The notes under the pieces were generated by a model that saw only the letters and a list, made by a program, of their open reading frames with translations, had not been told where the DNA came from and did not search any database. Made by a program: the position numbers and the translations under genes. From Pseudomonadota bacterium (GTDB lineage Bacteria > Pseudomonadota > Gammaproteobacteria > Burkholderiales > Rhodocyclaceae), in NCBI GenBank assembly GCA_018241725.1, contig JAFEDI010000097.1:1-64000 (forward strand): a stretch of 64,000 nucleotides of DNA, given 5' to 3'. Positions 1 to 64,000 of this stretch are shown piece by piece (within the stretch, counting starts at the first letter, position 1; the number at the start of each line of letters is the position of its first letter).

Positions 1-167
1 CATTTTTTCGCACCCCGGTGCGGGTGTCGGGGAATCGAGACCCCGCAGGGCGGCACGCGCTGCCGGGGAACCTTTCCGGTTTATACTCATCTCGATACGC
101 AGAACAACCCGTTCGCGGGAGTGGATGGCGTTTGAACGGGGGTAGCCCCGCGCCTGACGGAGACTTT
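1..167. other. Upstream region of ctp; possible tail of an upstream gene
   Basis: The first 167 bases hold no recognisable gene. Plus-strand frame 1 is open from base 1 to a TGA at 133-135, so the end of an upstream gene is possible, but the 44 residues match nothing I know. A TATACT at 82-87 could be a -10 element for ctp, but the hexamer 17 bases upstream is poor. Confidence 0.3.
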
Positions 168-1577
168 ATGCGCAGCAAACTGCAGCAAGCCGGCCTGGTA
201 TTCACAGGGTTGTGTGCCGGGATTCTCATCAGCCTCAATTTCTCGGCAAATGCGGACAAGGCAGCCCTCGCACCATTGCCGGTCGAGGAGTTGCGCAATC
301 TGGCGGATGTCTTCAACGCCATCAAGCAGGGTTATGTTGAGCCGGTCGAGGACAAGAAGCTGATCACCTATGCGATCAGCGGCATGCTGTCCAATCTCGA
401 TCCCCATTCGGCCTACCTGGACGCAGAGGCCTTCAAGGATCTGCAGGTCGGTACGCAAGGCGAATTTGGCGGTCTTGGCATCGAGGTCGGTTCGGAGGAC
501 GGTTTCGTCAAGGTGATCTCGCCGATCGAGGATACGCCGGCATTCCGGGCCGGTATCAAGGCCGGTGACCTGATCATCAAGCTCGACGATACATCGGTGA
601 AGGGCATGTCGCTCAACGACGCGGTCAAGCGCATGCGTGGCAAGCCCAAGACCAATATCGTCCTGACCATCGCCCGCAAGGGAGAGCCCAAGCCCATCGT
701 CGTCACGCTGATGCGGGAAGTTATCAAGGTCCAGAGCGTCAAGTCCAAGCTGGTGGAGCCGGGGTATGGCTATGTGCGCGTCGTCCAGTTCCAGGAGCAG
801 ACGGCGGCGTCCCTGGTTCAGCATCTCGAACGGCTGGTAAAGCAGGGTAGCCTGAAGGGGCTTGTCCTCGATCTGCGCAACGATCCGGGTGGCTTGCTCA
901 ATAGTGCCATCGGTGTGTCCGCGGCCTTCCTGCCGCCGCAGGCTTTGGTGGTATCCACCGATGGCCGTACCGACGACGCCAAGCGCAAGTATCTGGCCAT
1001 GCCGGACGACTACCTGCGTGGCTCCCGCGACGATTACATCAAGAACGTGCCGGCCTCCATCAAGACGGTGCCGATGGTGGTGCTGGTCAATGGCGGCTCC
1101 GCCTCGGCATCGGAAATCGTGGCCGGAGCGCTGCAGGATCACAAGCGAGCCGTAGTGATGGGTACCCAGAGCTTCGGCAAGGGCTCGGTGCAGACCATCC
1201 TGCCGCTCAACAACAATGCGGCGATCAAGCTGACCACGGCGCGCTACTTCACGCCGAGTGGCCGTTCGATCCAGGCCAAGGGCATTTCGCCTGACATCGT
1301 CGTGGAAGAAACGCCCAACGGTTCTTCCCGCGATCATCTGCGAGAGGCGGACTTGGAGCGTCACCTTTCCAATGGCAAGGAGCCTGAAGTCGTCAAGATG
1401 GATGCGCCGGTAGCGCCGAAGAAGGATGTGCCGGTCAAGGGCCGTGACAAGGACAAGTCGAAGGATGACGACGAACTGAAGCCGCCGTTCGAGATTGCCG
1501 GCAAGGACGACTATCAACTGGCCCAGGCGGTGAATTTGCTCAAGGGACTGCAGATCCTCCAGAATAGCGGCAAGTGA
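168..1577 (+). CDS. ctp: Carboxy-terminal processing protease (S41A family)
   Basis: A 469-residue periplasmic serine protease of the CtpA/Tsp family, which trims or degrades envelope proteins from the C-terminus. A hydrophobic N-terminal segment (about residues 9-29) looks like a signal peptide or anchor. A PDZ domain with the GGLGIEV carboxylate-binding loop spans roughly 95-170, followed by the S41 catalytic domain. The motif GSASASEI places the nucleophile at Ser313 and SFGKGSVQ the general base at Lys338; this 25-residue spacing is the same as in E. coli Tsp. The C-terminal 90 residues are charged and Lys/Asp rich. I start at 168 because GACGGAGAC lies just upstream and the signal sequence follows directly; the frame is open further upstream but reads as non-protein. 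The next gene follows after 22 bases, suggesting co-transcription. Confidence 0.93.
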   Translation: MRSKLQQAGLVFTGLCAGILISLNFSANADKAALAPLPVEELRNLADVFNAIKQGYVEPVEDKKLITYAISGMLSNLDPHSAYLDAEAFKDLQVGTQGEFGGLGIEVGSEDGFVKVISPIEDTPAFRAGIKAGDLIIKLDDTSVKGMSLNDAVKRMRGKPKTNIVLTIARKGEPKPIVVTLMREVIKVQSVKSKLVEPGYGYVRVVQFQEQTAASLVQHLERLVKQGSLKGLVLDLRNDPGGLLNSAIGVSAAFLPPQALVVSTDGRTDDAKRKYLAMPDDYLRGSRDDYIKNVPASIKTVPMVVLVNGGSASASEIVAGALQDHKRAVVMGTQSFGKGSVQTILPLNNNAAIKLTTARYFTPSGRSIQAKGISPDIVVEETPNGSSRDHLREADLERHLSNGKEPEVVKMDAPVAPKKDVPVKGRDKDKSKDDDELKPPFEIAGKDDYQLAQAVNLLKGLQILQNSGK

Positions 1578-1599
1578 CCATCTTGCCGGAGGTTCGATC

Positions 1600-2055
1600 A
1601 TGCGACGCGAGACTGCTTACAAGCTGGCCGGACGGAAGCATGCTAGTCCGGCGCATCACGCCGCCGCTGGCCTCGCGAAATGTCGGGAGATCCGTTTCAA
1701 GGATCTCCCGCCTGGTCAAGTGGAGCAGGCGCGGCGTTCGCTTGCGGCGCTGGCGGGGGTGAAGGTCGAGGCCGGGCGTGACATGCTGTCGCTGATCGTG
1801 CATTACAACGTGCTCGATTACACCCTTGAGCGTCTCGAAAATGCGCTATCGGATGCAGGCTTCCATCTCGATCGTCCCTTGCTGGTCCGTCTGCTCCGGG
1901 CGCTGATCTACTACGTGGAGGAGACTCAGGTGCATAACCTGCGCTCCCCGGAACGGCTGATCAAGCAATCCCACGAGGTTTACATCCATGCCTATGCGGC
2001 CCATCCGCATGGCGATCACGACGATACGCCGCCTGATCTGCGCGATTTCAAATGA
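1600..2055 (+). CDS. Conserved hypothetical protein with an HMA-like fold
   Basis: A 151-residue soluble protein between ctp and moeB. Residues about 30-85 follow the rhythm of a ferredoxin-like heavy-metal-associated domain: a strand, a helix of the VEQARRSLAAL type, GVKVEAG, a buried strand, then a helix TLERLENAL and a final Gly-Phe. The metal-binding CxxC is absent; the only cysteine in this part (KCREI) stands alone. The C-terminal half is helical and ends in a His/Asp-rich tail (HPHGDHDD). GGAGG lies 7 bases before the ATG. The fold call is inference from the pattern, and no function can be given. It belongs with ctp by spacing and strand. Confidence 0.7.
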   Translation: MRRETAYKLAGRKHASPAHHAAAGLAKCREIRFKDLPPGQVEQARRSLAALAGVKVEAGRDMLSLIVHYNVLDYTLERLENALSDAGFHLDRPLLVRLLRALIYYVEETQVHNLRSPERLIKQSHEVYIHAYAAHPHGDHDDTPPDLRDFK

Positions 2056-2100
2056 TTCCGGGCTGTTGGCCCGGACCATCTCTCTCATCCCCATTCAGTC

Positions 2101-2850
2101 ATGAACGACGAACAGCTGCTGCGCTATTCGCGCCATATCCTGCTTCCCCAGATCGGCATCGAAGGGCAGGATGCCATCGTTGCCGCCCGCGTGCTGGTTG
2201 TCGGCGCCGGGGGGCTTGGCTCACCGGCTGCCATGTACCTGGCGGCTGCCGGTGTTGGGACGCTGGTGCTGGCGGATGGTGACACCGTTGATCTGACCAA
2301 CCTGCAACGGCAGATCCTGCACAGCCAGGAGGGCGTTGGGCGGCTTAAGGTGGAGTCCGGCAGCGACACCCTGGCGCGCCTGAATCCGGAGGTCCGCGTC
2401 GTGCCGATCGGTCGGCGCCTGGAGGGGGCAGAACTGGAGGCCGAGATTGCCGCGGCGGACTTGGTGCTCGACTGCTCCGACAACTTCGCCACCCGCCATG
2501 CCATCAACCGGGCCTGTGTGGCTCTCCGCAAGCCGCTGGTGTCGGGTGCTGCTGTGCGTTTCGATGGTCAGGTGTCGGTGTTCGACCTGCGGTCCAACGA
2601 CAGTCCGTGCTACCACTGCCTGTTTCCGGAAGGCGAGGACGTGGAGGAGGTGCGCTGCGCGGTGATGGGCGTGTTCGCTCCGATCACCGGCATTGTTGGT
2701 GCCGTGCAGGCAGCCGAAGCGCTCAAGCTGCTGGTGGGGTGTGGCGAGACCCTGACGGGCCGCTTGCTGCTGCTCGACGCGCTGGCGATGGACTGGCGGA
2801 CGATCCGGCTGGGCCGCGATCCAGGCTGCGCGGTGTGCGCGTCACGCTGA
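2101..2850 (+). CDS. moeB: HesA/MoeB/ThiF family adenylyltransferase
   Basis: A 249-residue E1-like enzyme that adenylates the C-terminal glycine of a ubiquitin-like sulfur carrier (MoaD or ThiS) for molybdopterin or thiazole synthesis. The nucleotide-binding GAGGLGS is at 35-41, followed by the conserved DLTNLQRQ segment at 64-71. Four cysteines set as two CxxC pairs (Cys170/Cys173 and Cys243/Cys246) form the structural zinc site. Length and layout fit MoeB and ThiF equally well, and no carrier protein gene is adjacent; moaC lies 41 kb away, so the split between the two names stays open. There is no rhodanese domain as in MOCS3. Its last 9 bases overlap the end of the convergent sterol-desaturase gene. 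Confidence 0.88.
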   Translation: MNDEQLLRYSRHILLPQIGIEGQDAIVAARVLVVGAGGLGSPAAMYLAAAGVGTLVLADGDTVDLTNLQRQILHSQEGVGRLKVESGSDTLARLNPEVRVVPIGRRLEGAELEAEIAAADLVLDCSDNFATRHAINRACVALRKPLVSGAAVRFDGQVSVFDLRSNDSPCYHCLFPEGEDVEEVRCAVMGVFAPITGIVGAVQAAEALKLLVGCGETLTGRLLLLDALAMDWRTIRLGRDPGCAVCASR

Positions 2851-3819
2851 GCTCTGTGTGTTGTTTCGTTTGAACAAGGCGTTGGCGAATTGCTTCAGAC
2901 CCAGTTTCTGCTGTTGCCAGAAATCGTTGCGGGCAGCGATCTCGGACGGCGTTTTTTCGTGGATGCCGGTTGGCGGGATGTCGTCCTGCAGGTAGAGGGT
3001 GCCGAATAGCATGTCCCACACCGGCAGCAGGATCGCGAAGTTGCAGCCGTAGCGGAAACGCGGGTCGGCTGGGAGGTCAAGTGCATGGTGCCAGCGGTGG
3101 TAGAGAGGGCCGACGATCAGCCTTTCTCCAACGGGGCCGAAGCGGAGGCGGGTGTTGGTGTGGGACAGGTTTTCCACCAGCCGCAGGGCGATCAGCAGGC
3201 CGAGGAAGTGGCCCGGCGGCACGCCGATCAGCAGGGACAGGCAGGCGAACCAGACGCCGGCGATCAGGTCGTCGAGCAGGTGGTTGCGGGAGTCCGTCCA
3301 GAAGGACATCTGCCGCTGGGAATGATGGATGCCGTGCAAGGCCCACCACCAGTGCCAGGTGTGTGACAGGCGATGGCGCCAGTATTCGGCAAAATCGAGG
3401 ATCACGAGGTAGATCAGGAAGCTGGCCAGCGGGTGGTAGTCGAGGGTGGGCAGCCAGTCCTCCAGCTGATGCGGAATGATGTCGTGAAAGCGCAGCCAGC
3501 CTTCCAGTTCGCTGAAGCCAGGCGCCAGCAGGATGAACACCGCGAGCGGAACGATGCCCAGGCGATTGAGGATGGAGTAGAGCACGTCCACGCGAACGGC
3601 CCCGCGCTCAGCCCACTTTTCAGCTGGCCACAGGGCTTCCAGTGGTCGTAGTAGTACAAAGGCGGCGCTGAGTTCGATGGCGCCGAGCAGGACGAATTCG
3701 ACGCCATCGAAGCCCATTTCCGCGTAGCTCGCAAAGCCGGTGGCGAACAGCAGCGGCTGGACCAGGGTGTCGAAAAGCCAGCCCTGGGTGCGGACGAAAA
3801 GGTCCACCAGCCAGTCCAT
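2842..3819 (-). CDS. Sterol desaturase/fatty acid hydroxylase family protein
   Basis: A 325-residue integral membrane di-iron protein of the fatty acid hydroxylase superfamily. The three histidine clusters are intact: HRLSH (HxxxH), HGIHHS (HxxHH) and HRWHH. Several hydrophobic segments lie before and between them. Family members hydroxylate or desaturate lipids, but the substrate cannot be read from sequence. The start ATG shares one base with the TAA of the upstream deacetylase (TAATG), which implies translational coupling; the frame is open further upstream but runs inside that gene. It is the last of three coupled genes with a beta-propeller protein and a deacetylase, and converges on moeB with a 9-base overlap. 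Confidence 0.87.
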   Translation of the reverse strand: MDWLVDLFVRTQGWLFDTLVQPLLFATGFASYAEMGFDGVEFVLLGAIELSAAFVLLRPLEALWPAEKWAERGAVRVDVLYSILNRLGIVPLAVFILLAPGFSELEGWLRFHDIIPHQLEDWLPTLDYHPLASFLIYLVILDFAEYWRHRLSHTWHWWWALHGIHHSQRQMSFWTDSRNHLLDDLIAGVWFACLSLLIGVPPGHFLGLLIALRLVENLSHTNTRLRFGPVGERLIVGPLYHRWHHALDLPADPRFRYGCNFAILLPVWDMLFGTLYLQDDIPPTGIHEKTPSEIAARNDFWQQQKLGLKQFANALFKRNNTQSSA

Positions 3820-4562
3820 TACGGCGTGCTCACTGTGGCGAAGCAGAAGCCGCGAGCCTTGAGTCCGGCGATCAGCGGATCCAGCATCGGCGCAAAGGGA
3901 TCCTTGCGCGACCAGATGCCCAGATGGGCGAGCAGCACATCTCCGTCCTTGATGTTGGCCAGCGCCCGTTTGAGCAGTGTTTCGTTGGGATAGGCCCCGG
4001 AGGGCAGTTCGTCGCCGAGGAAGCCAGCCGCCGACCAGCCCACGTGCCGGTAGCCGCATTGCTTTGCCGCTTTCAGCGTGAGGGGCGTCGTGTGGCCGCC
4101 GGGCGCGCGCCAGATCGGGTCGAGGTGGCGGCCGGTGAGTTCGGCGAAGCGCTCGTCCGGCTGCTTCACTTCCGCGCAGATCTGTGCCGCATCAAGTTTT
4201 TCGCGCTGCCCGTCCATCAACTGGTAAACCACCCGGCCGTCGTCGAGATCCTTGCGGAACGCGCCGTGACGCCAGGTGTGGCTGCCGAAGGCGTGCCCTT
4301 CCGCCACGCGTGCCTTCCAGTACGGGGCCCAGGATGCGTCAAGGGCCATGTCGCCGCGGCTGGTCTTTTCCTGGGCAACGAAGAAGGTCGCCTTGATGTG
4401 GTGCTTCTGCAGGATTTCGGCAATCGGTTCCGCGTAGCGCATGTTGCCGGTGTCGAGCGTGAGGTAGACCGTGCCCTTGCAGGACGCCTCTTCGGCGGCG
4501 ACCGTGTGAGCCGCCGACGCAGCGATGAGCACCAAGGACAGCATTAGGCGCCGGATATGCAT
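3819..4562 (-). CDS. Secreted polysaccharide deacetylase-like protein (NodB domain)
   Basis: A 247-residue protein with an N-terminal signal peptide (to about residue 23) and a NodB-type carbohydrate esterase family 4 domain. Motif 2 is intact (HTWRH), as are motif 3 (RAPGG) and motif 5 (LLAHLG). Motif 1 reads TLDTG instead of the usual TFDDG: the first Asp, normally the catalytic base, is kept, but the second Asp, normally a metal ligand, is Thr. Activity may therefore differ from classical chitin or peptidoglycan deacetylases. The start overlaps the stop of the upstream beta-propeller gene (TGATG), preceded by GGCGAGGCGG, and the stop overlaps the next start, so all three are translationally coupled. 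Confidence 0.83.
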   Translation of the reverse strand: MHIRRLMLSLVLIAASAAHTVAAEEASCKGTVYLTLDTGNMRYAEPIAEILQKHHIKATFFVAQEKTSRGDMALDASWAPYWKARVAEGHAFGSHTWRHGAFRKDLDDGRVVYQLMDGQREKLDAAQICAEVKQPDERFAELTGRHLDPIWRAPGGHTTPLTLKAAKQCGYRHVGWSAAGFLGDELPSGAYPNETLLKRALANIKDGDVLLAHLGIWSRKDPFAPMLDPLIAGLKARGFCFATVSTP

Positions 4563-5521
4563 CACCGCCTCGCCGCGTGCTTGAGAAAGAACACGCCGTG
4601 GGGTGAGCGCCCGACGGGGATGGAGCGCGACACCGCCTTCTGCTCCAGGTCCAGCACCTGCACCTTGCGGGCGAAGCGCGCCGTAGCCCATAGTTCCTTG
4701 CCGTCGGCGCGGATCTCCATGTCGTCGGGGCCTCCGGGAACGTCATATTGTTCGACCTCGCTGAGGGTCTGTGTGTCCACCAGGGAGATGCTGCCCTTCA
4801 TGCTGCGGTTCGATACGAAGACGTGGCGCCCGTCACCGCGCGCCAGGAAGTTGTGGGCGGCTTTGTCCGTGGTGATCTTCTTGATGGACTTGCGCGCCCG
4901 CCAGTCGATGACCTCCACGTAATCGGCGCCCATGATCGCCACCAGCAGGTACTTGTCGTCAGGCGTCATGTAGATGCCGGCGGGGGTCGGGCCGACGTTC
5001 ATCTTCCAGACCGGTTGCTGCGTCTTGAGATCGATGGCGAGGATCTCGTCGGATTCCTGCAGTGTGACGAAGACGTACTGGCTGGCCTTGTCGAAGGCCA
5101 TGTGCGAAGGCGTCTTGGCGGCGGGGACGCGGGCGACCAGAGAGAAATCGGCGGCCCTGTATAGATCGACCCGGTCCAGGCGCAGGGAGTTGGCGACGAA
5201 CCACTTCTTGTCCGGCGAGAAGCCGAGCTGGTAGGGGTCGGAGATGTTCTTGACGCGCTTCTGTTCCTGGCCCGTGCGGGGATCGAAGAAGACCAGTTCG
5301 TTGGAGATCGCACAGGCGACGATCACCGAACTGTCGTCCGGTGTCGCCATCAGGTGGTGGGGTTCCTTGCAGGCCGGGATACGGCCGGTTTCCTTGTAGC
5401 TGACCGTATCGATGAGGCTGACGTTTTCGTCCCCCGAGTTCAGGACGAGAGCTGTCTCTGCCCAGGCAGAGGCTGCCAGACAGGCGAAAATGACGGAGCC
5501 GATTAGGCGTGCAGGCTTCAT
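4562..5521 (-). CDS. Periplasmic YVTN-type beta-propeller protein
   Basis: A 319-residue exported protein with a signal peptide ending near residue 21 (ASAWA). The rest is a series of about seven blades of 40-45 residues with the recurring pattern 'P..DD..V.VA....N.V.FFD..TG', typical of YVTN/WD-like quinohemoprotein-related propellers. No catalytic motif or heme site is visible, so it is probably a binding or scaffolding protein. It is the first gene of a coupled trio with a deacetylase and a sterol-desaturase-like protein. A TGATG junction ties it to the deacetylase. About 100 bases upstream separate it from the end of ribD. Confidence 0.8.
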   Translation of the reverse strand: MKPARLIGSVIFACLAASAWAETALVLNSGDENVSLIDTVSYKETGRIPACKEPHHLMATPDDSSVIVACAISNELVFFDPRTGQEQKRVKNISDPYQLGFSPDKKWFVANSLRLDRVDLYRAADFSLVARVPAAKTPSHMAFDKASQYVFVTLQESDEILAIDLKTQQPVWKMNVGPTPAGIYMTPDDKYLLVAIMGADYVEVIDWRARKSIKKITTDKAAHNFLARGDGRHVFVSNRSMKGSISLVDTQTLSEVEQYDVPGGPDDMEIRADGKELWATARFARKVQVLDLEQKAVSRSIPVGRSPHGVFFLKHAARR

Positions 5522-5621
5522 GGAGCGGTCGCGTTGCGGATATAGAGAGTTAACGGCTCGAATGCTCGCACGTTGACCGCTCCGACCAGTGCCGGCGTGA
5601 TGAGTTTTGTGTCAGCGCGGT

Positions 5622-5639
5622 GCCCAGTTCAGACTGGGC
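5622..5639 (-). terminator. Hairpin over the ribD stop codon
   Basis: A perfect 7-bp stem (GCCCAGT/ACTGGGC) with a 4-base loop. The ribD stop codon (5629-5631) sits in and beside the loop. No T-run follows, so it may be a transcript-end stabiliser rather than an intrinsic terminator. Confidence 0.4.
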
Positions 5640-6717
5640 GGGCGACGATCCGCAAATCGCGGCCGACCTGGCGGACGTCGCGGAAGGCGAGCTCCCGCTT
5701 GTCGGCCAGGTTGCTCAGTGCCGGCAGGTTGAACAGGCCACGGGCATCGTCTCCGGCAAGGGAGGGGGCGAGATAGAGGATCAGCTCGTCTACGCAGCCT
5801 TCCCTAAGCAGGGAGCCGTTGAGCTTGAAGCCGCTTTCGGCCAGCACTTCGTTGATGCCGCGCTGGCCGAGTTCGGTCATCAGGGCGGGAAGATCCACCT
5901 TCCCGCCGTTGTTAGGCAGGATCAGCACGTCGGCGCCCCGGTGCTGCAGTGCTGCGATGCGCTCGGCATCCTTGACGGCACCGGCCACCAGCACCCGGCC
6001 GCCGTCGAGAATCTTGGCGTTGAGCGGCGTTTCCAGGCGAGCGTCCACGATGATGCGCAGGGGCTGGCGTTCAGTGGGGATCGCGCGGACGTTGAGCTGC
6101 GGATCGTCGTCGCGCACGGTGCCGATGCCGGTGAGCACCGCGCAGGAGCGGGCGCGCCAGCGGTGCGCGTCGCGGCGGGCGTCGTCACCGGTGATCCATT
6201 GGGAGACGCCGTTGTTCAGTGCGGTCTTGCCGTCCAGCGTGGCGGCAGCCTTCAGGCGCAGCCACGGGCGGCCGCGGGTCATGCGTGAGATGAAGCCGAT
6301 GTTGAGTTCGCGGGCTTCATGTTCCTGCACGCCGGCGACGGTCGCAATGCCGGCGTCGCGCAGGCGAGCCAGACCGCGTCCGGCAACCAGCGGGTTCGGA
6401 TCTTCCATCGCGGCAACGACGCGGGCCACGCCCGCCTTGATCAGTGCGTCGGCGCAGGGCGGCGTGCGACCGTGGTGGGAGCAGGGTTCCAGCGTCACGT
6501 AGGCGGTGGCGCTACGAGCCTGTTCGCCCGCCATCGCGAGGGCGTGCACTTCTGCGTGGGGCTCGCCGGCACGTACGTGCCAGCCTTCGCCGACGATCGT
6601 GCCGTCACGCACGATGACGCAGCCGACGCGGGGATTCGGGGTGGTCGTGAACAGTCCGCGCTCGGCCAGTTCGAGGGCGCGGGCCATCCACCGGTAGTCG
6701 TCGGCGGTGGCGCTCAT
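5629..6717 (-). CDS. ribD: Bifunctional riboflavin biosynthesis deaminase/reductase
   Basis: A 362-residue cytosolic enzyme doing two steps of riboflavin synthesis: deamination of diaminohydroxyphosphoribosylaminopyrimidine and NADPH reduction of the ribosyl side chain. The N-terminal deaminase has the zinc site HAE at 54-56 and PCSHHGRTPPC with Cys79 and Cys88. The C-terminal reductase domain (from about 150) has LKAAATLDGK and the AESGFKLNG segment. The chosen ATG lies 13 bases after nrdR; the frame continues upstream into nrdR but that part reads as noise. The order glyA-nrdR-ribD is common in proteobacteria. Confidence 0.95.
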   Translation of the reverse strand: MSATADDYRWMARALELAERGLFTTTPNPRVGCVIVRDGTIVGEGWHVRAGEPHAEVHALAMAGEQARSATAYVTLEPCSHHGRTPPCADALIKAGVARVVAAMEDPNPLVAGRGLARLRDAGIATVAGVQEHEARELNIGFISRMTRGRPWLRLKAAATLDGKTALNNGVSQWITGDDARRDAHRWRARSCAVLTGIGTVRDDDPQLNVRAIPTERQPLRIIVDARLETPLNAKILDGGRVLVAGAVKDAERIAALQHRGADVLILPNNGGKVDLPALMTELGQRGINEVLAESGFKLNGSLLREGCVDELILYLAPSLAGDDARGLFNLPALSNLADKRELAFRDVRQVGRDLRIVARPV

Positions 6718-6730
6718 GGCAGTGGAACCT

Positions 6731-7210
6731 TCAGGAAACCTTGGGGGGGCGGCCACGGGGCCGGGAGGTGACTTCGCGGATGACTTCCGAGAATTCGTCC
6801 ACGTCGGCAAAGGCGCGGTAAACCGATGCGAAACGGATGTAGGCGACTTTGTCGAGCTTCTTGAGCTCGCGCATCACCAGTTCGCCGATGCGTTCGGAGG
6901 CGATTTCGCGTTCGCCGGAGGCGAGCAGCTTGGCCTCGATGCGATCGACGGCGGCCTCGACGTTCTCGGCGGTGACGGGGCGCTTGCGCAGCGCCAGCTT
7001 CAGGCTCCCGAGGAGCTTGTCGCGGTTGAAGTCGGCACGGCTGCCGTTCTTCTTGACCACCTGGGGCATCTTGAGGTCGATGCGCTCGTAGGTGGTGAAG
7101 CGCTTGTCGCAGGACAGGCAGCGACGGCGGCGCCGTACGGTGTCACCGTCCTCGTTTTCACGGGTGTCGGTGACTTGCGTATTGTCGGCGCCGCAGAAGG
7201 GGCAATGCAT
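6731..7210 (-). CDS. nrdR: Transcriptional repressor NrdR
   Basis: A 159-residue repressor that senses ATP/dATP and controls ribonucleotide reductase genes by binding NrdR boxes. The N-terminal zinc ribbon has Cys3, Cys6, Cys31 and Cys34, followed by an Arg-rich stretch; residues about 49-139 form an ATP-cone domain starting [11 protein letters not shown]. Length is standard. It lies 32 bases downstream of glyA and 13 bases upstream of ribD, so the three are probably one transcript. No ribonucleotide reductase gene is in the window. Confidence 0.96.
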
Positions 7211-7242
7211 GGGTTAATGCGCGTCCCTGTCGCTGGTGAGGC

Positions 7243-8493
7243 TTAAGCGCCGTACACCGGGAACTTGCGGCACAGTTCGGAAACCTTGGCGCGCACGTTC
7301 TCGATGGTGGCTTCGTCCTTCGGATTGTCGAGCACGTCGGCAATCAGGTGGGCGATGCGCTCGGCTTCGATCTCGGTAAAGCCACGGGTGGTCATCGCCG
7401 GCGAGCCGATGCGGATGCCGGAGGTGACGAAGGGCTTCTGCGGATCGTTGGGGATCGAGTTCTTGTTGACGGTGATGTGGGCGCTGCCGAGGACGGCTTC
7501 GGCTTCCTTGCCGGTGATGTTCTTGGACTGGAGGTCCACCAGGAACACGTGGCTTTCGGTACGGCCGGAGATGATGCGCAGGCCGCGCTCTTCACCGAGG
7601 ACGCGGGCCATCACGCGGGCATTGGCGATGACCTGTTCCTGGTATTGCTTGAACTCGGGGCCGGCGGCTTCCTTGAAGGCGACGGCCTTGGCGGCGATGA
7701 CGTGCATCAGCGGGCCACCCTGCAGGCCCGGGAAGATGGCGGAGTTGATCGCCTTCTCGTGCTCGGCCTTCATCAGGATGATGCCGCCGCGGGGGCCGCG
7801 GAGGGTCTTGTGGGTGGTGGAGGTCACCACGTCGGCGTGGGGAACCGGGTTCGGGTAGTAGCCGGCGGCGATCAGGCCGGCGTAGTGGGCCATGTCCACC
7901 CAGAAGATGGCGCCGATTTCCTTGGCGATCTTGGCGAAGCGCTCGAAGTCGATGCGCAGCGCGTAGGCGGAGGCGCCGGCGATGATGATGCGCGGCTTGT
8001 GCTCGCGGGCCAGCGCTTCCATCTTGTCGTAGTCGATCTCTTCCTTCTCGTTGAGACCGTAGGCCACGACGTTGAACCACTTGCCGGACATGTTCAGCGG
8101 CATGCCGTGGGTCAGGTGGCCGCCTTCGGCGAGGCTCATGCCCATGATGGTGTCGCCGGGCTTGGCAAAGGCCATCAGGACGGCCTGGTTGGCCTGGGAG
8201 CCGGAGTTCGGCTGGACGTTGGCGGCTTCGGCACCGAACAGGGCCTTCAGGCGGTCGATGGCCAGCTGCTCGGCCACGTCCACGTGCTCACAGCCACCGT
8301 AGTAACGCTTGCCCGGATAACCTTCCGCGTACTTGTTGGTGAGCTGGGAGCCCTGGGCTTCCATGACAGCTGCACTGACGTAGTTCTCGGAGGCGATCAG
8401 TTCGATGTGATCTTCCTGACGGCGGTTTTCGGCCTCAATGGCCTGCCAGAGTTCGGGGTCGACCTTGGCGAGGGTATTTTGCTTGGAAAACAT
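7243..8493 (-). CDS. glyA: Serine hydroxymethyltransferase
   Basis: A 416-residue PLP enzyme converting serine and tetrahydrofolate to glycine and methylene-tetrahydrofolate, the main source of one-carbon units. The PLP lysine is in the motif [12 protein letters not shown], and the N-terminal ENYVS and [15 protein letters not shown] segments are characteristic. Length matches the family. It heads the glyA-nrdR-ribD group. The leader upstream (8494-8586) contains a long inverted repeat, annotated separately. Confidence 0.98.
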
Positions 8494-8529
8494 GGCGATC
8501 CAGGTGGACTTGAGTCAAAAACGGAGTTT

Positions 8530-8566
8530 AACACGGCACCTCGGGCTTGCCGAAAGCTGCCGTGTT
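8530..8566 (-). promoter_or_regulatory. Inverted repeat in the chemoreceptor-glyA intergenic region
   Basis: A perfect 9-bp stem (AACACGGCA at 8530-8538 with TGCCGTGTT at 8558-8566) encloses a 19-base loop that itself can form a small TCGG/CCGA hairpin. It lies between the end of the chemoreceptor gene and glyA on the same strand. In the minus direction a run of five T follows about 10 bases after the stem, so it could end the chemoreceptor transcript or act in the glyA leader. Confidence 0.4.
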
Positions 8567-8586
8567 CGGAAAAGCAAGGAATGGCT

Positions 8587-10626
8587 TCAGACACGGAAGT
8601 GGCCGACCTTGGTTTCGAGGTCGGCGACCAGCTGTTCGAGATTCGTCGTCTGCTCGTGGGTACGGCGGGTGATCTGGTTGTTCTGCGCCGCCATCTGCGC
8701 GATACGCTCGACGCCTTGGGCCACGTCCTGGCTGGAGGTGCTCTGGGCGCGGGTGGTGTCAGCAATGTCGTTGACCGCGGCCGTGGTGCGGACGCTCTCG
8801 CTGCGGATTGTCTCCAGCATGGTACCCGATTCGGTAGCAAGGCCGACGCCGTCGCGTACGCCCGCGGTGACGCCCTGGATCATCGTGACGACGCGCTGGG
8901 CTTCGCTCTGCACCTCGGTCACTGTGGCCGAGATCTCGCGGGTCGAGTTGGCAGTGCGCTCGGCCAGCTTGCGCACCTCGTCGGCCACTACTGCGAAGCC
9001 GCGGCCGCTCTCGCCGGCGCGGGCAGCCTCGATGGCGGCGTTGAGGGCGAGCAGGTTGGTCTGTTCGGCGATTTCGTTGATCAGCTTGCCGATATTGGAG
9101 ATCTGCGCCGAGCGATCGGACAGTTGGCGGACCGCCACCGCGGCCTCGTCGATCTCGCCGGCGATCCGCCCCATGCCGTCGATGACGCTGTGCACGCGGC
9201 CGCTCCCTTCGTCCGCATGAACCTGGGCTTGCTGCATCATGTCGCGGGCGATGGCGGCGCTGTCGGAAACATGGGTGACGCTGACGGCGAGCTCTTCGAT
9301 GGCCGTGGCGAGACCGGCGGCGGCTTCACTCTGGGCGGCCGTGCTGTTCACCACCTCGTCCGAGCCCTGACGCACGGCGCGAGCTGCATCGCGGACGGCG
9401 TTGCCGGTGCGCATAACATCGCCGATCAGCGTGCCGATCTGGCGCGTGGTGGTGTCGAGGGAATGGGCGATCAGGTCCAGTTCGTTGCGACTGTCGGCGG
9501 GGGCGTCGGGGAAGCGTACGGTCAGGTCGCCGTGGCCGATGCGTCGAGTGGCCTCCAGCACTGCGTGGATAGGGGCGAGGCGATTGTGGGTGATGAAGTA
9601 CAGCACCACTGCCAGCAGCAGGGCGCCACCTATGCACAGCGCGATCAGGGTGTTGCGCAGGCGGCGTGCTTCGACGGTGAATTCGTCGATGAAGCTGCCG
9701 GTGGCGACGATCCAGCCCCAGGATGGCGCCGTCTCGAAGACCACCATCTTGGGTTCGGTTTCAGGGCCGCCCGGGGTGCGCGACCACTTGTAGGTCATCG
9801 CACCCTGCTTGCGGCTGATCTGCTCCTCGACGATGCGGGTCAGGGCCGGGTTGTTGATCTCGCCGATCTGGCGGCCGCCGAGGCTGGGGTGATAGACCAG
9901 TTCGCTCTTGGCTGTCTCGTCAGCCGGGGCCAGTACGTAGGCGTAGCCGCTGCTGCCGGACTTGATTTCGGCGAGGGCCTTGAACAGGCGTTCCATGTCG
10001 CCGCTGATGTCTACGCGGGTGGACAGGGCGCCGACGACCTTGCCAGAGGCATCGGTCAGTGGCTCGATGGCCGAGATGTAGTACTTGCCGCTGCGCTTGA
10101 CCACGCCGGCGTAGCTCTTGCCCGTCAGTAGGGCTGCGCTCTCCTTGCTTTTGCGGGGCAGGGTGCTGCCTTCGGCGCTGCTGCCGTCCTTGTTCTTCAG
10201 CAGCGTGGCGGCGCGCACGAAGTCGTCGCCGGAGCGCAGCAGCAGGGCGGGGTCGGCGTCGATCTGCTGGCGCAGGGACTCCAACAGTGCGGTGTTGCTG
10301 TTGAGAGTGCGCTCGTTGGTATGTACCACCGGTACGTCGTAACTGCCGGCCTTGACGGTCTCCGGGCCGATGCGCAGTGTGCCGAGGGCCGTTTTGAGGC
10401 GGATGGCGCCCCGGCCGGCATGGGCGATCGCGTTGCCATGGCTCAGTTCTAGCATGCGGACGATACCCGTCACCTGGTGGGTGAGTTCGTCCTCGGTTTT
10501 GGCCAGTGCAGCGTTCTCGGCGAAATAGGTCGTGAAGGCGATTAGAGCGCCGAATATGACGATGCTGACCAGCGCCGCAGCAAGGGACAGTTGATGGACG
10601 AGGGATTGGCGGTCGAATTTAAGCAT
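8587..10626 (-). CDS. Methyl-accepting chemotaxis protein with Cache sensor
   Basis: A 679-residue transmembrane chemoreceptor. The first membrane segment is at about 12-34, then a large periplasmic Cache-type sensor (about 35-320) ending in the typical [14 protein letters not shown] pattern, a second membrane segment near 325-347, a HAMP linker with NRLAPI at its start, and a long cytoplasmic signalling domain whose hairpin tip reads [19 protein letters not shown]. No C-terminal CheB/CheR-binding pentapeptide is present. The ligand is unknown; Cache domains usually bind small organic acids or amino acids. An AGGAG site precedes the ATG but is buried in a strong predicted hairpin, described separately. 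No che genes are nearby. Confidence 0.95.
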
Positions 10627-10629
10627 GAC

Positions 10630-10713
10630 GGGACTCCTGCCGGTTCGCGCCCCGGACGGGCTGCGTGCTCGTCCGGGGCATCGGCGGAGTCCCGGGAAAC
10701 TTTAGGGTTTCCC
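10630..10713 (-). promoter_or_regulatory. Structured leader hiding the chemoreceptor ribosome binding site
   Basis: On the minus-strand transcript the leader forms nested perfect stems: GGGACTCC/GGAGTCCC (10630-10637 with 10686-10693), continued by GCCG/CGGC (10639-10642 with 10682-10685), then a 10-bp inner stem GCCCCGGACG/CGTCCGGGGC (10649-10658 with 10670-10679). The AGGAG ribosome binding site is inside the outer stem, 4 bases or so from the ATG. A further 7-bp hairpin GGGAAAC/GTTTCCC lies at 10694-10713. This would block translation unless opened. Confidence 0.55.
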
Positions 10714-10731
10714 GATGATGAAGTGCTGAAA

Positions 10732-11370
10732 TCAGGCGTTGTTGAGTTCGTCCAGTGCGCTGTCCAGGTGACGTTGCTCGCCCCAGGAGATTAGCGACCA
10801 GCTGTTGCCGTCGTGGCCGATCCAGTTGAGTGCAGCATTGGGGATAGTGAAATCCCGAGGGGTTTCCAGCGGCTTGCCGGCGGCCAGGCGGTGGGCGATG
10901 TCGAGGACACCACCGTGGGTGACGACCAGCACGGTGCCGCCGCGGTGGGTTGCGACAATGGCATTGAGCCTGTCGTAGATGCGGCGCGCAAACTCCCGCA
11001 GGCTCTCGCCGCCCTCAGGGAAGGCGAAGTCCGGATCGCGGGTTTCAAAACGGTGGTACTCGGCCGGAAATTGCGCGCGGGCTTCGTCGTAGGTGAGGGC
11101 CTGGAAGATGCCGTAGTGGCGTTCGCGCAGCCCTGCGTCGAGGGTCAGGCTGAGACCGTTGAGGGTAGTCACGGCCTCGGCCGTCTGGCGGGCGCGGGTG
11201 AGGTCGGAACTGTAGGCGGCGTCGAAGCGCTCGCCGGCCAGGCTGGTCGCGGTGGCCTGGGCCTGGATCAGACCGTGATCGTTGAGGGGGATGTCGATGT
11301 GGCCCTGAAGGCGGCGCTCCGTGTTCCAGGGCGTCTCGCCGTGGCGAACCAGGCAGATACGTGTAGACAT
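10732..11370 (-). CDS. Histidine phosphatase (phosphoglycerate mutase-like)
   Basis: A 212-residue cytosolic phosphatase or mutase of the histidine phosphatase superfamily, branch 1. The catalytic RHGE motif is at residues 9-12 (LVRHGETPWN), the second catalytic His is in VTHGG, and the acid region is in LRERHYG. The family includes GpmB, alpha-ribazole phosphatase CobC and broad-specificity sugar phosphatases; sequence alone does not settle which. I start at the ATG at 11370 because the motif follows at the usual distance. It is transcribed away from the TRAP permease genes, from a 204-base shared region. Confidence 0.88.
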   Translation of the reverse strand: MSTRICLVRHGETPWNTERRLQGHIDIPLNDHGLIQAQATATSLAGERFDAAYSSDLTRARQTAEAVTTLNGLSLTLDAGLRERHYGIFQALTYDEARAQFPAEYHRFETRDPDFAFPEGGESLREFARRIYDRLNAIVATHRGGTVLVVTHGGVLDIAHRLAAGKPLETPRDFTIPNAALNWIGHDGNSWSLISWGEQRHLDSALDELNNA

Positions 11371-11574
11371 TGCTGCAATGCGGGAGAGGGTGAACAGAAA
11401 GCCAATTATCTCACGTAGCGGAGGGGTGTTGCGCCGCACACTCGCCGGGCGGGTCACGGATAGCACGCGGCCGAAGTGTGAGCACAGAGCCAATCTCGCC
11501 GATAATCTGGAGCCAAAGAACATGGGCTGCGCCTTGTGGGGCGTGCCTTTCATACGCTAAAGGAGACGCGGGAC
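11371..11574. promoter_or_regulatory. Divergent intergenic region, phosphatase and TRAP permease
   Basis: A 204-base gap between divergent genes. The minus strand shows GATAAT about 30 bases before the phosphatase start, and the plus strand has AAAGGAG (11559-11565) nine bases before the GTG of the TRAP small subunit. No clear paired -35 element was found. Confidence 0.35.
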
Positions 11575-12165
11575 GTGCACGCCCTGCTCAAGACTTCAGG
11601 CCTCATCGATGCCCTCACGGAGCGTGTCGGCAAGGCAGCGACCTGGCTCGTACTGGTCGTCACCCTCGTCAGTGCCGGCAATGCCTTTGTGCGTTATCTG
11701 TTCAATTTCAGCTCCAACGGTCTGCTGGAGGTCCAGTGGTATTTGTTTTCGGCGATCTTCCTGCTGTGCGGGGGTTACACGTTGTTGAAGAACGAGCATG
11801 TGCGCATCGACGTGGTGGCGGGACGGTTCTCGCCAAGGGGGCAGGCCTGGATCGACATCGTCGGGACGCTGTTCTTCCTTGCGCCGATGGCGGTGGCGGT
11901 GCTCTACCTGTCGTGGCCGATCTTCGTCGAGTCCTACCGGGCCGGCGAACAGTCGTCGAACGCCGGTGGGCTGCTGGTGTGGCCGGTGCGGGCGCTGGTG
12001 CCGGCGGGCTTTGCGCTGCTGGTGCTGCAGGGTGTTTCCGAGCTCATCAAGCGGGTGGCCTTTCTGCAAGGGCTGATCGGTGATCCGAATGCCAAACCGC
12101 AGGCGGCCACACCCGAGAGCGAACTGGTGCAGGCCATCGAGGCGCAGCGTGGGGGGCGGAGCTGA
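11575..12165 (+). CDS. dctQ: TRAP transporter small permease (DctQ-like)
   Basis: A 196-residue membrane protein with four hydrophobic segments. It carries the family pattern LEVQWYLFS...LLKNEHVRIDV. TRAP transporters use a periplasmic binding protein and an ion gradient to import carboxylates. The pattern resembles the branch acting on 2-oxoacids or mannitol/chloroaromatics (inference). I choose the GTG at 11575 because AAAGGAG lies 9 bases upstream; the ATG 13 codons earlier has no such site. The stop overlaps the start of the large permease (TGATG). No DctP binding protein is adjacent on either side. Confidence 0.88.
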   Translation: MHALLKTSGLIDALTERVGKAATWLVLVVTLVSAGNAFVRYLFNFSSNGLLEVQWYLFSAIFLLCGGYTLLKNEHVRIDVVAGRFSPRGQAWIDIVGTLFFLAPMAVAVLYLSWPIFVESYRAGEQSSNAGGLLVWPVRALVPAGFALLVLQGVSELIKRVAFLQGLIGDPNAKPQAATPESELVQAIEAQRGGRS

Positions 12166-13670
12166 TGGCGTTCATCGCTGCCAACATGGCGCCCCTGATG
12201 TTCGGGGCACTGATCCTGTTCCTGCTGTTCGGCTATCCGGTGGCCTTTGCGCTGGCCGCCAACGGCATCGTTTTCGGCCTGCTCGGGATTGAACTGGGGC
12301 TGCTCACGCCATCCCTGTTCCAGGCGTTGCCGGATCGGATCTTCGGGGTGATGTCCAACGACACCCTGCTGGCGATCCCGTTCTTCACCTTCATGGGCCT
12401 GATACTCGAGCGTTCGGGCATGGCCGAGGATCTGCTCGACACCATCGGCCAGCTGTTCGGGCCGGTACGTGGAGGCCTGGCCTTCGCGGTGATCTTCGTC
12501 GGCGCGATCCTCGCCGCGACGACGGGCGTGGTGGCGGCTTCCGTGATTTCGATGGGCTTGATCTCCCTGCCGATCATGATGCGCTATGGCTACGATAAAC
12601 GCCTGGCATCCGGGGTGATCGCAGCCTCTGGCACGTTGGCCCAGATCATCCCGCCGTCCCTGGTGCTGATCGTGATGGCCGACCAACTCGGCCGCCCAGT
12701 TGGCGACATGTACCAGGGGGCGCTGATTCCGGGTCTGCTGTTGACGGCCTTCTATGCGGCCTATGTAGCGCTGGTGGCGATTGTCCGGCCCGACCATGCG
12801 CCGGCTTTGCCGGCGGCGGCGCGTACTCTGCACGGCAGGCGCCTGCTGCTGCGGGTGCTGACCACGCTGGTGCCGCCCCTTCTGCTGATCTTCCTGGTGC
12901 TCGGCACGATCTTTCTCGGCATCGCTACTCCGACGGAGGGCGGTGCGATGGGGGCCTTCGGTGCATTGGTGCTGGCTGTGCTGCGGCGTCGCCTGGGCCT
13001 CCCTCTGTTGCGCCAGGCGATGGAAAGTACGGCCAAGCTGACCACCTTCGTGGTCTTCATCCTGGTCGGTGCGCGGGTGTTCTCGTTGACCTTTTACGGT
13101 GTGGAGGGCCACCTGTGGGTCGAACACTTGCTTACAGCGTTGCCAGGGGGGCAGGTTGGTTTCCTGATCACGGTGAACCTGCTGATCTTCGTACTGGCCT
13201 TCTTCCTCGATTTCTTCGAGCTGTCCTTCATCATCGTGCCGCTGCTGGCGCCGGTGGCCGAGAAGCTCGGCATCGATCTGATCTGGTTCGGCGTGTTGCT
13301 GGGCGTGAACATGCAGACTTCGTTCATGCACCCGCCATTCGGTTTTGCATTGTTCTTCTTGCGTTCCGTCGCACCACCGTCGATCAAGACCGCGCACATT
13401 TATTGGGGTGCGGTGCCCTTCGTGCTGATCCAGATCCTCATGGTGGTGTTGGTCATCCTGTTTCCGCAGTTGGTGACGATGGGCTTGGAGAAGCACGACA
13501 AGGTCGATATCGACCGGATCGAGATCGTCGTACCGACCGACGGCATGCTGGGCGACGAACCGGTGCAGTTCGACGAGGCGCCAGCGGAGCCGGATGGGAT
13601 TCCGGTGCCGGCGGATGACCAGGAGGCCGTGCGGGCAATCGAGAAGGCTTTGCGCGGCGAGCTGAAGTAG
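12165..13670 (+). CDS. dctM: TRAP transporter large permease (DctM-like)
   Basis: A 501-residue membrane subunit with about 12 hydrophobic segments that forms the ion-coupled transport channel of a TRAP system. Typical segments are LFGYPVAFALAANG, TGVVAASVISMGLISLP, SGTLAQIIPPSL and TPTEGGAMGAFGA. A hydrophilic C-terminal tail of about 65 residues, rich in Asp and Glu, extends beyond the last membrane helix and is longer than in many DctM proteins. It is translationally coupled to the small permease by a one-base overlap. A strong hairpin follows, shared with the convergent pyrC'. Confidence 0.93.
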   Translation: MAFIAANMAPLMFGALILFLLFGYPVAFALAANGIVFGLLGIELGLLTPSLFQALPDRIFGVMSNDTLLAIPFFTFMGLILERSGMAEDLLDTIGQLFGPVRGGLAFAVIFVGAILAATTGVVAASVISMGLISLPIMMRYGYDKRLASGVIAASGTLAQIIPPSLVLIVMADQLGRPVGDMYQGALIPGLLLTAFYAAYVALVAIVRPDHAPALPAAARTLHGRRLLLRVLTTLVPPLLLIFLVLGTIFLGIATPTEGGAMGAFGALVLAVLRRRLGLPLLRQAMESTAKLTTFVVFILVGARVFSLTFYGVEGHLWVEHLLTALPGGQVGFLITVNLLIFVLAFFLDFFELSFIIVPLLAPVAEKLGIDLIWFGVLLGVNMQTSFMHPPFGFALFFLRSVAPPSIKTAHIYWGAVPFVLIQILMVVLVILFPQLVTMGLEKHDKVDIDRIEIVVPTDGMLGDEPVQFDEAPAEPDGIPVPADDQEAVRAIEKALRGELK

Positions 13671-13695
13671 GGGAGGGAGTCTGCCGCCGGAAATG

Positions 13696-13721
13696 ACAGC
13701 GGCGCCTGAAGGCGCCGCTGT
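13696..13721. terminator. Bidirectional terminator hairpin, dctM and pyrC'
   Basis: A 10-11 bp perfect stem (CAGCGGCGCC/GGCGCCGCTG plus an A-T pair) with loop TGAA sits between the convergent stops at 13670 and 13751. The T-run is short on both strands. Confidence 0.65.
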
Positions 13722-13750
13722 TGCCGTGGCTGTGTCGTTTCCGACCCGCC

Positions 13751-15046
13751 TCAGTTCTTGCCGTATTGGCTGGCGTCGTACATCAACGTGCCTTCGACAA
13801 AGGTATAGCGCACCTTGCCGGGCAGTTCGAGGCCAAGGAAGGGCGTGTTCTTGCCCTGGCTCTTGAGCATGCTGCGGGTGATCAACTGGTGGGCGTCGGC
13901 ATCGAAGATGCACACGTCGGCGCGGGCGCCAACGGACAGGTGGCCACCCTTGGCGATGCCGGCGATTTTGGCGGCCTCCGAGGTGATGCGGGCGATGGCC
14001 TCGATCAGTGGCAACTGGTGCTCCTGAGCCCACTTCAGCGTGAGCGGCAGCAGCAACTCGAGGCCGGTGGTGCCGGGCTCGGACTCGCTGAACGGGGCCT
14101 GCTTGGCATCGTCGTCCACCGGCGTGTGGTCCGAACAGATCGCGTTGATGCGGCCGTCGGCCAGTGCCTTGGACAGTGCGAGGCGGTCGCGCTGGCCGCG
14201 GAACGGCGGTACCACGTGGCAGTGAGGGTTGAAGTAGCCGATGTCCAGGTCGCTCAGGTGCAGGTGGTGCGCGGCCACGTCGCAGGTGACGTCCACGCCG
14301 TCGGCACGGGCCTTCTCGATCAGATCAAGGCTCTCGGCACAGGACACGCGGGTGATGTGCAGGCGGGCGCCGGTCTGGCGGGCCAGGCGCAGGTAGGTGT
14401 ACAGCGCGACGATCTCGGCGCTGGCCGGGATGCCGGGCAGGCCCAGGCGGGACGCGACCTCGCCATCATGGGCCACGCCGCCCTTCGACAAGTAGGGGTC
14501 GAGCGGTTGCAGCCACACGCGGAAGCCGAAGGTGGCGGCGTATTGCATGGCGCGGGCCAGCACGCGGGTGTCGAGGATGGGCACGTTGGCCTGGCTGAAG
14601 GCCACGCAGCCGGCTTCCACCAGTTCGGCCATCTCGGACAGCTGTTCGCCCTTGAGACCGATGGTCAGCGCGCCGACCGGGTAGACGTGGGCGCGATTGA
14701 GCTTCTTGGCCCGGTAGCACAGCATTTCGACGAGGCCGGGTTCGTCCAGTACCGGGTCGGTATCGGGCGGGATGGCCAGGCTGGTGATGCCGCCGGCCAT
14801 CGCGGCGTCCATTTCGGATTCCAGCGTGGCCTTGTATTCGAAGCCGGGCTCACGCAGCCGGGCTGCCAGATCGATGAGGCCGGGGGCAACCACGTAGCCG
14901 GTGGCGTCGACGGTCCGGGCGGCAGTGAAACCTTCAGGCGCAGTGCCGACGCCGACGATCTTGCCGTCGGCGATGAAGAGGTCCTGGAGGGCGTCGATCT
15001 TGTTGGCCGGATCGATCAGGCGGCCATTCTTGATATGGATGGTCAT
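13751..15046 (-). CDS. pyrC': Dihydroorotase-like protein, predicted inactive (PyrC')
   Basis: A 431-residue amidohydrolase-fold protein homologous to dihydroorotase. Active enzymes have DxHxHLREPG, where the two His bind zinc. Here the segment reads DLAARLREPG with Ala61 and Arg63 in place of both His, so metal binding should be lost. In Pseudomonas such a PyrC' is a non-catalytic partner needed to assemble aspartate transcarbamoylase. The gene lies 14 bases after pyrB, exactly as expected for that role. A separate active dihydroorotase must then exist elsewhere in the genome. Other parts of the fold, including LHITR, SDHTPVDDD and the C-terminal GKVRYTFVEG, are kept. Confidence 0.9.
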   Translation of the reverse strand: MTIHIKNGRLIDPANKIDALQDLFIADGKIVGVGTAPEGFTAARTVDATGYVVAPGLIDLAARLREPGFEYKATLESEMDAAMAGGITSLAIPPDTDPVLDEPGLVEMLCYRAKKLNRAHVYPVGALTIGLKGEQLSEMAELVEAGCVAFSQANVPILDTRVLARAMQYAATFGFRVWLQPLDPYLSKGGVAHDGEVASRLGLPGIPASAEIVALYTYLRLARQTGARLHITRVSCAESLDLIEKARADGVDVTCDVAAHHLHLSDLDIGYFNPHCHVVPPFRGQRDRLALSKALADGRINAICSDHTPVDDDAKQAPFSESEPGTTGLELLLPLTLKWAQEHQLPLIEAIARITSEAAKIAGIAKGGHLSVGARADVCIFDADAHQLITRSMLKSQGKNTPFLGLELPGKVRYTFVEGTLMYDASQYGKN

Positions 15047-15060
15047 CGTGGGAGTCCGGT

Positions 15061-16020
15061 TCAGTGGCTGCCGAGCATGCTCATCACGGCCATGCGGACC
15101 GCGATGCCGAAGGTGACCTGCGGGAGGATCACGGCCTGGCCGCCGTCGGCCACGGCGGAGTCGATTTCGACGCCACGGTTCATCGGGCCCGGGTGCATCA
15201 CGATGGCGTCGGGCTTGGCTAGCGCCAGCTTCTCGGCGGTGAGGCCCCAGACTTTGAAGAACTCCTGAGGGCTGGGCAACAGCGCGCCGTTCATGCGTTC
15301 GTTCTGCAGGCGCAGCATCATTACCACGTCCACGCCCTTGAGGCCTTCTTCCATGCTGTGGCAGACGCGCACGCCCATCTTCTCGACATCGGTCGGGAGC
15401 AGGGTCTTGGGGCCGATGACGCGTACTTCGGGCACGCCGAGGGTGGTCAGCGCGGCGATCTGGGAGCGGGCGACGCGGGAGTGCAGCACATCACCGACGA
15501 TGGCGACGGTGAGGTTGTGGAATTCCTTCTTGTAGTGCCGGATCGTGTACATGTCCAGCAGGCCCTGGGTCGGGTGCGCGTGGCGGCCGTCGCCGGCATT
15601 GACCACGTGGATGTGGTCGCGGCCGGTGTTCTCCAGGTGCTGGGCGATCAGGTAGGGCGCGCCGCTGGATTCGTGGCGCACCACGAACATGTCGGCCTGC
15701 ATCGCACAGAGGTTGTCCACGGTGTCGAGCAGAGTCTCGCCCTTCTTCGTGGACGAGGTGGACACGTTGAGGTTGATGACGTCGGCAGACAGACGCTTGG
15801 CGGCGATCTCGAAGGTGGTGCGGGTGCGCGTGCTGTTCTCGAAGAACAGGTTGAAGACGCTCTTGCCGCGCAGCAGCGGGAGCTTCTTGACCTCGCGCTC
15901 GGCCACCTCGGTAAACGGGGCGGCGGTATCGAGGATCTGGGTGATGATGCCGCGGGGCAGGCCGTCGAGGGTCAGCAGGTGCTGCAGTTCGCCGTGCTTG
16001 TTGAGTTGGGGATTACGCAT
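15061..16020 (-). CDS. pyrB: Aspartate carbamoyltransferase catalytic subunit
   Basis: A 319-residue cytosolic enzyme of pyrimidine synthesis that joins carbamoyl phosphate and aspartate. The carbamoyl phosphate loop [10 protein letters not shown] and the HPTQGLLD motif are intact. The N-terminal extension [13 protein letters not shown] is of the class that works with PyrC' rather than PyrI. The start codon lies inside the last codons of pyrR (8-base overlap), an arrangement also known in Pseudomonas. pyrC' follows after 14 bases. Confidence 0.97.
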
Positions 16021-16513
16021 GGATCAGCCTCAGGGTGAGGGCGCCGGAGTCGTCGCGCTCAAGTTGGAGGTTTTGCCCGGCCGGCAGGGGTTCCGGCAGG
16101 GTGAGGGCACAAAAGCTCGCGGCAATGGGCAGTTCGCGTCCACCGCGATCGATGAGCACGGCCAGGTCCACGCGGGACGGGCGGCCGTAGTCGAAGAGTT
16201 CATTGAGGGCCGCACGGGTGGTGCGGCCGGTGTAGAGCACGTCGTCAACGATGACGATGTGGGTGTCTTCCACGTCGAAGGGGATCTTGGAGCCTTGAGG
16301 CTGAGGGTGCAGGCCCTTGGCTGAATAGTCGTCCCGGTAGAAGCTCACATCTATGCTGCCCAGCGGTTGGGACAGGCCCAGCAGCGCGTGCAGGCGCTCG
16401 GCCAGCCACACGCCGCCGGTGTGGATGCCGACCAGGCAGGTGGCGGGAGAGACGTGGGGGCGCATCGATTCGGCCAGCGCGCCGATGAGCTGTTCGGCTT
16501 CAGGAAGCTGCAT
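16013..16513 (-). CDS. pyrR: PyrR, pyrimidine regulatory protein/uracil phosphoribosyltransferase
   Basis: A 166-residue protein of the PRTase fold with the PRPP loop [12 protein letters not shown]. In Bacillus PyrR binds pyr mRNA; in many proteobacteria its regulatory role is unclear and it may act as a uracil phosphoribosyltransferase or act at the pyr promoter. The start at 16513 lies inside the end of ruvX (14-base overlap), and its end overlaps pyrB by 8 bases, so translation through ruvX-pyrR-pyrB is probably coupled. Confidence 0.94.
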
Positions 16514-16928
16514 GTTTGGCACTTTCGAAGTACTGGAGCAGGATGATCTGGGCGGCTGCGGAATCCAGTCGCGGCTTTTGCTTGCGCCAGCCATGGTGGC
16601 CGGCTTCGGAGAGTCGTTCTTCCGCTTCGGCGGAGGACAGGCGCTCGTCCACCAGGACCACGGGCAGGCCGTAGCGGCCATGGAGCTGGTTGGCGAAGCG
16701 GCGGCAGCGGGCTGTCATGGCGTGCTCGGCGCCGTCCAGGTGGGTTGGCAGGCCAACCACCAGGGACGCGGGTCTCCACTCGGCCAGCAGTTTTTCGATG
16801 GCGGCAAAGCGGGCTGCGTTGGCTTCTTCGGCAATCGCAGTGAGCGGGTGGGCATGGCTGGTTTCAGTCTCTCCCACTGCCACCCCGATGCGCGCGAGGC
16901 CGAAATCAAAGCAGAGGACAGTACTCAC
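16500..16928 (-). CDS. ruvX: YqgF/RuvX, putative pre-16S rRNA nuclease
   Basis: A 142-residue RNase H-like protein of the YqgF family, implicated in maturation of the 16S rRNA 5' end and proposed as a Holliday junction resolvase. The N-terminal [12 protein letters not shown] carries the first catalytic Asp. VVGLP and [13 protein letters not shown] carry the middle motif, and [12 protein letters not shown] the last Asp. Length is normal. It overlaps algH upstream by 4 bases (ATGA) and pyrR downstream by 14, part of a five-gene coupled chain. Confidence 0.95.
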
Positions 16929-17491
16929 GCGTGGCCGGCGGTGTCGGACAGTTGGGCGAAATCGATGCCGAGCAGCTGCATGGCGGCGGCCAGGCGTTCC
17001 TCAGGAGGCAGGTCGAAGACGATGCTCAGGTCGGCCGGCACGGTGAGCCAGGCATTCTGCGCCAGCTCGTGCTCGAGCTGGCCGGCGGACCAGCCGGCGT
17101 AGCCAAGCGCGACCAGCACTTCGGCGGGCTCGCCGTCAGCGGCGAGGGACTGCAGCACGTCGCGGGAACTGGTGAGGCCGATGTCGTCGCTGACCTTCAG
17201 CGTCGAGTGCCATTTGCCGGCCGGGCGATGCAGGACGAAGCCACGGTCTGACTGCACGGGGCCACCGAAATAGACCGGCAGATCGGCAAAGTCCGGCTGC
17301 TCGAACGGGATGTCGATGCGCTCGAACAGTGTGGCCAGGCGCATGTCGGTTGGCCGGTTGACGATGACGCCCATTGCGCCGTTTTCGTTGTGCTCGGCGA
17401 TGTAGGTGAGCGTGCGCGTGAAGTTCGGATCGGCCATGGCAGGCATGGCGATCAGAAAATGATCGGTGAGGTTGATGGTCGTCGTAGTCAC
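16925..17491 (-). CDS. algH: YqgE/AlgH family protein
   Basis: A 188-residue UPF0301 protein with the family signatures [12 protein letters not shown] near the N-terminus, [17 protein letters not shown] and [14 protein letters not shown]. Its molecular function is not known; AlgH influences alginate regulation in Pseudomonas. The family pairs with yqgF in many proteobacteria, as here. The start is a GTG at 17491 without a strong ribosome binding site; the next ATG would remove conserved residues. It is the first gene of the algH-ruvX-pyrR-pyrB-pyrC' chain. Confidence 0.93.
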
Positions 17492-17590
17492 GGGCGTATT
17501 TTAAGCCGAGGTCGGGAATGTAGGGAGATTATGGCGGCAAATTTGAGGCATGCTTCGGCCTCCGTGCATCCTTTGCGTCGAGTTCCGTCC

Positions 17591-19024
17591 ATGTTTTCTG
17601 CCCTTGTCTGGTTTCGCCGCGATCTGCGCGACTTCGATCATGCGGCGCTGTACCACGCGCTGAAGCACCACGACCAGGTCTTCTGTGCATTCGTCTTCGA
17701 TACGGAAATCCTCGATCGTCTGCCCAACCCTTGCGACCGGCGCGTGGAGTTCATCTACGCCAGCGTCGTCGAACTGGATACCGCGCTACGTGGCCGCGGC
17801 GGTGGCCTGATCGTCCGCCATGGCTCGGTGCGGGAGTTGATCCCGGCCCTGGCGGCCTCTCTCGGTGTAAGCACGGTGTGCGCGAACCGGGATTACGAGC
17901 CGGCGGCCATCGAACGCGATGCGGACGTGGCGGAGCGCCTGCGCGTGCTGGATATCGGCTTCGCCGATTTCAAGGACCAGGTGATCTTCGAAAAGAGTGA
18001 GGTGCTGACCCAGGGCAACTCGCCGTTCTCGGTGTTCACGCCTTACAAGCGGGCCTGGCTGAAGACGCTGACGCCGTTCCATCTCAAGGCCTATCCGGTT
18101 GAGAAATACGTGGCGCGACTTGTACCGCCGCCAACCGACGAGCTCATGCCGGGCCTCGCAGGACTGGGTTTTGAGAAGACTAATCTGAGCGAGTTGGGCA
18201 TTACGCCCGGCATGGGGGGCGGGCGCCGGCTGCTCGACGACTTCCTGAAGCGTATTGGCCGCTATAAGGCGAAGCGCGATTTTCCTGCGCAGAAGGGGGT
18301 CTCCTACCTGTCGGTGCATCTGCGCTTCGGCACGGTGTCTATCCGTGAGTTGGCGCGGGCGGCCTTCGAGCTGGGCGGCGAGGGGGCGGAAACCTGGCTG
18401 TCGGAGCTGGTCTGGCGGGACTTCTACTTCCAGATCCTGTGGCATCACCCCCATGTGGTGAACGCCAGCTTCAGGCCGGAGTACGACCAGGTGCGCTGGG
18501 ACGACAGGCCGGAGTGGTTCGCGGCCTGGAGCGCGGGGCGGACCGGCTATCCCATCGTCGATGCGGCGATGCGCCAGATCCTGCACAGCGGCTTCATGCA
18601 CAACCGCCTGCGGATGATCGTCGCGTCCTTTCTGACCAAGGATCTGGGCATCGACTGGCGCCGGGGAGAGGCCTTCTTCGCCGAGCATCTCAACGATTTC
18701 GACCTGGCCGCCAACAATGGCGGCTGGCAATGGGCGGCGTCTACCGGCTGCGATGCGCAGCCCTGGTTCCGCATTTTCAACCCGGTGACCCAGTCGGAGA
18801 AATTCGATCCCGACGGCGCCTTCATCCGCCGCTACCTGCCGGAGCTGGCCAAGGTGCCGGCCAAGTTCATCCATGCACCGTGGACCATGCCGCCGATCGA
18901 CCAGCAGCTGGCCGGCTGCATGATCGGGAAGGACTACCCGGCCCCCATCGTGGATCACGCCCAGGCGCGGGAGCTTACGCTGGCACGCTTCGGCGTGGTG
19001 AAGGGAAACCCGGACCAGGCCTAG
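17591..19024 (+). CDS. phrB: Deoxyribodipyrimidine photolyase
   Basis: A 477-residue flavoprotein that uses blue light to split cyclobutane pyrimidine dimers. The N-terminal antenna-binding domain starts LVWFRRDLRDFDH. The C-terminal FAD domain has ELVWRDFYFQIL, GYPIVDAAMRQ, MHNRLRMIVASFL, and NNGGWQWAASTGCDAQP, all typical of class I CPD photolyases including the Trp electron chain. I chose the ATG at 17591 because the fold begins there; an in-frame ATG 20 codons upstream (17531) is possible. The last four bases overlap the end of the convergent methyltransferase gene. Confidence 0.95.
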   Translation: MFSALVWFRRDLRDFDHAALYHALKHHDQVFCAFVFDTEILDRLPNPCDRRVEFIYASVVELDTALRGRGGGLIVRHGSVRELIPALAASLGVSTVCANRDYEPAAIERDADVAERLRVLDIGFADFKDQVIFEKSEVLTQGNSPFSVFTPYKRAWLKTLTPFHLKAYPVEKYVARLVPPPTDELMPGLAGLGFEKTNLSELGITPGMGGGRRLLDDFLKRIGRYKAKRDFPAQKGVSYLSVHLRFGTVSIRELARAAFELGGEGAETWLSELVWRDFYFQILWHHPHVVNASFRPEYDQVRWDDRPEWFAAWSAGRTGYPIVDAAMRQILHSGFMHNRLRMIVASFLTKDLGIDWRRGEAFFAEHLNDFDLAANNGGWQWAASTGCDAQPWFRIFNPVTQSEKFDPDGAFIRRYLPELAKVPAKFIHAPWTMPPIDQQLAGCMIGKDYPAPIVDHAQARELTLARFGVVKGNPDQA

Positions 19025-19857
19025 CGGCGGGCGCTGGCGAGGAGGACGGTGCTTTGCAGCGTGTAGCCGTCCGTGTCGCGATGAGGGGCGAGTTCGTCGG
19101 CGACGGCGTCCTGCAGGCGCTGTCGTGTTTCATCGGGCAACCGTGACAGGGCTTCCGCGGCGCCGCCGGCTAGGTCGAGGAAGGCCTGCCAGTAGGCGGT
19201 CGGCGTGTCGAAATGGCAGGTGACGGGGCAGGCTTCGATACGGATGTCGGAGAAGCCGGCCTGCGCTACCAGGGCGTTCAGCGCCTCAGGGTCACCGAGA
19301 CGGAATACCGAGGGGCGTTCAACCTTCGGGGCCGGCAGCAGGCGGGCGATGCAGTTCTGGGCGCAGTGGATCAGCGGCACGTCCGCGCGCGGCCCCCACA
19401 CGGACAGGGCCAGGCGCCCGCCAGGCTTCAGGACTCGCCGGATCTCCGCCAAGGCCAGCGCAGGATCCGGAAAGATGAACAAGCCGAGGCCGAGCAACGT
19501 TACGTCGAAGCTGTGGTCGGCAAAGCTCAGGTGTTCGGCGTCGCAGGCTGCAGCGATCAGATCGGAAAGGCCTTCATCGGCGGCGCGACGCAGCCCTTCG
19601 GCCAGCATGCCTTCGGCGATGTCGCTGGCCAGCACCCAGCCGCCGGGGCCGACGTGGCGCGCGGCGTCGCGGGCCAGCAGGCCGGGGCCGGCGGCCAGGT
19701 CGAGGACGTGCTCGCCAGGGCGCAGTGCGGCCAGATCGAGCAGCGCCTCCTGCAGCCCGGCCCTTAGTGGCGCGCCGTCGGCATAGCGGCCGGCGATGCG
19801 GTTGAAGCCGCTGCGTTCGAGGGCTTTGAAACGGCGGGCGTCGAAACTTCCGCTCAT
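19021..19857 (-). CDS. Class I SAM-dependent methyltransferase
   Basis: A 278-residue cytosolic methyltransferase. Motif I is VLDLAAGPGLLA, motif II ends in ASDIAEGM, a CDAEHLSFADHSFD segment follows, and the post-motif LKPGGRLALSVWG is typical of UbiE/Methyltransf_11 proteins. It lacks the features that would make it UbiE or BioC for certain; the substrate is unknown. It overlaps the upstream esterase gene by 4 bases (ATGA) and converges with phrB. Confidence 0.88.
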   Translation of the reverse strand: MSGSFDARRFKALERSGFNRIAGRYADGAPLRAGLQEALLDLAALRPGEHVLDLAAGPGLLARDAARHVGPGGWVLASDIAEGMLAEGLRRAADEGLSDLIAAACDAEHLSFADHSFDVTLLGLGLFIFPDPALALAEIRRVLKPGGRLALSVWGPRADVPLIHCAQNCIARLLPAPKVERPSVFRLGDPEALNALVAQAGFSDIRIEACPVTCHFDTPTAYWQAFLDLAGGAAEALSRLPDETRQRLQDAVADELAPHRDTDGYTLQSTVLLASARR

Positions 19858-20423
19858 GGCAGCAGCCCGGCGAATTGCAGGATCGAGTCGAGGTGGTCGT
19901 CCCAGCGCGTGAAGCTGTGATCGCCGCCCTCCAGCACCGTCTGCCGGCTGCCAACGTAGCGAGCCACCGCGTGGCGGTAATCAAGGACTTCGTCGCCGGT
20001 TTCCACCATCAGCCAGTAGCGTTCCGGGCGTGTGATTACGGGGACTTCGATGGCCCGCAGTTCGTCGATGTGGGCCTGGGTGAAATCGAAGGTTTCCCCG
20101 GTGTACATGTGCGTCTGCGGCCCCAGGTAGGCGGACAGGGACAGTGGCGCGATGACGGCCGGGTTGACCAGCACCGCCTGCAGGCCGTGCTTCTCGGCGA
20201 GGTGGGTGGCGTAGTAGCCGCCGAGGGAGCTGCCGACCAGCGTTGGAGCACTGGTGCTGCGGGCGATCCGGGCGTCGATCAGCGCGATGGCGTCATGGGC
20301 CGACACCGGTAGCTGTTCGCACCAGAAGGCGTCGGTCAGGCCATGGTCTGCTACGCGTGCGCGGAGGCTGCGGGCCTTCCAGGATTCGGGGCCGGAACGG
20401 AAGCCGTGGAGGTAGATGATCAT
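19854..20423 (-). CDS. yqiA: YqiA-like esterase
   Basis: A 189-residue alpha/beta hydrolase of the UPF0227/YqiA family. It begins with the strand MIIYLHGFRSGP, the nucleophile elbow is GSSLGG, and the catalytic His is in GGDHSFTRWD. The family includes E. coli YqiA, an esterase active on short acyl esters. The gene overlaps the downstream methyltransferase by ATGA and the upstream hydrolase gene by 4 bases, so the three are coupled. Confidence 0.88.
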   Translation of the reverse strand: MIIYLHGFRSGPESWKARSLRARVADHGLTDAFWCEQLPVSAHDAIALIDARIARSTSAPTLVGSSLGGYYATHLAEKHGLQAVLVNPAVIAPLSLSAYLGPQTHMYTGETFDFTQAHIDELRAIEVPVITRPERYWLMVETGDEVLDYRHAVARYVGSRQTVLEGGDHSFTRWDDHLDSILQFAGLLP

Positions 20424-21313
20424 TTGTATTCGAAGCGGTCTTCGCTGCGTAGTTGATGCGGCAGCGCGGTGGTGAGCCAGCTGCGGGCCTCAGCGTCCCC
20501 GGCCAGATAAGCCTGCCAGAACGCGGTAGATGCGGCCAGCAGTGCCTGCTGGAATGGGGCCGGCTCGCGGCGGAGACGGAAGACGGTGCCCTCCGCCGCG
20601 CTGGCCTGTCCGGCGAAATCCAGGTGGTTGCCACCGGCGAAGACCAGCAGGTATTTGTCGCCGGCAGGCATGTGGCGGTAGGGCAGTTCCCGGTTGGCGG
20701 CGGTGATGTCGGACAGGCCCATGCCGTCGTCGCGGCTGCCGGTGATGCTGAAGAAGGGCAGGTGGATGCCGCCGAAGCGGTGGTTGAGGCTGGGGCCCTG
20801 GTCCGCAAAACGGGCCGACGGGCTGAAGGCGATGACCGCCCGCACGCGTGGGTCGAGGGGGACGGACGGATGCTGCGGGCGGCGTTCGCCGGCCAGCAGC
20901 TGGACCGTGACGGCGCCGAAGGAATGGCCCGACAGGCCGATGGCCTGGACATCTGCGATGGCGGCCAGCGCAGGATCGCGGCCGATGCGGGACAGGACGA
21001 AACGGATGTCCTCCGCGCGGCGGCCGAGTTCTTCGGGGTTCATCGCAGCCTTCAGGGCGTGACGCAGGCCGAGGGGCGAGTTGTTGCGCAAGAGGCTTGC
21101 GTCACTGCCGGGGTGCTGTACCGCGAGGGCCGCAAAGCCCCGAGCGCACCAGTGGACCAGCCAGTCGGCCCCGCCGTCGCGGGAGCCGCCGAGCCCATGG
21201 GAGAACAGGATCAGCCCGTGGGGCGCCCGGCCCTCGGGTAGATAGAGCTTGAGCGGTAGCGTACGGGCGCGACGGGTGTCGTGGAGGTCCAGCAGCTGCC
21301 GGCTCGTTTGCAT
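20420..21313 (-). CDS. Alpha/beta hydrolase, dienelactone-hydrolase/PAF-acetylhydrolase-like
   Basis: A 297-residue hydrolase. Early strand LILFSHGLGGSRDG carries the oxyanion region, the nucleophile elbow is GLSGHSFGA, and a late GGNHLDFAG holds the catalytic His. The same pattern occurs in large predicted dienelactone hydrolase-like and platelet-activating-factor acetylhydrolase-like proteins; the substrate is unknown. Two starts are possible: the ATG at 21373, which would overlap uppP, and that at 21313. I prefer 21313 because a 10-bp hairpin separates it from uppP and the domain begins soon after. No strong ribosome binding site is seen for either. Confidence 0.8.
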   Translation of the reverse strand: MQTSRQLLDLHDTRRARTLPLKLYLPEGRAPHGLILFSHGLGGSRDGGADWLVHWCARGFAALAVQHPGSDASLLRNNSPLGLRHALKAAMNPEELGRRAEDIRFVLSRIGRDPALAAIADVQAIGLSGHSFGAVTVQLLAGERRPQHPSVPLDPRVRAVIAFSPSARFADQGPSLNHRFGGIHLPFFSITGSRDDGMGLSDITAANRELPYRHMPAGDKYLLVFAGGNHLDFAGQASAAEGTVFRLRREPAPFQQALLAASTAFWQAYLAGDAEARSWLTTALPHQLRSEDRFEYK

Positions 21314-21319
21314 GGGTGC

Positions 21320-21344
21320 GGCAGCTTCGGGAATCGAAGCTGCC
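21320..21344 (-). terminator. Hairpin between uppP and the hydrolase gene
   Basis: A perfect 10-bp stem (GGCAGCTTCG/CGAAGCTGCC) with a 5-base loop, 13 bases after the uppP stop. No T-run follows, so full termination is uncertain; it may reduce read-through into the hydrolase gene. Confidence 0.45.
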
Positions 21345-21357
21345 GTGGGCTCAGGCG

Positions 21358-22182
21358 TCAGTGGGCCGTCCATTCGACGAGGCCGAAATGCCAGGTTGCC
21401 AGCACGATGACGCCGAAGGCGATGCGGTACCACGCAAACGGCACGAAGTCATGGCTGGAGATGTAGCGCAACAGCCAGCGTACGCAGAAAAAGGCAGAGA
21501 CAAAGGCGGCGATGAAACCGACGATCCACATGCCGATGTCGTCTGCATTGAGCAGGGCGCGTTCCTTGTAGAGTTCGTAGATGGTTGCGACGCCGAGGGT
21601 CGGGATTGCGAGGAAGAAAGAGAACTCGGTCGCGGCCTTGCGGGACAGGCCGAAGAGCATGCCGCCGATGATCGTCGAGCCGGAGCGGGAGGTGCCGGGA
21701 ATCAGCGCGAAAGCCTGGGCGATACCCATCTTGAGGGCGTCAAGGGGCCGCATGTCATCGACAGTTTCGATGCGGATGCGGTGGTCTCGTCGCTCGGCCC
21801 ACAGGATCACGAAGGCACCGACGATGAAGGCTGTGGCCACCGGTAGCGGGGCGAACAGCACGGCCTTGATCTTCTTGCCGAAAGCCAGCCCGAGGATGGC
21901 CAGCGGCAGGAAGGCGATGAACAGGTTGAGGACCAGCCGGTTGGCTTCACGCTGACGTCCAAGGCCGGCGAAGGTGCTGATGACGCGCTCACGGAACTCC
22001 CATACGACGGCCAGGATGGCGCCGGACTGGATGACGATTTCAAACAGCTTGCCCCGGTCGTCATTGAAGTCGAGCAGATCACCGGCCAGAATCAGGTGGC
22101 CGGTGCTGGAGATCGGCAGAAACTCGGTGAGGCCTTCGACCACGCCGAGGATCAGGGCTTTGAGAAGCAGGATGATGTCCAT
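21358..22182 (-). CDS. uppP: Undecaprenyl-diphosphate phosphatase (BacA)
   Basis: A 274-residue integral membrane enzyme that recycles the undecaprenyl carrier for peptidoglycan and other envelope polymers; extra copies give bacitracin resistance. The motifs [18 protein letters not shown] near the N-terminus and [10 protein letters not shown] in the middle form the active site. About eight hydrophobic segments are present. A perfect TATAAT lies 35 bases upstream on the minus strand. Confidence 0.97.
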
Positions 22183-22216
22183 GAACGATTGACTGTAAGC
22201 AGCTTAGGAAGTCGGG

Positions 22217-22222
22217 ATTATA
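22217..22222 (-). promoter_or_regulatory. uppP: Candidate -10 element of uppP
   Basis: The minus strand reads TATAAT here, 35 bases before the uppP start. No good -35 hexamer lies 16-18 bases upstream, so the promoter call is partial. The whole gap (22183-22369) is AT-rich relative to its surroundings. Confidence 0.4.
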
Positions 22223-22369
22223 GCGTTTGTATATCTTGTGCTTTGCAGCACGGGAGCATGGAATTCATCACGATCTGCCTCGGGATGCCTGAGTTGGGAA
22301 GTGACGATTTCGGCCTTTTGTGAGAACCTGAGCTTTAAATAATAAAAATGTTAAATTTGTTTAATTCGA

Positions 22370-23584
22370 ATGCTAAAGAAAATCTCCGTCAGTCGCCTTA
22401 AAGCGGGAATGTTCGTCCACGAACTGTGCGGGGACTGGATGTCCCACCCGTTCTGGCGCGCTCAATTCCTGCTCAAGGGCGAGGACTTGCGCCGCATCGT
22501 CGATGCCGGCATCCAGCATGTCTATATCGATACGGCTCGTGGCCTGGATGACACCGAGGCGGTGGCCGCGTCGGAAGTTCAGGCTGCGGTCGAGCAGGAG
22601 CTTCAGGCCGTGCTCGCGATGCCGGACGATCATGTGCTGCGGGTGTCGGTGCATGAGGAAATGGCCCGTGCGCGCAAGGTGCATGAGCAGGCCCATAAAG
22701 TCGTGCGCACAATGATGCGCGATGTGCGTCTGGGGCGGGCGGTGTCGCTGGAGGATGCGGAACCGGTCGTCGAGGCGATCACGGGTTCCGTGCTGCGCAA
22801 CAGTGGGGCACTGCTTGGCCTGATCGGCATCAAGAACAAGGACGACTACACCTTTCTGCATTCGGTCAGCGTATGTACCTTGATGATCGCTTTCGGTCGC
22901 TCCCTGGGCCTTTCGGGCGACGAGTTGCGTCAAGGCGGAATCGGTGGCCTGCTGCATGACATCGGAAAGATGCGAGTGCCGGATGCGGTGCTCAACAAGC
23001 CCGGTCGGCTGACGGATGCCGAGTTCGACATGATCAAGCGCCATCCCGGTGACGGCCACGCGGTGCTGCTTGAAACGCCGGGCATCGGTCCGGTGCCGCT
23101 GGACATCACGCGCCATCACCACGAGCGCCTGGATGGACATGGCTATCCAGACAAGCTGTCCGGTGATGCGATTTCGACGATGGCGCGGATGGCGGCGATC
23201 GTCGATGTGTACGATGCAATCACCGCCGACCGCTGCTACCACAAGGGGCTGCCGGCGGCCGAGGCGCTGCGCAAGATGTGGGAGTGGAGCGCCGACCACT
23301 TCGACCAGAAGCTGTTGCAGGCTTTCATGCGCTGCGTCGGCATCTATCCGGTGGGGAGCTTGGTACGCCTCGAGTCGGGGCGGCTCGGCGTAGTCGTCGA
23401 GCAGAACGAAGGCAGCCTGCTGACGCCGCGGGTACGGATCTTCTTCTCGACCCGCGCTAACGGCTATACCAAGCCCGAGGTGATCGATCTGTCCCGACGG
23501 CCAGGAAATGTGGATCGCATCGTATCCGCCGAAACGCCGGAGAAATGGGGCGTAGATCCCCGGCGCTTCCTGTTGCAGGAATAG
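22370..23584 (+). CDS. HD-GYP domain cyclic-di-GMP phosphodiesterase with DUF3391
   Basis: A 404-residue cytosolic protein. The N-terminal 70 residues fit DUF3391 (ISVSRLKAGMFVHEL, WRAQFLLK), the usual companion of HD-GYP domains. The catalytic domain has the HD pair in GLLHDIGKM, followed by ITRHHHERLDGHGYP, which contains the GYP motif, and DVYDAITADRCYHKG. It is expected to break down cyclic-di-GMP and so influence motility or biofilm. The ATG is preceded by an AT-rich stretch and no clear ribosome binding site. Confidence 0.94.
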   Translation: MLKKISVSRLKAGMFVHELCGDWMSHPFWRAQFLLKGEDLRRIVDAGIQHVYIDTARGLDDTEAVAASEVQAAVEQELQAVLAMPDDHVLRVSVHEEMARARKVHEQAHKVVRTMMRDVRLGRAVSLEDAEPVVEAITGSVLRNSGALLGLIGIKNKDDYTFLHSVSVCTLMIAFGRSLGLSGDELRQGGIGGLLHDIGKMRVPDAVLNKPGRLTDAEFDMIKRHPGDGHAVLLETPGIGPVPLDITRHHHERLDGHGYPDKLSGDAISTMARMAAIVDVYDAITADRCYHKGLPAAEALRKMWEWSADHFDQKLLQAFMRCVGIYPVGSLVRLESGRLGVVVEQNEGSLLTPRVRIFFSTRANGYTKPEVIDLSRRPGNVDRIVSAETPEKWGVDPRRFLLQE

Positions 23585-23587
23585 GCT

Positions 23588-23827
23588 TCAGCCGGCCGCG
23601 CGCAACTGGACATCGAGGGTGTCGATCACGGCGCTCCAGTCGGCGTCCTCCGCAATCTCGTTCTTCAGGAAAGCCGCCTGGACGGGCGACCAGAAGGGCG
23701 CCTCGCTCAAGGGAACATCGTGGGGCAGCGGCGCATGGGCGGCGATGAAGGCGTCGATAGCACTGCTTTCACTGGGCAGCCCAAGCTGGGCAAACAGGTT
23801 GGCGATGTTGTGGATGTGCGATTCCAT
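23588..23827 (-). CDS. DUF2789 family protein
   Basis: A 79-residue soluble protein. The pattern NLFAQLGLPSE near the start, then FWSPVQAAFLKNEI and DADWSAVIDTLDVQLR, matches DUF2789. Its function is unknown. It converges with the HD-GYP gene (2-base gap) and has its own short upstream region. Confidence 0.85.
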   Translation of the reverse strand: MESHIHNIANLFAQLGLPSESSAIDAFIAAHAPLPHDVPLSEAPFWSPVQAAFLKNEIAEDADWSAVIDTLDVQLRAAG

Positions 23828-23952
23828 GACGATCTCCTGACATTGGTGATGGGGGTTAATGTTGGTCCGATAAGGAAGTTACAGGTTCCCTCGACTGGTG
23901 CCGGCGGCATGACATCGTATATATTAGTTTTTTCTAATTAACGAGGTCCGTC

Positions 23953-24519
23953 ATGCTCCGTTTTTCCCTTGTGACTCTTGCCTGTATCACCGTCAACGTC
24001 CAGGCTCAGGACCTGGAGGCGCTCAAGCTCGACACCCGTACGCGGGCACTGCCAGTGCTGCCGAAGGTGGTCGCGATGATGAAGGAAACCGTTGTCGCCA
24101 AGGGCGCGGTGGACGCGATCCCCGTCTGCAAGGACAAGGCTCCGCAGTTGATCAAGGAGCAGTCCGACAAGACTGGCTGGCAGATGCGCCGCGTGAGCCT
24201 CAAGACGCGTAACCCGGAGCGGGGGGCGCCTGATGTCTGGGAGGCGCGCCAACTGGCCGAGTTCAACATCCGTGCGGCCAACGGCGAAAAAGCCGACACG
24301 CTCGAGGCTGGCGAGGTCATCAGCGAGAACGGCAAGCAGGTCTATCGCTATATCAAGGCCATTCCGGTAGGGGACGTATGCCTGGCCTGCCACGGCGCAC
24401 GAGAGGGGCTGGATACGGCGCTGAAGGAACAATTGGCGCGCAGCTACCCGCACGATCGGGCTGTGGATTATCAGTTGGGCCAGATCCGTGGTGCCCTGAG
24501 TGTCCAGCGTCCGCTGTAG
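23953..24519 (+). CDS. Periplasmic heme-binding DUF3365 protein
   Basis: A 188-residue exported protein with a signal peptide to about residue 18. The central part (WQMRRVSLKTRNPERG..., DVWEARQL) and a C-terminal heme c site CLACHG fit the DUF3365/Tll0287-like family, found alone or as the sensor part of kinases and diguanylate cyclases. It probably binds one covalently attached heme in the periplasm and may act in redox or gas sensing (inference). A CGAGG site precedes the ATG. The upstream TATATT/ATTAG-T6-CTAAT stretch (23919-23938) is AT-rich and could hold the promoter. Confidence 0.87.
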   Translation: MLRFSLVTLACITVNVQAQDLEALKLDTRTRALPVLPKVVAMMKETVVAKGAVDAIPVCKDKAPQLIKEQSDKTGWQMRRVSLKTRNPERGAPDVWEARQLAEFNIRAANGEKADTLEAGEVISENGKQVYRYIKAIPVGDVCLACHGAREGLDTALKEQLARSYPHDRAVDYQLGQIRGALSVQRPL

Positions 24520-24609
24520 GGGCCTGGTGCTTGATGGCTGAAACCCGTTGATGCCGTTTGGGACTCCCGTATCATGCGGGCGGCACTCAATTTTCCAACG
24601 AGGTTTAGC

Positions 24610-24951
24610 TTGAAAATCCTGGCAACCCTAATGATCCTTGCCGGCCTGGCCGGTTCTGCCGAGGCCTGCGGCCGCTACCACGACGACTGGGGTGGCAGCG
24701 ACAAGGCGGCGCATTTCGGCGTTTCCGCCGCGCTCGGTGTCGGTGCATCGCGGCTGTCGTCCGATCCTTGGACGGCCTTCGGTTTGGCGCTGGTTCCCGG
24801 TGTGGCCAAGGAGATTTACGACTCCCAGCAGGACTGCAACCGCTTTTCGTGGAAGGATCTGGCCTGGGATGCAGTCGGCGCGTACGTGGGCGTGCGGGCC
24901 GGCAACTGGGTGCTTGGGCCGACCGGTGCGTCTTATCGCCTTAGCTTCTGA
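24610..24951 (+). CDS. YfiM-like exported protein
   Basis: A 113-residue protein with a signal peptide (LKILATLMILAGLAGSAEA). The mature part has DKAAHFGVSAALGVGASRL, GLALVPGVAKEIYDS and KDLAWDAVGAYVG, the pattern of YfiM/DUF2279-type small membrane-associated proteins. Function unknown. I prefer a TTG start at 24610 because AACGAGG lies 6 bases upstream; the ATG 12 codons earlier has no ribosome binding site and would spoil the signal sequence. A single cysteine after the signal (EACG) is not a proper lipobox. Confidence 0.75.
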   Translation: MKILATLMILAGLAGSAEACGRYHDDWGGSDKAAHFGVSAALGVGASRLSSDPWTAFGLALVPGVAKEIYDSQQDCNRFSWKDLAWDAVGAYVGVRAGNWVLGPTGASYRLSF

Positions 24952-25071
24952 GGGGCCGACGCGATAGCGAACCGGCGATAAGGATTCCCTAAGGGACGCG
25001 AGCTAAAGTGGTCACGAACTCCGCTGGAGGACGTGGTCGCCGGGAAGCGTGCCGACTTGTGCGATCCTGTC
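24952..25071 (+). ncRNA. Structured leader or small RNA candidate upstream of the response regulator
   Basis: The 120 bases after the YfiM-like gene can fold into a closed multi-branch element: CCGGCGA (24972-24978) pairs with TCGCCGG (25037-25043). Inside lie a TCCC-TAA-GGGA hairpin (24986-24996) and a CACG..CTCC-GCT-GGAG..CGTG hairpin (25013-25035) with a small AA/GA internal loop. A linker then leads into a strong terminator. No reading frame explains it. I cannot match it to a known riboswitch class. Confidence 0.4.
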
Positions 25072-25111
25072 CAGCCGCAGGAGAGGGGATGTCCTCTTCT
25101 GCGGCTGTTTT
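25072..25111 (+). terminator. Strong intrinsic terminator before the response regulator
   Basis: A 15-bp stem (25072-25086 with 25093-25107, one G-T wobble) with a 6-base loop is followed by TTTT. It ends 38 bases before the response regulator start, so it either ends the YfiM-like transcript or acts as an attenuator for the two-component genes. Confidence 0.7.
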
Positions 25112-25149
25112 CATTTCAAGTTGCATGTTGTTTGAAGGAGTCGCGCCGG

Positions 25150-25815
25150 ATGCGTGTTCTTCTGGTTGAGGATGACCGCCTGCTGGGCGATGGTGTGAAG
25201 GCGGGACTCACGGGGGCCGGCTTCGTGGTGGACTGGGTCCGCGATGGGGAGGCTGCACTGGCCGCATTGGGCTGCGAGAGCTTTGCCGCGGTCCTGCTCG
25301 ATCTTGGCCTGCCGCGCAAGGATGGCGTTGCCGTACTGGCAACGCTGCGCGCAGTTGGCAATCCCGTACCCGTGCTGGTGCTGACAGCCCGCGACCAGGT
25401 GGCTGACAAGGTTCGGGCCCTTGATCAGGGGGCGGACGACTACGTTGTCAAGCCTTTCGACCTGGATGAACTGGCGGCCCGCCTGCGGGCGCTGGTCCGG
25501 CGTTCCCAGGGGCGGGCGGATGCCTGCCTGCGCCATGGCGAGCTGACGCTCGATCCGGCCGCCCGGACGGTGACGCTGAGGGGCGAGCCGGTGCTGCTGA
25601 CCGGCAAGGAGTTCGAACTGCTGCGTATGCTGCTCGATGCCGCGGGGAGGGTGTTGACCCGCCGGGTACTCGACGAGCAGCTCTACGCCTGGGGTGATGC
25701 GGTGGAGAGCAATGCGCTGGAGGTGCACATCCACCATCTGCGCCGCAAGCTCGGCAGCGAGTTGATCCGCACGGTCCGTGGGGTGGGCTACATGGTGGAC
25801 GAGGCGCCCCGGTGA
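25150..25815 (+). CDS. OmpR/PhoB-family response regulator
   Basis: A 221-residue transcription regulator. The receiver domain has the acidic pair Asp8/Asp9, the phosphorylation site Asp51 (LLDLGLP) and the VVKPFD lysine. The winged-helix DNA-binding domain (about 125-220) ends in HIHHLRRKLG and IRTVRGVGYM. It is of the QseB/PmrA/TctD type. I start at 25150 because AAGGAG lies 10 bases upstream and MRVLLVEDD is the standard opening. The stop overlaps the kinase start (GTGA). Confidence 0.95.
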   Translation: MRVLLVEDDRLLGDGVKAGLTGAGFVVDWVRDGEAALAALGCESFAAVLLDLGLPRKDGVAVLATLRAVGNPVPVLVLTARDQVADKVRALDQGADDYVVKPFDLDELAARLRALVRRSQGRADACLRHGELTLDPAARTVTLRGEPVLLTGKEFELLRMLLDAAGRVLTRRVLDEQLYAWGDAVESNALEVHIHHLRRKLGSELIRTVRGVGYMVDEAPR

Positions 25816-27209
25816 CGGCGGCTCGTTCCGTCTATTCCCTGCGCCGCCGCTTGGTGGCGATGCTGATCGTGGCCGTCGCAGCCTTGTGGAGCCTGTCGGC
25901 GGTCGTGGCCTTTCGCATTGCCCACGAGGAGGCCGACGAGCTTTTCGATGCCCAGCTCATGCAGGTGGCGGAAACCTTGCTGGCCATCGTGGCGGCCGGG
26001 CAATCGCCCCAGGTCGCCCAGGAGATGGCGGAGCACCAGCATGCTTACCAGTTGCCGGTGGCTTTCCAGGCCCTGATCCATGACGACGAGGGCCATTGGC
26101 AGTTGCTGGTGCGCTCGTCCGAGATGCCCGAGCAGCCGGTTACGCTGCAGACCGGCTTTGATGAGCATGAACTCGATGGCGAATTGTGGCGGTTCGTCAC
26201 TATTGATCACGGCCACAGCCCCTATCGGGTGATCGTCGGCCAGAATCATAGTGCGCGCTATCGCTTGGCCGGCGAGGTGGCTCTGCATCTACTGTTGCCG
26301 CTCCTGTTCGGCTTGCCGCTGATCGCCGTCGCGATCTGGGCGGTGGTAAGTCGCGCCCTGCGCCCGGTACAGGCCGTTGCCACGGCGGTGGGCGGGCTGG
26401 ATGCGCGCAGGCTGGCCCCGGTGCAGGTCGAGGGGGCGCTGCCGCAGGAAATCGCACCGCTGGTCGGTTCGCTCGATGCGCTGGTGTCCCGGGTGACAGA
26501 AGTACTCGACCACGAACGGCGCTTCACCGCCGACGCTGCCCATGAACTGCGCACTCCGCTCGCGGCCGTCAAAATCCAGGCCCAGGTGGCGCGCAGAGCG
26601 ACGGATGAGGGCGTCCGCTCTCATGCGCTGGATCAGGTCCTGTCAGGGGTCGAGCGCATGACTCACCTGGTCGAGCAGTTGCTGACGCTGGCGCGCCTGG
26701 ACCCGGAAGGACGAGGTGCGATGGACAACCCTGTGGACCTCGCCGAGCTTGCTGAAACCGTGTGCTCCATTCTGACGCCGCAGGCCTTGCGCCGCGGGCA
26801 AAGTCTGGAACTCGAACCGGGCGGTGGCCTGGTGGTTGGTGGCAACCGCTGGTGGCTGGAGGTGTTGATACGAAATCTGGTGGACAACGCGCTGCGCTAT
26901 TCACCCGAAGGCGGGCGTGTCGTCGTGCAGGTCGATGCCGCTACGGCCAGGCTGCGGGTTGCCGACAATGGCCCAGGTATTGCGCCGGAACTGCGAGAGC
27001 AGATGCTGACTCGCTTTGCGCGGGGGGCTGGCAATGATGCGGACGGTTGCGGGCTGGGTTTGTCCATCGTTGCCCGCATTGTTGACATCGCCGGTGCCCG
27101 GCTGGATTTCAAGCCCGGCCTGCCACGAGAAGGTGGATACGGGCTGGCCGTCGTGGTGCGCTTTCCTGCGTTGTGTGCTTTGCCCGGTGAAGGGCAGGGC
27201 GGGCCTTGA
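25812..27209 (+). CDS. Sensor histidine kinase, QseC/PmrB type
   Basis: A 465-residue membrane kinase. Membrane segments are at about 14-34 and 160-180, enclosing a periplasmic domain that fits the two-component sensor N-terminal type (DELFDAQLMQVAETLL). The dimerisation and phosphoacceptor site is His244 in DAAHELRTPL. The ATP-binding domain has NLVDNALRYSPEGG, DNGPGI and GCGLGLSIV. The start is a GTG overlapping the regulator stop by 4 bases. Its signal is unknown; relatives sense metals, cationic peptides or adrenergic-type signals. Confidence 0.94.
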   Translation: MTAARSVYSLRRRLVAMLIVAVAALWSLSAVVAFRIAHEEADELFDAQLMQVAETLLAIVAAGQSPQVAQEMAEHQHAYQLPVAFQALIHDDEGHWQLLVRSSEMPEQPVTLQTGFDEHELDGELWRFVTIDHGHSPYRVIVGQNHSARYRLAGEVALHLLLPLLFGLPLIAVAIWAVVSRALRPVQAVATAVGGLDARRLAPVQVEGALPQEIAPLVGSLDALVSRVTEVLDHERRFTADAAHELRTPLAAVKIQAQVARRATDEGVRSHALDQVLSGVERMTHLVEQLLTLARLDPEGRGAMDNPVDLAELAETVCSILTPQALRRGQSLELEPGGGLVVGGNRWWLEVLIRNLVDNALRYSPEGGRVVVQVDAATARLRVADNGPGIAPELREQMLTRFARGAGNDADGCGLGLSIVARIVDIAGARLDFKPGLPREGGYGLAVVVRFPALCALPGEGQGGP

Positions 27210-27239
27210 GCCGGTTTCCCCGGGCCCGCAGACGGGGTT

Positions 27240-27683
27240 TCAGGTGGCCAGATCGCCGGCGATGTAGCCAGCCAGATGGTTGATGGTGGCCTGCTGCTGC
27301 TCCATCACTGATTTCACCGCGTCGCCGATGCTGACGATGCCGACCACTTTGCCATGATCCACGACTGGCAGGTGCCGTACGTGGTTGTTGGTGATGATGC
27401 ACATGCAGTCGTCCACCGTATGGGTGGGGGATACGGTGAGTACGTTGGGCGTCATCAGATCGCCGACCTTGGTGTCTTTGGAAGCCAGCCCCTTGAGGAC
27501 GACCTTTCGGGCGTAGTCGCGCTCCGTGAAGATACCGGCCAGTCGCTCGCCTTCCATGACCAGAACCGCGCTTACGTTATGTTCGGCCATCAGGTGGAGG
27601 GCCTGCAACACGGTCGTGTCGGGTGTCACTGCGTGGCAGGCGGAGCCCTTGGCCTGAAGAATCTGTTGAACCGTTGCAGCCAT
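27240..27683 (-). CDS. Tandem CBS domain protein
   Basis: A 147-residue soluble protein made of two CBS repeats (about 5-65 and 75-135), with GIFTERDYARKV and NNHVRHLPVVDHGKVVGIVSIGD. Such free-standing CBS pairs bind adenine nucleotides and act as energy or redox sensors; the partner is unknown. AAGGAGGG lies upstream of the ATG. An 8-bp inverted repeat 36 bases upstream may be regulatory. Confidence 0.9.
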   Translation of the reverse strand: MAATVQQILQAKGSACHAVTPDTTVLQALHLMAEHNVSAVLVMEGERLAGIFTERDYARKVVLKGLASKDTKVGDLMTPNVLTVSPTHTVDDCMCIITNNHVRHLPVVDHGKVVGIVSIGDAVKSVMEQQQATINHLAGYIAGDLAT

Positions 27684-28032
27684 TGTCTTGAACCCTCCTT
27701 ATTGTTCGTCTCCTCAGGGCCTGTAGCCCTCTGCTACAGGCTAGTCAGAGTGTATAGCTTGGGTGGAAGAGCGCAAGAGTGCAAGCCGCTGTGCGCCACT
27801 TTCGGGGGGGGTGGAGGGGCCGCGTGGCCCGGTATCGTCCGGGTGGCCCTTCGAATGCCCGGAGAGGGTACTGGCCGCGTTCGAGCCCTGCCCGCCGGGA
27901 TGTGAGCCAATTCACGCCGGCATTCAGAAATGGCGTAGTACGTCGCGCATCGTGATTTTTTGGGCACGGCTCATTTGGGCGGCTGCTTACTCTTGAGGCG
28001 TCGGAGTAAGTGAAGTCGGATTGAGGTGCATC
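27684..28032. other. Divergent 349-base gap between CBS and hypothetical gene
   Basis: I find no gene here. It holds the leader of the CBS gene with the inverted repeat at 27719-27741, several GC-rich partial hairpins near 27820-27860, and a less GC-rich stretch after 27950 which probably carries the promoter of the plus-strand gene. Confidence 0.5.
27719..27741. promoter_or_regulatory. Inverted repeat upstream of the CBS gene
   Basis: A perfect 8-bp inverted repeat GCCTGTAG/CTACAGGC with a 7-base spacer lies 36 bases before the CBS gene. It could be a repressor site or an mRNA hairpin. Confidence 0.35.
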
Positions 28033-28515
28033 ATGCTCATCGTATTGATTGGTGGTTTCGGTGTGTTCGCGCTGACGGTCATTGCCGTTCAGGCTTGGCG
28101 TGAACGTAAAGCAGAGCAGAGGCGCCTGGCTCAAGAATGGGAAATCCTGTTGACACGAATGTTCGCTGCCCAGGCCATGGGGCAGCATAGGCTCGTGCGC
28201 GAACAGATCCTGCACTCCTGCCGGGGGCTCGATCAAGGGTTGGTACCGCAGCCGCAGGTCCCGCATCTGAAGGCCCGTCTGGCCAGTTTGCTGCTTCAAG
28301 ACCCGGTTTATCCTTCTGTGCTGCAGGAGATCCGGATCGCTTGTACGGCGCAGCTCGAAGTGAGTGAATTCAGCCTGGCGGTGAGCCTGCGTGAATTCCT
28401 CATTGAGGATATCCGCCAATGTCTGGCCCTCGCTGAAGCTTTTGGACAGGTTGAGCGCCGGGGCGAGCAAGGCGATGCCCGGGTGGCGGCGAGTTTCCAC
28501 CACGTGACAACGTAG
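28033..28515 (+). CDS. Hypothetical membrane-anchored protein
   Basis: A 160-residue protein with one N-terminal membrane helix (LIVLIGGFGVFALTVIAVQAW) and a soluble helical body rich in Arg, Gln and Leu. Repeated 'LL' helices suggest an all-alpha or coiled domain. I do not recognise the family. The ATG at 28033 follows GAGGTG by four bases; an in-frame TTG lies 4 codons earlier. It stands alone and ends in a strong terminator, so it is probably its own transcript. Confidence 0.65.
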   Translation: MLIVLIGGFGVFALTVIAVQAWRERKAEQRRLAQEWEILLTRMFAAQAMGQHRLVREQILHSCRGLDQGLVPQPQVPHLKARLASLLLQDPVYPSVLQEIRIACTAQLEVSEFSLAVSLREFLIEDIRQCLALAEAFGQVERRGEQGDARVAASFHHVTT

Positions 28516-28520
28516 AATGA

Positions 28521-28555
28521 AGAAGGGCGGCCTGTTCGGGCCGCCCTTCTTATTT
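28521..28555. terminator. Intrinsic terminator, hypothetical gene and panC
   Basis: A perfect 12-bp stem (AGAAGGGCGGCC/GGCCGCCCTTCT, 28521-28532 with 28539-28550) with a 6-base loop, then TATTTG. It lies between convergent stops at 28515 and 28560 and can serve both strands, more strongly the plus strand. Confidence 0.85.
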
Positions 28556-28559
28556 GCGT

Positions 28560-29396
<837 letters not shown>

Positions 29397-30215
29397 TCAG
29401 TAGCTGTGTTCGGGGCCGGGGAAACGGCCCGTCTTGACGTCGGCGACGTAGCGGCCGACGGCCTCGTCGATGCTCGTTGCACCGTCCATGAAGTTCTTGG
29501 CGAAGCGCGGACGCTTGCCGTGGAAGACGCCCAGCAGGTCGTGCAGCACCAGCACCTGGCCGTGGCAGTCCACACCGGCACCGATGCCGATGGTTGCCAT
29601 CGATGTCAGGCTGGCGGTGACGTCGGCGGCGAGGGTCGAGGGCACCATCTCCAGCACGACCATTGCCGCACCGGCCTGTTCAAGGGCCAGCGCATCGGCC
29701 TTGAGGGTTGCTGCTGCTTCCTCGCTGCGGCCTTGCACGCGGTAGCCGCCGAGCTGATGGACGGATTGCGGCGTGAGGCCGATATGGGCGCACACGGGCA
29801 CGCCTCGTTCGACCAGGAAGCGCACCGTCTCTGCCATGAACGCGCCGCCTTCGAGCTTGACCATCTGCGCGCCGGCCGCCATCAGGCGTGCCGAGTTGCG
29901 CATGGCCTGGGCGGGGTTCTCGGTGTAGCTGCCGAAGGGCAGGTCGGTGACGATCAGCGGGCGATTGCAGCCGCGGGCCACGCACTCGGTGTGATAGACC
30001 ATGTGTTCCATGGTCACCGGCAGCGTGGTCTTCTGTCCCTGTAGCACGTTGCCGAGGGAGTCTCCGATCAGGATCACGTCCACGCCGTTGCGTTCCAGCA
30101 ATGCCGCGAAGCTGGCGTCGTAACCGGTGAGCATGGTGATCTTGCGACCCTCGGCGCGCATCTTGCCAAGCTCGAAAAGGGTCACGGGTTTGTCGTTATC
30201 TTGCAGGTAGCTCAT
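29397..30215 (-). CDS. panB: 3-methyl-2-oxobutanoate hydroxymethyltransferase
   Basis: A 272-residue enzyme adding a hydroxymethyl group from methylene-tetrahydrofolate to ketoisovalerate, the first step to pantothenate. The signatures [26 protein letters not shown] and KLEGG are intact. Its substrate comes from the valine pathway encoded at the far end of the window (ilvIHC). It is followed closely by panC and lies 105 bases after the nucleoside kinase gene. Confidence 0.97.
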
Positions 30216-30249
30216 GGCAGGTCCTCCTCGCGGCGGCAGTTAACCCCAA

Positions 30250-30268
30250 TCTTGTGCAGGGCACAAGA
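30250..30268 (-). promoter_or_regulatory. Short hairpin in the dgk-panB gap
   Basis: A perfect 8-bp stem TCTTGTGC/GCACAAGA with a 3-base loop sits in the 105-base gap before panB. It could weakly end the dgk transcript or be an operator; there is no T-run. Confidence 0.3.
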
Positions 30269-30320
30269 GGGCGCGGCAGCAAAGAAAGCAAAAGCGTAAG
30301 GCGGGTGTGGGGCGTAGGCG

Positions 30321-30959
30321 TCAGCCGGCGTAGCCGAAGAATTCCCGGTAGCTGCGCATGGCGAGCAGGCGGGAGTACAGCAGTTCGAAATCTTCCGCCT
30401 TGTCCACGGGGTTGAGAGACTCGGCATTGACGATGAACAGCGGCGCGGCGTCGTAGTGATGGAAAAAGTTGGCATAGCGCTGGGCGACCCGTTCCACGTA
30501 GGGTTCGCTGAGCTTGCGCTCGGACTCCACGCCACGCTTGCGTACGCGCTCGACCAGGACTTCAGGCTGGGCCTGCAGGTAGATCACCAGGTCGGGCTTG
30601 CGGACCGTCGGCTTGAGGCGGGCGTAGAGTTGCCGGTAGAGATGCAGTTCGTCTTCGGCCAGCGTCAGCTCGGCGAACAGCGGGTCCTTGTCGATCAGGA
30701 AATCGGAGACCACCCGGCGCTGGGGGTTATGATCGTGATCGAAGGCGGCGAGTTGCTCGCTGCGCTGGAACAGGAAGGCGATCTGCGTGGCCAGACCCCA
30801 GCGTTCGATGTTCTGGTAAAAGCGCCCGAGAAAGGGATTGGCGGCCGGATTTTCGAGCAGCAGTTCCGCGCTAAGGCGGTCGGCCAGTCGCCGGGCGAGG
30901 GTGGTCTTGCCTGCGCCAATAGGGCCTTCGACAACAATGTAGCGCGCTTTTTCGAGCAT
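30321..30959 (-). CDS. Deoxynucleoside kinase family protein
   Basis: A 212-residue P-loop kinase of the deoxynucleoside kinase family (dNK/dGK). The Walker A motif GPIGAGKTT is at residues 12-20, DFLIDKDPLFA contains the catalytic region, and the lid region is RVRKRGVESER. It salvages deoxynucleosides by phosphorylation; the exact base preference is not visible. This gene commonly sits between folK and panB in betaproteobacteria. Confidence 0.88.
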   Translation of the reverse strand: MLEKARYIVVEGPIGAGKTTLARRLADRLSAELLLENPAANPFLGRFYQNIERWGLATQIAFLFQRSEQLAAFDHDHNPQRRVVSDFLIDKDPLFAELTLAEDELHLYRQLYARLKPTVRKPDLVIYLQAQPEVLVERVRKRGVESERKLSEPYVERVAQRYANFFHHYDAAPLFIVNAESLNPVDKAEDFELLYSRLLAMRSYREFFGYAG

Positions 30960-30974
30960 GGCTTGCTCCGCCTT

Positions 30975-31316
30975 TCAGGCCCGGAATATGAAGTAAACAG
31001 CCCCTAGGATACACAGGGCAGCCCACAGATAGTCAAGCTTGAGGGGTTGCTGCATGTAGAGAAGCGCGAAGGGAACGAACACCGTGAGGGTGATCGCCTC
31101 CTGCATGATCTTCAACTGGGCGAGGTTGAGTTCCTGTGCGCCGATGCGGTTGGCCGGCACCTGAAGAAGGTATTCGAACAGCGCGATGCCCCAGCTGATG
31201 AATGCTGCCACGTACCAGGGCGCGGTGGCCAGGTTCTTCAGGTGGCCGTACCACGCGAAGGTCATGAAGATATTGGAGGCCGACAGCAGCAGGGCAGTCT
31301 GGATCCAGATCGGCAT
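30975..31316 (-). CDS. DUF486/DMT family membrane protein
   Basis: A 113-residue membrane protein with four hydrophobic segments, matching the DUF486 family related to small drug/metabolite transporters (NIFMTFAWYGHLK, ISWGIALFEYLLQVPANRIG, LKIMQEAITL). Transport has not been shown. The start follows the folK stop without any gap. Confidence 0.9.
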   Translation of the reverse strand: MPIWIQTALLLSASNIFMTFAWYGHLKNLATAPWYVAAFISWGIALFEYLLQVPANRIGAQELNLAQLKIMQEAITLTVFVPFALLYMQQPLKLDYLWAALCILGAVYFIFRA

Positions 31317-31817
31317 TCAGAGGGGCTCGGTGCGGGTAATGGCTTGATCGGAAACGGTCGGCAGGAAATCCATGCCCGGGCCGAGGGCCGGTAGGACGAT
31401 ACCCGGTGCAAGTTCCAGTAGCGGCCGCAGAACGAAGGCGCGCTGGTGCATGCGTGGGTGGGGCAGGGTGAGTTCCGCTTCCTGCATCTGAAGCGCGCCG
31501 TAGAGCAGCAGGTCCAGATCCAGCGTGCGTGGGGCGTTGGGCACGCTGCGCACGCGTCCGTGGCGGGCCTCGATGGCGAGCAACTGGCGCAGTAGCTCCA
31601 GCGCCGGCATTTCGGTGTCAACCGCTACCACGGCGTTGATGAAGTCCGGTTGGTTGAGGAGGCCGACCGGCGCACTGCGGTAAAGGGACGAGCGAGCCAC
31701 GACCCGGGTGCCGGCGAGGGTGCCGAGGTCGTCGACGGCTGCCCGCAGGTGTTTGACCGGTTCGCCGATGTTGGCGCCGAGCGCCACGTAGGCGCGGGTG
31801 ACTGCTACGCTGCTCAT
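31317..31817 (-). CDS. folK: 2-amino-4-hydroxy-6-hydroxymethyldihydropteridine pyrophosphokinase
   Basis: A 166-residue folate pathway enzyme transferring pyrophosphate from ATP to the pterin. The opening AYVALGANIGEP, then SLYRSAPVG, QPDFINAVV, and RTLDLDLLLYG plus LPHPRMHQRAFVL are diagnostic. The start overlaps the pcnB stop by ATGA. The next gene begins right at its end. Confidence 0.96.
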   Translation of the reverse strand: MSSVAVTRAYVALGANIGEPVKHLRAAVDDLGTLAGTRVVARSSLYRSAPVGLLNQPDFINAVVAVDTEMPALELLRQLLAIEARHGRVRSVPNAPRTLDLDLLLYGALQMQEAELTLPHPRMHQRAFVLRPLLELAPGIVLPALGPGMDFLPTVSDQAITRTEPL

Positions 31818-33148
31818 TCTGCTGACGGTGCCCCTGCGGGCTTCTTGCGGCGACGGCGCTTGCGGGCGGCGCCGCTCTTGTCGGGGACCAGCATGCCTTC
31901 GCGGGCGTCCGGGTTGGCGTCGGCAAATGCGTCCCACCAGTCGGGCAGTTCCATCGGAATCTCGCCTGACTGGGCGCGCAGGCGCAGGAAGTCCCAGCCA
32001 GCCCGGTAACGTGGCTGCTCAAGGAGACGGTACGGTGTCTTGCCGGCGCGCTTCTCGAAGCGCGGCTGCAGGGCCCAGATTTCCTTGATGTCGCCAACGA
32101 TGCGGCGGGTGATCGCGAGTTTGCCGGACTGCCGGTCGAGGACCGCGTCCATCGCCTCGAACAGCGCGGGTTGGGAATGTTCGCCCTTTTCCTTGCGGGC
32201 TTCCCAGTCGGCCAGCACTTCGTGCCACAGCAACGTGGCGAACAGGAAGCCGGGAGACACGGGTTTGCCCTGCCGGACGCGCTCGTCGGTATTTTCGAGG
32301 GACAGCCAGACGAAGCGCTCACCCAGCGGCTGCTCGAGGATCACGTCGAGCAGTGGTAGCAGACCGTGGTGAAGGCCTTCCTCGCGCAGCTGGCGCAGGC
32401 ACTTGACCGCATGGCCGGACATCAGCAGCTTGAGCATCTCATCGAAGAGGCGGGCCGGCGGCACGTTCTCAAGGAGGCTGGACATTTCGCGGATCGGTGC
32501 CCGCGCTGCCGGATCGATGGTGAGGCCCAGTTTGGCGCCGAGGCGGGCGGCACGCAGCATGCGCACAGGGTCCTCGCGGTAGCGTACACGCGGTTCGCCG
32601 ATCATGCGGAGGGTCTTCTGCTGCAAGTCGGCAACGCCGTGATGGTAGTCCACCACCGTTTCGTCGGTGGGGTTGTAGTACAACGCATTGACGGTGAAGT
32701 CGCGTCGGGTGGCGTCCTCTGCCATCGAGCCGAACACGTTGTCGCGTAGCACGCGGCCGTGCTCGTCGGTCTCGGCGGATTCGGCGTCCTGCATCGCGCG
32801 GAAGGTGGAGACCTCGATGGTTTCCGGGCCGCTCATTACGTGCACGATCTTGAAGCGGCGGCCGATGATGCGCGAGCGGCGAAACAGCGCGCGGACTTCT
32901 TCCGGCGTGGCGCTGGTGGCGACGTCGAAATCCTTCGGCGTCTGGCCGACGATGATGTCGCGGACCGCACCGCCGACGACGTAGGCCTTGTGCCCGTTTT
33001 CCTGAAGGACGGCGCAGACCTTGTTGGCGGCAGGGGAGATTTGTTCCCGGCGGACTCCGTGGCGATTGACGGGGATGACCGCGGGTTCGGGCAGGGCATT
33101 GGCAGGTGCGGCGCGGCGGAACACTCGGCGCAGCAGTTTGCGGATCAT
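31814..33148 (-). CDS. pcnB: Polynucleotide adenylyltransferase (poly(A) polymerase I)
   Basis: A 444-residue enzyme that adds A tails to RNA 3' ends and promotes decay. The nucleotidyltransferase core has YVVGGAVRDIIVGQTPKDFDVAT and RRDFTVNALYY, then RYREDPVRMLRAARLGAKLG. The C-terminal end is a highly basic RKRRRRKK tail, typical of PcnB rather than CCA-adding enzymes. Starts at 33148 or 33184 are both possible; neither has a good ribosome binding site. It is first in pcnB-folK-DUF486-dgk-panB-panC. Confidence 0.94.
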   Translation of the reverse strand: MIRKLLRRVFRRAAPANALPEPAVIPVNRHGVRREQISPAANKVCAVLQENGHKAYVVGGAVRDIIVGQTPKDFDVATSATPEEVRALFRRSRIIGRRFKIVHVMSGPETIEVSTFRAMQDAESAETDEHGRVLRDNVFGSMAEDATRRDFTVNALYYNPTDETVVDYHHGVADLQQKTLRMIGEPRVRYREDPVRMLRAARLGAKLGLTIDPAARAPIREMSSLLENVPPARLFDEMLKLLMSGHAVKCLRQLREEGLHHGLLPLLDVILEQPLGERFVWLSLENTDERVRQGKPVSPGFLFATLLWHEVLADWEARKEKGEHSQPALFEAMDAVLDRQSGKLAITRRIVGDIKEIWALQPRFEKRAGKTPYRLLEQPRYRAGWDFLRLRAQSGEIPMELPDWWDAFADANPDAREGMLVPDKSGAARKRRRRKKPAGAPSAE

Positions 33149-33282
33149 TGGCGGGGCTTGGATTATTGGGGTCAAGTCGCGCATGATAACCCATCAGGCG
33201 GCCGGGTTTGGCTTCCGCGGCGGTCCTCGTGGCCGTCGAGAGTCTGCCTGGACGCAATTTCCACCTGCTGGAGACTTACGCG

Positions 33283-34056
33283 ATGCTGCGCTTCTCTGCC
33301 AATCTGTCTTTCCTTTTCCTCGACAAACCTTTCCTGGACCGTTTCGCGGCTGCAGCGGAAGCGGGCTTCAAGGGGGTCGAATTCCACTTTCCCTACGCCT
33401 TTCCCCTCGACGAAGTAGCGGATGCTGCCCGGCGGGCAGCGGTGGAGGTGGTGCTGTTCAATTTTCCTGCCGGTGACTGGGCGGGCGGCGAACGAGGTAT
33501 TGCCTGCCTGCCTGAGCGGGTGGCCGAGTTCCGCGCGGGTGTGCTCGAGGCTGCGCGCTATGCGGAAGGACTGGAGTGCCCACGCATCAATTGCCTCGCT
33601 GGCCTTCGGCCGGCCGATGGCGATGAAGCACTGCTGCACGAAACCCTGGTGGACAACCTGCGTTTTGCAGCCGATACCCTGGCCCCGGTAGAACGCCAAG
33701 TGTTGATGGAACCGCTCAACAGCTGCGATACGCCGGGCTTCCTGGTTGATCGCACTGCGCCGGCGCTGGTACTGCTGAATGCTGCCGAACGTCCGAACTT
33801 GTTCCTGCAGTACGACATCTACCATGCCCAGGTAATGGAGGGCGATCTGGCCCGGACGCTGAGCACCCATTTGCCGCGCATCGGCCACATTCAGCTGGCG
33901 GACAATCCGGGACGCCATCAGCCGGGCACGGGTGAGATCAACTTCCCCTTCCTATTCAAGCACCTGCGTGGCCTGGGCTACAACGGCTGGATCGGCTGTG
34001 AGTACGTCCCGAGTGGGCCGACGGAGGATTCATTTGGCTGGATGGCTGCCTACTAG
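33283..34056 (+). CDS. hyi: Hydroxypyruvate isomerase
   Basis: A 257-residue TIM-barrel enzyme of the xylose isomerase-like family that interconverts hydroxypyruvate and tartronate semialdehyde in glyoxylate metabolism. It has the family pattern FSANLSFLF, GFKGVEFHFPY, LMEPLNSCDTPGF and QYDIYHAQVMEGD, with a GEINFPF and GCEYVP ending. GGAG is 9 bases before the ATG. No glyoxylate carboligase or tartronate semialdehyde reductase is adjacent, so the pathway context is missing here. Confidence 0.87.
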   Translation: MLRFSANLSFLFLDKPFLDRFAAAAEAGFKGVEFHFPYAFPLDEVADAARRAAVEVVLFNFPAGDWAGGERGIACLPERVAEFRAGVLEAARYAEGLECPRINCLAGLRPADGDEALLHETLVDNLRFAADTLAPVERQVLMEPLNSCDTPGFLVDRTAPALVLLNAAERPNLFLQYDIYHAQVMEGDLARTLSTHLPRIGHIQLADNPGRHQPGTGEINFPFLFKHLRGLGYNGWIGCEYVPSGPTEDSFGWMAAY

Positions 34057-34156
34057 CGGACCACTCCGCCGTTCAAGTGCACGAAAATGTCCATGGGGTA
34101 AATGCTGTTCGGGTCGAAGCTGTTAGGCTGCGGGTGTCCAACACAGGAGCGCGCCC

Positions 34157-35614
34157 ATGTCTGACCTCGATTTCCCCTGGACGGCGTCGTCTGCCGCCGC
34201 CGCCCTGTCGGCCGGCTCCGTGTCGGCTACGGAGCTGCTGGAGCAGTGCCTGGCGCGTATAGACCGCTTCAATCCGAGTCTGAATGCGCTTGTGACGGTG
34301 GACGTTCCGGCCGCGCTGGATGCGGATGGCAGGTTTGCTGCCGGCGAGCGCCTCCCGCTGCTGGGGATCCCGATTTCCGTCAAGGATTCCTTCGCTACCC
34401 GGGATTTGCGCACTACCGCCAGCTACCGGCCGCTCGCTGATCATGTGCCCGACCGGGACGCCTGCGTGGTCGGCCGGCTGCGGGCGGCGGGCGCAATCGT
34501 GGTCGGGAAGAGCAATCTGCCAGAGCTGGCTGGCGCCCCCCATTGCTGGAGCCCCTTGTTCGGCTTGACGCGTAACCCCTGGGGCCCGGAGCTGACACCC
34601 GGCGGAAGCTCGGGTGGGGCGGCCGTCGCCGTGGCGGCTGGCTTTTCGCTGCTTGAGGTCGGCAGCGACATCGGCGGTTCAATCCGCATTCCGGCAGCCT
34701 ATTGCGGTGTGTTTGGCTTGAAAGCTACCGAGAACAGGATTCCGCGCACCGGTCATATTCCGCATCTGCCCGATCACTTGGGCGGCGAGCGTAGTGTGCG
34801 GCACATGCTGTCCTTCGGGCTGCTCGCCCGCTCGGTGGCAGACCTGCAACTGGGGTTTGGCGTGATCGCCGGGCCGGACGGGATCGATACGGAAGTGCCC
34901 CCGTGGCGGCCTGAGCCGATCACGACGATGCCCGGACGGCCTTTGCGTCTTGCCTTGTGGGAGGACGCTGGTCTGCCCCTGTGCGAACGAACCCGCGCGG
35001 CCCTTGCCCGCATGGTCGGCAGGCTTGAGGCCGCTGGGCATCGGGTGGAACGCAGGTCACCGCCAGGCCTTGATCTGTTGCGCCTTCACAGGCCTTTCGG
35101 AATCATCGGCGGGGTGGAGATAGGGCTCGGTATGCCAGTCTGGCAGCGGAGGCTGTTGCTGGTGGCGGGACACCTTCTACCGAGATCCGAGGTGCTGGCA
35201 CGGGCGTTTGTAAACGGTCTGAGTTTCAATCTGCGTGATTACAACCACGCCCTGAATGCGCGGGAAGCGGCAATTTCCAGTCTGGAAGGCTTTCTTGGGG
35301 ACCTTGATGGATTGTTGTGTCCTGCCGCCTGTACGGTGGCATATACCGGGCGGTCGATGCCTGCCTGGGTCAAGCCGCCATCCATACAAGTGGATGGGCG
35401 GAAGCTGCCGTACCTGGAGGCGACCATCGGCTGGACCGCGCCCTTTTCGTTGATCGGCAGTCCGGTTGTCACTATGCCGATCGGCATTGAGGCCGGGCTG
35501 CCGGTTGGTGTCCAGCTTGTCGGGCGGCGCTGGCAAGACGAGGCGCTGATGATGGTGGCCGCGCGGCTGGAGGGTGTTCTTGGCGGATTTGTGTCTCCAC
35601 CTCTGGATTCTTGA
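34157..35614 (+). CDS. Amidase signature family enzyme
   Basis: A 485-residue amidase. The Ser-cisSer-Lys triad can be placed at Lys76 (PISVKDSF), Ser151 (PGGSSGGAA) and nucleophile Ser175 (DIGGSIR). The family includes GatA, acylamidases and hydrolases of aryl amides; no gatB or gatC is nearby, so a catabolic amidase is more likely. CAGGAG is present upstream. Its substrate cannot be deduced. Confidence 0.92.
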   Translation: MSDLDFPWTASSAAAALSAGSVSATELLEQCLARIDRFNPSLNALVTVDVPAALDADGRFAAGERLPLLGIPISVKDSFATRDLRTTASYRPLADHVPDRDACVVGRLRAAGAIVVGKSNLPELAGAPHCWSPLFGLTRNPWGPELTPGGSSGGAAVAVAAGFSLLEVGSDIGGSIRIPAAYCGVFGLKATENRIPRTGHIPHLPDHLGGERSVRHMLSFGLLARSVADLQLGFGVIAGPDGIDTEVPPWRPEPITTMPGRPLRLALWEDAGLPLCERTRAALARMVGRLEAAGHRVERRSPPGLDLLRLHRPFGIIGGVEIGLGMPVWQRRLLLVAGHLLPRSEVLARAFVNGLSFNLRDYNHALNAREAAISSLEGFLGDLDGLLCPAACTVAYTGRSMPAWVKPPSIQVDGRKLPYLEATIGWTAPFSLIGSPVVTMPIGIEAGLPVGVQLVGRRWQDEALMMVAARLEGVLGGFVSPPLDS

Positions 35615-36003
35615 ACGAGCCGGGGAAGCTTGGTGACGGGCCTTCGTGCCGATGTATGGTGAAAATGATTTCAGAAGGCTGGATGCAATTTCTTTTCGTG
35701 GCGATACCAGTGTTGTCTCTGATCTGTGCGTGGATGGAGCTTCGCTCTGTGGGGCGCCTATCCGACAGGTGTCGGACAGAAATGGGCACTTGTGATAGGG
35801 GCATAAAATACCCGTTCAACATCGGGCGAAAAGTGGTGAAAATGTCACGGATACGTTCTGAAAGATTATGTAAGGCGTAAAGGAGGGCCGGTATATCCAA
35901 AATTAACAGTTAATATTATTGGATTGGAGGTTGTCGTCGATCACGGATCGGCACGCTGGAATACTGTATTCACAGATGCTGACGGCGGCCTGTTCTTACG
36001 GTT
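35615..36003 (+). other. 389-base AT-richer gap before the PP2C gene
   Basis: No convincing gene. A short frame starting near 35656 gives a 74-residue, partly hydrophobic peptide without a ribosome binding site, which I do not accept. The gap contains a perfect 6-bp inverted repeat ATTAAC-A-GTTAAT at 35902-35914 and an AAAGGAGGG at 35878-35886 that is not followed by a usable start codon. It probably carries the promoter of the phosphatase gene. Confidence 0.45.
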
Positions 36004-36834
36004 ATGCCATTTATGTTGAAACCACACCCATCGTCCTTCGCTGTGCCTGAGACCACGTCAGCCAAGAAGCGCTATCAGGCGGAAGCCTGTGTGGCCAAGC
36101 ACACGGGTGATCGGACCGAGCAGCAGGACAGGGCGGCAGTTTTTGCGCATCCCACTCGCAAGGGCACGCTGATGGCTGTGCTTGCGGATGGTATGGGTGG
36201 GCATTCCGGTGGCGCGATGGCGGCGGAGCAGGTCATCCTGAAGGCCCGTCAGAATTTCGAAGCGTTTGCGCCCGCCTCCGAAAGTGCAACCGACCTGCTG
36301 CGCAGCATTGTCGATGAGGCACATATCGTCATCAAGCTCACCCGTTTCACGAGTGAGCAGGACCCGCACAGTACGGCGGTTGTCTTCATGATGCAGCCAG
36401 ACCGTGCAGACTGGGCCCATTGCGGGGACTCGCGTTTTTATCATTTCCGGGCCGGCCAACTGGTGACACGCAGCATCGACCATTCGTTGGTCGAAGAGCT
36501 GGTTCGTAAGGGGCGGCTTGATCCGGAAGGCGCGTTGCGCCACCCGAACCGCAACGTCTTGCTGTCCTGCCTTGGGTCGGAGCGGGAGCCGCGGGTGGAT
36601 TTCGGGCACGCATCGCCGCTGGTGGGGGGGGACGCTTTCCTGTTGTGCTCCGATGGCCTGTGGGCCTACATCACCGAAGAGGAAACGGGGCAGATCCTGG
36701 CCAGCATGTCGCCCCGGGATGCGGCTTCGGCGCTGATTGAGCTGGCACGCCATCGGGCCAAAGGCGGCGGCGACAATATCTCCCTGGCTGTCGTCAAGCT
36801 CGTTGAAGTCGATAGCACCAAACGCACACCCTGA
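36004..36834 (+). CDS. PP2C-type protein serine/threonine phosphatase
   Basis: A 276-residue PPM phosphatase. The metal-binding motifs are LADGMGGHSGG, CGDSRFY, LLCSDGLW and GGGDNIS. It removes phosphate from Ser/Thr and usually works against a Hanks-type kinase, which is not encoded nearby. The start could be 36004 or the ATG at 36013; no clear ribosome binding site exists. Its stop and that of convergent corA lie within one hairpin loop. Confidence 0.92.
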   Translation: MPFMLKPHPSSFAVPETTSAKKRYQAEACVAKHTGDRTEQQDRAAVFAHPTRKGTLMAVLADGMGGHSGGAMAAEQVILKARQNFEAFAPASESATDLLRSIVDEAHIVIKLTRFTSEQDPHSTAVVFMMQPDRADWAHCGDSRFYHFRAGQLVTRSIDHSLVEELVRKGRLDPEGALRHPNRNVLLSCLGSEREPRVDFGHASPLVGGDAFLLCSDGLWAYITEEETGQILASMSPRDAASALIELARHRAKGGGDNISLAVVKLVEVDSTKRTP

Positions 36835-36848
36835 ACTCAGCGTGTGCG
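36823..36848. terminator. Hairpin enclosing both convergent stop codons
   Basis: A perfect 7-bp stem CGCACAC/GTGTGCG with a 12-base loop that contains both the phosphatase TGA (36832-36834) and the corA stop (36837-36839). No T-run on either side. Confidence 0.4.
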
Positions 36849-37919
36849 CAGCCAGTTCCTGCGCCAGAACGATGCGGCCATCAGTGCCGCGGCGCCAATC
36901 ATCATGCCCATCGCCATGTCAAAGCCGTCATGTGTGTCGAGCAGTGGCATGTCGTGGAAGTTCATGCCGAAGATGCCTGCGATCAGCGTGGCCGGCATGA
37001 ACAGCGTGGTCAGTACGGTGAGGATGCGCACTTCGGTATTGAGCCGGTTGCTGACACTGGATAGGTAGATGTCGAGCAAATCGGCGAGCAGGTCGCGTAC
37101 CGATTCCAGCGTTTCGAGCACGTGCACCGTGTGGTCGTAGATGTCCCGTAGATACAGGCGCGTCTCGCTGGAGAAGAAGCCGTTGTCGGCCCGACCCAGG
37201 CCGTTGAGCACTTCGCGTAGCGGCCAGACGGCGCGGCGCAGGACCAGAGCCTCGTGTTTGACCCGGTTGATCTCCGCCAGCAGTTCGGGCGTCGGGCGGG
37301 TTAGCGCCTGCTCTTCCAGTTCTTCTGCCATGTCGGCCAGATTGTCGAGCATCACGAAATAGCGGTCCACCAGCGTGTCCAATAGTGCGTAGGCCAGGTA
37401 GTCGACGCCGTGGGCGCGCATGGCGCCACGCTCGGAGCGCAGACGTTCCCGTACCGCCTCGAAGGTGCCGGTCGACCGTTCCTGGAACGTCAGCACGAAA
37501 TTGTGGCTGAGCACGATGCTGACCTGATCCGAGGTCAGGCTGTGGCTTTCCGGATCGAAATCAAAACAGCGTGCGACGATGTACAGGTAGTCCGCGTATT
37601 CGTCGCTCTTGGGACGCTGGTGGGTGTTCAGGATGTCTTCCTGCACCAGTGGATGCAATTTGAAGCGCCGTCCGATTTCCGCCATTACGGCCGGGTCATG
37701 CAGCCCATATACATTCAGCCACAGCTTGCCATTACCAGGCTGATATTGACGGGATGCTTCGAGAGAGTCGAAGCGGGTTTCCTGTACACCGTTGGAATCG
37801 AACTCAATCAGGGTGATACTGGGCTTTTCGGTCTTGATTTCACCGATATGGACCAGTGAACCTGGGGGTAACCCTAACTTCCGGGTGGGATGGGATCGTT
37901 TCTTGCTAGACTTTCGCAT
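36837..37919 (-). CDS. corA: CorA-family magnesium/cobalt transporter
   Basis: A 360-residue divalent cation channel of the CorA type. A large cytosolic N-terminal domain with long charged helices is followed by two C-terminal membrane segments. The signature GMN follows the first one (IAGIFGMNFHDMP). The end is basic (RRNWLRTR), as usual. I start at 37919 (MRKSSKKR); an upstream ATG would add 26 unlikely residues. It is divergent from pntAA. Confidence 0.93.
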   Translation of the reverse strand: MRKSSKKRSHPTRKLGLPPGSLVHIGEIKTEKPSITLIEFDSNGVQETRFDSLEASRQYQPGNGKLWLNVYGLHDPAVMAEIGRRFKLHPLVQEDILNTHQRPKSDEYADYLYIVARCFDFDPESHSLTSDQVSIVLSHNFVLTFQERSTGTFEAVRERLRSERGAMRAHGVDYLAYALLDTLVDRYFVMLDNLADMAEELEEQALTRPTPELLAEINRVKHEALVLRRAVWPLREVLNGLGRADNGFFSSETRLYLRDIYDHTVHVLETLESVRDLLADLLDIYLSSVSNRLNTEVRILTVLTTLFMPATLIAGIFGMNFHDMPLLDTHDGFDMAMGMMIGAAALMAASFWRRNWLRTR

Positions 37920-38072
37920 CGTATTTGCGATATTCGGTTCAAATAACCGGATTTTCGTGCAGGATATGGGTGAAATTCGGGTTTTCCCGGGTGGCATCCG
38001 GCAGTATTGAGTCGTTCGTGAAACCCTCTCGCGACGATATCAGATTTCCAACTACCCCTCGAAGGAGCTTCC

Positions 38073-39197
38073 ATGCCCCTGGTCATCGGTGTGACCAAAG
38101 AGCTTACGCCGGGAGAGCGCCGTGTTGCGCTCGTTCCGGACGTAGCCAAGAAATATCAAGGGCTTGGTGCAGCTTTGCTGCTCCAGGCCGGCGCCGGCGC
38201 ATCGGCTTATTACCGTGACGAAGATTACGGAGCCGCTGAATCGACCGCCGATCCACTGTCGGTGCTCAAAAGGGCTGACGTCATTCTGCAGGTTCAGCCG
38301 CTGGGGCTCGAAGCCCTGGCTGAACTGAAGCCCGGTACGGTACTGGTGGGTTTGCAACAACCCTGGTCCAGCAAGGAGCGAGTGGAGCTTTTGCGCCAAA
38401 AACAGATCACCTGTTTCGCTTTGGAACTGTTGCCCCGTATCAGCCGTGCGCAAAGCATGGACGTGCTGTCCAGCCAGGCTGCGGTGGCCGGTTACGAATG
38501 CGCGCTGATCGCTGCCGACCACTCGCCGAAGTTCTTCCCGATGCTGACCTACGCGGCCGGCACCATCAGGCCTGCCAAGGTGCTGGTGATCGGTGCCGGC
38601 GTTGCCGGCCTGCAGGCCATCGCCACGGCCAAGCGTCTGGGCGCGATGGTGTCCGGCTACGACGTGCGGCCGGAAACCAAGGAGCAGATCGAGTCGCTGG
38701 GTGCAAAGTTTGTTGACACCGGTGTTTCCGCCTCCGGTTCCGGTGGCTATGCCCGCGAACTCACCGACGACGAAAAGCGCCAGCAGGCCGAGAAGCTGGG
38801 CAAGGCTGTCGCGGATTGCGATGCGCTGATCACCACCGCTGCGATCCCGGGCAAGAAGGCGCCGGTGATCATCAGCGCCGACATGGTGGCGCGCATGAAG
38901 CCCGGTTCGGTGGTCGTCGATATGGCGGCCGAGACCGGCGGTAACGTCGCCGGCACGGTGGCCGGAGAGAAGGTGTGGGTTGGCGAGACCCTCATCGTCG
39001 GCCCGACTCACATCGCCAGCCGCATGCCGGTGCATGCCTCCGAGATGTACGCCAAGAACCTCTTCAACTTCATCAGCCCGTTCATCAAGGACGGTGCGCT
39101 GACCCTCGACTGGGACGATGAAGTGATGGCCGGTGCCTGTCTGACCCACGCGGGCGAACTTCGCCACGCGGGCGTCAAGCAGGCCCTGGGCCTCTGA
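38073..39197 (+). CDS. pntAA: NAD(P) transhydrogenase subunit alpha part 1
   Basis: A 374-residue soluble NAD(H)-binding subunit (domain I) of proton-translocating transhydrogenase. It opens IGVTKELTPGERRVALVP, has VLVIGAGVAGLQAIATAKRLGA as the nucleotide fold, and ends with the swapped C-terminal helix region. AAGGAG is 6 bases before the ATG. The alpha chain is split, as in Rhodospirillum rubrum, unlike the fused E. coli form. Confidence 0.96.
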   Translation: MPLVIGVTKELTPGERRVALVPDVAKKYQGLGAALLLQAGAGASAYYRDEDYGAAESTADPLSVLKRADVILQVQPLGLEALAELKPGTVLVGLQQPWSSKERVELLRQKQITCFALELLPRISRAQSMDVLSSQAAVAGYECALIAADHSPKFFPMLTYAAGTIRPAKVLVIGAGVAGLQAIATAKRLGAMVSGYDVRPETKEQIESLGAKFVDTGVSASGSGGYARELTDDEKRQQAEKLGKAVADCDALITTAAIPGKKAPVIISADMVARMKPGSVVVDMAAETGGNVAGTVAGEKVWVGETLIVGPTHIASRMPVHASEMYAKNLFNFISPFIKDGALTLDWDDEVMAGACLTHAGELRHAGVKQALGL

Positions 39198-39212
39198 CCG
39201 GGAGACGAGACC

Positions 39213-39497
39213 ATGGACGGATTTGTTGCAATCTACATCTTCATGCTTGCCGCCTTCACCGGCTACGAGGTGATTTCCCGTGTGCCGGTGATTCTGCACA
39301 CCCCGCTGATGTCCGGCTCGAACTTCGTGCACGGCGTAGTGCTGGTGGGCGGCATGATCGCCCTCGGCCAGGCGGAAACCCCGCTCGAACAAGCTATCGG
39401 CTTTGTCGCCGTGCTGCTTGGGGCCGCCAACGCGGCGGGCGGTTACGTGGTGACCGAGCGCATGCTCGCCATGTTCAAGGCCAAGGAGAAGAACTGA
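39213..39497 (+). CDS. pntAB: NAD(P) transhydrogenase subunit alpha part 2
   Basis: A 94-residue membrane protein with three hydrophobic segments that supplies the N-terminal part of the proton channel. The segments AFTGYEVISRVPVILHTPLMSGSN and ANAAGGYVVTERML are typical. It sits 15 bases after pntAA and shares one base with pntB (TGATG). Confidence 0.95.
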   Translation: MDGFVAIYIFMLAAFTGYEVISRVPVILHTPLMSGSNFVHGVVLVGGMIALGQAETPLEQAIGFVAVLLGAANAAGGYVVTERMLAMFKAKEKN

Positions 39498-40870
39498 TGG
39501 CTATCAAGTGGCTGATTGACGCGAGTTACTTCTTCGCCGCAATCCTCTTCATCCTCGGCCTGAAGGGCATGAGTTCGCCGGTCTCGGCGCGCAAAGGCAT
39601 CGTTTGGGCGGGTGTCGGCATGGTGCTCGCCACCGTGGTGACCTTCCTCACCCCGGGGATGAACAACTTCGCGCTGATGATCATCGCCATCGCCATCGGC
39701 GGTGCCTTGGCCTGGATCTCCGGCAAGAAGGTCGCCATGACCGACATGCCACAGATGGTGGCGATCTATAACGGCATGGGCGGCGGCGCCGCGGCGGCCA
39801 TCGCGGCGGTGGAGTTCGCCCGCGGCGAGATGCATGGCATGGTAGTGACTCTGCTGGCCACCCTCGGTGCGCTGATCGGTGCGGTGTCCTTTGCCGGCTC
39901 GGTGGTGGCCTGGGCCAAGCTCCAGGGCGTCATGAAGAAGGCCTTCCGGCTGCCGGCCCAGAATGGGGTGAACATCCTCCTCGCCCTGGTGACGGTGGGT
40001 GTCGGTGCGGCCATCGTGATCGCCCCGGAGATCGATTCGACCCTGGTCGGCGCCTTCTTCATCCTGGCGCTGGTGCTCGGCACTGTCATTACGCTACCGA
40101 TCGGTGGTGCCGACATGCCGGTGGTGATCTCCCTGTTCAATGCCTTCACTGGCCTGGCTGTGGGCTTCGAAGGCTTCGTGATGGGCATTCCGGCGCTGAT
40201 CATCGCTGGCATCGTCGTCGGCGCGGCGGGCACGCTGCTGACCCAGTTGATGGCCAAGGCCATGAACCGGCCGATCAGCAACATCCTCTTCGTGCCGATG
40301 GCGGCTGCCGGCGGCGGCGAAGCGGTGGAAGGCGAGCAGAAGGAGGTCGGTGCTATGGATGCTGCGGCGATGATGCGCTACGCCTCCAAGGTCATTATCG
40401 TGCCGGGCTACGGCATGGCGGTGGCCGGCGCCCAGCACAAGGTGTGGGAAATGACCGAACTGCTGGAGGAAGCCGGCGTCGAGGTGAGTTTCGCGATCCA
40501 CCCGGTGGCCGGGCGGATGCCGGGCCACATGAACGTGCTGCTCGCCGAGGCCGGCGTGCCCTACGACAAGATCTTCGATCTGGAGGAGATCAACGGCGAC
40601 TTCCCGCAGGCCGACGTGGCCCTGGTGATCGGCGCCAACGACGTGGTGAACCCGTCGGCGCGTACCGACAAGTCGAGCCCGATCTTCGGCATGCCGATCC
40701 TCAACGCGGACATGGCGCAGAACGTCATCGTCGTGAAGCGCGGCAAGGGTACTGGCTACTCGGGTATCGAGAACGCGCTGTTCTACAAGGACAACACCCG
40801 TCTGCTGTACGGCTCGGCCCAACAGGCGATCGGTGAGGTCATTCAGCACGTGAAGGCGCTGTCGGTGTAA
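39497..40870 (+). CDS. pntB: NAD(P) transhydrogenase subunit beta
   Basis: A 457-residue subunit with about nine membrane helices and a C-terminal NADP(H)-binding domain III (from about 285). Typical segments are IYNGMGGGAAAAIA, VIIVPGYGMAVAGAQHK, FAIHPVAGRMPGHMNVLLAE, and IGANDVVNP. The complex uses the proton gradient to reduce NADP with NADH. The operon ends at a strong terminator. Confidence 0.97.
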   Translation: MAIKWLIDASYFFAAILFILGLKGMSSPVSARKGIVWAGVGMVLATVVTFLTPGMNNFALMIIAIAIGGALAWISGKKVAMTDMPQMVAIYNGMGGGAAAAIAAVEFARGEMHGMVVTLLATLGALIGAVSFAGSVVAWAKLQGVMKKAFRLPAQNGVNILLALVTVGVGAAIVIAPEIDSTLVGAFFILALVLGTVITLPIGGADMPVVISLFNAFTGLAVGFEGFVMGIPALIIAGIVVGAAGTLLTQLMAKAMNRPISNILFVPMAAAGGGEAVEGEQKEVGAMDAAAMMRYASKVIIVPGYGMAVAGAQHKVWEMTELLEEAGVEVSFAIHPVAGRMPGHMNVLLAEAGVPYDKIFDLEEINGDFPQADVALVIGANDVVNPSARTDKSSPIFGMPILNADMAQNVIVVKRGKGTGYSGIENALFYKDNTRLLYGSAQQAIGEVIQHVKALSV

Positions 40871-40900
40871 GGGCGCATTAGTAGGTTCTGCGCCTCAGAC

Positions 40901-40936
40901 AAAAGGGCCGCCGGGGGAACCCGGTGGCCCTTTTTT
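40901..40936. terminator. Bidirectional intrinsic terminator, pntB and sixA
   Basis: A 15-bp stem (40901-40915 with 40920-40934, one G-T wobble) with loop GGAA, flanked by AAAA and TTTTTT. It lies between convergent stops at 40870 and 40957 and suits both strands. Confidence 0.9.
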
Positions 40937-40956
40937 CAATTCGGCGGCCGGTCTTG

Positions 40957-41409
40957 CTAAACCAGATCGGCCGGCATAACGGTGCGCAATACGGTCTGTG
41001 TTTCACCTTCGCGGACACGGTTGGTGAACCACCACAGCGCGCCTTTCTTGATCGTCCAGTCGGCTTCGTGGCCGGACAGTAGTAGGGAGGCCAGGCGGCC
41101 GAGTTCCGGCTGATGGCCGACGACCAGCACCGAGCCACCGCCATCTGGCCAGCCGCAGGCGGCCAGAATGCCGGAAATGTCGTTTCCCGGCGCCAGGGCC
41201 TGGACGATCTCGAAGTCCTTGGTGAAGGCACTCGCCGTCTGGCGGGTACGCGTCGTCGGGCTGACCAGCACGCGCAGCTTCTTGGGGCGGCGGCCTTCCA
41301 GCCACTCGGCCACCTTGTGAGCCTGGCGCAGACCGCGCTCGGTCAACTCACGGGTGCTGTCCGGCAGGCCATCCACGGCTTCCGCGTGGCGCCACAGCAG
41401 CAAATCCAT
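40957..41409 (-). CDS. sixA: Phosphohistidine phosphatase SixA-like
   Basis: A 150-residue histidine phosphatase with the RHAEA motif at residues 7-11 (LLLWRHAEAVDG), VSPTTRTRQTA, and VVGHQPELG with the second His. SixA removes phosphate from phosphohistidine in histidine phosphotransfer proteins, and in E. coli acts on the nitrogen PTS protein NPr. A GGAGA site precedes the ATG. The CYTH-CHAD gene lies upstream on the same strand. Confidence 0.9.
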   Translation of the reverse strand: MDLLLWRHAEAVDGLPDSTRELTERGLRQAHKVAEWLEGRRPKKLRVLVSPTTRTRQTASAFTKDFEIVQALAPGNDISGILAACGWPDGGGSVLVVGHQPELGRLASLLLSGHEADWTIKKGALWWFTNRVREGETQTVLRTVMPADLV

Positions 41410-41480
41410 TTTATGGGTCTCCTCTCTCCTCGAAAGAGGGCGGGAGTCTGCGGCCGGGATGTTACCGGAAGATGAAAGCA

Positions 41481-42986
41481 TCATCGTCTCCACGGAGCCT
41501 TGCCCCACAGGAGGGGTTCGAGGGCGGGCAGTACGTTCTTGCGCAGGCGAGCGATGCGAGGGGCATGCCAGCCGGCGACGAAAGCCGCGCCGCTGCGCAG
41601 TTCGGGATCCTTGCCGGCCCAGGCTTTCAGGCGGCTGCGGGCGACAGCTTCGTCGTTGAGGTAGCCGAGGGTCTCCTGCACATCGGCAATATCGTTGGCA
41701 TAGCGCACGGTGGCCTTTTCCGGCAGCAGGGGCAGCAGGAATTCGATGGCGTAACGGAGGCGCTTGAGGGAGACCCGCAGCTCGTGCAGTTTTTCCGGAT
41801 GCAGCTCTTGGGCGACGGTATGGCGCTTGCGCGCCCGTTTGCGTAATTGACTCAGTTGCAGGCGGGCGAAGGTGGTGAGATTGGCGGACTTCACCAGCGC
41901 ATCGCTTTCGAGCGCATAGAGGTCGGCGGCCAGGGCCAGCATCTGGCGGCCGTGGCTGGCGGCGAGGAGCTGTTCGCGGGCGGCGGCCTTTTCCCGGTCG
42001 CGGCGATCCACGGCCATGGCAATGAGGCGCTGGGTGGCTTCGTCGGCGAGGCCGGATTCAGCCACCGGCGTGAGCACCTCGGCGATCATCACGTCGAGGT
42101 CGCGAGCGGCGCCGAGTCCGTCGGCGGCGTCCTTGAGCCCATCGGACCAGCGCTGCACGAAGTTTGCCGGTAGGGCTGGGCCGAACAGGCGCAGCGCGGA
42201 GCGCAGGCGGCGCAGGGCGACCCGCAGTTGGTGGATGAACTCTGGATCGTCGCTTTCCCTCGCGCCGGATTCATTGGCCTGCCACAGTGCCAGGCAGTCG
42301 AAGCCGATGACGCGGAAGGCGTCCACAGGGGATTGTTCGGCGTTCAGCCGCGACGGCCGGGCCTTGGCCGGGCGCAGGGCGTGATTGGAATACAGGCGAT
42401 AGCCGCGCTCGGCCTTGCTGACGTTCTCGGGCGTCAGGGGCAGGGTTTCTGCCAGCTGCAGCGCAATGGCATACAGTTCGCGCGGATCACCTTCTACCAG
42501 TTCCAGTTCGAGCTCGCACAGGGGCTTGCTGCGCTCGGCGGCCTCGATGGTCCCGCTGTCGATCATTGCCAGTACCTTGACGCCTTCACGCGGAGTGAGG
42601 ACACAGGTTTCGCGCTTGAAATGGGTGGTGAACACCGGGATCAGGTGCGGGTGCAAGTTCTCTAGGCGGGTTCGCACGTCGTCCCGGTCGATGGTTGAGA
42701 AGTCGAAGCTGCCGTTGGCATAGGGCTGCTCCCATTCCGGCCGGCTGGACAGGCCACCAAGGGATTCGGCGGCGCACTTCACCGTCTGCAGCCAGTGGTT
42801 GCCGGCCTTGCGGGTGCGGACGGCCATGCGGCGTTCGCGCAACTCCAGTTCGGGCGTGTCGAAATAGGTGTTTTCCAGGGTGACGCTACGACCTTCACGG
42901 GGTGCATCGGCGATCAGCGGGTGGCGGCGCAGGGCAGCCAGGGATTTTTGCGGGAAGGTGAGCTTGAGTTCGATTTCGTTGCTCAT
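41481..42986 (-). CDS. CYTH and CHAD domain protein
   Basis: A 501-residue two-domain protein. The N-terminal CYTH domain (about 1-200) starts with the diagnostic EIELKL and has the ENTYFDTPELELRERRMAVRTR strand pattern of triphosphate tunnel enzymes. The C-terminal CHAD domain (about 225-490) has FIHQLRVALRRLRSALRLF and the second helical repeat LHELRVSLKRLRYAIEFL. CYTH domains hydrolyse inorganic triphosphate; CHAD domains bind polyphosphate. The pair is likely linked to polyphosphate metabolism (inference). No ppk or ppx gene is in the window. Confidence 0.94.
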   Translation of the reverse strand: MSNEIELKLTFPQKSLAALRRHPLIADAPREGRSVTLENTYFDTPELELRERRMAVRTRKAGNHWLQTVKCAAESLGGLSSRPEWEQPYANGSFDFSTIDRDDVRTRLENLHPHLIPVFTTHFKRETCVLTPREGVKVLAMIDSGTIEAAERSKPLCELELELVEGDPRELYAIALQLAETLPLTPENVSKAERGYRLYSNHALRPAKARPSRLNAEQSPVDAFRVIGFDCLALWQANESGARESDDPEFIHQLRVALRRLRSALRLFGPALPANFVQRWSDGLKDAADGLGAARDLDVMIAEVLTPVAESGLADEATQRLIAMAVDRRDREKAAAREQLLAASHGRQMLALAADLYALESDALVKSANLTTFARLQLSQLRKRARKRHTVAQELHPEKLHELRVSLKRLRYAIEFLLPLLPEKATVRYANDIADVQETLGYLNDEAVARSRLKAWAGKDPELRSGAAFVAGWHAPRIARLRKNVLPALEPLLWGKAPWRR

Positions 42987-43097
42987 GGCGGGCCGTTGGC
43001 AAAGAGGGAGCGCGGTGCCGGCTGAAAAGGAATAATGCCGGCGGAAATCGGGGCATTCTAGCCCCGTGCCGGAGGCGCTGTCTTGCTTGGGGAGATG

Positions 43098-43124
43098 ACA
43101 AAGCTGGCTTTTCGCCAGCTTTGT
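43098..43124 (-). terminator. Hairpin downstream of soxZ
   Basis: A perfect 11-bp stem (ACAAAGCTGGC/GCCAGCTTTGT) with a 5-base loop begins 4 bases after the soxZ stop on the minus strand. Only a weak T-stretch follows. Confidence 0.6.
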
Positions 43125-43128
43125 GAGG

Positions 43129-43446
43129 TCAGTTCGTGTCGAACACGGTTTCCGTGCCGCCGCGCTGCCCGCGGTTGTCGAGCCAGGTCACCCCCAGCTT
43201 GTCGCCGGCCTTGACGTCCTGGAACTGGAAGCTGAATAGGGGATCAGCCGACAAGGCCGTACCGAGCCCGGCCTCCATGACTGGGCGGCCGTTGAGGCTC
43301 AGCGTCAGCGAGGTGATGTAGTGGGCGGGAATGGTCTGCCCCGCCAGATCATGGCGCAGGCCCGATTCCATTGGGTGGGGGATCAGCAGCCGGACTTCTC
43401 CCATGTTGCCCTTCAGTGTTGCGCGGATCTTGATCGAATCGGCCAT
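43129..43446 (-). CDS. soxZ: Sulfur carrier complex protein SoxZ
   Basis: A 105-residue periplasmic-type immunoglobulin-fold protein without its own signal peptide, which is normal because SoxZ is exported with SoxY. It opens KIRATLKGNMGEVRLLIPHPMESG and has FQDVKAGDKLGVTWLDNRG. SoxYZ carries sulfur intermediates during thiosulfate oxidation. It lies 9 bases after soxY. The rest of the sox pathway is not in this window. Confidence 0.95.
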   Translation of the reverse strand: MADSIKIRATLKGNMGEVRLLIPHPMESGLRHDLAGQTIPAHYITSLTLSLNGRPVMEAGLGTALSADPLFSFQFQDVKAGDKLGVTWLDNRGQRGGTETVFDTN

Positions 43447-43455
43447 GGTCGCTCG

Positions 43456-43920
43456 TTACTCTCCGCAGCCGCCGACGGTGACTTTCACGTCCCGGAACAC
43501 GGTGTAGAACCTGCCGCCGGCAGCGGCCACCAAGCGCAGGCGCGAACTTTCGGCCATCTTTATCCGGGTCTGGAAGCGCGGCAGCATTTCCGGGCCGAAG
43601 TTGAACTGTACGACGAGGGGGAAGGGGTTCTTGTCCACCAGCACGCTCAGCTGGGTGGTACCCGGAATGGCGCTGATGCCTTCGATCGGCACGGCGGCGC
43701 CGTTCTCGGCGATTTCCGGCGCACGAATGGTCAATGCGGGGTTCTGTTCCGCGGCGCCGGCTCCGAGCAGGCGCAGGGCATCGAGGGCTGTCCGGGCTTC
43801 GAAGGCGGCCCGTCCGCTTTCCGCGGCGAGCGCTGCCTGGGGCTTCAGCAGGCCGGTGCCGACGAGAGGGAGCAGGGCCGTGGCGGAGCCGAAGGCCTGC
43901 AGAAAGCTCCGGCGGCGCAT
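43456..43920 (-). CDS. soxY: Sulfur carrier protein SoxY
   Basis: A 154-residue Tat-exported protein. RRRSFLQAFG is a twin-arginine signal, cleaved near residue 33. The C-terminus carries the swinging sulfur-carrying cysteine in VGGCGE. The canonical ending is GGCGG; here the last residue is Glu. It is 3 bases after moaC and 9 before soxZ, so all three are one transcript. No soxAXBCD genes flank it, which suggests a partial or dispersed Sox system. Confidence 0.94.
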   Translation of the reverse strand: MRRRSFLQAFGSATALLPLVGTGLLKPQAALAAESGRAAFEARTALDALRLLGAGAAEQNPALTIRAPEIAENGAAVPIEGISAIPGTTQLSVLVDKNPFPLVVQFNFGPEMLPRFQTRIKMAESSRLRLVAAAGGRFYTVFRDVKVTVGGCGE

Positions 43921-43923
43921 GCC

Positions 43924-44403
43924 TCAGTCTTCCGCCTTCCAGTGTCCGGACTTGCCGCCTTTCTTCTCCAAGAGGCGGATGCCTTCCATCGTCATGCCTT
44001 TATCCATGGCCTTGCACATGTCGTAGATGGTGAGCAGTCCGACCTGGACGGCAGTTAGCGCCTCCATCTCGACACCGGTGCGGCCGACGGTTTCGGCTGT
44101 GACGGTGCAGCGGATGGTGTCCTCGCCTTCCGGCACGAAGTCGGCAGCGACACGGGTCAGCGGAATCGGGTGGCACAGGGGGATCAGGTCGGCGGTCCGC
44201 TTGGCGCCCTGGATCGCCGCGATGCGTGCGATGCCGATCACGTCGCCCTTCTTGTTGTCGCCGGCGAGGATCCGGGCCAGGGTGGCGGGCCGCATCACGA
44301 TGCGCCCTTCGGCACGGGCAACCCGGCGAGTTTCGGATTTGGCAGAGACATCCACCATGTGGGTCTGGCCGTGGGCGTCGAAATGGGTGAGGGCGTCGCT
44401 CAT
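43924..44403 (-). CDS. moaC: Cyclic pyranopterin monophosphate synthase
   Basis: A 159-residue enzyme of molybdenum cofactor synthesis acting with MoaA. The signatures [38 protein letters not shown], and [10 protein letters not shown], followed by [11 protein letters not shown], are intact. Its pairing with soxYZ makes no obvious metabolic sense unless it supports a molybdoenzyme such as SoxCD. It is divergent from bepA. Confidence 0.97.
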
Positions 44404-44444
44404 GGGGCGGGGAACTGGTTGCGGGGGTCGCGTATCATAGCACC

Positions 44445-45884
44445 GTGAAAAATCGACTGATCGCCGCCCTGTTGTGCGTGGCCATGATGCCGCGCGGCTT
44501 TGCCCAGAATCTGCCGGAGCTCGGCGACAGTTCCGCGAGCGACCTTTCCCCGGTTGCAGAACAGCGCATTGGCGCGCAGATCATGCGTGAGATCCGCTGG
44601 CATGATCCCGCCTATCTGCAGGATGCGGAGATCGAGGACTATCTGAATAATCTTGGCGACCGGCTGGTGGCCGCGGGGGCTGGAGCAGGGCTGCCTTTCG
44701 AGTTCTTCGGCGTCAACGACCCTTCGCTCAACGCTTTCGCGATGCCGGGCGGCAAGATCGGCGTGCATACCGGGCTGATCGTGGCGGCGCAGAGTGAGTC
44801 CGAGCTGGCCGGCGTGCTGTCCCACGAAATCGCCCACGTCACCCAGCACCATATCGCGCGCATGGTCGGCAAGCAGAGCCAGACCGGTATCCTGATGCTG
44901 GCGTCCTTGCTGGTGGCAGTGCTGGCCGCCAAGTCCAATTCGCAGGTCAGCCAGGCGGCGATCATGGCTGGCCAGGCGGCGGGCATCAGCAATCAGCTCG
45001 CCTATTCGCGGGACTTCGAAAGCGAGGCCGACCGGCTTGGCGTGCAGAACCTGGGGGCAGCCGGCTTCGACGTGCGCGGCATGTCGAGCTTCTTCGAACG
45101 CCTGCAGAAGAACAGCCGGCTCTACGAGAACAGCGCTCCGGCCTATCTGCGCACCCACCCGCTGACCTCCGACCGGATCAACGAGATGGAAGGGCGGGTG
45201 ATGCAGATGCCGTATCGCCAGGTGCCGGACTCCCTCGATTTCCAGTTGGTGAGGGCCAAGCTGAAGATCGGCAAGCAGGTGCGCCGCGAGCAGATAGAGG
45301 AGTTGGAACGGGCAGCGCGGAGCGCGTCCTTGTCGGTGCCGGCACAATATGAGTTGACGCGTGCCTATCTGGCTGCCAAGCGGCTGGCCGATGCGGACAA
45401 GGCCATGGCCGAACTGCGCAAGCGTCATGTCGTGTCGCCAATGATCGACGGCCTGGAGGCGGATCTACGCCTTGCTCATGGAGATCCGGCCGGGGCTACG
45501 AAGATCTTTCGTGAGGCGCGTGCGCGTTTCCCCCAGTCTCTGCGTCTGCTTTATGGGGAACTGGGGGCTCTGGCCGATGGCGGGAAAGACGCAGAGGCCC
45601 TCGATCTGGTCAAGGCCGAGGTGCAGACACGGCCGGGAAATGCGGCTTTGTGGGAGTTGCGGGCCCGTGCCGAGTCGGGCTTAGGCAGGCGTCTCGCTCA
45701 GCATCGCTCGCTGGGCGAAGTCTATGCAATCCAGGGCAACTATGCGGCAGCGGCCGAGCAGCTCACGCTGGCGCAAGGCGCAGCCGATGGTGATTTCTTC
45801 GAGCACTCGGCGGTGGACTCCCGTCTGCGCGAGGTGCGGGCCCTGCTGGCGGAACAGATGAAAGAGAAGCGTGAGCAGCGCTGA
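44445..45884 (+). CDS. bepA: M48 metalloprotease with TPR repeats (BepA-like)
   Basis: A 479-residue periplasmic protease and chaperone. After a signal peptide (to about residue 20), the M48 domain has the zinc motif HEIAH at 127-131 and a further acidic ligand near FESEAD (191-195). HPLTSDRI closes the domain. The C-terminal half consists of TPR-like helical repeats. BepA in E. coli assists assembly or degradation of the outer membrane protein LptD. The start is a GTG at 44445. LptF and LptG, parts of the same lipopolysaccharide export route, lie 12 kb away. Confidence 0.93.
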
Positions 45885-45895
45885 TCGACGACGTT

Positions 45896-46534
45896 TCAGA
45901 TCATCTGGCCGTAACGGGTGTACAGCGCCCATACCAGGTCGGCAAAGGCGCGCTGGTTGAAGCGCGGTCGTCCGCTGACCGCCAGCACCAGCCGTGTGCG
46001 CCCCACATGCATGGGCCAGAAGCTGAGGCCACTGACGCCTGCAGCATCGACGTTTCCCCAACCGTCGAGAAGATGGGCCCCCAACTGCGCCAGTGGAGTA
46101 GCCTGCCGTTCGGCGACCGACAGGATGTCGGCCCCAACGGCAGCCAGTGCATCACCGATGTCGGCTGCGTAGCCGGTAACCGCCAGGCAGAAGCCCTGGT
46201 GATCGGCAAGCAAGGCCTGGCCGCTATCGCTGAGTACGGCCAGATACTGGGGCAGGGTGGTTCCCAATGCGCCGGTTGGTGCGCTGTGAGGCGATGGCCA
46301 GGCTTCCAGGCTGGCGTCGTCCTGCAGGGACAGGAGGGTTTCCAGCGCTTTCTCCGGTGATGCTTCCCCGCTCCACATGGTGGCCATCTCCAAGTTCAGC
46401 AGCGGACTTTCAGCCTCCTGCAGGATGCTGCGCAGGACTCGCCGCCTGGGACAGCCGTCGTCGGCACGGGCAACGGCCTGCCAGGCACCGTAGGGCGTGA
46501 CGGCGAGATGGGAGCCGGGGACGATTTCAAGCAT
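45896..46534 (-). CDS. Hypothetical protein with helix-turn-helix and roadblock-like halves
   Basis: A 212-residue soluble protein, last gene of a seven-gene cluster. Residues about 30-75 form a compact helical region resembling a winged helix (RRRVLRSILQEAESP...). Residues about 95-210 follow the roadblock/LC7 pattern: LPQYLAVLSDSGQALLA, AADIGDALAAVGADILSVAE, and strands FWPMHVGRTRLVLAV. Both readings are inference. It overlaps the GTPase gene by 8 bases, and roadblock proteins are the standard regulators of such GTPases, which supports the assignment. Confidence 0.6.
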   Translation of the reverse strand: MLEIVPGSHLAVTPYGAWQAVARADDGCPRRRVLRSILQEAESPLLNLEMATMWSGEASPEKALETLLSLQDDASLEAWPSPHSAPTGALGTTLPQYLAVLSDSGQALLADHQGFCLAVTGYAADIGDALAAVGADILSVAERQATPLAQLGAHLLDGWGNVDAAGVSGLSFWPMHVGRTRLVLAVSGRPRFNQRAFADLVWALYTRYGQMI

Positions 46535-47087
46535 CGCTCAGTCCAGGATTGAGAGTGAAGAGAAGTGCCTTCACCAGCATTGCCACGTCATCGCGGCTAC
46601 GGGCGTCGACGCGGAAGACGGCGGGTGTGGGGGTATGCCCGAGTTCGGCCAGACGAGCCCGGTACGCATCCAGACCTGGAGCCGGTGCGCGGTCCATATG
46701 GGTGACACCGATGGTGACGGCAGTGCCGGCGATGAAGTTCGAGAAGGCGCCCAGGTAGTTCTCCAGGTCGGTCAGAGGTTCAGGCTGGGCGTTGTTGATC
46801 AGCAGGATCAGGCCAATCCCGCCGTTGCTGAGAATCTCCCACATGAAGCTGAAGCGTTCCTGGCCCGGAGTGCCGTAGAGCATGACCTTCTCTCCGCCGG
46901 GCAGGTTGAGTACGCCGTAGTCCATGGCGACGGTGGTGGTTTTCTTCATGCCGGCGATCTCGTCGGTGGCCAGCGCTTCGGTGCTGACCGGCAGGATGTC
47001 GCTCAAGGCATTGATGGCAGTGCTTTTGCCGGCACCCACTGTGCCGGAGAAGATGATCTTATTGTGACGGACGCGTTCAGACAGCAT
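46527..47087 (-). CDS. MglA/CvnD-like small GTPase (COG2229 type)
   Basis: A 186-residue Ras-like GTPase. The P-loop GTVGAGKS is at 15-22. The switch region has KKTTTVAMDYG at 48-58, the G3 motif reads YGTPGQERF (71-79) instead of the usual DxxG, and the G4 motif is THMD (129-132). TTVAMD(F/Y)G plus GTPGQ(D/E)RF is the hallmark of the COG2229 group that includes the conservon protein CvnD. It lies between a pseudo-receiver gene (11-base overlap) and a roadblock-like gene (8-base overlap). A role in signalling or cell polarity is likely by analogy. Confidence 0.9.
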   Translation of the reverse strand: MLSERVRHNKIIFSGTVGAGKSTAINALSDILPVSTEALATDEIAGMKKTTTVAMDYGVLNLPGGEKVMLYGTPGQERFSFMWEILSNGGIGLILLINNAQPEPLTDLENYLGAFSNFIAGTAVTIGVTHMDRAPAPGLDAYRARLAELGHTPTPAVFRVDARSRDDVAMLVKALLFTLNPGLSDA

Positions 47088-48210
47088 TGAGAAGTTTCCT
47101 CAGAATGCGGGAAAGGATGGAGGGACGTTGGGGTGGAATGAGGGGCGCGACATCGTTGGCCGGTTGTGCAGGGGGCGAGATCGCCGCAAGGGGCTCGGGC
47201 TGGAACAGTCCGGCAAAGTGAGCGGATGTATACGCCGAGAATACGTAGCGTTGCGGAATCTCGAGCCGTCTCGCGATCTCCACCGGGCTGGCCCACTCGC
47301 GGGTCCATAGCGCAACGATCCTCAGCGCATGCGGTGCGGCCCAGGTCCGCGTGAAGTTGGGCCAGGCACGCAGGCGAACGGGACGATAGGGATCGACCCC
47401 GGCCGGGAGGCGGCCGCGGGCCGCCCATGCTGCAATGTTCCACAGGAAGTCTTCGGCAGTGTGGAGCGTGTCCGTGCTGCCTGGACCGCTGAAGGTCAGG
47501 GCATTGACAACGCGCGCTGTGGCATCCGGCAACTGGGCCATGGAGAAAGGACGCAATTGCGTGTCACGGAAGCTGGTTACGCAGACGGGCTGAGGCAAGG
47601 GGGGGACGCCGATCAGGCGGGGTAGGCCCGACACGACGTGGGGGCGGCCGGTCTTGATCGCTTCATCCAGGGCCTGGGCCAGATGCCCGATCAGGTATTG
47701 GGTGGGTTCGAAAAACAGCTTGGCGGGCAGAGGGGCGCCGGGCGAGGGCGGTATATCGTCGAGTGAGCCGCACAGATCCGGTTCCTCGTCACTGACCCAT
47801 GGGCGGGGCTCGCTGCTCTCCTGGATCGCCATGTTGGTCAGGGCGACCGGCTGCAGAGGGCGTCCGAGGAGGGCGGCCCGGTTCAGTACGCCGGGCAGTG
47901 CATCCAGATTGAGAGGCTTGCTGACCGTGAGATGGTGCGGAAAGCGGGTTTGCAGGCTCTCGGGTCGGAACGCATAGCCGACAACACCGATCCCGGGGTG
48001 GCGGGCCAATTGGTTCAGGGCTTCGTCGACACCGGGGCGGTCATGATCCACGAGGACAACGTCGGCTTCATCAAGGGACTGTGCCAGGCGGATGCTCTGC
48101 TTCCAGTGCCGTTCGATGGAGAGTCCGATCAAGCGGTTATCCATGCTTCCGATGTGCAGCAGGAAGACGGCGGTCGGGGCCGGGGCGAGGACGGGTGAAG
48201 GGCGGCTCAT
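47077..48210 (-). CDS. Pseudo-receiver protein with C-terminal winged helix
   Basis: A 377-residue soluble protein I do not recognise by name. The N-terminal 120 residues resemble a receiver domain: VFLLHIG, a DVVLVDHDRPG segment where the phosphoacceptor Asp would be, GVVGYAF and a VSKPL lysine. The middle region is Pro-rich and variable. Near the end, LWTREWASPVEIARRLEIPQ looks like a helix-turn-helix, followed by a Pro-rich linker and a basic C-terminus. The receiver and helix-turn-helix calls are inference from pattern. Its end overlaps the GTPase start by 11 bases. Confidence 0.7.
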   Translation of the reverse strand: MSRPSPVLAPAPTAVFLLHIGSMDNRLIGLSIERHWKQSIRLAQSLDEADVVLVDHDRPGVDEALNQLARHPGIGVVGYAFRPESLQTRFPHHLTVSKPLNLDALPGVLNRAALLGRPLQPVALTNMAIQESSEPRPWVSDEEPDLCGSLDDIPPSPGAPLPAKLFFEPTQYLIGHLAQALDEAIKTGRPHVVSGLPRLIGVPPLPQPVCVTSFRDTQLRPFSMAQLPDATARVVNALTFSGPGSTDTLHTAEDFLWNIAAWAARGRLPAGVDPYRPVRLRAWPNFTRTWAAPHALRIVALWTREWASPVEIARRLEIPQRYVFSAYTSAHFAGLFQPEPLAAISPPAQPANDVAPLIPPQRPSILSRILRKLLNAV

Positions 48211-48245
48211 GGTGTTGAGGCGGGGCAGGTATCCACAGAAAGGAC

Positions 48246-48737
48246 TCAGGGGGTACGGGACATGCTGGCAGGTGAGGCGTGGATCGGTGCAGACCGGAGG
48301 AAGGCACGGTTTCCTTCCACCGGTCTGGCGAGCACAACGCCGCGCAGGGCGAGCTGGGGATCGTGGCGATCAACGCCGCGGTGCAGGCGGGCGTGCAGAT
48401 AGATATCCAGATTGTGCTGCTCCAGCGCCCCGTGATGCTGGCGGAGCATGCGAGTCCGCAGATCGAGTCCGCATGCTCCGAGGGCGATCCACAGGTCTAC
48501 GACCGCTGCTGCGGTCTGGGCAGGATTGCCGAGTGCGTGCCAGACTGAGATCCGTTGCATGTGGGCATGGAGGTTTCCCGGGTGACGTCCGATCTCACCG
48601 GCCAGCAGCGTGGCGGTTGCCGGTGAGCGCCAGACCGCCGCGATGTCCAGCGTTCGGACCGGGAGGCCGAAATCCGCCGGTGGGGCAGGTTCCTGCAGCC
48701 GCTCAGGGGCGTCGGGGATCGTGATGAAGATGTTCAC
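48246..48737 (-). CDS. Hypothetical protein in the GTPase cluster
   Basis: A 163-residue soluble protein of unknown family. The best reason to accept it is the GTGA overlap of its GTG start with the stop of the preceding binding-protein gene. The central part (TATLLAGEIGRHPGNLHAHM..., QTAAAVVDLWIALGA) is helical. The last 60 residues are His/Arg rich and may be disordered. 35 bases separate it from the pseudo-receiver gene. Confidence 0.6.
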   Translation of the reverse strand: MNIFITIPDAPERLQEPAPPADFGLPVRTLDIAAVWRSPATATLLAGEIGRHPGNLHAHMQRISVWHALGNPAQTAAAVVDLWIALGACGLDLRTRMLRQHHGALEQHNLDIYLHARLHRGVDRHDPQLALRGVVLARPVEGNRAFLRSAPIHASPASMSRTP

Positions 48738-49480
48738 TGGGTCAGAGTGGAAATGATGTCGATCATGAACTCCACGTCTTCCTGCTGGATGGGTTGCCAG
48801 CGGGTGGCGCCGAGTGCCGACAGCAGATCCTGCCCCTTTTCCGTTTCGTGCATGGACAGCAGGATGCGTACGAAATCGTCGGCCCGGGAATGTAGGTCGC
48901 GGCCGATCAGGAAGACATGATGGATGACCTGAATGTCACTGGTGACCAGGACCTTGAGCTCCCGCCGGACGATGGAGGACAGGCCCCGATAGGCGCCCAC
49001 CGGCATGAAGCCCACATCGACCTGGCCGCGCAGGACGTCCTTGGCGACCTGGATGTAAGTGCCGCGTTGTTGTTCGACGGTGTTGTCCGCATTCAGATTG
49101 GCGGGTTCGAGCAGGATCCGGCCGATTGTATTGACGCACGGATCATTGGCGCAGGCGATACGGGTTCCGGGTTGAAGATCGCCGATGGCCTGAGCAGGGT
49201 GGCCGAGTGCCGTGACGACAACCATTTCGTCGGGAGCGCCATCCGGCTGCGCGATGGCGCGAAAGCCCTTCTCCCTGACCAGAAGGGAGGCGTCGAAGGG
49301 GTTGGCATGAATCAGGTCCACCTGTCCCGCTGCGATCGCAGCCCGTTGCGCGTCGAAACCGTCGTGGAGTTCCAGGTGGATGGGGATCGACAGGGAACGC
49401 TGCAACCAGGTGTTGAAGATGTACCAGTCGGAAATGCGCTCGGCTGGAAAGCTGGGGCTGACGGTGAAGTTGAAGCTCAT
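48734..49480 (-). CDS. Cytosolic PhnD-like binding-protein domain
   Basis: A 248-residue protein with the fold of PhnD-type phosphonate-binding proteins: the early FPAERISDWYIFNTWLQR, then HDGFDAQRAAIAAGQVDLIHANPFDASLLV, and AKDVLRGQVDVGFMPVGAYR. It has no signal peptide, so it should be cytosolic and act as a ligand sensor, not a transporter part. There is no phn permease nearby. The chosen ATG overlaps the stop of the PAS gene (ATGA); an in-frame GTG 4 codons upstream is possible. Confidence 0.82.
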   Translation of the reverse strand: MSFNFTVSPSFPAERISDWYIFNTWLQRSLSIPIHLELHDGFDAQRAAIAAGQVDLIHANPFDASLLVREKGFRAIAQPDGAPDEMVVVTALGHPAQAIGDLQPGTRIACANDPCVNTIGRILLEPANLNADNTVEQQRGTYIQVAKDVLRGQVDVGFMPVGAYRGLSSIVRRELKVLVTSDIQVIHHVFLIGRDLHSRADDFVRILLSMHETEKGQDLLSALGATRWQPIQQEDVEFMIDIISTLTQ

Positions 49481-49956
49481 GACCGGATCCACTCCCTGTA
49501 AGTCGCTTCTGCCTGGGCCACTTTCTCACGGGAGGGTTCCCGCCGGACCGAGGTATACCCGACGATGCGTTCGTCCCGAACGTTGGGGACCACTGTGGCG
49601 AACACCCAGTAGTGGCCCCCATCCTTGCGGAGGTTCTTCACGTAACCGTGCCATTGGCGCCCGGCCTGGACTGTTTCCCACAGATCGCGGAAGGCGGCGG
49701 CAGGCATGTCTGGATGACGCAGCAGGCAGTGGGGCTGGCCGATCAACTCGCTGCGCTCGTAACCCGACATGTCCACGAAGGACTGGTTGCATTGGGTGAT
49801 GATGCCGCGTGTGTCGGTACGTGAAACGATCAGCCGGCCCTGCGGGTAAGGCGTTTCGACATGAGTCACGAAAACCCGGCGGCTGCTGCCGTCGGCATAG
49901 TCCAGGCGATGCTCGATGGCGCCGCCTGCGTTGGAGAGAGGAGGCATGTCGAGCAT
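49477..49956 (-). CDS. PAS domain protein (Aer-like)
   Basis: A 159-residue single PAS domain protein. The domain runs about 40-145 and has SRTDTRGIITQCNQSFVDMSGY, then LIGQPHCLLRHPDMP and WHGYVKNLRKDGGHYWVFATV, which is close to the FAD-binding PAS of the aerotaxis receptor Aer. No output domain is fused, so it must signal through a partner. AAGGAG precedes the chosen ATG. It lies between the roadblock gene (13 bases) and the PhnD-like gene (4-base overlap). Confidence 0.9.
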   Translation of the reverse strand: MLDMPPLSNAGGAIEHRLDYADGSSRRVFVTHVETPYPQGRLIVSRTDTRGIITQCNQSFVDMSGYERSELIGQPHCLLRHPDMPAAAFRDLWETVQAGRQWHGYVKNLRKDGGHYWVFATVVPNVRDERIVGYTSVRREPSREKVAQAEATYREWIRS

Positions 49957-49969
49957 CGTGAACTCCTTG

Positions 49970-50341
49970 TCAGCCGAGAATGCCGCCGATCGCGTCAGCC
50001 GCGCGGCGTACGTCGAGAAATACCAAGCCCAGCTTGGCCGTAGGCTTGGCCATGACGGTGAGTACTGCATCGGTGCCTGCCTGAACCATCAGCACGTAGC
50101 CCTTGGCGCCCTTGATCAGAACCTGTTCGAGGTTGCCGCGGGCCAGTTCCCGGGCGGTGCGGTCCCCCAGGGACAGCATGGCGGCGCTCATCGCGCCGAC
50201 CCGGTCTTCGTCCACGGTATTGGGCAGCAGGGCCGCCATCATCAGCCCGTCGGAGGAAATGATGGCCGAGGCCTCTATATCCGCTGAGCTTCCGTTCAGG
50301 TCGTTGAGTACGGTTTGAAGCATGTCGGATCGCATTTGCAT
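49970..50341 (-). CDS. Roadblock/LC7 domain protein
   Basis: A 123-residue protein made of one roadblock/LC7 domain: MLQTVLNDLNGSSADIEASAIIS opens it, followed by DGLMMAALLPNTVDEDRVGAMSAAML and GYVLMVQAGTDAVLTVMA. Roadblock proteins of the MglB/CvnB type bind and regulate Ras-like GTPases. It is the first gene of the cluster whose GTPase is four genes downstream. I prefer the ATG at 50341; a further ATG at 50413 would add 24 residues without a ribosome binding site. Confidence 0.88.
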   Translation of the reverse strand: MQMRSDMLQTVLNDLNGSSADIEASAIISSDGLMMAALLPNTVDEDRVGAMSAAMLSLGDRTARELARGNLEQVLIKGAKGYVLMVQAGTDAVLTVMAKPTAKLGLVFLDVRRAADAIGGILG

Positions 50342-50567
50342 CACTTTCAAGGTCGATTTTCTGTAGAGATCTGCCTGAGCCGGTGAGGCGGAAAGCAGGT
50401 CCGGGAATCCCATTCGTTTAGGTGTTTTGAATTGTTTCTGAATGTCATTATTCCATATGTTTTGAGGGTGTATAAGGGTGTCGTCGGGGGATTGTCGATG
50501 TCCGGCTCGATAATGGGGCCTCGCGTTAGAATCGCGGTTTGATTGCCTCAGCGCGAGATGGAGCTAG
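50342..50567. promoter_or_regulatory. Divergent region, roadblock cluster and tusA
   Basis: A 226-base gap less GC-rich than its surroundings around 50420-50470. It must carry the promoter of the GTPase cluster (minus) and of tusA (plus). TTATAC on the minus strand near 50470-50475 and TAGAAT on the plus strand (50527-50532) are possible -10 elements, without clear -35 partners. Confidence 0.3.
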
Positions 50568-50801
50568 ATGATGGATTTCGACAAGGAAGTGGACGCCCGG
50601 GGGCTCAATTGCCCGTTGCCGATCCTGCGGGCCAAGAAGGGCTTGGCCGAACTGCAGGCCGGGCAGGTGATGCGCGTGCTGGCGACGGATCCGGGGTCGG
50701 TGAAGGACTTCGCGGCCTTTGCCCGTCAGACGGGCAATGATCTGATCGGGCAGCAGGAGTTGCCGGACGGCGCCTACGAGTTCTTCCTGCGGCGCAAGTA
50801 A
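50568..50801 (+). CDS. tusA: Sulfur carrier protein TusA family
   Basis: A 77-residue SirA/TusA-like protein with the conserved CPLPILRAKK motif carrying the persulfide cysteine. TusA passes sulfur to tRNA thiolation and molybdenum cofactor synthesis, and relatives act in sulfur oxidation. The start may be the first or second of two adjacent ATGs. It is a single gene ending in a strong terminator. Confidence 0.93.
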   Translation: MMDFDKEVDARGLNCPLPILRAKKGLAELQAGQVMRVLATDPGSVKDFAAFARQTGNDLIGQQELPDGAYEFFLRRK

Positions 50802-50813
50802 AGACAGATGGGC

Positions 50814-50849
50814 AAAAAAAAGCCACGCATCATGCGTGGCTTTTTTTTT
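50814..50849. terminator. Bidirectional intrinsic terminator, tusA and valS
   Basis: A7-8 run, 7-bp stem GCCACGC/GCGTGGC with a 5-base loop, and a T9 run. It fits termination on both strands between the convergent tusA and valS. Confidence 0.9.
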
Positions 50850-50878
50850 GAGCGTGGCGCCCTCAGGGCGCCACGGCG

Positions 50879-53725
50879 TCAGAGCCCGGACAGCTTCGCC
50901 AGCTGGGGCTTGAGCTTGTCGACGGTGGCCGAGAAGTTGGCCAGGCGTTCTTTCTCCTGGGCGACCACCGCTGCCGGGGCGCGGGCCACGAAGCTCTCGT
51001 TGGAAAGCTTGGCGTTGGCCTTGACGATTTCCCCTTCGAGGCGGGCGATCTCCTTCGAGATGCGCTCGCGCTCGGCGGCAATGTCGATTTCCACCTTCAA
51101 CATCAGGCGCTGCTCGCCGACGATGGCGACGGGCGCGAGCTCCTCGCTGCCGATCTCGTCCACCACCTGGACTTCGGACAGCTTGGCCAGGCCCGCGATG
51201 TAGGGCGCGAACTTGCTCAGGCGTTCGGCATTGCCGGTTGCCACCAACGGCATGCGCTGGGCCGGCGAAATGTTCATCTCGCCACGCAGGTTGCGGCAGG
51301 CGTAGATCAGGCCTTTGAGCTCGGCGACATCGGCTTCGCTCTTCTCGTCGAGCTTGCCCAGGTCGGCTTCCGGATAGCGGGCCAGGCACAGGCTGTCCAC
51401 ATCCTTGCGGCCGGCCAGCGGGGCGACGGTCTGCCACAATTCTTCGGTGACGAAGGGGATCAGCGGGTGGGCCAGGCGCAGCACGGTCTCCAGCACGCGG
51501 ATCAGCGTGCGGCGGGTGCCGCGCTGGGTGGCCTCGTCGCCGGTCTGGATTTGCACCTTGGCGAGTTCCAGGTACCAGTCGCAGTACTCGTCCCAGATAA
51601 ATTCGTAGACGGATTTGGAAACCTGGTCGAAGCGGTATTCGCCAAAGTGGTTGGCGATTTCCTGCTCCAGGCGCTGCAGGCGGCTGACGATCCAGCGGTC
51701 CACGAAGGAGAAGGCCAGCGGGGCGCTGCCGCCGCAGCTGGGGCCGTCCTGCGTGTGCTCGAGGCCCAGGTCGTGGCCCTGGACGTTCATCAGCACGAAG
51801 CGGGTGGCGTTCCACAGCTTGTTGCAGAAGTTGCGGTAACCTTCGCAACGGCTCATGTCGAACTTGATGTCGCGGCCGGGGCTGGCGAGGCTGGCGAAGG
51901 TGAAGCGCAGCGCGTCGGTGCCGAAGGCCGGGATGCCCTCCGGGAACTCCTTGCGGGTCTTCTTCTCGATGCTGGCGGCCTGCTTGGGGTTCATCAGGCC
52001 GGTGGTGCGCTTGGCGACCAGCGCATCGATGCCGATGCCGTCGATCAGGTCGATCGGGTCGAGCACGTTGCCCTTCGACTTGGACATCTTCTGGCCTTCG
52101 CCGTCGCGGATCAGGCCGTGCACATACACGTGCTTGAACGGGATCTTGCCGGTGATGTGCTTGGTCATCATGACCATGCGGGCGACCCAGAAGAAGATGA
52201 TGTCGAAGCCGGTGACCAGCACCGTGGACGGCAGGTAGAGGTCCAGCGCGTCGTTGGACTTGGCGGGCCACTCCGGCGTCCAGTCGAGGGTCGAGAAGGG
52301 CCACAGGGCGGACGAGTACCAGGTGTCGAGCACGTCCGGGTCGCGGGTCAGCGGGCCGGGATAGCCAGCCTTGTCGGCCAGAGCGCGGGCTTCTTCCTCG
52401 TTATGAGCGACGAAGCACTCGCCGTCGATGCCGTACCAGGCCGGAATCTGGTGGCCCCACCACAGCTGGCGGGAGATGCACCAGTCCTGAATGTTGTTGA
52501 GCCACTGGTTGTAGGTGTTGACCCAGTTGCCGGGGACGAACTCGATTTCACCTGAGCTGACGACTTCCAGCGCCTTCTCGGTGATCGACTTGCCGTCCTC
52601 GCCCGGCTTGGACATGGCGACGAACCACTGGTCCGTGAGCATCGGCTCGATGACCACGCCGGTACGGTCGCCACGGGGAACCTGCAGCTTGTGGGGCTTG
52701 GTGTCCACCAGCACACCGGCGGCTTCCAGGTCGGCGACGATGGCCTTGCGGGCATCGAAGCGGTCGAGGCCCTGGTACTTTGCCGGGGCGTGTTCGTTGA
52801 TCTTGGCGTCCAGCGTGAGGATGCTGATCTGGGCGAGCTTGTGGCGCTGGCCGACGGCGTAGTCGTTGAAGTCGTGGGCCGGGGTAACCTTGACCACGCC
52901 AGTGCCGAACTCACGGTCCACGTAGTCGTCGGCGATGATCGGGATGTCGCGGTCGCACAGCGGCAGGCGGACGGTCTTGCCGATCAGGTGGGCGTAGCGC
53001 TCGTCTTCCGGATGGACCATCACGGCCACGTCACCGAGCATGGTCTCGGGGCGGGTAGTGGCAACGGTCAGGCCGCTCAGTTCGCCGATCTGGCCTTCGC
53101 TGAACGGGTAGTGGATGTGCCACATGAAGCCGTCTTCTTCTTCCTGGACTACTTCCAGGTCGGAGACGGCGGTGTGCAGCTTGGGATCCCAGTTGACCAG
53201 ACGCTTGCCGCGGTAGATCAGGCCTTCGTTGTAGAGGCGCACGAAGGTTTCGGTGACGACCTTGTTGAGGCCGGCGTCCATCGTGAAGCGCTCGCGGCTC
53301 CAGTCCGGGCTGGTGCCCAGGCGGCGCATCTGCTTGGTGATGGTGCCGCCGGAGTATTCCTTCCACTCCCAAACCTTTTCGAGGAACTTCTCGCGGCCGA
53401 GGTCGTGGCGGGAGACGCCCTGGGCGTCCAGCTGGCGTTCGACGACGATCTGCGTGGCGATGCCAGCGTGGTCGGTGCCCGGCTGCCACAGCGTGTTCCA
53501 GCCGCGCATGCGGTGGTAGCGCGTCAGCGCGTCCATGATGGTCTGGTTGAAGCCGTGACCCATGTGCAGGGTACCGGTGACGTTGGGCGGCGGCAGCAGG
53601 ATGCAGAAGGATTGTTCGGCAGGCTTGCTGCGATCGAGGCCGGCGGCGAAGTAGCCGCTGGCTTCCCAGTGTTCATACCAGCGGCGTTCAATTTCCGCCG
53701 GCTCGAAACTCTTGGCCAGTTCCAT
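50879..53725 (-). CDS. valS: Valyl-tRNA synthetase
   Basis: A 948-residue class I aminoacyl-tRNA synthetase. The HIGH motif appears as HMGHG at 54-58 after PPPNVTGTL. The KMSKS loop is intact ([14 protein letters not shown]). The editing domain has [13 protein letters not shown]. The C-terminal coiled coil ([23 protein letters not shown]) is present. The start at 53725 fits the conserved N-terminus; the frame is open for 80 codons further upstream but that region is not protein-like. It is last in pepA-holC-hypothetical-valS. Confidence 0.98.
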
Positions 53726-53805
53726 GGGGTCTGTCTTTAAGGCAAAACGCGGATTATAGCGGATGCGCCGGGCTCGACTGCCGGCGACCATCGATGGGGG
53801 ACGGA

Positions 53806-54255
53806 TCAGCCGATCTGGCTGTCGTCGTCCAGTTTGTCGGCGATCTCGGCCGACAGGAGAGGGAGGAGAGTGGCGCGAAGGTGGGCGCCGGCGGCTTCGC
53901 GCAGTCGTTCGGCGAGATCGTCCAGTTCGCGGGAAACCAGCTGGGGCAGCTCGTTGTTGACCCATTCCTCGATATGGCGGCTGATGGCCGTGTCGAGGGC
54001 GACGAGGCGCTCTGCGAGATGATCGGTGGCTTGTCCGACGGCCAGCCGCGATGCCGGCTCACCTTCGGGGGCGGGCGCTTCGTTGATCGGCTCCAGGATG
54101 ATCGGGTTCGAGCTCTCGCCGATGTAGGGCTCGATGCGTTCATCCACGACGTCTGTAAGGACGGGTAGATCGTCGCCTTCGTCGGGCTCGTCGAGTGACG
54201 CAGCGACCTCCTCGTCATCGAGGGAGATTTCAAATTCCGGCTTGGTTTGTGTCAT
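53806..54255 (-). CDS. Acidic hypothetical protein between holC and valS
   Basis: A 149-residue acidic protein. The N-terminal 75 residues are rich in Asp, Glu and Pro and probably disordered. The C-terminal half forms a long amphipathic helix region ([25 protein letters not shown]) followed by [12 protein letters not shown]. The family is unknown to me. The start overlaps holC by ATGA. A gene at this position is common in betaproteobacteria. Confidence 0.75.
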
Positions 54256-54686
54256 TCGCCGCTCCGTTGGGCGAGGTCGTGGGCACTGAGGGTGTATCCC
54301 CGCTCCTTGTAGCTGCGGTAACGGCGGCGAGCAGCCTGGCGCTCTGCTTCGCTGGGACCGACGATCTCGAGCACCAGCTGGAAGCGGTCAAAGGCGGCAG
54401 GCAGTTCGTCCCCGAGATTGACCAGTACTTCATCGTGCGGCAGCACGTCCAGCGAGTTGCCGATGACGACCGGGGTTTCCGCAGCGAGCGGCGAGCCCGC
54501 CGCCACGTGGGGAACGAAGGCGAGGGGCTGTAAGCCCCACAGCATCTGGTCGAAGTGGCGGGCGATGCCGTTGTCTGGTGCGAAGACCGAGATATTGTGC
54601 CCGCGGGAGCGGGCCTTGGTCGTCAGCACGCAGGCTACCCGCAGCCGATCGGGGGCGTTGTGGTAGAAGCGGATCTCGTTTGTCAC
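54252..54686 (-). CDS. holC: DNA polymerase III subunit chi
   Basis: A 144-residue subunit of the clamp-loader complex that binds single-strand DNA-binding protein. It has the family pattern IRFYHNAPDRL..., VFAPDNGIARHFDQMLW and FVPHV, with LVNLGDELP. The likely start is the GTG at 54686, 19 bases after the pepA stop; an earlier ATG lies inside pepA. The order pepA-holC-valS is conserved in many proteobacteria. Confidence 0.92.
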   Translation of the reverse strand: MTNEIRFYHNAPDRLRVACVLTTKARSRGHNISVFAPDNGIARHFDQMLWGLQPLAFVPHVAAGSPLAAETPVVIGNSLDVLPHDEVLVNLGDELPAAFDRFQLVLEIVGPSEAERQAARRRYRSYKERGYTLSAHDLAQRSGE

Positions 54687-54705
54687 GCCGGGCTCACGGG
54701 CCGGT

Positions 54706-56193
54706 TCAGCGACCGCCGGCACGGCCGATCAGGAACTCGGTCAGCAGCGGTACGGGACGGCCAGTGGCGCCCTTGTCTGCGCCGGACTTCCATGCGGTGC
54801 CGGCGATGTCCAGGTGCGCCCATTTGTAAGCTTTGGTGAAGCGCGACAGGAAGCAGGCTGCCGTGATGGTGCCGGCGCCCTTGCTGCCGATGTTGGGGAT
54901 GTCGGCAAAATTGCTCTTGAGCATGTCCTGGTATTCGTCCCACAGGGGCAGCTGCCAGGCCTTGTCGCCGGCGGCCTGGCCAGAGGCCAGCAGTTCGGCA
55001 GCGAGTTCGTCGTCGTTGGCGAGCAGGCCCGAGGTGGCGTTGCCCAGCGCGATGATGCAGGCGCCCGTCAGCGTGGCGATGTCCACTACAGCGGCCGGCT
55101 CGTAACGCTCGGCGTAGGTGAGGGCGTCGCACAGGATCAGGCGGCCTTCGGCATCGGTGTTGAGGATCTCGATGGTTTGGCCGGACATGGAGGTGACGAT
55201 GTCGCCGGGCTTGATGGCCGAGCCGCCAGGCATGTTCTCGGTGGTGGGAATCAGGCCGACTACGTTGATCGGCAGCTCCATGCGGGCGATGGCCTTGAAG
55301 GTGCCCAGCACGCTGGCGGCACCGCACATGTCGTACTTCATCTCGTCCATGCCCTCGCCGGGCTTGAGGGAAATGCCGCCGGTGTCGAAGGTGATGCCCT
55401 TGCCGACCAGCACGACTGGCTTGTCCTTGGCCTTGCCGCCCTTGTAGTTGAGGGTGATGAACTTGGGGGGTTCGTGGGAGCCGCGGGCCACAGACAGCAG
55501 GGAGCCCATGCCGAGCTTTTCCATGTCGGCGCGCTCGAGCACCTCGACCTTGATCTTGTGGTCCTTGGCGAGCTTGCGAGCGGTGGTCGCCAGGTAGCCC
55601 GGCGTGCACACGTTGCCCGGCAGGTTGCCGAGGTTCTTCGCCAGGGCCATGCCCTCGGCCACGGCTTCGCCACGCAGAAGGGCAGCCTGGAGCTCGTCGC
55701 CGGCTTTGCCGTGGACGATGAAGGCGAGTTTCTTGACGCCCTTCTTCGATTCGTCCTTCTTGGACTTCAGGGTGTCGCTGCGATAGGTGCTGTCCAGCAG
55801 GATCTGCGCCGCCTGGCTGAGTCGCCACGGCAGGTCGCGCGGCGCGTCGATGTCGGCAAGAAGGAAGGCCGCATCGTCGGCGGCGAGGCCGCCCAGCTGT
55901 TTGGCGGCCGCGGTGATGGCGTCGCGGTAGGTCTTGTCGGACAACTCGGCTGCCTTCCCGAGGCCGACCAGCAGGACGCGCGGGGCGGCAACGCCGGGCA
56001 GGCTGTGGAGCAGGAGGGTGGCGCCGGCCTTGTCGTCGAGATCGCCGCGCGCGACGATAGCAGCCAAGGCGCCGTCGCTGGCCTTGTCGAGGGCTTGGGC
56101 TGCAGCGCTGAGTTCGCCGCCCGCATACACGCCTACCACCACGCAGCCGTTCTTGAGTTTCTCCGGCGATCCGGCCTTTATGGTAAATTCCAC
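54706..56193 (-). CDS. pepA: Leucyl aminopeptidase
   Basis: A 495-residue M17 aminopeptidase, a hexameric zinc or manganese enzyme that in E. coli also binds DNA at the carAB promoter and at Xer sites. The signature NTDAEGRLIL is present, along with GKGITFDTGGISLKP and EMKYDMCGAA. The start is a GTG at 56193 preceded by AAGGAG at 6 bases; upstream in-frame ATGs lack such a site. It is divergent from lptF. Confidence 0.96.
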   Translation of the reverse strand: MEFTIKAGSPEKLKNGCVVVGVYAGGELSAAAQALDKASDGALAAIVARGDLDDKAGATLLLHSLPGVAAPRVLLVGLGKAAELSDKTYRDAITAAAKQLGGLAADDAAFLLADIDAPRDLPWRLSQAAQILLDSTYRSDTLKSKKDESKKGVKKLAFIVHGKAGDELQAALLRGEAVAEGMALAKNLGNLPGNVCTPGYLATTARKLAKDHKIKVEVLERADMEKLGMGSLLSVARGSHEPPKFITLNYKGGKAKDKPVVLVGKGITFDTGGISLKPGEGMDEMKYDMCGAASVLGTFKAIARMELPINVVGLIPTTENMPGGSAIKPGDIVTSMSGQTIEILNTDAEGRLILCDALTYAERYEPAAVVDIATLTGACIIALGNATSGLLANDDELAAELLASGQAAGDKAWQLPLWDEYQDMLKSNFADIPNIGSKGAGTITAACFLSRFTKAYKWAHLDIAGTAWKSGADKGATGRPVPLLTEFLIGRAGGR

Positions 56194-56299
56194 CCGCTTC
56201 TCCTTGGAAATACGCGTCAATCGGACATTGCGCCACATTATGGCTGCCACCCCGACCCACGTCAAAACGGCCCGCAGTCGCCGCTAATATTTTTCCCGC

Positions 56300-57376
56300 A
56301 TGATTTTTCTTCGAGCTGCCCAGCGCGAATTTACGCAGAACGCCGTGGCGGTCTTCGTGGCGCTGTTCGCCATCCTGATTTCTACGGTTCTGATCCGCCT
56401 GCTGGGTCAGGCGGCGGGCGGCCGGGTGCCGGCCGACGCGGTGCTGGCCCTGATCGGCTTTGGCGCCATTGCGCAGATGCCAGTGGTGCTGTCCCTCACT
56501 GTATTCATCGCCATCCTGATGTCCCTGTCCCGCTGTTATCGGGACTCCGAAATGGTGGTCTGGTTTTCCAGTGGTTTGCCGCTCACCGCCTGGGTGCGGC
56601 CGGTGCTGCGTTTTACATTGCCGGTCGTGCTGCTGATTGCCTGTCTGTCCCTGTTCGTCGCGCCTTGGGCGCAGAAGAAGAGCGTGGAGTATAAGGAGCA
56701 GTTGAACAACCGGGACGATGTCTCCCGCGTGGCGCCAGGTTTGTTCCGCGAATCTTCGGGTGGAGAGCGGGTATTCTTCGTCGAGGCCTTGTCCGGCGAG
56801 GAGGGGCGGGTCCGTAACGTCTTTGCCAGCAGCATGCAGCATGGGCGGCTTGGCGTGATGGTGGCCGCCCAAGGGCATGTGGAGAACGATGCCTCCGGCA
56901 ATCGCTTCGTCGTGCTTGAGCATGGGCGGCGCTACGAGGGTACTCCGGGAACGCCGAGCTATCGGGTGATGGAGTTTGGGACGTACTCCATCCGGATGGA
57001 GTCCAAGGAGGCCAATACGGCCGAGCGACAGCCGAAGACGCTTGCATTGCCCGCCTTGTTGAAGAATCCTAACGCCCGAAACCAGGGTGAACTGCTTGCG
57101 CGGATCAGCACCCCGTTGCTGGCGACGATGCTGGCCCTGTTAGCTATCCCCTTGTCGTTTGTGAACCCGCGTGCCGGGCGTACCAACAACTTGGTGCTGG
57201 CGATACTGGTCTACCTGATCTATAGCAACACCCTCAGCGTCTGCCAGGCCTGGGTAGGCCAGGGGCGGCTGCGTTTCGACGTGGGCTTGTGGGCACCGCA
57301 CCTGATCATGCTGGTCGCGTTGGCTGCTTTGTTTTATCGACGTCTCAGCGTTTTTGCGCGCTGGCGGAAACGCTGA
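56300..57376 (+). CDS. lptF: LPS export permease LptF
   Basis: A 358-residue inner-membrane subunit of the LptB2FG transporter that extracts lipopolysaccharide. Six membrane helices are visible, three near each end, around a periplasmic beta-jellyroll domain (about 125-260). LSLTVFIAILMSLSRCYRDSEM contains the coupling helix. It shares one base with lptG (TGATG). Divergent from pepA, which is the usual arrangement. Confidence 0.95.
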   Translation: MIFLRAAQREFTQNAVAVFVALFAILISTVLIRLLGQAAGGRVPADAVLALIGFGAIAQMPVVLSLTVFIAILMSLSRCYRDSEMVVWFSSGLPLTAWVRPVLRFTLPVVLLIACLSLFVAPWAQKKSVEYKEQLNNRDDVSRVAPGLFRESSGGERVFFVEALSGEEGRVRNVFASSMQHGRLGVMVAAQGHVENDASGNRFVVLEHGRRYEGTPGTPSYRVMEFGTYSIRMESKEANTAERQPKTLALPALLKNPNARNQGELLARISTPLLATMLALLAIPLSFVNPRAGRTNNLVLAILVYLIYSNTLSVCQAWVGQGRLRFDVGLWAPHLIMLVALAALFYRRLSVFARWRKR

Positions 57377-58452
57377 TGATCCCCGTTTATATCCGTTATC
57401 TCAGCCGCGAGATCTACGCGGCGGTTGCGCTGGTGTTGCTGGCCTTTCTAGGCTTGTTCGCTTTTTTCGATCTGGTGAATGAACTGGACGATATCGGCAA
57501 GGGGGGCTACATGCTCCATCACGCGGCGATCTACGTCGCGATGATCATGCCGGGGCGGGTGTATGAGCTGATGCCCATAGCGGTGCTGATCGGGACGCTG
57601 TATGCGCTGACCACCCTGGCACGTCATTCCGAAATCACGGTGTTGCGCGCGTCGGGCTTGTCGACCCGGCGTCTGTTGTCGGGCCTGCTGGCGATCGGAA
57701 GTGTTTTCGTGGCCTTGACCTTCGTTTTTGGCGAATACTTGGCGCCGCCGGCGGAGCGGGCGGCGCAGCAATGGAGGCTGGCAGCAACGCGCTCGATGGT
57801 GTCCCAGGAATTGCGTACGGGGCTCTGGGTCCGCGATGGCCGGCGCTTTGTCAATGTCAGTAGTGTGCTGCCGGATACCAGTCTGCAAGGCATCCGTATC
57901 TATGAGTTCGACGAGCGCGCAGTTCTGGTGTCGATCAGCGAAGCGGAGTCGGGCGCGTACAACGGCAATAATGGTTGGCGTTTGCGCAAGGTGGCCCAAA
58001 CGCGCTTCTCCGATAGCGGGACATCAACTGTTGCCCTGCCGGAAATGGTCTGGGATTCCGAGCTGACGCCAGAGGTCTTGTCGGTGCTGATGGTGGTTCC
58101 GGAGCGCATGTCCGTGTCCACGCTGTACTCCTACATCCATCATCTGCGGGAAAACAACCAGAAGACTACTCGCTACGAGATCGCCTTGTGGAAGAAGTTG
58201 GCGTACCCGTTTGCCGCATTTGTCATGATGGGATTGGCGCTGCCCTTTGGCTATATGCAGACGAGGGCGGGCGGAGTTAGCCTGAGGGTCTTCTCCGGGA
58301 TCATGCTGGGTGTGGGCTTCCACCTGCTCAACGGGCTGTTCTCCAACCTCGGTGTTATCAATGGGTGGGTGCCGGCCGTGGCAGCCCTGACGCCCAGTAT
58401 CACCTTTTTCCTGGCGGCGGCTTTTATGATGTGGTGGGTTGAGCGCCGCTGA
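57376..58452 (+). CDS. lptG: LPS export permease LptG
   Basis: A 358-residue partner of LptF. It opens IPVYIRYLSREIYAAVALVLLAF, has LIGTLYALTTLARHSEITVLRASGLS as the coupling helix region, then a periplasmic domain and three C-terminal helices (KLAYPFAAFVMMGLALPFGYMQ). The ATG overlaps the lptF stop; an upstream ATG is within lptF. It converges with the RDD gene; a weak 5-bp hairpin followed by TTTTTT (58449-58472) lies over the stop. Confidence 0.95.
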   Translation: MIPVYIRYLSREIYAAVALVLLAFLGLFAFFDLVNELDDIGKGGYMLHHAAIYVAMIMPGRVYELMPIAVLIGTLYALTTLARHSEITVLRASGLSTRRLLSGLLAIGSVFVALTFVFGEYLAPPAERAAQQWRLAATRSMVSQELRTGLWVRDGRRFVNVSSVLPDTSLQGIRIYEFDERAVLVSISEAESGAYNGNNGWRLRKVAQTRFSDSGTSTVALPEMVWDSELTPEVLSVLMVVPERMSVSTLYSYIHHLRENNQKTTRYEIALWKKLAYPFAAFVMMGLALPFGYMQTRAGGVSLRVFSGIMLGVGFHLLNGLFSNLGVINGWVPAVAALTPSITFFLAAAFMMWWVERR

Positions 58453-58462
58453 GGTTGATGCT

Positions 58463-58939
58463 TCAGTTTTTTGGACTGTTGAGCAACAGCACGATACGGG
58501 TGCCGGCCAGCCGGTCATGCAGGAACTGATGTTCCTTGTCGAGAAGGGCCCACACGATTCCGATTCCAAATAGCAGCACGGAAGGCCACGCCAGCGCGTA
58601 GCGGATGCATGCCTGGCGTACGGAAATCGGCCCTCCCTCGAAGTTCACAATACGCAGCTTCCAGGTCTGCATGGCCAGCGTCTGTCCGCCAGTTCGCCAG
58701 TACCACAGGAAATAGCCGCCCAGGACGAGGAAGACGTAAGCCCAAAGCACACCGCCGGGTGGCGTGTAGTTCAATGTGGCGCCCACAATCAGCAGCGGGA
58801 CCATGAAGGCGAGGGCGAGCACGCCGAGTAGTAGCAGGATCTCGTAAAGCATGCTTGCCAGACGGCGGCGTAGACCGGCGAGTTCGACGGCCTGCCGGGC
58901 CGGCGCAGGGCTGCCGGCGGCAGGGGGGTGTTGGGGCAT
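58463..58939 (-). CDS. RDD family membrane protein
   Basis: A 158-residue membrane protein with three or four hydrophobic segments. The family pattern appears as LRRRLASMLYEILLL, then GGQTLAMQTWKLRIV and QFLHDRLAGTRIV. An RDD function has not been established in most cases. It is last in the sigma factor cluster. The start at 58939 follows the DUF3106 stop by 7 bases. Confidence 0.87.
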   Translation of the reverse strand: MPQHPPAAGSPAPARQAVELAGLRRRLASMLYEILLLLGVLALAFMVPLLIVGATLNYTPPGGVLWAYVFLVLGGYFLWYWRTGGQTLAMQTWKLRIVNFEGGPISVRQACIRYALAWPSVLLFGIGIVWALLDKEHQFLHDRLAGTRIVLLLNSPKN

Positions 58940-58946
58940 GGCGTGC

Positions 58947-59606
58947 CTAGGGCTTGGTGGGGGAGGTCTGGGAGGGAGCCGCTTCCGTGGTGACGGCAAC
59001 CGCAGGAGGGGCTGGAGTCGGAGATTGCGGCGTGGTGCTGCCGCCGGCCTGAGCCGACGCCGCTGCTGGTTGTTCGGCAGCGGGAGGCGCGAGCTTGATC
59101 TTCGGGTAGCTGGGCCGAGGCGGCGGCGGGGCCGTCAAGGGCTTGATGGGCGGTGCGCCAATCTTGGGAATGGTCGGTTTGACGGGCTGCTTGGCGGCGG
59201 CTTCGGTGAAGCGTTTCTTCTCGTCACTCGGCAGCTCTTGGTAGGCGTTCCACTTCTCCCTAAGGGTTTCCCGCTTTTCGGGGGCGATGCGCTGGAGGTT
59301 GCGGTATTGATCCCGCGCAATCATGCGTTGTTCTGGAGTCAGCGAAATCCATGTCTGCATGCGGTGCTGCAGACGCTCCTGTTCCTCTGGTGTATAGCCC
59401 GGAAAACGGTCGGCGATGCCGACCCACTTCCGGCGGCGTTCGTCGGGCAGGTCGCGCCATTCCTTGGCAAGCGGGGCAAGGGTGCGTTGCTGCGACGGCG
59501 TCAGATCACTCCAGGCCGGGGCACTGATGGGGGGCGCGGGCAGGGCGGAAACCGACCAGCCCAGCATGAGCGCAAGGCTCACTCGGGAGAGTCGTTTTGA
59601 ACCCAT
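58947..59606 (-). CDS. DUF3106 family exported protein
   Basis: A 219-residue protein with a signal peptide (to about residue 25). The middle contains repeats of the type W..L.P..R..LAPLAKEWRDLPDERRRKW and W.SLTPEQR, typical of DUF3106. The C-terminal 80 residues are rich in Pro, Ala and Thr and likely disordered. It resembles periplasmic stress-sensing proteins such as Spy/CpxP in its LTPEQR repeats, but the link is inference. It overlaps the DUF3619 gene by 28 bases. Confidence 0.85.
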   Translation of the reverse strand: MGSKRLSRVSLALMLGWSVSALPAPPISAPAWSDLTPSQQRTLAPLAKEWRDLPDERRRKWVGIADRFPGYTPEEQERLQHRMQTWISLTPEQRMIARDQYRNLQRIAPEKRETLREKWNAYQELPSDEKKRFTEAAAKQPVKPTIPKIGAPPIKPLTAPPPPRPSYPKIKLAPPAAEQPAAASAQAGGSTTPQSPTPAPPAVAVTTEAAPSQTSPTKP

Positions 59607-59953
59607 GCGTCGAATCCGCGGTCAAGGTAGGCGTCGATCGGCAGGTCGTCGGCGAGCAGGGCGCTATCGACTTCCTCCAGATCGGCGGTATGTTGAAACT
59701 GTCCGAGCAGGACGCTGCCGAGAGCGGCAGCAATGACCAGAACCATCGCGATGGTGGTTTTGCCCCGCGGCAGTACATGCTCTGTGAGCATCTGGCCGAC
59801 CCCGGCCAAGCTCAGTCCTCGGACGGCAGCCTTCTGGCGGCCTAATGCCTTTTGGCGCGCCTCGTGCAGGCGTGAAGATGCGCTCGGCGGAATGTTCCAC
59901 GCCGATGCGTTCAGGTGTTGCCGGATCCGGCGCTGAAATTCCTGCTCGTTCAT
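59579..59953 (-). CDS. DUF3619 family membrane protein, candidate anti-sigma factor
   Basis: A 124-residue single-pass membrane protein. The N-terminal cytosolic part (MNEQEFQRRIRQHLNASA) is followed by one membrane helix at about 66-84 (TTIAMVLVIAAALGSVLLGQF) and an acidic C-terminal tail. The family always seems to lie next to this type of sigma factor. Topology and position suggest an anti-sigma factor, though no ZAS motif is visible. Its ATG overlaps the sigma factor stop by 4 bases. Confidence 0.82.
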   Translation of the reverse strand: MNEQEFQRRIRQHLNASAWNIPPSASSRLHEARQKALGRQKAAVRGLSLAGVGQMLTEHVLPRGKTTIAMVLVIAAALGSVLLGQFQHTADLEEVDSALLADDLPIDAYLDRGFDAWVQNDSPE

Positions 59954-60531
59954 AGTGTGATGCCCTTTGCTGCAAGAGCTGCAGCCAATGTATGCGTCGC
60001 CCGGGAGCAGTGTGTCTTCACGCTTCCCTCGGAGCACCCCATTGCCGCAGCCGTTTCGGCGATATCCATCTCTTCCCAGTAACGCATGAGGAAGGCTTCG
60101 CGTTGACGGGCTGGCAGCTTTTCGATTTCCCTTTCTATGACCGACAAGGTCTGGTGTTGTTCTAGCTGGGCCTGGGGGGATTCGCTCTTGTGCTCGCTGT
60201 CGGCGGATTCGAGCGTTTCCAGGGGGTCATAATCTTCCTCGTCCGAGCTTGGCGAAAAGGCGGATAGCAGCGTCGTCCACATGCTGCGCACCTTCTGGCG
60301 GCGAAAATGGTCGCGGATCACGTTCTGCAGGATGCGCTGGAAGAGCATCGGCAGTTCTTCCAGCGGCTTGTCGCCGTATTTCTCGGCTAGCTTGAGCATT
60401 GCGTCCTGCACGATGTCGAGGGCCGACTCATCGTTGCGGACCGCAAATAAAGCCTGCTTGAAGGCCCTTTTTTCGACGCTGGCGAGGAAGTCCGATAGTT
60501 CAAGGCGGGAAGGCAGGGGAGGGATCCTCAA
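59950..60531 (-). CDS. ECF-like RNA polymerase sigma factor
   Basis: A 193-residue sigma-70 family protein with regions 2 and 4 only. Region 2 has ALDIVQDAMLKLAEKYG and MLFQRILQNVIRDHFRRQK. Region 4 has IEKLPARQREAFLMRYWEEMDIAETAAAMGCSEGSVKTHCSRA. An acidic linker (about 95-125) separates them. The start is most likely the TTG at 60531, because no ATG or GTG occurs in frame before conserved residues. It heads the sigma-DUF3619-DUF3106-RDD operon and is divergent from ilvI. Confidence 0.92.
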   Translation of the reverse strand: MRIPPLPSRLELSDFLASVEKRAFKQALFAVRNDESALDIVQDAMLKLAEKYGDKPLEELPMLFQRILQNVIRDHFRRQKVRSMWTTLLSAFSPSSDEEDYDPLETLESADSEHKSESPQAQLEQHQTLSVIEREIEKLPARQREAFLMRYWEEMDIAETAAAMGCSEGSVKTHCSRATHTLAAALAAKGITL

Positions 60532-60625
60532 CTGGAGCGTGGCACCCCTCTTTTTTCATGGGCGGGGGTTGCGCCAATTAAAACGATGCGCCTGGCGTCC
60601 GGACTGCAATGCCGCTAGCGGCGCC

Positions 60626-60654
60626 TTGACCAATCGTCTGGGCGGCGGTATGGT
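60626..60654 (+). promoter_or_regulatory. ilvI: Candidate sigma-70 promoter of the ilv operon
   Basis: TTGACC at 60626-60631 and TATGGT at 60649-60654 are spaced by 17 bases and lie 40 bases before the ilvI start. A 12-base perfect palindrome GCCGCTAGCGGC sits just upstream at 60611-60622 and could be a regulator site. I see no leader peptide or attenuator. Confidence 0.5.
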
Positions 60655-60693
60655 TCAACGTTTCACATTGCCGAAACAGCTTCGGGTGCAGCG

Positions 60694-62403
60694 ATGGTAA
60701 TTACCGGTGCGGAAATTGTAATCAGGAGTCTCCAGGAAGAAAAGGTCGATTATCTCTTCGGCTATCCCGGCGGCGCGGTACTTTACATCTACGACGAGCT
60801 GTTCAAGCAGGACAAGGTTCGCCACGTGCTCGTGCGTCACGAGCAGGCCGCCATCCATGCGGCCGACGGCTATGCGCGGTCCACCGAGAAGGTCGGCGTT
60901 GCGCTGGTGACTTCCGGTCCCGGCGCGACCAATGCGGTGACCGGGATCGCCACGGCCTACTGCGACTCGATCCCTATGGTCATCATTTCCGGCCAAGTGC
61001 CGTCCTCGGCCATCGGTCAGGACGCCTTCCAGGAAGTGGATACTGTCGGCATCACCCGTCCCTGTGTGAAGCACAATTTCCTCGTGCGCGATGTGCGTGA
61101 TATCGCGCCGACCATCAAGAAGGCTTTCTACCTCGCCAAGAGCGGCCGTCCCGGCCCGGTGCTGGTCGATATTCCGAAGGACATCACCGCCCAGAAGTGC
61201 GAGTTCGAATACCCGCAGACGGTGGCGATGCGTTCCTACAGCCCAGTCGTCAAGGGGCATCATGGCCAGATCAAGAAGGCATTGCAGCTCCTGCTCGAGG
61301 CCAAGCGTCCGATGGTGTACGCCGGTGGTGGCGTGGTGCTCGGCGACGCAGCCGACAAGCTGACCGCGCTAGTGCGCAAGCTGGGCTTTCCCTGCACCAA
61401 CACCCTCATGGGCCTCGGCGGCTATCCGGCGACCGATCGCCAGTTCGTCGGCATGCTGGGCATGCACGGCAACTACGAGGCCAACATGGGGATGCATTAT
61501 TGTGACGTGCTGCTCGCCGTTGGTGCCCGCTTCGACGACCGCGTGATCGGTAGTCCGGCTCATTTTGCCTCCGAGCCGCGAAAGATCATCCATATCGATA
61601 TCGACCCCTCGTCCATTTCCAAGCGCGTGAAGGTGGACGTACCCATCGTCGGCGACGTGGGTGAAGTCCTCGGCGAGTTGCTGGCGCTGCTCGATAGCAC
61701 CTCCGATCGCCCAGACCAGGAAGCTCTCGGTGGCTGGTGGAAGCAGGTCGAGGAGTGGCGCCGCCGCGACTGCCTGAAGTTCAATCAGGGTACGGATGTC
61801 ATCAAGCCGCAGTACGTGGTGCAGAAACTCTGGGAAGTGACTGGCGGTGATGCCTTTGTGACTTCCGACGTGGGGCAGCACCAGATGTGGGCGGCCCAAT
61901 ACTACAAGTTTGATAAGCCGCGCCGCTGGGTGAATTCCGGCGGCCTGGGCACGATGGGTTTCGGCCTGCCAGCCGCAATGGGTGTTCAACTCGCGCATCC
62001 CGGTTCTCCGGTGGCCTGTATCACCGGCGAGGGGTCGGTGCAGATGAACATTCAGGAGCTGTCCACCTGCAAGCAGTTCCGTCTGCCGATCAAGGTGATC
62101 CTGCTCAACAACGGTTATCTCGGTATGGTCCGCCAGTGGCAGGAACTGTTCCACGGCAACCGCTACTCCGAGTCCTACATGGATGCCCTGCCCGACTTCG
62201 CGAAGCTCGCCGAGGCCTATGGCCACGTGGCGCTGCGCGTGCAGAAGCCGGGTGACGTGGAGGATGCGCTGCGTGAGGCATTCAAGCGCAAGAACGATCT
62301 GGTCTTCCTGGACTTCCAGGTCGATCCGACCGAGAACGTGTACCCGATGGTCCAGGGTGGCAAGGGCCTGACCGATATGATCCTGTCCGCTGAGGATCTC
62401 TGA
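60694..62403 (+). CDS. ilvI: Acetolactate synthase large subunit
   Basis: A 569-residue thiamine diphosphate enzyme that joins two pyruvates, or pyruvate with 2-oxobutyrate, as the first step of valine, leucine and isoleucine synthesis. FGYPGGAVL and VRHEQAAIHAADGYAR form the cofactor-activating end; the ThDP motif is GEGSVQMNIQELST followed by LNNGYLGMVRQWQ. It is biosynthetic in type, with small subunit ilvH and ilvC following. Confidence 0.97.
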   Translation: MVITGAEIVIRSLQEEKVDYLFGYPGGAVLYIYDELFKQDKVRHVLVRHEQAAIHAADGYARSTEKVGVALVTSGPGATNAVTGIATAYCDSIPMVIISGQVPSSAIGQDAFQEVDTVGITRPCVKHNFLVRDVRDIAPTIKKAFYLAKSGRPGPVLVDIPKDITAQKCEFEYPQTVAMRSYSPVVKGHHGQIKKALQLLLEAKRPMVYAGGGVVLGDAADKLTALVRKLGFPCTNTLMGLGGYPATDRQFVGMLGMHGNYEANMGMHYCDVLLAVGARFDDRVIGSPAHFASEPRKIIHIDIDPSSISKRVKVDVPIVGDVGEVLGELLALLDSTSDRPDQEALGGWWKQVEEWRRRDCLKFNQGTDVIKPQYVVQKLWEVTGGDAFVTSDVGQHQMWAAQYYKFDKPRRWVNSGGLGTMGFGLPAAMGVQLAHPGSPVACITGEGSVQMNIQELSTCKQFRLPIKVILLNNGYLGMVRQWQELFHGNRYSESYMDALPDFAKLAEAYGHVALRVQKPGDVEDALREAFKRKNDLVFLDFQVDPTENVYPMVQGGKGLTDMILSAEDL

Positions 62404-62513
62404 TTCGCCGGGGGCATGCCGTGGATGATTTGTCGCGGCCCGCTCCCGAATCGTTACCGATGCTCGACGCCCATTGGCTGCGCGGGTTGATGGTCAGCAA
62501 GCAGAAAATACAT

Positions 62514-63005
62514 ATGAGACACGTCATCTCCCTTCTCATCGAGAATGAATCCGGCGCGCTGTCGCGCGTCTCCGGGCTGTTTTCCGCCCGTGGTTACAAC
62601 ATCGAATCCTTGACGGTGGCGCCGACCGAGGATGCCTCCCTGTCACGCATGACGATCGTGACGTCCGGTTCGGACGACATCGTCGAGCAGATCACCAAGC
62701 AGCTCAACAAGCTGGTTGAAGTGGTGAAAGTGGTCGATCTCTCCGAGTCGGCCCACATCGAGCGCGAACTGATGCTCGTGAAGGTGCGTGCAACCGGCAA
62801 GGATCGCGAGGAAATGAAGCGCATGGCGGACATATTCCGCGGGCGCATCATCGACGTGACCGATACCAGTTACATCATCGAGTTGACCGGCACCCAAGCC
62901 AAGCTCGATTCCTTTGTCGGCGCCATCGACGCCGGCCTCATCCTCGAAACAGTGCGCTCCGGCATCTGCGGCGTTGGTCGTGGTGATCGGGTATTGAAAG
63001 TGTGA
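62514..63005 (+). CDS. ilvH: Acetolactate synthase small regulatory subunit
   Basis: A 163-residue regulatory subunit with an N-terminal ACT domain (ISLLIENESGALSRVSGLFSARGYNIESLTVAPTED) that binds valine for feedback inhibition. Its length is standard with the ATG at 62514; the frame remains open for 31 codons upstream in the 110-base gap after ilvI but that part is not conserved-looking. Confidence 0.96.
   Translation: MRHVISLLIENESGALSRVSGLFSARGYNIESLTVAPTEDASLSRMTIVTSGSDDIVEQITKQLNKLVEVVKVVDLSESAHIERELMLVKVRATGKDREEMKRMADIFRGRIIDVTDTSYIIELTGTQAKLDSFVGAIDAGLILETVRSGICGVGRGDRVLKV

Positions 63006-64000
<995 letters not shown>

Follow-up and report, generated by a model that had tools for sequence, protein, structure and literature searches.

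The seven same-strand genes at 45896-50341 of the window, which is the whole stretch of 64,000 nucleotides that was analysed and whose host is probably Zoogloea, are best explained as one operon for a cytoplasmic MglA Group 3 system of G-protein signalling. The operon would encode a histidine-kinase-free switch with redox and small-ligand input and receiver-HTH output, perhaps acting also on type IV pili. We assign operon and mechanism jointly a probability of roughly 0.55. The cluster, noted in a preliminary description, proved to be real, and the domain assignments given there for the seven proteins were borne out by family and profile matches. Comparison of sequences showed that the seven genes stay together over a broad evolutionary range, with their order varying. 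Rfam and tRNA scans of the 64-kb window returned no matches.

GTPase and roadblock proteins

Family match, motifs and tree identified g6 (186 aa; 46527..47087, minus strand) as a Ras-like small GTPase of MglA Group 3. The group is characterized, in the sections of PMC4316618 that define it, by GTPGQ in G3, Thr replacing Arg in G2, a G4 without Lys and DAR in G5. The g6 motifs are GTVGAGKS, TT, GTPGQ, THMD and DAR, of which the last four correspond to that definition. As described there in 2014, Group 3 loci combine a receiver-HTH protein, the GTPase and one or two MglB. Here g5 appears from its sequence to be the coupled receiver/winged-HTH protein, and the roadblock protein g7 adjoins g6, while g1 is separated from g6 by four genes in the window and lies next after g7 in the loci denoted 45G7RAP. 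In the GTPase tree, an 80-row clade stood apart from the actinobacterial and cyanobacterial rows at 99/99, on a midpoint root with long branches flagged; 16 of the 19 loci from the genus and seven of the named loci were deliberately left out. By motifs, tree and partners the system is thus classed as a Group 3 MglA/MglB system of beta- and gamma-proteobacteria. Membership in MglA Group 1 was rejected, as g6 has TT and GTPGQ as against the intrinsic Arg in G2 and the TVPGQ of that group. A phmmer search with g6 gave weak matches at most (best E 0.021, Rab18). Weak GTPase matches were also seen in genomes G042 and G049, the former having a row in the tree. Alignments used for residue conservation exclude rows from distant phyla, fragmentary rows and genus loci that are nearly identical.

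The two roadblock proteins differ from each other. The MglB-type roadblock/LC7 protein g1 (123 aa; 49970..50341, minus strand) matched Pfam Robl_LC7 at 6.3e-16, its profile matched roadblock structures including CvnB5 and MglB, and the Asp-Gly pair of Group 2-5 MglB was kept in 56 of 56 g1 rows. A second, divergent roadblock protein, g7 (212 aa; 45896..46534, minus strand), was recognized by predicted fold, profile and alignment; it has an extra N-terminal domain of about 85 residues and lacks the Asp of the Asp-Gly pair. The suggestion that this last gene is roadblock-like gained from structure prediction, in which a roadblock fold was found for g7, and its profile aligned weakly to that of g1 (hhalign probability 9.5, E 0.0034).

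Conservation of the operon

Gene content was compared across 80 named loci, the best 80 of at least 585 relatives ranked by GTPase likeness, and proportions among them are therefore not population rates. Counting matches with E of 1e-4 or lower that share the strand of the GTPase and lie no more than 6.5 kb from it, the full set of seven genes was present in 12 of these 80 loci (best 80 of at least 585) and gene orders were permuted among them. Locus L095 was excluded from the full-set count on account of a g4 match at E 1e-3, and loci L085 and L065 are terminated by contig edges. One additional, separate PAS match lies upstream at L068. At L076 the gene at 9255-9725 was guessed to be V4R and gave no Pfam match.

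A class-wide sample of 184 other genomes was searched with the PAS protein g2, scoring up to 20 first-look candidates per genome (our own genome had 66). The g2-type PAS was found in six genomes at E 5.8e-79 or better; a further 72 matches were weaker, 58 in frames of at least 500 residues and 14 in shorter ones. In all six genomes this PAS gene shares its cluster with g1, g3 and g7, and in five also with the GTPase. Co-occurrence, which the preliminary description had named as the support to look for in a single system, was thus observed in both samplings.

Proposed mechanism

We infer the wiring, ligand and output of the switch as follows. The PAS protein g2 would hold FAD and signal redox state, and g3 would either bind a small cytosolic ligand or pair with g2 as a two-protein sensor. 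This input would bias the roadblock pair g1 and g7, which would set the GTP/GDP state of g6. From g6 the signal may pass through g5 to gene expression and, via the TPR protein g4 or FimV/HubP, to machinery at the cell pole, for which type IV pili are the likeliest candidate. The switch would run without a histidine kinase, none being encoded in the operon.

Output proteins

The putative regulator g5 (377 aa; 47077..48210, minus strand) consists, judged by sequence conservation, of an N-terminal receiver-like region, a linker and a C-terminal winged-HTH-like region, in line with the family description in part of PMC4316618. Conserved positions are D55, D57, K98 and P99 together with a C-terminal block. 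The earlier label of pseudo-receiver did not hold up, as the receiver is not clearly pseudo: Asp55 is kept in 46/52, Lys98 in 48/52 and Ser/Thr in 39/52 copies, the Ser/Thr place being Ala in the window copy. Adjacent g4 (163 aa; 48246..48737, minus strand) is a helical TPR-like protein, recognized from its AF2 model and from weak TPR matches in relatives; the window g4 itself had none. The model is all helical (pLDDT 83.3), and fold comparison brought up chiefly TPR proteins and other helical repeats with intermediate Z scores (best 8.7), which does not decide the matter for a helical model. FimV_Cterm was weakly matched by 4 of 26 g4 relatives (best 8.6e-4) and not by the window g4. Distant relatives of g4 are longer or membrane-anchored.

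The main competitor is an output confined to transcription, in which the GTPase state would gate g5 with pili and polarity uninvolved. This is possible though clearly less probable than the mechanism above. It agrees with the presence of g5 in 42 of the 80 GTPase loci (best 80 of at least 585), where it is the commonest partner after the g1-type roadblock, with the gene regulation that PMC4316618 proposes in its Group 3 section, and with several paralogous modules in the genus that adjoin efflux-like genes (by eye, among the matches listed). Against it, FimV/HubP genes lie beside six loci, namely five of the 80 named loci (L075, L082, L083, L086 and L099; best 80 of at least 585) and one of the six class-sample loci (L187), and a TPR protein such as g4 fits poorly with a pure transcription switch. 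Moreover, mutation of an orphan mglB in Snodgrassella, an organism with a Group 3 system, altered motility ascribed to type IV pili, according to the portion of PMC11112851 dealing with that mutant. Our own genome encodes FimV_core and PilT-family genes. A FimV link to the GTPase system is suggested by gene neighbourhood only.

Input proteins

The sequence of g2 (159 aa; 49477..49956, minus strand) matched the aerotaxis receptor structure, PDB 8dik, at 1.7e-36 in a gapless alignment, making g2 a stand-alone Aer-type PAS and a predicted FAD redox sensor. FAD contacts of Aer, taken from the binding-site description in PMC9668731, were mapped through this alignment: H76, R80, W93, N108 and R138 of g2 correspond to H53, R57, W70, N85 and R115 of Aer, and these five are invariant in 17 of 17 copies. 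Two further flavin contacts differ (T27 to R50 and M69 to L92). Pfam matches on g2 were to PAS models only, with no HAMP or signalling domain on its 159 residues. From these residues g2 is predicted to be an FAD-binding protein that signals redox state. The redox-sensing role proposed earlier for the PAS protein is strengthened by this likeness to E. coli Aer and by the five FAD contacts retained.

In all 15 named loci where a PAS lies near the GTPase (best 80 of at least 585), the PhnD-like gene comes immediately after the PAS gene, and the two are adjacent in all six class-sample genomes with a g2-type PAS. Both genes are absent from many Group 3 loci among the best 80 of at least 585 and are therefore optional. 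This leaves some room for the view, unlikely in our estimation, that they are passengers, co-transcribed sensors with other targets. Such a view would also accommodate genome G205, where six of the genes are kept together with a second PhnD-like gene and the GTPase match is absent, as well as solitary PhnD-like relatives (L189, L190, L145, L146, L148 and L150; for the last four, neighbourhoods were read in four of seven same-genus stretches). The PhnD-like gene was present without an intact PAS in 3 of the 80 loci (best 80 of at least 585). The passenger view is opposed by the clustering of g2-type PAS genes in six of six other class-sample genomes, by the persistence of the PAS/PhnD-like pair with the cluster despite rearrangement among the best 80 of at least 585, and by protoglobin genes, a different kind of sensor, that join the cluster at L067, L072, L079, L090 and L184.

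The PhnD-like protein g3 (248 aa; 48734..49480, minus strand) belongs to the PhnD/PtxB fold family (PF12974, 2.6e-37). Its profile matched the structures of PtxB, ArrX and AioX, none of which was matched by the single sequence, and a phmmer search with g3 turned up no relative (best E 0.83). The claim that it lacks an export signal was upheld: the export signal of a transport binding protein is not found in g3, whose open frame has only 263 aa for the 248-aa protein, whose start overlaps g2, and whose N-terminus falls at the first strand of the fold. Across copies, in-frame room upstream of the start was below 20 codons in 13 of 36 and larger in 23, and in these 23 the start is therefore a chosen one. 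The label PhnD-like stood as a fold-family assignment only and not as regards ligand, since the STS-His phosphite contacts are not kept in a sequence alignment of 20 copies. The places aligned to STS read C-V in the window copy and D-V or D-I in 12/20, and the place of the contact His is Tyr in 16/20 and His in 3/20.

Substrate-binding folds without export signal serve as enzymes elsewhere, as in MqnA/MqnD. Together with the missing phosphite contacts this allows g3 to be a cytosolic enzyme or transport relic rather than a sensor. We consider this improbable, as g3 is conserved next to PAS and roadblock genes and no transporter genes were noticed among the flanking genes read by eye.

Comparison with known systems

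Group 3 systems, as covered in part of PMC4316618, share with the present one the GTPase motifs, the receiver/winged-HTH partner, one or two MglB and their occurrence in beta- and gamma-proteobacteria. That part names no PAS, PhnD-like, TPR, protoglobin or FimV partner, and the full paper has no instance of 'PAS domain', whereas the set conserved here includes g2, g3 and g4. The mgl operon of Snodgrassella and Neisseria, in the operon description of PMC11112851, likewise has a Group 3 mglA beside a closer and a distant mglB, which we equate with g1 and g7. The Snodgrassella locus L081 has the order g5-g6-g7-g1; PAS and PhnD-like genes were not found there, and the TPR protein at this locus belongs to the membrane-anchored type. 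Myxococcus MglA/MglB/RomY (passages of PMC9481161) shares a Ras-like GTPase, MglB and a stimulating partner and controls the pole and type IV pili, but its Group 1 GTPases have the intrinsic Arg and TVPGQ that g6 lacks. E. coli Aer (PMC9668731, PAS section) resembles g2 in sequence and in the five FAD contacts, yet g2 is a free PAS with neither HAMP nor chemoreceptor domain. Actinobacterial conservons (AGPS; overview portion of PMC13343842) share a small GTPase and a roadblock protein, and their accessory proteins have been put forward as sensors or modulators.

The preliminary term conservon-like retains its value only for how the system may work, the GTPase splitting from the actinobacterial CvnD rows and fitting Group 3; membership in MglA Group 2 was rejected. 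A true conservon acquired from actinobacteria is highly improbable: the GTPase and roadblock core and the GTPGQ and DAR motifs are common to both, but the 99/99 split sets the GTPase in a separate clade, the seven proteins have neither a histidine kinase domain of the CvnA type (Pfam) nor a CvnC-type family match up to E 1, both of which conservons employ, and G4 of g6 is THMD and not NxFD.

An Aer-type PAS beside a signal-peptide-less PhnD-like protein as a Group 3 input module was not found in word searches of open-licence papers, nor was a report on what Group 3 MglA systems sense. The g2/g3 module is thus, in the literature searched, a new addition to an already-described core. As a soluble predicted flavin sensor within a GTPase/roadblock operon, g2 offers a concrete, purifiable input, and the FimV/HubP genes next to some related loci hint at a possible output. 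Unlike the relatives described so far, the system brings a predicted flavin redox sensor of its own and a cytosolic protein resembling ligand-binding ones, and it can therefore be tested as a link from the energy state of the cell to gene control or movement on surfaces. If the proposed mechanism is true, bacteria would couple redox state to a Ras-like switch with no kinase in between; word searches of open-licence papers did not reveal such a route. More speculatively, a widespread kinase-free pathway can be imagined whose soluble sensors are interchangeable (FAD-PAS, cytosolic substrate-binding protein, protoglobin). They would work directly on a Ras-like GTPase gated by roadblock proteins, and this GTPase would drive both a receiver-HTH regulator and the polar landmarks FimV/HubP, giving surface energy taxis without a chemoreceptor array.

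Upstream element

Alignment of 15 upstream regions from the genus revealed a conserved, promoter-like element of the extended -10 type upstream of g1 (50443..50457, minus strand), a sigma-70-like site with 9 of 12 bases and TG preceding the second hexamer. Allowing up to one mismatch, the motif occurred once in our own genome, at most twice per genome in 15 same-genus genomes and up to three times per genome in other genera (24 genomes in all). A regulon of this motif was rejected on these counts, and with so few matches the element was treated as the promoter of the g1-g7 operon.

Seven-gene cluster and its co-occurrence

The seven-gene system is real and conserved. As the preliminary description held, the cluster is made up of seven same-strand genes. 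All are intact, run from 50341 to 45896 on the minus strand (45896..50341) and are numbered here in transcription order: g1 (roadblock/MglB), g2 (Aer-type PAS), g3 (PhnD-like), g4 (TPR-like), g5 (receiver-HTH), g6 (small GTPase, MglA Group 3) and g7 (a second, divergent roadblock). The six junctions comprise four overlaps, one 13-base gap and a gap of 35 bases between g4 and g5. Pfam families were matched by g1 (roadblock), g2 (PAS), g3 (Phosphonate-bd) and g6 (GTPase families), with no significant Pfam match for g4, g5 and g7. In the same genus, 15 regions upstream of the cluster have TRTGRAATAATGAC in common, a sequence similar to an extended -10 element; a single copy was found in the window's own genome, GCA_018241725.1, at up to one mismatch. 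The cluster lies between an M48-peptidase-like gene at one end and tusA-like and valS-like genes at the other, all named by eye. Two small genes at 43129-43920, SoxZ- and SoxY-like by eye, lie close to a moaC-like gene.

Co-occurrence was evaluated in reverse by searching 185 genomes of the class, the own genome included, with a g2 profile at an E-value of 1e-40 or better. Matches were bimodal, seven scoring 5.8e-79 or better in open frames of 157–203 residues and the rest 8.6e-53 and weaker; 58 of these 72 weaker matches lay in frames of at least 500 residues, as chemoreceptors would. In the six other genomes with a strong g2-type PAS, g1, g3 and g7 were found in the same cluster in 6/6 and the GTPase in 5/6, so that the set travels together across genomes, as the preliminary description had expected of a single system, with exceptions. 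Four of the six loci hold all seven genes and one opens with the GTPase at the edge of its contig, while the last, in genome G205, retains six genes of the set and, lying between g7 and g1, another PhnD-like gene that is of the solitary type; no GTPase match was found anywhere in G205. With a g3 profile, nine of the 185 genomes passed 1e-60, namely the seven strong-PAS genomes together with G085 and G231, in which none of the cluster's other genes was found in the 13-kb stretch that holds the g3-type match.

Distribution within and beyond the genus

The GTPase was present in 20 of 23 same-genus genomes, the own genome counted; G010, G012 and G014 of this genus lacked the GTPase, g3 and g7 alike, and 37 other genomes of the family or order gave just two GTPase matches, both weak. 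Among the 19 further same-genus loci, 13 had all seven genes in window order and six were cut by contig ends, one of these (G017) carrying g1-g5 and the first 28 GTPase residues at the end of another contig. Twelve shorter paralogous modules were also seen in the genus (L051-L062), with g4-g5-g6-g7 in five, g5-g6 in six, the GTPase alone in one and g1, g2 and g3 in none. Several of those listed adjoin, by eye, a metal-efflux RND-like set and a two-component system. Two of the paralogous GTPases (L059:7776-8300 and L062:7603-8091) have an altered G3 motif (GTPGR and GPPGQ, respectively), the latter also with a deletion, and are possibly degenerate.

The wider survey covered the best 80 named loci, by GTPase likeness, of at least 585 relatives, with genes counted on the GTPase strand. 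Twelve of these 80 held the full set, including loci from methanotrophs, Sphaerotilus and Halothiobacillus. In 11 of the 12 the window order is circularly permuted to g4-g5-g6-g7-g1-g2-g3, and the remaining one (L068) reads g4-g7-g1-g6-g5-g2-g3. Near the GTPase, a g1-type roadblock was found in 63 of the best 80 loci, g5 in 42, g7 in 35 and g4 in 20, and several more had membrane-anchored g4 relatives in g4's place. PAS and PhnD-like genes occurred together in 15 of the 80, PhnD-like without PAS in three (L073, L102, where the PAS is truncated, and L100, which lies at the end of its contig) and PAS without PhnD-like in none. In Methylomonas, a gene that by eye resembles class I adenylate cyclase follows the seven-gene cluster on its downstream side (L066:11518-14313), and a 157-residue gene, V4R-like by eye with no Pfam match, lies between g7 and g1 at L076:9255-9725.

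GTPase and roadblock proteins

The core of the system was already described in 2014, in PMC4316618, where Group 3 is given as nearly all beta/gamma-proteobacterial and as combining MglA with a receiver/winged-HTH protein and either one or two MglB. A word search of open-licence papers found no report of the input module and sensor exchange. In 79 GTPase rows the motifs are GTPGQ for G3 (Thr 75, Gln 77), Thr-Thr for G2 (78 and 77) and Asp and Arg for G5 (77 each), with Arg, His or Gln at the Lys place of G4 in 66; such features are given for MglA Groups 2 and 3 in the same paper (Wuichet and Sogaard-Andersen, PMC4316618). In a midpoint-rooted tree of 90 rows, with long branches flagged, the proteobacterial rows and one Verrucomicrobiaceae row stood apart from actinobacterial/cyanobacterial rows (99/99), L144 (Mariprofundaceae) being the sole proteobacterial row outside the main clade. 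On this tree the label for a PAS and/or PhnD-like gene nearby (22 rows) required 10 changes, four of them forced by well-supported branches, whereas shuffled labels needed 20 on average. Repeated gain or loss of these genes is likely rather than proved, because some absences are contig cuts.

The Asp-Gly pair of g1 was kept in 56/56 rows; in g7 the Gly was kept in 42/42 and the preceding Asp in only 3/42. The roadblock fold proposed for g7 was borne out by its model (pLDDT 92.7), an N-terminal domain followed by a roadblock fold whose best alignments were to roadblock and MglB structures. We infer that g7 may act as a non-GAP partner. In Myxococcus, RomY is reported to boost MglB GAP activity (PMC9481161).

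Proposed input proteins

The nearest match to g2 was the Aer PAS structure 8dik (1.7e-36). H76, R80, W93, N108 and R138 of g2, invariant in 17/17, correspond to the Aer FAD contacts His53, Arg57, Trp70, Asn85 and Arg115 (PMC9668731), while contacts T27 and M69 are not kept, being R50 and L92 in g2. PtxB, ArrX and AioX structures were matched to g3 by profile only, and the STS-His motif for phosphite binding (PMC5700983) was not kept. In the window copy of g3, an open frame of 263 versus 248 residues leaves no space for an export signal; over 36 copies, fewer than 20 codons were in frame upstream in 13, and the start was chosen by the analyst in 23. Protoglobin genes lie inside the clusters of L067, L072, L079, L090 and L184 (Pfam, 2.8e-20 or better). 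PhnD-like proteins also stand alone, away from a GTPase cluster (L145, L146, L148, L150; L189, L190). The solitary protein of the genus has 242 residues and starts ...LSVCPHDTAKN, and copies similar to it adjoin roadblock genes at L073.

Possible output

The g5 receiver residues Asp55 and Lys98 were kept in 46/52 and 48/52, and the Ser/Thr place is Ser or Thr in 39/52 and Ala in the window copy. In its predicted structure g4 is helical, and among its relatives there are matches to TPR families and weak ones to FimV_Cterm. Pili are a reasonable candidate for the output in view of the following. FimV/HubP genes, with at least one domain over the cut-off, adjoin the clusters of L075, L082 (two), L083, L086, L099 and L187, and the own genome yielded three PilT-family matches and a single FimV_core match above the cut-off. 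In Snodgrassella, as reported in PMC11112851, mutation of an orphan mglB changed a form of motility that the authors attribute to type IV pili, and their re-analysis of a Tn-seq set found that the three mglB genes of this bacterium favour colonisation of the gut.
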